A stretch of 22,440 nucleotides of DNA from a virus. Each line of letters begins with the position of its first letter. Position 1 is the first letter of the stretch. Positions 1 to 22,440 of the stretch are shown one piece after another. The position numbers and the translations under genes are program-made. Below the pieces are notes generated by a model, which worked only from the letters and a program-made list of their open reading frames with translations, searched no databases and was not told the DNA's origin. The stretch lies in IMG/VR virus record IMGVR_UViG_3300020411_003196, positions 1-22,440 of that record. One strand, given 5' to 3'.

Positions 1-1423
1 CTCTTGAATTAACAGTGACTGTTGCAGCAGCATTATTTCCATCGCCAGTTACAGTTATAGTTTGTGTACCAGTATATCCATGTCCTGGATCTACAATACT
101 AATATTATCTATTACACCAGATGAATTAATATTAGTAGAAAGTACAGCATGGTGATTTGGTATAGCTGTAAAATTAGGCAAGAATAATGAAGCAAACGCT
201 TCGACTAATAAAGCCACATCTTCTTTACCAATAAACCCTGGTTGTAAACCTGGCATTGAAGATAATGTTTTACGATTTGTTCTTCCGTATATATCAAGAT
301 ATCGATACATTACATCTGTTAAACCAGGAACTTGAATATTACCAGTTCCATCGTTTTGAGATGAAGAAGCACCTTCACCAAATGTATAAGAAGATATTCT
401 ATCATCATCTCCTAAGGCTGCACGAGTTAGTTCAGTTAGAATCATTATCTCACCGAAGAATATAAACCCAGCTGGATGAACTAATCTTTCGAATATCTTA
501 GACCAATCAGCTACGTTTTTACCTGTTTTAATATTATAAGAGAATTTCTGATAACGATAACTATCTTGAATCTTAATTGCCTTAGTATTTAAGAATCCAC
601 TATCATCCGTATAAGCATTTAATCCTTGATCCCACTTACCATCTGAAGGTTTTAAAGTATTATCCCAAGGATATTCTACTTCAACATTCTCATTAAATAA
701 TAGTCTAAAGAAGATCTCGATTGCATCTTGAGAACCTTTTAATTTATAGAACTCTGTGATATTTTTATATAAAGCTCTTTTATCTACATTTAAATCTTTT
801 GGAATTAATGAAGCAATTTCCTTCTGCATCATATCTAAATGTTTTGTTTCATTCTCATCAATGTTCATCGACTCTTCAATAGCATTAATAATATATGAAG
901 GACCAGGCCCTACCCAATTAGTTTGTGGAGTAGTTAATGTAGCCTTAAGACCATTATATGCAGTTAATCCTGAAATAGTAACAGTTTTACCATAAGGATT
1001 AGTTGAAGTGGCTAAGGATCCTGGTAATTCGTTACCATTAGAGATTAACCAATTAGTAGAATTTAAAGGTATATTAACTTCGGTGCCATTAGCTTGTGTT
1101 ATAACTAATGTAGATCCCGCACCATCTTTAGCTCCAAAGAATTTATTATTATCTAAATTAGGATCTGGAATTCTGAATACTGCTTTTCCTGAAGCAACAC
1201 CATTATCAACATATGTTTGAGTTTCTACATAAGTAAACTCTTTCATATTCATGAACTTATAATAATATTCAAGTAATTGTTTTATTCCGGTGTCGCCGGC
1301 GTCTTCTAGTACCTGCGAAGGAATTAGCTGATCAATTCGAATATCTTCCTTAGTTTTTCTTTTTAAGGAAGCGACCGATTCTATATAATTCGGATTCTCT
1401 GAATCTGATCCATATGTTGCCAT
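1..1423 (-). CDS. Large baseplate-wedge-region virion protein (gp7/gp8-type), 3' end outside the window
   Basis: The reading frame starts at ATG 1423-1421, two bases after the gp6 stop, and stays open to the window edge, giving at least 474 residues (MATYGSDSENPNYIESVASL at the N-terminus). Residues about 1-60 are helical and charged; then comes a beta-rich stretch with many Gly/Asn/Thr, then a helical segment with LPKDLNVDKRALYKNITEF and YKLKGSQDAIEIFFRLLF. From memory, that kind of segment occurs in large T4-type marine phage wedge proteins annotated gp7 or gp8. It follows gp25 and gp6, where T4 also has its wedge genes. The visible C-terminal part (DPGHGYTGTQTITVTGDG) looks like a beta-sandwich repeat unit. 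The exact wedge gene is uncertain; a tail-fibre-network protein is an alternative. Confidence 0.6.
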   Translation of the reverse strand, partial: MATYGSDSENPNYIESVASLKRKTKEDIRIDQLIPSQVLEDAGDTGIKQLLEYYYKFMNMKEFTYVETQTYVDNGVASGKAVFRIPDPNLDNNKFFGAKDGAGSTLVITQANGTEVNIPLNSTNWLISNGNELPGSLATSTNPYGKTVTISGLTAYNGLKATLTTPQTNWVGPGPSYIINAIEESMNIDENETKHLDMMQKEIASLIPKDLNVDKRALYKNITEFYKLKGSQDAIEIFFRLLFNENVEVEYPWDNTLKPSDGKWDQGLNAYTDDSGFLNTKAIKIQDSYRYQKFSYNIKTGKNVADWSKIFERLVHPAGFIFFGEIMILTELTRAALGDDDRISSYTFGEGASSSQNDGTGNIQVPGLTDVMYRYLDIYGRTNRKTLSSMPGLQPGFIGKEDVALLVEAFASLFLPNFTAIPNHHAVLSTNINSSGVIDNISIVDPGHGYTGTQTITVTGDGNNAAATVTVNSR

Positions 1424-1425
1424 TA

Positions 1426-3303
1426 TTAAGTCCTAAATCTTGAAGTCGTTGTATAATCAATTGAACCAGAAGAACCTGAAACAGCTATTGTATCTTCTTC
1501 AGCAGTCAATGTAGTTCTAGTAGAATCAATTGAAAGTAATTCATCTCTCTTAGGAGCTATGTCTAAAGAAAGAGGAGTCGCATTAATTCTTATAGCTGTT
1601 GTATCATCTGGTGTAAATCCACTTAAAATTACTATACCAGTATCTGGATCTACGGTACCACAATCTTCTATTGTAGTTACTGCTACTTGATTAACAATTT
1701 TATACGCGTATATTTGTCTCTTAGTAGAATCTGCAATTGCTTTATCTGCAAAATAATTATCTACTCCATTTAATTTCCATGCTGTACTTGTTAAACACGA
1801 ATCTTTAAAAGTTGTTCCACCTGGAACATGAAATTTTCCTGGATAAGTTAGTGTGAAATTATTTAAAGCTGTATTCGAAGGCGTAACTGATTTAAACAAA
1901 AAAGGCCTTACCGTTGAGTTTAGTATTGCCGGATCAGCAGAATCAATTGCTTTTAATAAAGCTGAATGACGAAATACACCATCGAATTTGTTTAAGTTAT
2001 CTAAAGAATAATCATCTAAAGTGTCCGTAACAACAGTTTTAAGATCTGAAGCAGACCTATCTGTTAAGTTAGGATTATATTTAAATGATACATCAAGTTC
2101 TAAATAACTATAGTTAGGATCTACAATTTCAGGAGTAATAGAAACAACGTTCTTTCCTTTTAAAATTGATCCTTTAATCTGATTTTTTTCTGCATCTGTT
2201 AATGTTGCTGCCGTAACTGGTTTAATACATACGAATACTTTACCGTAATCTGGAATAGCTTGATCTTCACCACCCCAAGTAGATAATGATTCTATATTAG
2301 AAAATTCTCTTTGAATAATAGAACCATAGTCTTCTGAAGTCACAGCTCTATTTTGTGAAGTATATGTTAACGGAGCATTGTATCTAATAGATTCTAATGT
2401 TTCTTGATCCGCTCCACCGGCAGCCGTAACAGTAGTAGTTGGAGTTCCAATTGTTCCTCCAGCTGGAATCCAAGCACTAGAAGCGACAGTAAAAGTTTTA
2501 GCTCCATTAGCATCTAATCCATTAGTTGTTACGTAATCTAATGTGACTATCTGATTATTTTCAGGTTTAGTTCCTGTAACGCCATCTCCAAAATAAACTT
2601 CGTAATTTCCTGAAGTATTTTCTTGTAAGTGATATATTTTTGAAGAAGCATTAACGTTAACTAATGTTGTAAATTTAGTAAATATATCATATGACGTTGA
2701 TTCTTCGTTCGCCTGTACACGCACGCGTAGCGTAGAAGTATCACAAGCTTTATGTGGAATCTGATGTTTCTGCATAGAAATATCGTTATCAACTCTATAT
2801 TTAATTGAGTTATAAGTTCCTTCAGCTATTTCTACATCAGTAAAAGTAAATGTTTTGCTAGATCCTGAATCAACTCTATTAACAGTAGTAGAATCTAAAG
2901 TTACGAAATTAAATGTTTCTCCATCTACAGTCGTAGAGAATTTTGTTCCTCTAGGTAATGTTAAAGAAGATCTTAAAGGTGACTCCGAAGAACTAGAAAC
3001 GTCGACCACCAACGTTACTTTAGCTCTTGGAGACAAAGAACTTCTAGGAACATATCCTAATTGTCTTGCTCTTGCAACAGCATTACCTCTTATTTGTGCT
3101 GAATCAAGAAATGCTTCGTTCAATGCTAAGTGAGCAGCCATAGCATTATAATGTGTATTATAAGCTAGGACATCTAATAATATATTAAGTCCAGCACCGT
3201 CAAAGTCATAATCGTTAAATACTGTTTGTTGTTTTAAATAATTTTTCAGATTATTTTTAATATCTGGAAAATCTAGATCTGTTGTTTTTAAAGTTGTGGC
3301 CAT
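1426..3303 (-). CDS. 6: Baseplate wedge protein gp6 (Baseplate J family)
   Basis: 625 residues, close to the T4 gp6 length. gp6 forms the iris-like ring of the baseplate wedge and links neighbouring wedges. The N-terminus (DLDFPDIKNNLKNYLKQQ, then GAGLNILLDVLAYNTHYNA and LNEAFLDSAQIRGNAVARA) is the typical start of T4-type gp6/Baseplate_J proteins. The middle has AGGADQETLESIRYNAPLTY and AVTSEDYGSII, which match the conserved J-domain stretch around the 'R.NAP' motif. The start ATG at 3303 follows an AAGG-type ribosome site and lies 4 bases after the gp25 stop, so the two genes are translated in series within the late leftward operon. Confidence 0.92.
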   Translation of the reverse strand: MATTLKTTDLDFPDIKNNLKNYLKQQTVFNDYDFDGAGLNILLDVLAYNTHYNAMAAHLALNEAFLDSAQIRGNAVARARQLGYVPRSSLSPRAKVTLVVDVSSSSESPLRSSLTLPRGTKFSTTVDGETFNFVTLDSTTVNRVDSGSSKTFTFTDVEIAEGTYNSIKYRVDNDISMQKHQIPHKACDTSTLRVRVQANEESTSYDIFTKFTTLVNVNASSKIYHLQENTSGNYEVYFGDGVTGTKPENNQIVTLDYVTTNGLDANGAKTFTVASSAWIPAGGTIGTPTTTVTAAGGADQETLESIRYNAPLTYTSQNRAVTSEDYGSIIQREFSNIESLSTWGGEDQAIPDYGKVFVCIKPVTAATLTDAEKNQIKGSILKGKNVVSITPEIVDPNYSYLELDVSFKYNPNLTDRSASDLKTVVTDTLDDYSLDNLNKFDGVFRHSALLKAIDSADPAILNSTVRPFLFKSVTPSNTALNNFTLTYPGKFHVPGGTTFKDSCLTSTAWKLNGVDNYFADKAIADSTKRQIYAYKIVNQVAVTTIEDCGTVDPDTGIVILSGFTPDDTTAIRINATPLSLDIAPKRDELLSIDSTRTTLTAEEDTIAVSGSSGSIDYTTTSRFRT

Positions 3304-3307
3304 GATT

Positions 3308-3745
3308 CTACCTTAATCTTTGTAATCTTATTTCAACATTTTCATTAATGTCAAATTCAATTATTTTAAAAGTTATTGTAACGTCCCATGCATTTCTATC
3401 TGCATTATTGATAATATTAACTCCAAGTAATCTTATTCTTGGTTCGTACAATTCTAATACTTCTGTTATATCTTCTCTTAACATAACTTCAGTCATGAAA
3501 TCTGCAGGTTCGAATAAAAGCCCTACTAAATTACCACCCTTCTCAGGTTGAAATGGTCTTTCATAGAAGTTAGTTAATATTAAATTCTTTACGGCAGCTT
3601 TTATAGCGGCATCATCTTTTAAAGGAACTACATCTTTACGAATAGGATGCAGAGTAAGCTTCAAGTTTAGATCAGCCCAAGGTTTTTTCCTTGAGACAAC
3701 ACTAACTGCCGTTTCGGTTCCTGTCTTGTCGCTTAATTGTGCCAT
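3308..3745 (-). CDS. 25: Baseplate wedge protein gp25 (gp25/lysozyme-like fold)
   Basis: 145 residues, close to T4 gp25 (132). This small wedge protein belongs to the gp25 family shared by contractile injection machines and binds the wedge core next to the sheath. It shows the family hallmark ERPFQPEKGGNLVGLLFEP (residues about 81-99), the 'EPR' type motif, followed by the helical DITEVLELYEPRI stretch. The family was once called acidic lysozyme, but no enzymatic function is inferred here. The start codon sits only a few bases downstream of a late promoter element on the same strand (3751-3758). That element overlaps the stop codon of the preceding gene, so gp25 and everything after it can be transcribed independently of the genes before. 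Confidence 0.92.
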   Translation of the reverse strand: MAQLSDKTGTETAVSVVSRKKPWADLNLKLTLHPIRKDVVPLKDDAAIKAAVKNLILTNFYERPFQPEKGGNLVGLLFEPADFMTEVMLREDITEVLELYEPRIRLLGVNIINNADRNAWDVTITFKIIEFDINENVEIRLQRLR

Positions 3746-3750
3746 ATATC

Positions 3751-3758
3751 TATTTATA
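3751..3758 (-). promoter_or_regulatory. T4-type late promoter TATAAATA before gp25
   Basis: The minus strand carries TATAAATA, the T4 late promoter consensus, ending 5 bases before the gp25 ATG (3745). The element overlaps the GTA TAA end of the preceding gene. A late promoter normally initiates a few bases downstream, so transcripts would have almost no 5' leader. The same 19-base module (GTATAAATAGATATATGGC) occurs before the gene at 9631. It would be read by the gp55-sigma RNA polymerase with the gp33 coactivator. Confidence 0.7.
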
Positions 3759-4680
3759 CGCCTTCATCCGCGCGTCTCTTATCGACAATGGCTTTTTTCT
3801 TTTCAAATTTATGTTTTGAAGCTTCCTCAAAGGACATAATAGATTTTAATGTAGTTGACTCTTTTACTAAAAAATCTTTTTCAATAACTACTCTTACATC
3901 AGCGTACCATTTTTCCCAACTAGCTTTTGCCTTTGTTCCGGTCCATCCGTCTGGAGCTACTTCCAATGCATTACCGTATCTTTGATCTGTTTTAGGTATA
4001 TAATAGATATTTCTAGTTTCTATATCTATTCCTAAAAGAGACGCCTGATCTATAGACCATTCATATAAGAATATCTCTTTTAGAGCTCTAAAGTATTTGT
4101 CTTTATTTCTTCTCTTAGCTGATTTTAAAGGCTCCATATTTTTTGCTTCATATAAAAACTGTTCCCACATTTGATTTCTTGAAGTAGTAAAACATATTTC
4201 TGACCAATAAACTTTCTTTTCGTCATCATTCATTGGTTCTTTTGGTTTAGGTTTTTCTGGAGCTTCTTTAGGAGGTTTAGAATCTTTTGGAGCTTCCACC
4301 GGAGCTCCGTCTACCATTTCAACATTAGGCATGCCTTTACATATAGCCGACGCGTCGATACTAGGTGGAAAAGAATCTAATCCTAAACCGCTTATTAAAT
4401 TATCAAAATCAGGTATAGCATCTCCAAACTTACCTTTCAATTCTGCTAATTTAGAAGTTAAGTCTGAAGCATTCGCAAGATCTCCTAATTCAGATAATGC
4501 TCCTTGTATTCCATCAATAGCTGGAATTTCAGGCATAAACGCTGCTATGTCTAATTTCATAACATTCATTTTGGCTTGCAAAGTAGCTAATTGATCTTTG
4601 CCTGAAGACATAACACCGTCTAACTCTTTTTGAACATCCTTAAGAGCCTTAAGATTTACATTTTCTCCGCATACACTCAT
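3754..4680 (-). CDS. Unknown virion-associated protein between gp5 and gp25
   Basis: 308 residues, not recognised as a named T4 protein. The first 110 residues are helical and coiled-coil-like (LKALKDVQKELDGVM, LATLQAKMNVMKLDIAAF). A Pro/Lys/Glu-rich linker follows at about 125-150 (APKDSKPPKEAPEKPKPKEP), then a charged C-terminal domain rich in aromatic residues (SEICFTTSRNQMWEQFLYEA, FLYEWSIDQASLLGI) and a basic tail. Its ATG overlaps the gp5 stop, and it ends inside the gp25 promoter. A position between the hub spike gene and a wedge gene suggests a structural or assembly role in the baseplate. That is context inference only. Confidence 0.75.
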   Translation of the reverse strand: MSVCGENVNLKALKDVQKELDGVMSSGKDQLATLQAKMNVMKLDIAAFMPEIPAIDGIQGALSELGDLANASDLTSKLAELKGKFGDAIPDFDNLISGLGLDSFPPSIDASAICKGMPNVEMVDGAPVEAPKDSKPPKEAPEKPKPKEPMNDDEKKVYWSEICFTTSRNQMWEQFLYEAKNMEPLKSAKRRNKDKYFRALKEIFLYEWSIDQASLLGIDIETRNIYYIPKTDQRYGNALEVAPDGWTGTKAKASWEKWYADVRVVIEKDFLVKESTTLKSIMSFEEASKHKFEKKKAIVDKRRADEGV

Positions 4681-6080
4681 TATCCTGTACCTGAACCTGT
4701 ATTAACTTGAGCATCACCACCACCGTCAGCACCTTGAGGATGGACGTGTCCAGTTAACGTTACTTCTGGATCTCCAGCTTTTACTTCAACCGAAGCATCT
4801 AGAGTTCCTGTTAAATCTACATTATTCTTAATATCTAAATTATCAGCTTCAAAGGTTTGTTGACCAACTACAGTTATTGTGTGTGCGCCGTCTACTTTTT
4901 CTATCATATCTTTAGTTGTTTCAACTCCGATATTACCGTCTGAAGTAATCATAAGAGCACCGAGTCCGGCCTTAGTCATTTTACCTCCAGAATATTCATT
5001 TGAATCATTTATAATTGTATTAGAATAATTATTATTTGTATTGATAATATAATCGTTACCAATAGTTATTTGTTTATCTTTAACAACATTGCCGAATTGA
5101 TTCATCATAACTCCTAATGAATCATCCATTCCAACATTAGTTGCACGGTTTCTAGAAATTTCTGTTTCTAAATTACCACCGATTTTTCTTTGTACGCTTC
5201 CTTTTACATTCCACGTTAAATCTTTTTCTACTTCTAAATGGTAATTACCATATACCATTGTTCTTAAATCACCATCTACGGTAAGATTACAATTACCTTG
5301 AACGTGAACATTTTTATCAGATATTACTATTTCATAATCTTTACTAACAACTTTAACTTGTCTTGTTCCGTCTTTTAAAATTTCTTCGTATGTTCCTGAA
5401 GTATGTTGTCTATTTAATCTTTCATGTCCAGGAGTATCATCAATCTCTATAACGTGGCCTTGTTCTGATTCATAAACTTTATTATAAGGATATTGAGGAA
5501 CATGATCACCATTCATAGGTTTCAATTCATCCCAAGTACCTTCTGCATAATAACTATCTGATTTATCTTCAGCAACTGTAGAAATTTTAGCCGGAGATGC
5601 TGTTTTTACTTGATTAACCGCATCAGTACCTTGTCTTTGTTGTAAAGGATCTGATTCAGAATAAGAATCTTCCCTTGCTAATTTATTAACATCCGAATCA
5701 TTTATATACTCGGGTCTAGGATATTCTAAATTTGGATCAGCAAATCCTTTCGAAGGATCCGGCATTTCTTTAGACATTGAAGCAACAGAACCTATAATAA
5801 TAGGATCTTGAGCCATAGGCCCATCTCTAAAAAATCCAACTACCCAAGAACCTTGCATTAATCCGTGTGGACTAGTTCCTATTCCTGATGTTCCGGATTC
5901 TGTTGTAGGCATCATAACAGTTGCCCACGGTAAATCTTCTGTAGGTATTTCACCTAAATTGTCTGTATGATAACCAAGACATCTTACTTGTACACGGTTT
6001 TGTTCTAATGGATCCATTCTGGATTCTACAACACCCGTAAACCAATTAAATTGACCAGTTACAAAATCATCTTTTCTCAT
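4680..6080 (-). CDS. 5: Baseplate hub spike protein gp5, without a lysozyme domain
   Basis: gp5 forms the membrane-piercing needle under the gp27 hub. Residues about 10-110 form the OB-fold domain (WFTGVVESRMDPLEQNRVQV, PWATVMMPTTESGTSG, GSWVVGFFRDGPMAQDPIII). A linker leads to EQGHVIEIDDTPGHERLN, then a beta-helix with short repeats (VHVQGNCNLTVDGDL, GNYHLEVEKDL, GGNLETEI). The C-terminal end has GHVHP, the His-x-His tip motif found in metal-capped phage spikes. T4 gp5 carries a lysozyme domain between OB fold and beta-helix; here that space holds only a low-complexity linker. I chose ATG 6080 (MRKDD) because it overlaps the gp27 stop as ATGA and is correctly spaced from AGAAGG. ATG 6086 is the alternative. 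Confidence 0.9.
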   Translation of the reverse strand: MRKDDFVTGQFNWFTGVVESRMDPLEQNRVQVRCLGYHTDNLGEIPTEDLPWATVMMPTTESGTSGIGTSPHGLMQGSWVVGFFRDGPMAQDPIIIGSVASMSKEMPDPSKGFADPNLEYPRPEYINDSDVNKLAREDSYSESDPLQQRQGTDAVNQVKTASPAKISTVAEDKSDSYYAEGTWDELKPMNGDHVPQYPYNKVYESEQGHVIEIDDTPGHERLNRQHTSGTYEEILKDGTRQVKVVSKDYEIVISDKNVHVQGNCNLTVDGDLRTMVYGNYHLEVEKDLTWNVKGSVQRKIGGNLETEISRNRATNVGMDDSLGVMMNQFGNVVKDKQITIGNDYIINTNNNYSNTIINDSNEYSGGKMTKAGLGALMITSDGNIGVETTKDMIEKVDGAHTITVVGQQTFEADNLDIKNNVDLTGTLDASVEVKAGDPEVTLTGHVHPQGADGGGDAQVNTGSGTG

Positions 6081-7435
6081 TTCCATTCACCTTCTATTTT
6101 TGAATCTAGATCTAACATTGAAGAATCTTTTCTTGCTGTTAGATCCATTTCATATTTATCTGGACCAAACTTATGAATAACGTGTGTTATTATATGTTTG
6201 CCAGATAACATTTCATCTTTTATATTACTTCTATTTTTTAATTCTGGATTAGTAGATAAAGGAATAAAAACATCTACTAAGGCTCCAGGATACATATCAA
6301 AATCTCCAGCAACAGTTAATTCGTGCGTCATATAATTTAAATTATTTAACATTGATTCTGATTTTTGTAAATTGTCTTTTACTGCAAAATGATAATTATC
6401 TTCGTCAGTATAAGATTGTGTATTAATATTTAAATGAAATTGTCTTTGCGCTGTAAATTCATCTAGAGTTTTATCTAGAAATTTTGATTTATCTGTTTTA
6501 GAAAAAGGGTCATTGTCATTTAATAGCCCTTGTCCTTTTTTATAATTATAAAATTTTGTTTCTATTTTTTTTGTAGCTATATCTACAGCTAATAATTCTG
6601 AAGCATAAGTTCCTTTAGTCACAGCATTAAATTTAGACATTCCTAAATTAGAAGATATTTTGTGTATTCTTTTTTGTAAATCTTTAAAAGCCTCTTCTGT
6701 TTTAGTATTATCTTTATGAAAAGGTTTATGTTCATATTCTTTAAGTACTTCTTGATCACATAAATTCTTTAAAGAATCAAATTTAATTCCTTTAGCTAAA
6801 GATTCATAAAAGAAAAAAGGAGTAGATGCATCAAATGAATTTCTCATTAACCATTCTATAGCTCTTAAAGGTTTTAATTGTGGATATATTCCTTTTACAA
6901 CTCCGGTTGTTTCTGTATTAATATCATAGTAATCTTTATCTACTTCTAAATCTCTTTTTAATATATTCTCTAAACATTCTCCAACAGATCCATTAAAAGA
7001 TCTATTAAGTTTAATTAATTGAGAGATATATGCTAACTCAGATACACACTTTAATTGAAACGTCTGGGTCCCAGGATTGGGCCTAGAGTGATTAATTACA
7101 TCACTGACATAGAATGTATTAGTAAACTTCTTTGTTTTATTGGACTTATCCTTTTTAATAGGTACTTGAGAAACTTCAACATCTACTCTTTCATTTCCTG
7201 AAATTCTCATGAAAGGCATAAAGTTTTTAGCATCGGCTACATCTAAAGTACATGTTATAGAAGATTGATTAATATTTTCTCTAAAAACAATATTAGTAAC
7301 GAAATCTTTTATATCTACATACTCTTTACTATCGCTATTAGGATAGAAACGAATATAATTTTTTTGATAAGAATCAGGCGTGGCTTGTATGCCGCCTATT
7401 CCTCTCGCTGCTACTTGTGGATTATTATCAGACAT
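6077..7435 (-). CDS. 27: Baseplate hub protein gp27
   Basis: 452 residues, somewhat longer than T4 gp27 (391). gp27 makes the trimeric hub ring that joins the gp5 spike to the tail tube. Residues about 27-120 hold the first tube-like domain (NYIRFYPNSDSKEYVDIKDF, then NIVFRENINQSSITCTLDV). FQLKCVSELAYISQLIKLNR and GSVGECLENILKRDL follow, then PLRAIEWLMRNSFDASTPFF and a late beta domain (MTHELTVAGDFDMYPGALVDVFIP) typical of hub proteins. The stop overlaps the gp5 start (ATGA) and the ATG overlaps the gp53 stop region, so gp53-gp27-gp5 are tightly coupled. Identification rests on motif feel plus the invariant gp27-gp5 pairing. Confidence 0.85.
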   Translation of the reverse strand: MSDNNPQVAARGIGGIQATPDSYQKNYIRFYPNSDSKEYVDIKDFVTNIVFRENINQSSITCTLDVADAKNFMPFMRISGNERVDVEVSQVPIKKDKSNKTKKFTNTFYVSDVINHSRPNPGTQTFQLKCVSELAYISQLIKLNRSFNGSVGECLENILKRDLEVDKDYYDINTETTGVVKGIYPQLKPLRAIEWLMRNSFDASTPFFFYESLAKGIKFDSLKNLCDQEVLKEYEHKPFHKDNTKTEEAFKDLQKRIHKISSNLGMSKFNAVTKGTYASELLAVDIATKKIETKFYNYKKGQGLLNDNDPFSKTDKSKFLDKTLDEFTAQRQFHLNINTQSYTDEDNYHFAVKDNLQKSESMLNNLNYMTHELTVAGDFDMYPGALVDVFIPLSTNPELKNRSNIKDEMLSGKHIITHVIHKFGPDKYEMDLTARKDSSMLDLDSKIEGEWK

Positions 7436-8294
7436 TTACCATCGACTCAAATGTATCAACGAACTTTTGAATGTACGCTGCATCTATAACTCTAATTTTG
7501 GATCTTTGTTCGTTTAAATCATTTACATAAGCTCTATTAGTTACTACATTATCAGGATATGTTAAACCTGCTACGCTACCAAATTGCATTTCCAATCTAG
7601 TTTCTGTAGACCATTCTGCACCAGGATCCGAAAAGAATTGTGCGTTTGATACTTGAGTCTTAGTAGGATCCGTTGGATCATACCAATGATGTGGAGCATC
7701 TATATAATCATATACATGATATGTTTCAACTAATTCATCGTCACTGTTTTTAATATCTTCCCTTACAGTTATTCCTGTTCCTCTAGCATTACCTATGAAA
7801 GATCCAGTTACGTCTTTAAGTATTAATTGATTATTAAATAAATCTTTTTTTACTAAAGTTCCTTTTGCACCGCTTGTAGCACCAGTAATAGTTTCATCTA
7901 AATTAAATCTATTAGCAATTGAATTTTTATAATCAGTAATCAAACCATCAGTATTTCTAACAATTTTAGGTAGAGTTTCAATAGCAACACCTTCGTATTC
8001 TGTTTTCATATAATCTTGTAAGTCTTCTTGAGACATAGGCCAAGAACCTATACCATCATGAAGAAAATCATTTACTAAAAAGAATGTCCAATGGAATTGT
8101 GAATTACCATATAGTTTCTGAGATACTATATCAGGCCTAGCTCCGTTAGGTATATCATAGTATCGATAAGCAGAAATTTGATCTACGTAATTTTGAATAG
8201 GTCTTACTTGTTTATAAATGTCTACTACATTTTGATAAACCCCATCCCTATTAAAGTCGTATTGTGATTGTGTAAATAAACTAAAGTATGCCAT
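7428..8294 (-). CDS. 53: Baseplate wedge protein gp53
   Basis: 288 residues against 196 in T4 gp53, which holds the wedges together around the hub. The N-terminal 100 residues carry the family signature: a YDIPNGARPDIVSQKLYGNS stretch and FHWTFFLVNDFLHDGIGSWP. An added beta-rich insert of about 90 residues in the middle (ETITGATSGAKGTLVKKDLF, then LKDVTGSFIGNARGTGITV) accounts for the extra length. The C-terminal part (YVNDLNEQRSKIRVIDAAYI) returns to the family pattern. It overlaps gp48 by one base (TAATG) and gp27 by 8 bases in the late leftward operon. Confidence 0.92.
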   Translation of the reverse strand: MAYFSLFTQSQYDFNRDGVYQNVVDIYKQVRPIQNYVDQISAYRYYDIPNGARPDIVSQKLYGNSQFHWTFFLVNDFLHDGIGSWPMSQEDLQDYMKTEYEGVAIETLPKIVRNTDGLITDYKNSIANRFNLDETITGATSGAKGTLVKKDLFNNQLILKDVTGSFIGNARGTGITVREDIKNSDDELVETYHVYDYIDAPHHWYDPTDPTKTQVSNAQFFSDPGAEWSTETRLEMQFGSVAGLTYPDNVVTNRAYVNDLNEQRSKIRVIDAAYIQKFVDTFESMVNV

Positions 8295-9130
8295 TATCCT
8301 TCACTCCCACCTGCTGATGAAGGTATATTCAACGGAGAGTTTCTTGTATAATGATATTCTGTATTGTCGTATCCATCGACATCATCATAAAGATCTCCAC
8401 GAGTAAGTCCTTTTGATTCTTGGAATGTTAAAGATACATCTATTTCTACAGGTCCACCGTCTGGGTGAAAAGAATTTGCTGTAGCATTATATGTAGAGTT
8501 CATAGATTGTAAATAACATAAATGAATAAAAGGCATAAATTTATTTTCTGAAGCTCCTTTCATGAAACGAATTTGCCAATAAGGAGGATATTCTAAAAGG
8601 AATGAACTTTCACCTAGTTTAGGATATAGAAATTTTCTAAAAGTATTTTCTATTTGTCTGATCTGTTCCATTTCTTTAGCAGACTCAGCAACTAATTTAA
8701 AAGTAAAATTAAATGATCTTAATACTGTTCCTTGAAACGCTACATTAACATATGGGTTTTTAGCTACACCAGCTGAAATTAAAGCAGCTTGACCGACAGC
8801 TCCTATTTTATTAGCAGCTGCTAAAGTAGCTAATCCTTTTAGATCTGAAAGTTTTACTTCAGGCTTATCATCATCTACGGCCTGAGATAGTTTCTCAATC
8901 GTTCCACCCATAGTTCCTAATTCTACTTGTTGATAGGTTGCCCCGTCAGGAACTGCTATACCCGGTGGGGTATACAGCATTATATGTTTCTTTTCTTCTA
9001 AGGCTTCGCGATTTTTAATAGTAAAATGAATATATTCTTTGTCTATATTTTGCGCTTCGGCAAGATCCAAAGGATACATTAATCTTGGTGATTCGCTAGT
9101 TGATTTTTCTTCTGCTTGTGCTTCGGCCAT
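8294..9130 (-). CDS. 48: Baseplate tail-tube-associated protein gp48 (gp48/gp54 type)
   Basis: 278 residues; T4 gp48 has 364. gp48 and gp54 cap the hub and give the first ring on which the tail tube polymerises. The segment RLMYPLDLAEAQNIDKEYI, followed by IMLYTPPGIAVPDGATYQQV and an alanine-rich stretch, is the usual start of gp48-like proteins. The C-terminal half (FKLVAESAKEMEQIRQIENT, LEYPPYWQIRF, FIHLCYLQSMNSTYNA) resembles the tail-tube fold. It is the first gene of the leftward late operon, 36 bases downstream of the late promoter at 9167-9174. It might instead be the gp54 equivalent. Confidence 0.82.
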   Translation of the reverse strand: MAEAQAEEKSTSESPRLMYPLDLAEAQNIDKEYIHFTIKNREALEEKKHIMLYTPPGIAVPDGATYQQVELGTMGGTIEKLSQAVDDDKPEVKLSDLKGLATLAAANKIGAVGQAALISAGVAKNPYVNVAFQGTVLRSFNFTFKLVAESAKEMEQIRQIENTFRKFLYPKLGESSFLLEYPPYWQIRFMKGASENKFMPFIHLCYLQSMNSTYNATANSFHPDGGPVEIDVSLTFQESKGLTRGDLYDDVDGYDNTEYHYTRNSPLNIPSSAGGSEG

Positions 9131-9142
9131 ACTTTTATCTCT

Positions 9143-9150
9143 TATAAATA
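9143..9150 (+). promoter_or_regulatory. T4-type late promoter for the rightward gp4 operon
   Basis: TATAAATA on the plus strand, 23 bases before the gp4 ATG. It lies back to back with the minus-strand late promoter at 9167-9174, so this 43-base gap drives both late operons. Confidence 0.7.
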
Positions 9151-9166
9151 AAATAAACTATAAGAG

Positions 9167-9174
9167 TATTTATA
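9167..9174 (-). promoter_or_regulatory. T4-type late promoter for the leftward baseplate operon
   Basis: TATAAATA on the minus strand, 36 bases before the gp48 ATG. Its first base on the minus strand pairs with the A of the gp4 start codon, so promoter and coding start of the divergent gene overlap. Confidence 0.7.
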
Positions 9175-9617
9175 TGAGTTATTCAGGTCGTTACAAAATT
9201 ACTAAGCCAGAAAAATATTTGGGTGATTATTCAAATGTTTTCTACAGATCGCTTTGGGAAAGACAAGCATTTAAATGGTGCGAGAATAATCCTAGAGTTA
9301 AAGCGTGGAATTCAGAAGAAGTAGTTATTCCTTATGTGGCATCACAAGATAAGAAAATGCATCGTTATTTCGTAGATCTTTTAATAGAAATGAATAATGG
9401 TGATATATTCTTAGTAGAAATTAAACCAAAAAATCAAACTAAACCACCTAAAAAACGTAGGAAAACTAAAAAATATATCAATGAAGTACTAACGTATGTG
9501 AAAAATCAAGACAAATGGCAAGCAGCTAATAAGTTTGCAGAACACAAAGGATGGAAATTTCAGATATGGACAGAAGACACTTTAAAGAATTTAGGCATAA
9601 AGCTTCTGAAGAGTTAG
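9174..9617 (+). CDS. 4: Head completion protein gp4 (PD-(D/E)XK nuclease fold)
   Basis: 147 residues, matching T4 gp4 (about 150). gp4 acts after DNA packaging, when the head is completed for tail joining. The N-terminus (SGRYKITKPEKYLGDYSNVF, then RSLWERQAFKWC) is characteristic. The fold shows a TnsA/PD-(D/E)XK-like layout: Glu in SLWER, Asp in YFVDLLIE, and the VEIKP strand with Glu-x-Lys, followed by a basic run (KKRRKTKK) suited to DNA contact. The frame is open upstream to 9039, but I chose ATG 9174 because the upstream part lies inside divergent gp48 and before the late promoter. The ribosome site is weak (AAGAG). Confidence 0.9.
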   Translation: MSYSGRYKITKPEKYLGDYSNVFYRSLWERQAFKWCENNPRVKAWNSEEVVIPYVASQDKKMHRYFVDLLIEMNNGDIFLVEIKPKNQTKPPKKRRKTKKYINEVLTYVKNQDKWQAANKFAEHKGWKFQIWTEDTLKNLGIKLLKS

Positions 9618-9625
9618 TATAAATA
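9618..9625 (+). promoter_or_regulatory. T4-type late promoter TATAAATA directly before the gp2-like gene
   Basis: TATAAATA starts just after the gp4 stop and ends 5 bases before the next ATG (9631). Together with the flanks it forms the same 19-base module as that before gp25. Predicted transcripts would be nearly leaderless and no Shine-Dalgarno sequence is seen. Confidence 0.6.
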
Positions 9626-9630
9626 GATAT

Positions 9631-10224
9631 ATGGCGAGTTTATTTGACAGACTACAATCGCAAGCTTTTAGAGCTGGTATTACTAGACACACTGATAGGT
9701 CTAGACAATGGTTTAATAAAAAAGTTAAAGAACTAGAAGATATTAATCGTAGGTCTTTACTTAAAGATGATGCTTTAAAACCAATATCTAATCCTAAAAG
9801 CGGTGATATGATTATGTACTTCTACGATCCTAAGTGGAAAGTAGAATTACCTTATTACGATAGATTTCCATTAACTATTCTTGTAGGCCCAGCCGCAGGT
9901 GGTTTTTATGGACTAAATTTACATTATCTTTCACCAATTGTCAGAGCTAAATTTTTAGATGAATTAATTCAATTAGCTCCTGCAAATTTATCAGATACTA
10001 CTCGTATAACAAGACTTAGATATAAGTTATTAGTTAGTACTAGAGCTTTTAGAGAGTTTAAACCTTGTTGGAAACATTATTTATTTGAACATGTTAAATC
10101 TAAAATGGCTAGAGTACCTATGCCAGATTGGGAAGTCGCATGTTTCTTACCAACTCAAGAGTTTAGAAAAGTTAAAGATAATACTGTTTGGAGATACTCC
10201 AGAAAACAATATGCGGGAGGATAA
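9631..10224 (+). CDS. Probable DNA end protector protein (gp2-like)
   Basis: 197 residues. Conserved-looking blocks are SLFDRLQSQAFRAGITRHTD, SRQWFNKKVKEL, MIMYFYDPKWKVELPYYDRF, PLTILVGPAAGGFYGLNLHY, a helical middle, and DWEVACFLPTQEFRKV near the end. This pattern recurs in T4-type phages, and in T4 gene 2 lies directly beside gene 4, as here. T4 gp2 sits on the packaged DNA ends and protects them from RecBCD. The protein is basic, in keeping with DNA contact. The assignment leans on synteny and memory of the family. If wrong, it is still a conserved T4-type core protein of head or tail completion. Confidence 0.6.
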   Translation: MASLFDRLQSQAFRAGITRHTDRSRQWFNKKVKELEDINRRSLLKDDALKPISNPKSGDMIMYFYDPKWKVELPYYDRFPLTILVGPAAGGFYGLNLHYLSPIVRAKFLDELIQLAPANLSDTTRITRLRYKLLVSTRAFREFKPCWKHYLFEHVKSKMARVPMPDWEVACFLPTQEFRKVKDNTVWRYSRKQYAGG

Positions 10225-10227
10225 TAT

Positions 10228-10866
10228 ATGGGCACTTCTATAGACGATTTTAAATCAACTGTAATGAAACATGATTCATTAGCTTTGCCTAATAGGTTTA
10301 ATGTTATATTTACTCCGCCTAAAATGTCCTTACTTAATTTAAATGTAGGTAATCTAATGGCAAACGCAGTTTCTGGTGGATTGAAAGCAAGGAACTTTAT
10401 TAATGATCCTAGAGATATATCAATGTTATGTAAATCCGCAAATATACCAGGCAGACAAATAACTACTTTAGATCATCAAGCTCATAGAGAAACTCATAAA
10501 ATACCTTATACATATATCGATGAAGATTTTACAGCTGTATTCCATTTGACTCAAGATTATTATATGAAATCAATATTTGATAATTGGGCAGGAAACATAT
10601 TTGACGATAATACATATACAGCAGCCTATAAAAAAGATTTTACAACGGATATAAGAATACAACAATTAAACAAAGAAGATAAAGTTGTGTATGGAGCAAG
10701 ATTGCTTAACGCGTACCCGACTTCTATCGGAGGTGTAGCATTTACTAACGACGGAGAAAATCAGACATTAGAGATGTCAGTGACATTCTCGTATGATCGA
10801 TGCGTCGAAGAAAATGCTTTAGCAAGTTCTATAGGAGCCTTTACACAGGCCTTAGACTTGATATAA
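10228..10866 (+). CDS. Tail-tube-fold protein (gp54/gp19 type)
   Basis: 212 residues. The pattern is that of T4-type tail tube and tube-initiator proteins: an N-terminal LALPNRFNVIFTPPKM strand, the central CKSANIPGRQITTLDHQAH (cysteine, then SANIPGR and a turn), IPYTYIDEDFTAVFHLTQDY, and a C-terminal GARLLNAYPTSIGGV with LEMSVTFSYDRC. The short length suits a tube protein, but its place beside gp26 and the tape measure rather than the sheath gene favours the baseplate-tube junction protein gp54. GGAGG lies 7 bases before the ATG, inside the end of the previous gene. Which paralogue this is remains open. Confidence 0.7.
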   Translation: MGTSIDDFKSTVMKHDSLALPNRFNVIFTPPKMSLLNLNVGNLMANAVSGGLKARNFINDPRDISMLCKSANIPGRQITTLDHQAHRETHKIPYTYIDEDFTAVFHLTQDYYMKSIFDNWAGNIFDDNTYTAAYKKDFTTDIRIQQLNKEDKVVYGARLLNAYPTSIGGVAFTNDGENQTLEMSVTFSYDRCVEENALASSIGAFTQALDLI

Positions 10867-10869
10867 ATA
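10862..10869 (+). promoter_or_regulatory. T4-type late promoter before gp26
   Basis: TATAAATA on the plus strand overlaps the TAA stop of the tube-fold gene (10864-10866). It is followed by a 34-base gap with a TAGGAG ribosome site 7 bases before the gp26 ATG. This spacing gives a normal leader, unlike the copies at 3751 and 9618. Confidence 0.7.
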
Positions 10870-10903
10870 AAAATACTGAATTGGTAACATAGGAGAATAT
10901 ATA

Positions 10904-11617
10904 ATGGCTTTACCAAAGGTTAATGTGGCCAAATATGAGATGGTTATTCCATCAACTGGCCAAGCGGTGAAATACCGTCCGTATCTTGTCGCTGAAGAGA
11001 AGATACTTATGATAGCAATGGAATCTGGCGATCAAAAGCAGATTTTAAGTGCAATTAGTGATGTAATTGAAGCGTGTGTTGAAGGCGATATAAAAGCTAG
11101 CAACCTGGCAATATTTGATATTGAGACTATATTTCTTAATCTACGATCAAAATCTGTAGGTGAAAGTGTAGACATTAATGTCGAATGTCAACAAGAAGGT
11201 TGTAATGAAACAATACAACAGCATATTAATGTCGAAGATATTAAATTGCCTGAAATAGATGAAAGCAGAAATATCATTCAATTAACACCTGATATCGGCA
11301 TCACATTAAAATATCCTAGGTTTGAAGACATTACGTCTTTAGATATAGATGATATGGAAAGTATAGAAGGCTTAATGGCTTTAGTCAAGAATTGTCTTGA
11401 TACTATCTTTACAGAAGATGAAGTTTATGAAGCGTCATCTCATTCTGATAAAGAACTAGATGAGTTCTTAGGAAATCTAAGTTCAGATCAGTTTATAAAG
11501 ATCAATCAATTCTTTACTGGCATGCCTTCATTAGTGTATAATTTAAAGTTCGATTGCGGTAAATGCAACGGTGCGAATGAAATTGAATTGAGAGGCATCC
11601 AAAGTTTTTTTACTTAG
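10904..11617 (+). CDS. 26: Baseplate hub assembly protein gp26 (T4_baseplate family), zero-frame product
   Basis: 237 residues. The pattern PSTGQAVKYRPYLVAEEKIL followed by MIAMESGDQKQILSAISDVI and a short helix is that of the gp26-like family. Two Cys pairs (VECQQEGCNE at about 98-107 and FDCGKCNG at about 219-226) form a probable zinc ribbon. In T4, gp26 is needed for hub assembly together with gp51. The last codons are AGT TTT TTT ACT TAG, so the frame ends two codons after a run of seven T. The -1 frame then continues as a gp51-like domain (separate entry). With the tape-measure-like gene close behind, this mirrors the G/GT tail chaperone layout of other tailed phages. Confidence 0.85.
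   Translation: MALPKVNVAKYEMVIPSTGQAVKYRPYLVAEEKILMIAMESGDQKQILSAISDVIEACVEGDIKASNLAIFDIETIFLNLRSKSVGESVDINVECQQEGCNETIQQHINVEDIKLPEIDESRNIIQLTPDIGITLKYPRFEDITSLDIDDMESIEGLMALVKNCLDTIFTEDEVYEASSHSDKELDEFLGNLSSDQFIKINQFFTGMPSLVYNLKFDCGKCNGANEIELRGIQSFFT
11605..11611 (+). promoter_or_regulatory. Candidate -1 ribosomal frameshift site (T TTT TTT)
   Basis: Seven T in zero-frame phase T TTT TTT form an ideal slip heptamer: both tRNA-Phe can re-pair after a one-base backward shift. The zero-frame stop TAG follows at 11615. A perfect 7-bp stem with a 4-base loop (CTTGTAA/TTACAAG, 11635-11652) lies 23 bases downstream and may stimulate the shift, though the usual spacing is shorter. Confidence 0.65.
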
Positions 11618-11808
11618 GCCTCTCTCATGAAACACTTGTAAACCATTACAAGACGAATTTTGCGATGATGCAACATCATGGTTATAGTTTGACAGAACTT
11701 GATAATATGGTTCCTTGGGAGAGGGAGATTTACGTCACCCTACTACTGGATTATATTAAAGAGGAAAACAGAAAGCATGAAGAACAGCAACGTAAAATGA
11801 GGAAATAA
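11611..11808 (+). CDS. gp51-like domain in the -1 frame, probably made as a gp26-gp51 fusion
   Basis: After a -1 shift the frame reads YLGLSHETLVNHYKTNFAMM, then QHHGYSLTELDNMVPWEREI and YVTLLLDYIKEEN, ending in a charged tail: 65 residues to TAA 11806-11808. A Trp-Glu-Arg-Glu-Ile-Tyr motif and the helical pattern recall the gp51/tail-assembly-chaperone extension as I remember it from T4-type marine phages. No start codon with a ribosome site precedes it in this frame; the first ATGs are internal (about 11665). The zero-frame stop is bypassed only by slippage, giving a fusion of about 301 residues. Such extended products bind the tape measure and recruit tube subunits in other phages. Confidence 0.68.
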   Translation, partial: YLGLSHETLVNHYKTNFAMMQHHGYSLTELDNMVPWEREIYVTLLLDYIKEENRKHEEQQRKMRK

Positions 11809-11810
11809 TA

Positions 11811-12188
11811 ATGGCAGATGAAAGATTTTCAGGTGATATGTCCAGAAATGAGGTCGAAATCGATCTTAATAAATTTATGGAACTTATCGCAAATGAAGCC
11901 AAATTAAAAGATCGTATTCGTGAGCTAGAGGCAGATGACATGATTAATCCATGGCAAAAATGGATTCATCTTGCACGCGCAGTAGATGCATGGAGAATAT
12001 GGCCAAGAGCATTTTTAAGTGTTTACATATTCTTAATTTACTTCGTAGTCATGTGGTTCATAGGATTAGAAGCACCAACAATGGAACAATCAGGACTTAT
12101 TAGTATATTAGTAGGTGCTGGTGCTGCATGGTTTGGTCTATATGTAAATAGCGCAGCTAAAGAACACGATACTAACGCAAAGAAATAG
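11811..12188 (+). CDS. Small two-TM membrane protein, possible holin-like
   Basis: 125 residues. A charged, helical N-terminal part (EVEIDLNKFMELIANEAKLK) is followed by an amphipathic stretch and two hydrophobic segments: residues about 66-85 (AFLSVYIFLIYFVVMWFIGL) and about 95-113 (GLISILVGAGAAWFGLYV), then a polar tail. The pattern resembles 3-TM gene-transfer-agent-type holins (GTA_holin_3TM), but the match is from memory. It lies between the gp51-like domain and the tape-measure gene, an odd place for a lysis gene, so a tail or DNA-ejection role is also possible. AGGAAA precedes the start, and the upstream TAA sits two bases before the ATG. Confidence 0.7.
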   Translation: MADERFSGDMSRNEVEIDLNKFMELIANEAKLKDRIRELEADDMINPWQKWIHLARAVDAWRIWPRAFLSVYIFLIYFVVMWFIGLEAPTMEQSGLISILVGAGAAWFGLYVNSAAKEHDTNAKK

Positions 12189-12198
12189 GATAGCTTAA

Positions 12199-14049
12199 AT
12201 GGCAGACGATACAGTTAAGATTACCGGTGAAAATATTACCGTAGAGAAAGGGGCACAGAATGATAAATCCCTAGATGAATCTAAGGCTAAAGCCAAAGAA
12301 GAAAATAAGCCTAAAAAAGATTCTCCGGCTGAGACTGAACAGGTCGCTGGATTAAAGGAAATTGTCACTCAACTTAAATCTCAAAATGAGTTAACTAAAC
12401 AAGAAGCTGAAAGAACTAAGTTCCAAAATGATCTTACTTCAGCTTTAAAAACCTCAGGTGATAGATTAAATGAAGCTCAAACAGATCAAATTAAAGCCTT
12501 GGTCGCAACTTTGGGTGCAGGTAAATTAGCTGATTTAGAAGATCGAAAAGAAGAAATGGCCCAGTCTAAAGCTATATTGGCAGCCTTAGAAGGGATCGGT
12601 GATAATACCAAGATAGATAAAATGGCCACGACTGAATGGGGAATCATGGCCCCAGGATTAATTCTTGCGACATTAATTGGTTTAACTATAGGCCTAGTTG
12701 AAGGTCTTGCTTCATCTTTTAGAAAATGGGGTAAATGGATGAATAAAGGATTAGTCCAGCCCGTTATTAAAGCTCTGAGGTTTTTCGTAAGAGGATTGGG
12801 TAATCTAATATCAAAAATACTTCCAGCCAAAGTATTAAAGTTTTTCACTAACTTTTTTACACGTATCAGCAACTTTTTTAAGACTATTAATAATCAATTC
12901 AAGGCAGGACGACAAGGTCTCTTGTTGGCTAGGAATGCCGTAGGTCAATTTACAAAATTAGGTTTCTTTGGATGGTTAGGTAGACAAGTCACTAATATAA
13001 AAAATATGTTTCAAACGGCCCAATCTGCAATTCAAAAGGCCAAATTGAATATTATGAATGGTTTCGATAAAGCTGTTAAATTTATCACAAAACCTTTTAC
13101 AGCCATTGGAAATTTCTTTAAACCAATTACTGATGCCGCAAAGAAAATAACCGGTACTTTCGGGTCAACCGGTAGTTCTTCAACTAGTATGTTTCAAACT
13201 CTAAAAGATTTCTTTAAAAAATTTGGAAAACTATCTAAACGTTTCTTTAAGTTTGGTAGAGTTGTAGGACAAGTAATAGGTAAACTTGCTTGGCCAATTC
13301 AAGTAATTATTGGAGCTTTCGAATTTGTTACTGGTGCTATACGAGGATTTAAAAAGAGTGAAAGAACAGGCACGCTTGGCAAACTCATAGATGGAATATG
13401 GCAAGGTGTTGTTGATCTAGTTAAATTTATTGTCTTGTGGCCATTAGATATGACAAGAAAAGTATGGGCTTGGATAATGGAGAAATTAGGGTTTGAGGAT
13501 GCCGCAGAAAATCTAAGAAGCTTCTCATTCCAAGATTTGTTTCAAAATCTGATGGATAAAATAAAGGATGCCTTTTGGAGTGTAGTAGATTGGTTTGTAG
13601 AGTTATTTAAAAATCCTGGAGATGTATTTAAAGACTTGGTCGGTAAAGGTATGGACCTTATGGAGAAGGTTGACAAAATGATGAGAGGATTAGTAGCTAG
13701 TATTCTTCCAGACCCAGATGCTGAAGGTAATAGTATTGGTGCTTGGACAAATTGGTTCGCATCTCAGGCAATTCCAAGTGCAGTATATGAATACGCAGGC
13801 CTAGATCCTCACACTGGTGATCCTCTTAAAGTTCATAGTAATATAAAAACTACAGCTGGCAATACAGGTATAGAAATAGATACCGGTTCTAAAGAAAATG
13901 CTGATGCAGATAAGGAAGCTAGAGACGGTAACGTACAAAATATTATCGCTGGTGGTGATAGCAATAGTGCTAATCAAACTACTATTAATATAGTTGATGG
14001 TGGTAATAACGATCTTACAAACGACGAGCTAGCTGCTTCTAGAGCATAA
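12199..14049 (+). CDS. Tape measure protein (gp29-like), 616 aa
   Basis: 616 residues, near T4 gp29 (590), which fixes tail length. A charged, coiled-coil N-terminus (residues about 30-130, e.g. LKEIVTQLKSQNELTKQEAE) leads to a strongly hydrophobic helix at about 148-172 (GIMAPGLILATLIGLTIGLV). A long basic helical region rich in Phe/Lys follows, then two more hydrophobic stretches at about 355-380 and 395-430, and a Gly/Asn/Asp-rich C-terminus. Hydrophobic helices plus long helical regions are typical of tape measures, which enter the host membrane on ejection. A place right after the gp26/gp51-type chaperones supports the call. Direct gp29 homology cannot be confirmed by eye. Confidence 0.72.
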   Translation: MADDTVKITGENITVEKGAQNDKSLDESKAKAKEENKPKKDSPAETEQVAGLKEIVTQLKSQNELTKQEAERTKFQNDLTSALKTSGDRLNEAQTDQIKALVATLGAGKLADLEDRKEEMAQSKAILAALEGIGDNTKIDKMATTEWGIMAPGLILATLIGLTIGLVEGLASSFRKWGKWMNKGLVQPVIKALRFFVRGLGNLISKILPAKVLKFFTNFFTRISNFFKTINNQFKAGRQGLLLARNAVGQFTKLGFFGWLGRQVTNIKNMFQTAQSAIQKAKLNIMNGFDKAVKFITKPFTAIGNFFKPITDAAKKITGTFGSTGSSSTSMFQTLKDFFKKFGKLSKRFFKFGRVVGQVIGKLAWPIQVIIGAFEFVTGAIRGFKKSERTGTLGKLIDGIWQGVVDLVKFIVLWPLDMTRKVWAWIMEKLGFEDAAENLRSFSFQDLFQNLMDKIKDAFWSVVDWFVELFKNPGDVFKDLVGKGMDLMEKVDKMMRGLVASILPDPDAEGNSIGAWTNWFASQAIPSAVYEYAGLDPHTGDPLKVHSNIKTTAGNTGIEIDTGSKENADADKEARDGNVQNIIAGGDSNSANQTTINIVDGGNNDLTNDELAASRA

Positions 14050-14051
14050 CA

Positions 14052-14077
14052 AAAAGCCCCAGGATCCTGAGGCTTTT
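14052..14077. terminator. Bidirectional rho-independent terminator
   Basis: AAAAGCC pairs with GGCTTTT, then one mismatch, then CAGGA with TCCTG. The T-run on both strands makes it usable from both sides: it closes the rightward tape-measure operon (stop 14049) and the leftward gp32 transcript. Confidence 0.85.
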
Positions 14078-14088
14078 CGGGCAATTTA

Positions 14089-14123
14089 CTCTAACTAGTT
14101 ATTTGTGAAAGTTTTCCTAGTTA
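14089..14123. other. Stem-loop in the gp32 3' region
   Basis: CTCT-AACTAG at 14089-14098 pairs with CTAGTT and AGAG at 14117-14127 with one bulged A, around an 18-base loop. It lies between the gp32 stop and the terminator and codes for nothing visible. The rest of 14128-14187 shows no recognisable feature; no tRNA fits. Confidence 0.45.
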
Positions 14124-14187
14124 AGAGCGGAAGGACGCCAATCGACTCTATTCTTTACCCTACGATTTCACTGGGTTATATTTCAAC

Positions 14188-15084
14188 TTACGAATCATTC
14201 GCTAATTTAGCGAAATAGCTGAGGGTATCTTCCTCATCATCTTGAGTTTCCCCAACATTCTCAGTTGCTACATCTGCATTAGCCATAGGCTCAGGTGCAG
14301 TTGCTGTTTCAGTAGCCATAGCCACTGGTCCAGCTGCTTCAACTCCGAGAACTCTATTCAATTTAGCTTTAAGCTCATCATATGATTTGTAGTTCTCTGG
14401 TGAAGTGAACTCCGATAGTGAGTGTATTTTACTATACACTTCTTCAAGCTGAGCATCATCACCACCGTGCAAAGCACTTACTGGTGCGAAGTCAGATTTA
14501 TCATAATTAGTCCAACCTTCAACTTTTCTGATCTTAATTCTAAAATCAGCACCTTCCCAGAAATCAAAAGGATTAACTGGTTGTTCATCGGCGAATTGCG
14601 GTTGCATCACATCCATGATCTTATCGAAGATCTTTTTACCATACCTGTAAAGGAATACTTTTCCTTCAGCATCAGGGTTAGCACTGTCCGATACCACTAG
14701 GACATTGGACACATAATGTAGTCTACGCTTACGATCGCGAGCAGTCTGTTTATCTTCTTCTCGGCCAGAGTTCCAAAGCATGGAATTCATCTCAGAAACG
14801 GGGTCGTTCTGATTGATAGAAGTTAAAGAGTTCTCGATATACCATAGACCAGTAGGGCCTTTAAAGCCGTGATCCCAGTATCGAACCCAAGGTAGATCCT
14901 CACCCTCTTTAGCAGGTAAGAAACGAACAACAGCGTATCCGTTACCAGCTTTGTCTTGGGTGGGTTTCCAGAAACGATCATCCACATAGGATTTAGTTTC
15001 TGTTTTTGTGGAGACTGCTTCCGCAGCCTTTACGAGTTTGTCTATTGACGAGCCTCGTGCACTCTTAAGATTTGCAAATGACAT
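14188..15084 (-). CDS. 32: Single-stranded DNA-binding protein gp32, without cysteines
   Basis: 298 residues, near T4 gp32 (301). It coats ssDNA during replication, recombination and repair and helps load the helicase through gp59. The core has NGYAVVRFLPAKEGEDLPWV, GPTGLWYIENSLTSINQNDP, RRLHYVSNVLVVSDSANPDA and GKVFLYRYGKKIFDKIMDVM, matching the T4 gp32 core (NEGKVFKYRFGKKIWDKI). The N-terminus is the basic, cooperative-binding type; the C-terminus is acidic (GETQDDEEDTLSYF). T4 gp32 holds zinc with His64, Cys77, Cys87 and Cys90; this protein has no cysteine at all. The ATG has a GGAG site 8 bases upstream and follows promoter P1 by about 60 bases. Confidence 0.95.
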   Translation of the reverse strand: MSFANLKSARGSSIDKLVKAAEAVSTKTETKSYVDDRFWKPTQDKAGNGYAVVRFLPAKEGEDLPWVRYWDHGFKGPTGLWYIENSLTSINQNDPVSEMNSMLWNSGREEDKQTARDRKRRLHYVSNVLVVSDSANPDAEGKVFLYRYGKKIFDKIMDVMQPQFADEQPVNPFDFWEGADFRIKIRKVEGWTNYDKSDFAPVSALHGGDDAQLEEVYSKIHSLSEFTSPENYKSYDELKAKLNRVLGVEAAGPVAMATETATAPEPMANADVATENVGETQDDEEDTLSYFAKLANDS

Positions 15085-15147
15085 TATATTTCTCCGTATT
15101 GCAATGTATTACTGAATTATCCACTTTATTCATAATATAGACTATAT

Positions 15148-15176
15148 ATTATACCACACTTTTATGGTATTGTAAA
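15148..15176 (-). promoter_or_regulatory. Sigma70-type promoter P1 (gp32)
   Basis: -35 TTTACA at 15176-15171, 17-base spacer ending in GTGTGG, -10 TATAAT at 15153-15148. The -35 lies inside the last codons of gp59. An ATATAG-A-CTATAT dyad (15135-15147) abuts the -10 at the expected transcription start. The leader to gp32 is about 60 bases. Confidence 0.85.
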
Positions 15177-15734
15177 CCCTTTTTTGAGAATACTTATGTA
15201 TTTATCATAATTAAACTTTACAAAAGGTTGATACTTTGTAATCTTTCTGGAAATATCAGGCCAAAGAATTGTCTCTGATATTTTTCTTCCTTCATTATTA
15301 ACAAAGCCCGTAATGGAATTTAATATAACTAAAGTCTCTAAAGTTATCTCATCCTCCATCCATTTTCTGACCACTAAAGGCGATTCATTTATATTCTTCG
15401 CAGTTAGTAAATCATCAAAACTGTATTCATTTAATGTATTCACGTCTTTTTCGAACGTCCTGGTTAGCGCCTCGTGAATCTTTTTATGTTTCCTATAGTT
15501 ATCATCATCCATATCTGCTATGTATTTAACGTCTTCTATAAAATTAAATACATAGTAATTCATTAGATCTTTTTCATTCTTGGCTAGTTTAGCAAAGAAG
15601 TATTTGTCTCTTCTTTTGAAAAAGGATTGAGCATTAACTGTTGTTTTAAAGTTATACTTAATAGCATCATAACTATCATTTTCAAAATGAAGTTTTAATG
15701 CGTTGTATAATTTATATGCTTCAAACGGATCCAA
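15162..15734 (-). CDS. 59: Helicase loader gp59
   Basis: 190 residues (T4 gp59: 217). gp59 binds forked DNA and gp32 and loads the gp41 replicative helicase. The N-terminal half matches T4 closely: EAYKLYNALKLHF (T4 SVYKLYLMIKQHM), DAIKYNFKTTVNAQSFFKRR (T4 DVIKYNWCMRV..YQKRR), then RDKYFFAKLAKNEKDL. ESPLVVRKWMEDEITLETLV and LNSITGFVNN (T4 LLDSFLNIID) mark the C-terminal domain. The start appears to be TTG at 15734, inside the end of the upstream gene, since no ATG is placed before the conserved EAYKLY. The gene's final codons contain the -35 box of the gp32 promoter. Confidence 0.92.
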   Translation of the reverse strand: MDPFEAYKLYNALKLHFENDSYDAIKYNFKTTVNAQSFFKRRDKYFFAKLAKNEKDLMNYYVFNFIEDVKYIADMDDDNYRKHKKIHEALTRTFEKDVNTLNEYSFDDLLTAKNINESPLVVRKWMEDEITLETLVILNSITGFVNNEGRKISETILWPDISRKITKYQPFVKFNYDKYISILKKGFTIP

Positions 15735-16077
15735 TATATTCTCTTATTTGTTTAATAACTTTAGGTTCTAGAGAAGAATCATTCCATACTCTATTCTTCA
15801 TTGAAGGGTGCGGAACTTTAAGATGATCAATATTCTTTCTTGTAAGATATTGAGAAGCCAAATTACCTAACGCTATAATCTTATCGTGTTTAATAGCCGG
15901 TAATACATGTTCATCTTTAACTTCTGATAATTTTAGTACAGGCGCGTGTACGGGTGAGAGATTATGAAAATCATAATCATAATCTTTTAACCAGTCCGAA
16001 ACTCTATGTTTAGTAGTTTTAACTTTACTAGAACATTTCATAGGTCCTGGGCTATGGCCTAAAACTAATATATTCAT
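15721..16077 (-). CDS. Small uracil-DNA-glycosylase-superfamily-like protein
   Basis: 118 residues, well short of the usual 160-230 for this superfamily. MNILVLGHSPGP places a beta strand before a G-x-S-P-G loop, where UDG-fold enzymes carry motif A. HDKIIALGNLASQYLTRKN resembles the central 'lG..A...L' strand-helix, and VPHPSMKNR recalls the HPS motif B. UDG enzymes excise uracil or other damaged bases. Motif A has His where family 4 has Glu/Ala and family 1 has Gln/Asp, so activity is unsure and a non-catalytic DNA-binding role is possible. Promoter P2 lies just upstream. It is co-transcribed with gp59, with 14 bases of overlap. Confidence 0.6.
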   Translation of the reverse strand: MNILVLGHSPGPMKCSSKVKTTKHRVSDWLKDYDYDFHNLSPVHAPVLKLSEVKDEHVLPAIKHDKIIALGNLASQYLTRKNIDHLKVPHPSMKNRVWNDSSLEPKVIKQIREYIGSV

Positions 16078-16084
16078 AATGTAT

Positions 16085-16113
16085 ATTATACCACAGTTTC
16101 AATAAAATGTAAA
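16085..16113 (-). promoter_or_regulatory. Sigma70-type promoter P2 (UDG-like gene, gp59)
   Basis: -35 TTTACA at 16113-16108, 17-base spacer ending in CTGTGG, -10 TATAAT at 16090-16085. The -35 begins directly after the gp33 stop. The -10 is only 7 bases before the ATG at 16077, so transcripts from this promoter would be leaderless or start at the codon itself. Confidence 0.8.
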
Positions 16114-16356
16114 CTAAATTGGTAAACTGTTTTTCTTTTTTGCCTTGACTAAATTTAATCCTGTTGCTTCTTGAGTTAATTTTTCTTTTAAGGCTGGCGA
16201 TATAAGTTTTTTAACATTCATATAGTCCATACCCCTTTGCTCAATGATATAAGTCATAGCATCTAAATAGCTCATCTTCTTATCTGCAACTAAAACCTCA
16301 ACCGCTTTTGTGAAACGTTTTTTAGTCATGATCTTGTGTTCTAATTCTTCAATCAT
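16114..16356 (-). CDS. 33: Late transcription coactivator gp33
   Basis: 80 residues (T4 gp33: 112). gp33 bridges RNA polymerase and the gp45 sliding clamp so that the gp55-type sigma can fire TATAAATA late promoters. KRFTKAVEVLVADKKMSYLD followed by AMTYIIEQRGMDYMNVKKLI and a LISPALKEKLTQEA helix is the usual compact gp33 family pattern in marine T4-like phages. The C-terminus is short and basic (VKAKKKNSLPI). T4 gp33 binds the clamp with a hydrophobic C-terminal tail that is not evident here. The ATG overlaps the previous stop (ATGA). Five TATAAATA late promoters are in this same window. Confidence 0.85.
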   Translation of the reverse strand: MIEELEHKIMTKKRFTKAVEVLVADKKMSYLDAMTYIIEQRGMDYMNVKKLISPALKEKLTQEATGLNLVKAKKKNSLPI

Positions 16357-17510
16357 CGTGTATAAGATTCAACCCTTAATAGAATCGTATCTTTGTTTAT
16401 TCTACCTGTAGGCTTACTAATCTTGGTTGTAAATCCATTCCAAAGATTGTTAATTTGCCTTTCGGTTTTATTTAATATCTGAGGAAGAATATCTAATGGC
16501 TTCCTCAGGGTGGTCATTCGACTTAATTCCTCATCCCAATTATATAAAGTGGATCCTCTTATTTCAAATCCTTTGGTGGAACTAGTCGTGAATTCTGTAA
16601 GCTTACGTGTTTTAACGTTGTAGATCCATAGCTTTCCTTCTGTAGGAATTGTCGCCGGATGTACAGAAACTACTTTAGACTCTACATCTTCTTGTAAGAA
16701 TTTTAAATTCTTGACTTGGTCATCCCTAGATCTTGGCTTTCTATTTGCTGTTCTTGTTGCTTTGGCAGAAGTTCTTACTCTTTCTAGATCATCAAATACT
16801 CCTTCCATAAGAACAAGCATTTTCTTTTTATTGCCTTTAGAAACGTGAGAGTATGCTTCTACAGCTTGGTCACATGTTTTATCATACGCATCTTTAACTA
16901 AATCATATTCAGTCTGTATATAATCTTTAAACATGTTTATAGCAGGACCTTTTAAATTGTGCAATTGAAATAGTTGATATGCCGGAAACTTTACTTCTTT
17001 CTTATCGTAGTTTCCTTCCATCCATTTATCAACTACCATTTCATCCCAATCACCTACAATCGTAGCTAATACTTTTCTACGAGTTCTTTCGTGAGGTGAT
17101 ATAACTACTTTAGGTTTCTTTTCTTTCTCTGCCTTTATTTCAATTACCACTTCTCTACCTTCTTCCATCAATTTGTGTAAGTGATTATGGTGTTTAATAA
17201 TTTCGTCTTCAGAAAAATCCCAACCGCGTTCTTTTAATTTAACGAAGTTGAAAGGTGTGATATACAATTTCCAGTCAGGAACTTTACGCATTGCCTGCAT
17301 TTCCTTTTTGGAAAACTTCAATTCTTTTTCACAGTAATCTAGTACTGTTTTCGTATAAGCTTTTTTATCTTGGTAATAAGAATACCAATGTGTAGCCTTT
17401 GAATAGGCTATAACTCGTTTGGATCGATCAGTAGGAGGTGGAGTCTCAGACCAATCTGGTTCTGGACCCATGTACTGTTCGTCTAATGTTTTTCGTTTTC
17501 TTCTAGCCAT
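16353..17510 (-). CDS. Unknown 385-aa basic protein
   Basis: 385 residues, not recognised. It is strongly basic, with a KRKTLDEQYMGPEPDW N-terminus, a charged helical section (MEEGREVVIEIKAEKEKKPK), an AKATRTANRKPRSRDDQVKN basic patch at about 250-270, and a C-terminal domain with WIYNVKTRKLTEFTTSSTKG and LPQILNKTERQINNLW. From memory a similar gene stands before gp33 in other marine T4-like phages, but I know no function. The basic patches suggest nucleic-acid binding. There is no Shine-Dalgarno sequence before ATG 17510; instead a GC-rich stem-loop ends 18 bases upstream. It overlaps gp33 by four bases. Confidence 0.8.
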   Translation of the reverse strand: MARRKRKTLDEQYMGPEPDWSETPPPTDRSKRVIAYSKATHWYSYYQDKKAYTKTVLDYCEKELKFSKKEMQAMRKVPDWKLYITPFNFVKLKERGWDFSEDEIIKHHNHLHKLMEEGREVVIEIKAEKEKKPKVVISPHERTRRKVLATIVGDWDEMVVDKWMEGNYDKKEVKFPAYQLFQLHNLKGPAINMFKDYIQTEYDLVKDAYDKTCDQAVEAYSHVSKGNKKKMLVLMEGVFDDLERVRTSAKATRTANRKPRSRDDQVKNLKFLQEDVESKVVSVHPATIPTEGKLWIYNVKTRKLTEFTTSSTKGFEIRGSTLYNWDEELSRMTTLRKPLDILPQILNKTERQINNLWNGFTTKISKPTGRINKDTILLRVESYTR

Positions 17511-17528
17511 AATCTAAAATAATAAGGT

Positions 17529-17592
17529 GGTCGGGTCCCCGCCTGCGTTGCATTGCAGGTTGATAAGGAGTTTAAGATTTGGGGACCCGACC
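17529..17592. other. GC-rich 12-bp stem with inner hairpin before the 385-aa gene
   Basis: GGTCGGGTCCCC (17529-17540) pairs perfectly with GGGGACCCGACC (17581-17592). The 40-base loop carries a second hairpin, CCTGC (17542-17546) with GCAGG (17555-17559). It stands out in AT-rich surroundings and fills most of the 89-base gap. It may act as a terminator for the upstream small genes, an RNA processing or stability element, or a leader structure. A tRNA or known riboswitch does not fit. Confidence 0.75.
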
Positions 17593-17599
17593 TAATTCT

Positions 17600-17908
17600 T
17601 TACTCCCATCCTCTTAATTTATTATAAGCACGAGTTTGCTTAAACATATCTAATACCGTATTTGGTGAACTACCTCGTCTTAAAATATATTCTTTTCCTG
17701 TACTACTTATACGCCTTACGATTTTACCGTTCCTAAAAGATGTATCTATAACTCTTCCGTCTCTCTTTCCTTCTTCGTCAGGCTCTTTGTCGTACCAAAC
17801 GTTACAATCGTCTGAATTAAATGCGTGAATGTCTTTCACTTCTTTTCCCCATTCTTCAGCCGCTAACTTCTCCTTCATCAGTTCTATTCTTTCTTGATAC
17901 TCTGTCAT
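17600..17908 (-). CDS. Unknown 102-aa protein
   Basis: 102 residues, not recognised. The N-terminal helix (EYQERIELMKEKLAAEEWGK) leads to a mixed beta region (VWYDKEPDEEGKRDGRVIDT, FRNGKIVRRISSTGKEYILR) and a basic end (FKQTRAYNKLRGWE). The ATG shares four bases with the stop of the 52-aa gene before it (ATGA), so translation is coupled. It is followed by the GC-rich stem-loop. The size and charge suit a small nucleic-acid or host-factor binding protein, but nothing more can be said. Confidence 0.75.
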   Translation of the reverse strand: MTEYQERIELMKEKLAAEEWGKEVKDIHAFNSDDCNVWYDKEPDEEGKRDGRVIDTSFRNGKIVRRISSTGKEYILRRGSSPNTVLDMFKQTRAYNKLRGWE

Positions 17909-18063
17909 TGAATCTTTCCGTGTTTATCGAGTATCTTCTTATGCTTTTTAATAAACTCCTTGAGTTTACGTTTCCACATCTTTCTGAATTCAGGATCTCT
18001 AGCCCTTTCAGCAGCTCTCTGCAAGGCTAGCATCCTTCTTACGTATATATCTTGCAAGCTCAT
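17905..18063 (-). CDS. Unknown 52-aa basic protein
   Basis: Small gene of 52 residues, starting MSLQDIYVRRMLALQRAAER and continuing with a long basic helix rich in Lys and Arg, ending in KKILDKHGKIQ. The start forms TAATG with the preceding gene's stop and the end forms ATGA with the next gene's start, so it sits exactly in a coupled chain. That is strong evidence that it is translated. Function unknown; the helical, basic nature could mean RNA, DNA or protein binding. Confidence 0.72.
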   Translation of the reverse strand: MSLQDIYVRRMLALQRAAERARDPEFRKMWKRKLKEFIKKHKKILDKHGKIQ

Positions 18064-18326
18064 TAATCTATTCTACATTCAATGTTGCTTACAGTAGATT
18101 CAATGCTTGATAGTGAACTATCTAATCCACTTATCTCAGAACCTAATCCGGATGTAGCGCTATCAATATCACTGATTCTGCTTTCTAGTGAATCAATTCT
18201 ATCGTCCAAAGAATCAAGTTTTCTAAGAACTAAAGCTAAAGTTTCAATAAGCGAATTATTCACTTCAACTTGTTTGCTATCATTTTTTACTAATGTTTCC
18301 ATTAGTTCGTTTCCAAATCTATCCAT
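18063..18326 (-). CDS. Unknown 87-aa coiled-coil protein
   Basis: 87 residues. From about residue 28 to the end it is a near-continuous heptad repeat with Leu/Ile and Ser/Asp (LDSLDDRIDSLESRISDIDS, then LGSEISGLDSSLSSIESTVS). This predicts a long parallel coiled coil, perhaps an oligomeriser. It starts with TAATG overlap on the previous stop and ends likewise on the next. It is a typical marine-phage accessory gene of unknown function. Confidence 0.78.
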   Translation of the reverse strand: MDRFGNELMETLVKNDSKQVEVNNSLIETLALVLRKLDSLDDRIDSLESRISDIDSATSGLGSEISGLDSSLSSIESTVSNIECRID

Positions 18327-18754
18327 TATGCTGTCTCCTTATCTAAATCTGGGTTGTTAAGATCATGCCAAGTAGCGTGAGCTAAGCAAGCATCATCGTG
18401 TGCGTATCTAATATCAGTTTTCTCAAAAAGCTTTTGAGCTAAAGTAGCTGCATAGCTATCGCTAAAGCTTTTACCACCGATATTCCATTTAATGACTTTG
18501 TAATCATCAGCGAAATCTCTTCCGTAATGCCAGTCATATAATGAGAAAGAACCGTATTCAACGTCTTCATCATTATCGTACCATTCGTAATCAATTACGA
18601 ATTCAGTAGTGATATTATCACCTTTGCCTTCAAAAGCTGGATCTCCAAACATCTCTCGGAGGTGAGCAAATGAAGCAAATAAAGATCCTTGTTTGGATCC
18701 ACCTGCAGTTCCATACTCACATGGAATAAACAGGATTTGATTTTTATTTACCAT
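18326..18754 (-). CDS. Unknown 142-aa acidic protein
   Basis: 142 residues from ATG 18754 (MVNKNQILFIPCEYGTAGGS), chosen because AAGGAG stands 8 bases upstream. A TTG 18 bases further up would place the ribosome site inside the gene. It is rich in Asp, Tyr and Trp (YEWYDNDEDVEYGSFSLYDW) with a hydrophobic N-terminal strand, so probably a small globular alpha/beta protein. It contains two cysteines. No recognised family. It is coupled by TAATG to the coiled-coil gene. Confidence 0.75.
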   Translation of the reverse strand: MVNKNQILFIPCEYGTAGGSKQGSLFASFAHLREMFGDPAFEGKGDNITTEFVIDYEWYDNDEDVEYGSFSLYDWHYGRDFADDYKVIKWNIGGKSFSDSYAATLAQKLFEKTDIRYAHDDACLAHATWHDLNNPDLDKETA

Positions 18755-18932
18755 AATATTTAACTCCTTCAAAATAAAAATCTGATAAAAAGTTCTTATT
18801 ATATTTATTACCTATTCTAATCAAAAAGCTTTTTGAACTAAAAAGATAAACAATATAATCAAGAACTGAAACCTTTACATTCACTGGATCGTGGTTAGTA
18901 CCAGGACCTTCTAAAAAATTAGCTACAAACAT
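18744..18932 (-). CDS. Unknown 62-aa protein
   Basis: 62 residues from ATG 18932 (MFVANFLEGPGTNHDPVNVK). The start is chosen because it overlaps the previous stop as TAATG; the TTG at 18941 is less likely. A mildly hydrophobic middle (VSVLDYIVYLFSSKSFLIRI) could be a strand pair. The end overlaps the next gene by 11 bases and supplies its ribosome site. Function unknown. Confidence 0.62.
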   Translation of the reverse strand: MFVANFLEGPGTNHDPVNVKVSVLDYIVYLFSSKSFLIRIGNKYNKNFLSDFYFEGVKYYGK

Positions 18933-19282
18933 TAGTCCCAATCTCCATCAGCGAATTTGTTCGCATTATATGCATCCATCAAAGAAGAAGATTCAAACCA
19001 ATCTTGAGTTTCTCTTTCAGACCAATACATGTTCTCTTCTCGATTCAGGTCTAAACCACCTGAAGAAAGATGACCTGCTTTTTTAACTTGACCTGTTAGG
19101 TCTTTAGCTATTTTAGCTTCTTCTTTCTTACGAGCTTTTTCAGCAGCTTTGATTTTCGCTTTACGAGCATCAAGCTTTTTGATAGTAAGTTGAAACTCAT
19201 ATTCTTCTAGAGAAATTCCGAGTTTCTTAGCAGCTGCTTTTTTCGCAGCTGCCTTGATTAATTCTATACGATCAACAGTCAT
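18932..19282 (-). CDS. Unknown 116-aa Ala/Lys-rich helical protein
   Basis: 116 residues. The N-terminal two thirds is a charged Ala/Lys/Glu helix (IKAAAKKAAAKKLGISLEEY, ARKAKIKAAEKARKKEEAKI) that suggests a coiled coil or nucleic-acid contact. The C-terminal third is acidic and aromatic (MYWSERETQDWFESSSLMDA). The ATG overlaps the previous stop (TAATG). Not recognised. Confidence 0.75.
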   Translation of the reverse strand: MTVDRIELIKAAAKKAAAKKLGISLEEYEFQLTIKKLDARKAKIKAAEKARKKEEAKIAKDLTGQVKKAGHLSSGGLDLNREENMYWSERETQDWFESSSLMDAYNANKFADGDWD

Positions 19283-19587
19283 TACGCTGCCTCCTTAGAG
19301 TAATCTCTCATTTCTTTTCTAAGATCAGCCGCGAATGACCAACCATTGTAGTCACCACCACATTCAATCGATATCTCTCTTGATTCGATCACTAGTTTGT
19401 AGTATTTCGGACCATTCATGAATTCGAAAGAAGTTCCGTCTTCTACTTTTCTAGTAAACCAGAACTTGTTGTAAGAACCTCTAACAGGTGTTAAACGATA
19501 CCCAATGGCATCAAGGGATCCTAAAATTTTCGGTTCTGAAAAAGAACCTTTTGTATTTTCAGGAAGTTTAAGTATTGTGTTTTTCAT
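19282..19587 (-). CDS. Unknown 101-aa protein, first gene after promoter P3
   Basis: 101 residues from ATG 19587 (MKNTILKLPENTKGSFSEPK), with AAGGAG 6 bases upstream. The upstream ATG at 19602 would put the ribosome site inside the coding part. The alternation of short strands (FWFTRKVEDGTSFEFMNGPK, YYKLVIESREISIECGGDYN) suggests a compact beta fold. It is first in the P3 transcript and heads a coupled chain of seven small genes. Function unknown. Confidence 0.78.
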   Translation of the reverse strand: MKNTILKLPENTKGSFSEPKILGSLDAIGYRLTPVRGSYNKFWFTRKVEDGTSFEFMNGPKYYKLVIESREISIECGGDYNGWSFAADLRKEMRDYSKEAA

Positions 19588-19621
19588 ATGACTCCTTATC
19601 ATTTTTTAATTTATACTGCCT

Positions 19622-19668
19622 ATTATACCACAGTGAATTTCATTTGTAAACCTTTTTTTTCACTTTTT
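19622..19668 (-). promoter_or_regulatory. Sigma70-type promoter P3 with A-tract upstream element
   Basis: -35 TTTACA at 19650-19645, 17-base spacer ending in CTGTGG, -10 TATAAT at 19627-19622. On the minus strand, A-runs lie upstream of the -35, as in an UP element. Bases 19643-19668 are identical to 20716-20741 at P4. The -10 overlaps the TAA stop of the 49-aa gene. Confidence 0.85.
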
Positions 19669-19772
19669 ATGGGCTTTTTTTCGGGGTCCGCCTCAGGAAT
19701 ATAATCTAGAGCCCATAAAACGCCGCCTGTTACGTTATTATTTTTTTTAATATGTAATAGTGCCGGTCTCAT
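19623..19772 (-). CDS. Unknown 49-aa protein whose 3' end carries promoter P3
   Basis: 49 residues, starting MRPALLHIKKNNNVTGGVLW, then an acidic/basic middle (LDYIPEADPEKKPIKSEKKG) and a short end. The ATG overlaps the metallopeptidase stop as ATGA, matching the coupling seen through this region. The last 15 codons spell the A-tract, -35 and -10 of promoter P3, so this part of the protein may be shaped by the promoter. Function unknown; a chance open frame is possible. Confidence 0.55.
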   Translation of the reverse strand: MRPALLHIKKNNNVTGGVLWALDYIPEADPEKKPIKSEKKGLQMKFTVV

Positions 19773-20125
19773 TTTACACGCTCCCAGGGGAAGCATCTAC
19801 CGAATAAGTCAAATTCCATTTTGACTGCTTCTCGTTCGGAAGGATACTGTCCTCTCATAAATTGCTTGGCGTGAACCATCTCATGAGCTAGAGTTCTCAT
19901 CTGCTCAAAGTAAGTTTGCTTCTTGGCGATATGTATTACTGCTTCAGTAGGATCACCTTCACAAATACCTAAGGCATCGCCAAATCCATTAGGCATTCTC
20001 TTAGTGAACTTTACTATAATCTCGCCAGTCTTCCTTGCAGAAAGACCTAGCTTTTTGGTCAAAGAAATCAGATATATCTCGACAAGCTCTTCGTTGTCCG
20101 GATTACCTTGAATTTCTACCATCAT
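19769..20125 (-). CDS. Small zinc metallopeptidase-like protein (HExxH)
   Basis: 118 residues. TLAHEMVHAKQFMRGQYPSE holds the zinc-binding, catalytic HExxH helix (residues about 83-87), and EREAVKMEFDLF gives the likely third ligand Glu about 17 residues on, as in short SprT/M48-like gluzincins. The first half is a small alpha/beta region (VEIYLISLTKKLGLSARKTG, EAVIHIAKKQ). It could cleave or remodel a host or virion protein, or be an inactive zinc-binding protein. Substrate unknown. ATG 20125 has AAGGAG 10 bases upstream, inside the end of the preceding gene. Confidence 0.72.
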   Translation of the reverse strand: MMVEIQGNPDNEELVEIYLISLTKKLGLSARKTGEIIVKFTKRMPNGFGDALGICEGDPTEAVIHIAKKQTYFEQMRTLAHEMVHAKQFMRGQYPSEREAVKMEFDLFGRCFPWERVK

Positions 20126-20127
20126 AT

Positions 20128-20661
20128 TTATGCAGCTCCTTTCATAGCTTGTTGAAATTCTTCCTTCATATGATCATACGGAACTCCTAATGAATATTGA
20201 ACGTAGCCAACATCATATTCCGTAATGAGATCTTCAGCTCCGAGTATCCAACGAATAGCTGTCTGTCTATCCGAAGCACCCAGATTCTTCATAGTGTCTT
20301 CTATCCTCTTTTCGAGCTCAGCTTTGTTAGTAGCATAGTATTCATCCATGCGCTTCATCTCAGCTTCAATAGCTTCGCCGATTCTATCAGCCTCAGCCTT
20401 CAGCTCGTCCATAGACATAGAATCAAAATCGTATCCACGATTTCTGAAACCATAAGCTTCCTTATGGCCATCATAAATATAATTGATTAACTCATCTCTC
20501 TCGAGATCAGCCACAGTGAAGATCTTACGCTCTTCCCAATATTCCACGTCTGTGATATAAGTACCAGACCAACGATTTTTAGGATCTTCTGCGACCCACG
20601 CCTCAATCTCGGCGTTCTTGTTTTTGATATGGTTGATTAGTTCTTGTGATACTTTTGACAT
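20128..20661 (-). CDS. Unknown 177-aa phage protein, first gene after promoter P4
   Basis: 177 residues. The stretch EAYGFRNRGYDFDSMSMDEL (about 67-86), a Tyr-Gly-Phe-Arg-x-Arg motif followed by FDSMS, recurs from memory in hypothetical proteins of many large phages, but I know no function. The remainder is a long acidic helix (IGEAIEAEMKRMDEYYATNK) and a C-terminal helix-rich part (QTAIRWILGAEDLITEYDVG). The ATG has AAGGAG 5 bases upstream and lies about 35 bases downstream of P4. It is followed closely by the metallopeptidase gene. Confidence 0.8.
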   Translation of the reverse strand: MSKVSQELINHIKNKNAEIEAWVAEDPKNRWSGTYITDVEYWEERKIFTVADLERDELINYIYDGHKEAYGFRNRGYDFDSMSMDELKAEADRIGEAIEAEMKRMDEYYATNKAELEKRIEDTMKNLGASDRQTAIRWILGAEDLITEYDVGYVQYSLGVPYDHMKEEFQQAMKGAA

Positions 20662-20681
20662 TGAAACTCCTTATATTTTTG

Positions 20682-20697
20682 AATGTACAGGTACATT
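20682..20697. promoter_or_regulatory. Perfect dyad at the P4 start site, candidate operator
   Basis: AATGTAC-AG-GTACATT is a perfect 7-bp inverted repeat with a 2-base centre. It overlaps the end of the -10 (20700-20695) and the expected transcription start, a common place for repressor binding. Confidence 0.45.
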
Positions 20698-20741
20698 ATA
20701 CCACACATTTTGGAGTTTGTAAACCTTTTTTTTCACTTTTT
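20695..20741 (-). promoter_or_regulatory. Sigma70-type promoter P4 with A-tract upstream element
   Basis: -35 TTTACA at 20723-20718, 17-base spacer ending in GTGTGG, -10 TATAAT at 20700-20695, and A-tracts upstream on the minus strand. The 26 bases 20716-20741 are identical to those at P3. It is the first promoter of the leftward early block; the cyclase gene ends about 40 bases upstream. Confidence 0.85.
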
Positions 20742-20778
20742 TTAGATTTTTTTGGAATATTGATATAACTTTTAGTTA

Positions 20779-22440
20779 TTATGAGACTTTTTGAGGATAA
20801 TAGATCGTTATAGGCTCGTTCTTGCCTTTAACCTTGATGGTTCCTATCTCTTGGAAAGTATATCCAGTTTCCATGGCCTGCTCCATGGTTGATCGAGATA
20901 CGATAGTTTTATATTTTAAATAATCGGCTCTACCTGCAGTGGCCTCAAGCCTTGCTGCAAGGTTGACTGCATCTCCAATAACCGAATAGTCAAATCGGGA
21001 TTCAGAACCCATGTTACCAACAATACAAGTACCGGTGTTAATACCAGTCCCAACATTAATATCAGGCAAGCCGCGGTTTTTATATTCTCTTTTAAGCGCA
21101 TTTATTTCTTCTTCTATTTCACAAGCTGATTTGACTGCCATATGAGCATGATTTTCGCAAGGTAAAGGTGCGTTCCAAAATGCCATAATACAATCTCCCA
21201 TGTACTTATCTATAGTTCCTCCATTGTTAAGAATAATCTTAGTCATCTTATCTAGAAACTCATTAACTAATTCTACTAATCCTTCCGGATCATCTTGTTC
21301 TTTATAATATTCTGATATAGGAGTGAAACCACATATGTCCATAAAGAGGAAAGTCATTTCTTTTCTTTCTCCTCCTAGCTTTAATAATTCAGGATTCTTT
21401 TGTAGTTGTTTAACTAGATCAGGTGAAACATAAGTACCAAATTGTTTTTTGATTTGTTGTCTTAACTTAAATTGCTTATAGAAATTATTAAAGGATGCTT
21501 GGCCAAAAACTATTATAGATAGTAGTAATGAATAGGTCCAATCGAGTAAGAAGAATGAACCACTCCAGGCAGCTGATGATGCAAGCACGGCGCCGCCAGC
21601 AAATCCTAAGAACGCAACCGCACTCAACCACAATGGAAGATAGTAAACAGCTAGAATTATTCCCAGGCCTAGAATTATCGCCTGTAAAATCTCAGCAAAA
21701 TTTGCAATCTGAGGACGAGTTATTGTATCGCCATTCATTATCGTCTGAAGAGCAGAAGCCTGAATCTGATGAGGATACGCAGGACCTTTCGGAGTCGAAA
21801 GAATGGGTTGAATGCCCTCTGCTGTCACGCCAACAATCACTGTTTTCCCCTGCAGATTGGGTAAGGGATCCGAATACTCGATTTGTTCAAACTGATTGGA
21901 AAAATTCATCCAAATAGAACCTGTTGTATCTGTCTTAATAGGTTCATATGGAGGTATCATTAGATCTTGTATTCCTAATTCATTAACTTTCATAGAATAA
22001 GAGATCTTTTGTTGTAATACTCTTATTATCTCCATTGGGAACGAAGGATATAATTGATCATTAACTTGTGTTATTAACGGCATTCTTCTAACTAGATTAT
22101 CAACCTCAACAGTGCTATTAACCATCCCTACGCCATCAGAGGCGGACTCTAGTGACGGAATATTAGTGACCAGATTAGAATATTCATATGCAAAGTTATA
22201 TGGATCTCCTTCACCTAAAACGGCTGTACCAACATATGGTGCTACATCAGATCTTCCTTTTGATGAAGGTACTTGTGATAAAACTATACCGTTACCTTTA
22301 ATCCACGAGGCAAATACTTCATCACCTCCGAATCTATCTGCTTCAGGATACATTACAGTAATTCCAATTATACCAGCATTTGCATTTCTTAAATCAGAAA
22401 TCATTTGGGCAAAGTATTGTCTTGGCCACGGCCATTGACC
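20779..22440 (-). CDS. CHASE2-domain class III adenylate/guanylate cyclase, 5' end outside the window
   Basis: The frame is open through the right edge, giving at least 553 residues. GQWPWPRQYFAQMISDLRNA precedes the first ATG in frame (22404), so the true start lies outside. The order is CHASE2 sensor (VMYPEADRFGGDEVF, VEVDNLVRRMPLI, QGKTVIVG), three membrane helices (ILQAIILGLGIILAVYYLPL and on), a short linker (FGTYVSPDLVKQL) and a class III catalytic domain. Catalytic residues are present: metal Asp in FMDICGFT, second Asp in KYMGDCIMAF, purine-selecting Lys in DKYMGD, Ser in DYSVIGD, and Asn/Arg in NLAARLE. Lys with Ser/Thr favours ATP and cAMP. The protein would sit in the inner membrane. 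It reads toward P4 with no clear terminator. Confidence 0.93.
   Translation of the reverse strand, partial: GQWPWPRQYFAQMISDLRNANAGIIGITVMYPEADRFGGDEVFASWIKGNGIVLSQVPSSKGRSDVAPYVGTAVLGEGDPYNFAYEYSNLVTNIPSLESASDGVGMVNSTVEVDNLVRRMPLITQVNDQLYPSFPMEIIRVLQQKISYSMKVNELGIQDLMIPPYEPIKTDTTGSIWMNFSNQFEQIEYSDPLPNLQGKTVIVGVTAEGIQPILSTPKGPAYPHQIQASALQTIMNGDTITRPQIANFAEILQAIILGLGIILAVYYLPLWLSAVAFLGFAGGAVLASSAAWSGSFFLLDWTYSLLLSIIVFGQASFNNFYKQFKLRQQIKKQFGTYVSPDLVKQLQKNPELLKLGGERKEMTFLFMDICGFTPISEYYKEQDDPEGLVELVNEFLDKMTKIILNNGGTIDKYMGDCIMAFWNAPLPCENHAHMAVKSACEIEEEINALKREYKNRGLPDINVGTGINTGTCIVGNMGSESRFDYSVIGDAVNLAARLEATAGRADYLKYKTIVSRSTMEQAMETGYTFQEIGTIKVKGKNEPITIYYPQKVS

Follow-up and report, generated by a model that had tools for sequence, protein, structure and literature searches.

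A CHASE2 nucleotide cyclase of T4-like phages and the secretion modules of its relatives

Curli genes were reported in pelagimyophages in 2020 (PMC7029224), and the curli/FecR/adenylate cyclase module of pelagiphages was described in 2022 (PMC9599517). In the study of the isolate Melnitz (PMC9004378), infected cells did not clump, and the curli pathway was judged incomplete. In bacteria, the CHASE2 cyclase clusters of Campylobacterota also hold FecR (PMC9239204), and CyaD1 of S. meliloti gives constitutive cAMP when it lacks CHASE2 (PMC5498481), a precedent for CHASE2 acting as a negative switch. The gene considered here adds a relative to the phage module that is already known; of greater interest is the broader finding that this cyclase is paired with two secretion systems.

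The cyclase and its phage setting

The stretch of DNA analyzed here (the window) is a complete IMG/VR virus record of 22,440 bases, with the following features.

2 to 9130, minus strand: T4-like baseplate block (wedge, hub, and tube cap), which marks the contig as that of a myophage
12199 to 14049, plus strand: tail tape-measure-like protein, a phage landmark convergent with the gp32/cyclase block
14188 to 15084, minus strand: T4 gp32-type single-stranded DNA-binding protein (Pfam gp32, E = 3.4e-42; phrog_224)
19769 to 20125, minus strand: small putative metallopeptidase located between the cyclase and gp32; it carries an HExxH motif (HEMVH) and weakly matches DUF6782
20128 to 20661, minus strand: phage gene of phrog_21968, function unassigned, directly downstream of the cyclase and not constant in the module
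20779 to 22440, minus strand: CHASE2-TM-class III nucleotide cyclase, identified from Pfam, PHROGs, and its relatives, with the 5' end lost at the contig edge

A reading made from the sequence alone had placed the cyclase next to a T4-type early gene block. The neighbors are indeed of T4 type (baseplate genes, tail tube, DNA end protector, tape measure, and gp32), but the word "early" holds only in part: gp32 and the tail/baseplate block are the closest genes that can be identified, and most of those that separate gp32 from the cyclase have no assigned function. The gap between gp32 and the cyclase is about 5.7 kb, with both genes in the same orientation, and gp32 lies 2.0 to 7.5 kb downstream of the cyclase module in the loci of 35 relatives. 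Among isolate genomes, Melnitz (OM43 host) comes closest in the baseplate wedge protein, with 39% identity, followed by Mosig and HTVC008M (SAR11 host) with 36%. Two of these isolates, HTVC008M and Melnitz, carry the cyclase and have it annotated; the window copy is 46% identical to HTVC008M gp019 and 37% identical to that of Melnitz. Relatives are encoded on at least 597 viral contigs, and the claim that a phage carries a copy of a receptor cyclase is borne out by these isolates and contigs.

The position of the gene at the contig edge could suggest an assembly artefact in which a bacterial cyclase was fused onto a phage contig. However, the cyclase lies within phage gene blocks in two isolate genomes and in contigs of up to 130 kb, and the window copy falls within the phage clade of the tree. 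A chimeric join with bacterial DNA is effectively refuted by the isolates, as well as by the long contigs and the tree position, which leaves the artefact with a negligible probability.

Some records did not fit their labels. Two matches to Acinetobacter "phage" sequences (H7 and H8) were dropped as phage evidence, as H8 is flanked by ordinary chromosomal genes; this record (L084; CAKLQF020000009.1), labeled Acinetobacter phage MD-2021a, has mfd, hscA, and iscS around its cyclase and is probably a mislabeled bacterial contig. Conversely, four contigs binned in metagenome-assembled genomes (MAGs) labeled Flavobacteriaceae, Sphingobacteriales, Rickettsiales, and Pelagibacter (L085, L086, L088, and L089) are phage-like and were rejected as bacterial sources, their neighboring genes matching phage genes. 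Their presence in those MAGs is likely contamination of the genome collections.

The cyclase ORF encodes 553 aa and runs off the contig edge, so its true start lies outside the contig. Pfam recognizes CHASE2 (PF05226; 117 bits; E = 1.2e-33; cut-off, 26.3) and Guanylate_cyc (PF00211; 78 bits; E = 1.1e-21), the latter also far over its cut-off, and PHROG_35576 (phrog_35576), a recognized phage family without functional annotation, covers 551 residues (E = 5e-180). The order is that of a receptor, with an N-terminal CHASE2, three TM helices, and a C-terminal catalytic domain. The metal-binding aspartates (D368 and D416), the purine-pocket residues (K412 and S486), and the transition-state residues (N493 and R497) are all found. 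The sequence-only reading, which had described this architecture with its catalytic residues visible and had proposed the two profile searches, agrees with both the Pfam matches and the residue comparison. A full-length relative (L010), modeled by AlphaFold at a pLDDT of 88.4, has one extra N-terminal TM helix that the window copy lacks. The latter begins at the equivalent of residue 64, with about 63 residues and the first TM helix missing; the ATG at 22404 is therefore not the true start.

Among the 86 copies of the first phage set, the six catalytic residues change only in Melnitz, which has D in place of S486 and S in place of N493, apart from a single ambiguous X at K412. All 84 copies of the second set described below keep the six residues, and among 76 bacterial copies, S486 alone varies, to Thr. 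The natural cyclase nearest to the catalytic domain of the full-length model is the adenylate cyclase CyaB of P. aeruginosa (TMt, 0.88; 36% identity), and the cyanobacterial CyaC is also matched. The combination of K412 and S486 favors ATP as the substrate and, hence, cAMP as the predicted product. The cyclase of Melnitz (L083:11809-13857) keeps the metal-binding Asp pair, with Ser for the transition-state Asn and Asp in the purine pocket, and its C-terminal extension resembles that of a bacterial copy (L087); its catalytic part may have been swapped or impaired. With the transition-state Asn lost in this phage, enzyme activity may be dispensable in some lineages.

Linkage to the curli module and its FecR proteins

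In both isolate groups, the cyclase closes a run of genes in the order csgF-csgG-curlin-FecR-curlin-cyclase. Of the 42 phage loci with at least 6 kb of upstream sequence, 41 carry csgF, csgG, curlin, and FecR ahead of the cyclase and on its strand, and the sole exception misses only a recognized first curlin. When the count is centered on csgG, with at least 6 kb downstream, FecR is present in 38/38 phage loci and the cyclase in 37/38, although this set and the cyclase-centered one share some contigs. The curli module is complete in L002, the nearest relative of the window (69% identity), and in the tree the window falls in a clade of 18 rows (SH-aLRT, 99), of which 17, the window included, are curli phage and one is of unassigned context. 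Given this linkage in relatives and the place of the window among curli phage, its own phage very probably carries the csg and FecR genes beyond the point, inside the cyclase, where the contig ends. The sequence-only reading had ranked the gene as a candidate for an undescribed phage system, which proved wrong, because annotations of the gene exist for HTVC008M and Melnitz and the module was published in 2022.

On balance, we favor the interpretation that the gene is the signaling member of a phage surface-fiber module (csgF, csgG, curlin, FecR, second curlin, and CHASE2 cyclase) of a pelagimyophage-type T4-like phage.

Just upstream of csgF in the curli loci, or beside the cyclase in the type I loci described below, is a pair of tandem paralogues of phrog_18771, each of about 80 to 110 residues with, by eye, one hydrophobic helix and a helical tail. 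The family is present in two copies in 115/116 loci (for example, L082:6737-7296), and among 50,697 phage records the first of the two proteins was found only in the six that also have a full-length cyclase. A Pfam scan of the pair gave no match and no kinase domain. The pair may correspond, by position only, to the "histidine kinase, sometimes two" placed before csgF in the published module (PMC9599517).

The FecR proteins of the curli loci share a distinctive end. In 66/68, the C terminus is [VI]x[VI]xQ followed by at most three residues, a pattern that was picked after inspection of the same sequences. It also ends 53/117 curlins strictly, or 95/117 if a longer tail is allowed, but only 12/3272 background ORFs. 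In the csgG-centered set, whose contigs overlap, all 67 FecR proteins have it if Leu is permitted at the first position. None of the clearly non-curli FecR loci shows it; a truncated curli-type locus, L003, accounts for the lone match in that set. The curli-associated FecR proteins thus appear to finish in a curlin-like strand. As the FecR model is of moderate quality (pLDDT, 69.5), only the match of its N-terminal domain was used. In a structure search, this part matches FecR-type anti-sigma proteins, as well as 5ix9, the domain that anchors an ice-binding RTX adhesin to the cell surface (TMt, 0.76; rmsd, 1.1 A over 63 columns). A sequence-profile search of the PDB with the FecR domain likewise gave 5ix9 as its sole match, a weak one (E = 0.012). 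The tail pattern and the 5ix9 match lead us to read FecR here as an anchoring protein associated with the fiber or pore, rather than as an iron regulator.

Type I secretion loci and bacterial relatives

A second viral set of 302 cyclase relatives is usually preceded by OEP/TolC, a small gene, and HlyD; the small gene in L088 matches a phage ABC-transporter family. HlyD lies just upstream of the cyclase in 26 of the 33 loci with more than 900 bases upstream, and the remaining 7 belong to the curli or divergent-curli type. The gene upstream of OEP encodes the putative cargo of the type I secretion system, a protein of about 1000 to 1700 residues. It begins with a FecR domain and, where scanned, also has cadherin repeats, RTX repeats, or both. 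The layout, often followed by a gp47-like exonuclease gene, is FecR-domain cadherin/RTX protein, OEP/TolC, ABC-like gene, HlyD, CHASE2 cyclase, and phrog_18771 pair. Representative loci are as follows.

L181:2513-12515, L221:1578-12467, L203:523-9587, and L088:3-8253: second-family loci
L177:1-10533 and L240:3-7839: two contigs that each combine a type I-associated cyclase with a divergent curli block that has its own CHASE2 cyclase

A nonexhaustive literature search found no published description of this phage type I/FecR-adhesin/cyclase family.

That the cyclase travels with the curli module and also pairs with a second, unrelated secretion system points to a working part of fiber machinery. 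These loci also bear on the proposal, made for Melnitz from synteny and pore modeling (PMC9004378), of a pore for lysis timing, in which CsgG/CsgF and the cyclase would form a gated pore or timer for virion release. The tandem one-TM proteins do look holin-like, although in appearance only and with no Pfam match, and the argument of the Melnitz authors counts in its favor. However, the curli module encodes curlin-repeat proteins (Pfam Curlin_rpt), and the same cyclase also accompanies a type I exporter and an adhesin in the second module. The export of fibers or adhesins is therefore favored over a bare pore, and we regard lysis timing as unlikely.

Among the 76 bacterial CHASE2 cyclases, 24 have a FecR gene within 3 kb, and in 16 loci it is directly upstream on the same strand with a gap of less than 50 bases. 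FecR matches number 25 in the 399 kb near these cyclases and 0 in 716 kb farther off. Many of these loci come from Thalassospira species, so the counts do not represent independent events. FecR and CHASE2 cyclase genes are thereby linked in three settings. A MAG contig binned as Caulobacteraceae holds a curli-FecR-CHASE2 cyclase operon (L087:5992-13081) flanked by glycosyltransferase, TonB-receptor, and peptidase genes, none of which matches the phage set. A search of 299 genomes of its order for a second genome with curli-type FecR gave only two weak, partial FecR matches.

A gene for PycTM, the Pycsar effector, lies 445 bp downstream of this operon. This neighbor is compatible with a role in counterdefense or superinfection exclusion, in which the phage cyclic nucleotide would interfere with Pycsar-like or other nucleotide-based immunity or the fibers would coat the surface and block other phages, and superinfection defense through curli has already been proposed (PMC9599517). 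However, PycTM was seen as a neighbor only this once, so that we rejected PycTM and the cyclase as a recurrent pair, and it was absent from the 10 records searched (phage records and one MAG). Pfam likewise found no PycTM among the neighbors of the gene in the window. We give this explanation little credence.

Host receptors and the proposed signaling role

The sequence-only reading had suggested manipulation of host cAMP signaling, for example, of catabolite control. Under that explanation, the phage cyclase would raise cAMP and steer a CRP-type regulon, metabolism, or defense, and the class III catalytic site, which is intact and has adenylate-type residues, and the architecture of a membrane receptor would both suit it. 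However, the relatives show the gene linked to a secretion module. Furthermore, the cNMP-binding domain PF00027 is absent from 137/148 genomes of Pelagibacteraceae (the family of a Pelagibacter MAG and the presumed SAR11 host family), although receptors without PF00027 are possible, and a class III cyclase is absent from 146/148; one of the two cyclase matches comes from the MAG in which the phage-type contig L089 is binned. As most SAR11-type genomes thus lack both, catabolite control through CRP is improbable in a SAR11 host, the kind of host presumed for the window. The cNMP-binding domain was found in 0/12 module-carrying phage records, and neither a phage-encoded CRP-like receptor nor a PycTM effector turned up in the phage records searched. 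The suggestion was not borne out, and manipulation of host cAMP is doubtful.

We suggest that the cyclase is probably an outside-in sensor for phage-encoded surface fibers, not a driver of the host's own cAMP circuit. During infection, the phage would give the host envelope a curli-type secretion pore and fiber subunits, neither of which it would otherwise have, and the FecR-domain protein would be placed between pore and fiber. The periplasmic CHASE2 would sense whether FecR or the fiber is exported, retained, or lost and would then switch the cytoplasmic cyclase, which is predicted to convert ATP to cAMP. The lack of a receptor domain or PycTM in the phage records searched, the small number of SAR11 genomes with PF00027, the unclumped Melnitz cells with their seemingly incomplete curli pathway, the Melnitz cyclase without its transition-state Asn, and the end of the window before any curli gene are points against this fiber-sensor interpretation. 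More broadly, and more tentatively, marine phages might carry a portable outside-in cassette (FecR anchoring protein, CHASE2 cyclase, and small TM pair) combined with the curli T8SS, with an unrelated type I adhesin exporter, or, in some genomes, with both, and so bring fiber-linked cyclic nucleotide signaling to hosts without a class III cyclase or CRP-type receptor. Phages of SAR11 and its relatives are among the most abundant marine viruses.

Several known systems share parts of this arrangement. Pycsar (PycC/PycTM) has a class III cyclase in common, and a PycTM gene lies near the bacterial curli operon. However, PycC is a cytosolic defense cyclase, whereas the phage gene encodes a membrane receptor within a secretion module and has no accompanying PycTM in the records searched. 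RTX adhesins of the LapA/MpIBP type have N-terminal outer membrane retention modules, and the 5ix9 anchoring domain resembles the FecR domain here; the phage type I version likewise has a FecR-domain cadherin/RTX protein adjoining TolC and HlyD genes. The partner in the Lap system is a c-di-GMP receptor and protease pair, whereas in the phage modules it is a cyclase with a periplasmic sensor.

The bacterial FecR-CHASE2 clusters (those of Campylobacterota, the alphaproteobacterial loci, and S. meliloti CyaD1) share the CHASE2-TM-class III architecture and the FecR neighbor. Unlike in the phage module, curli genes are usually not nearby, and the bacterial cyclases are longer at the C terminus (about 720 to 830 aa, versus about 605 to 645 in most phage copies).

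The closest known system is the pelagiphage type VIII (curli) module (PMC9599517; HTVC008M I899_gp014 to gp019). FecR and the cyclase were said there to be absent from bacterial T8SS operons, whereas the operon in L087 lies among bacterial genes and argues, on the basis of this single MAG contig, that the FecR-curli-cyclase combination exists outside phages. The contig of the window differs from the published module in stopping within the cyclase. Its cyclase belongs to the same family as that of HTVC008M, the gene order of the module is the same in its relatives, and the phages are of the same T4-like group.
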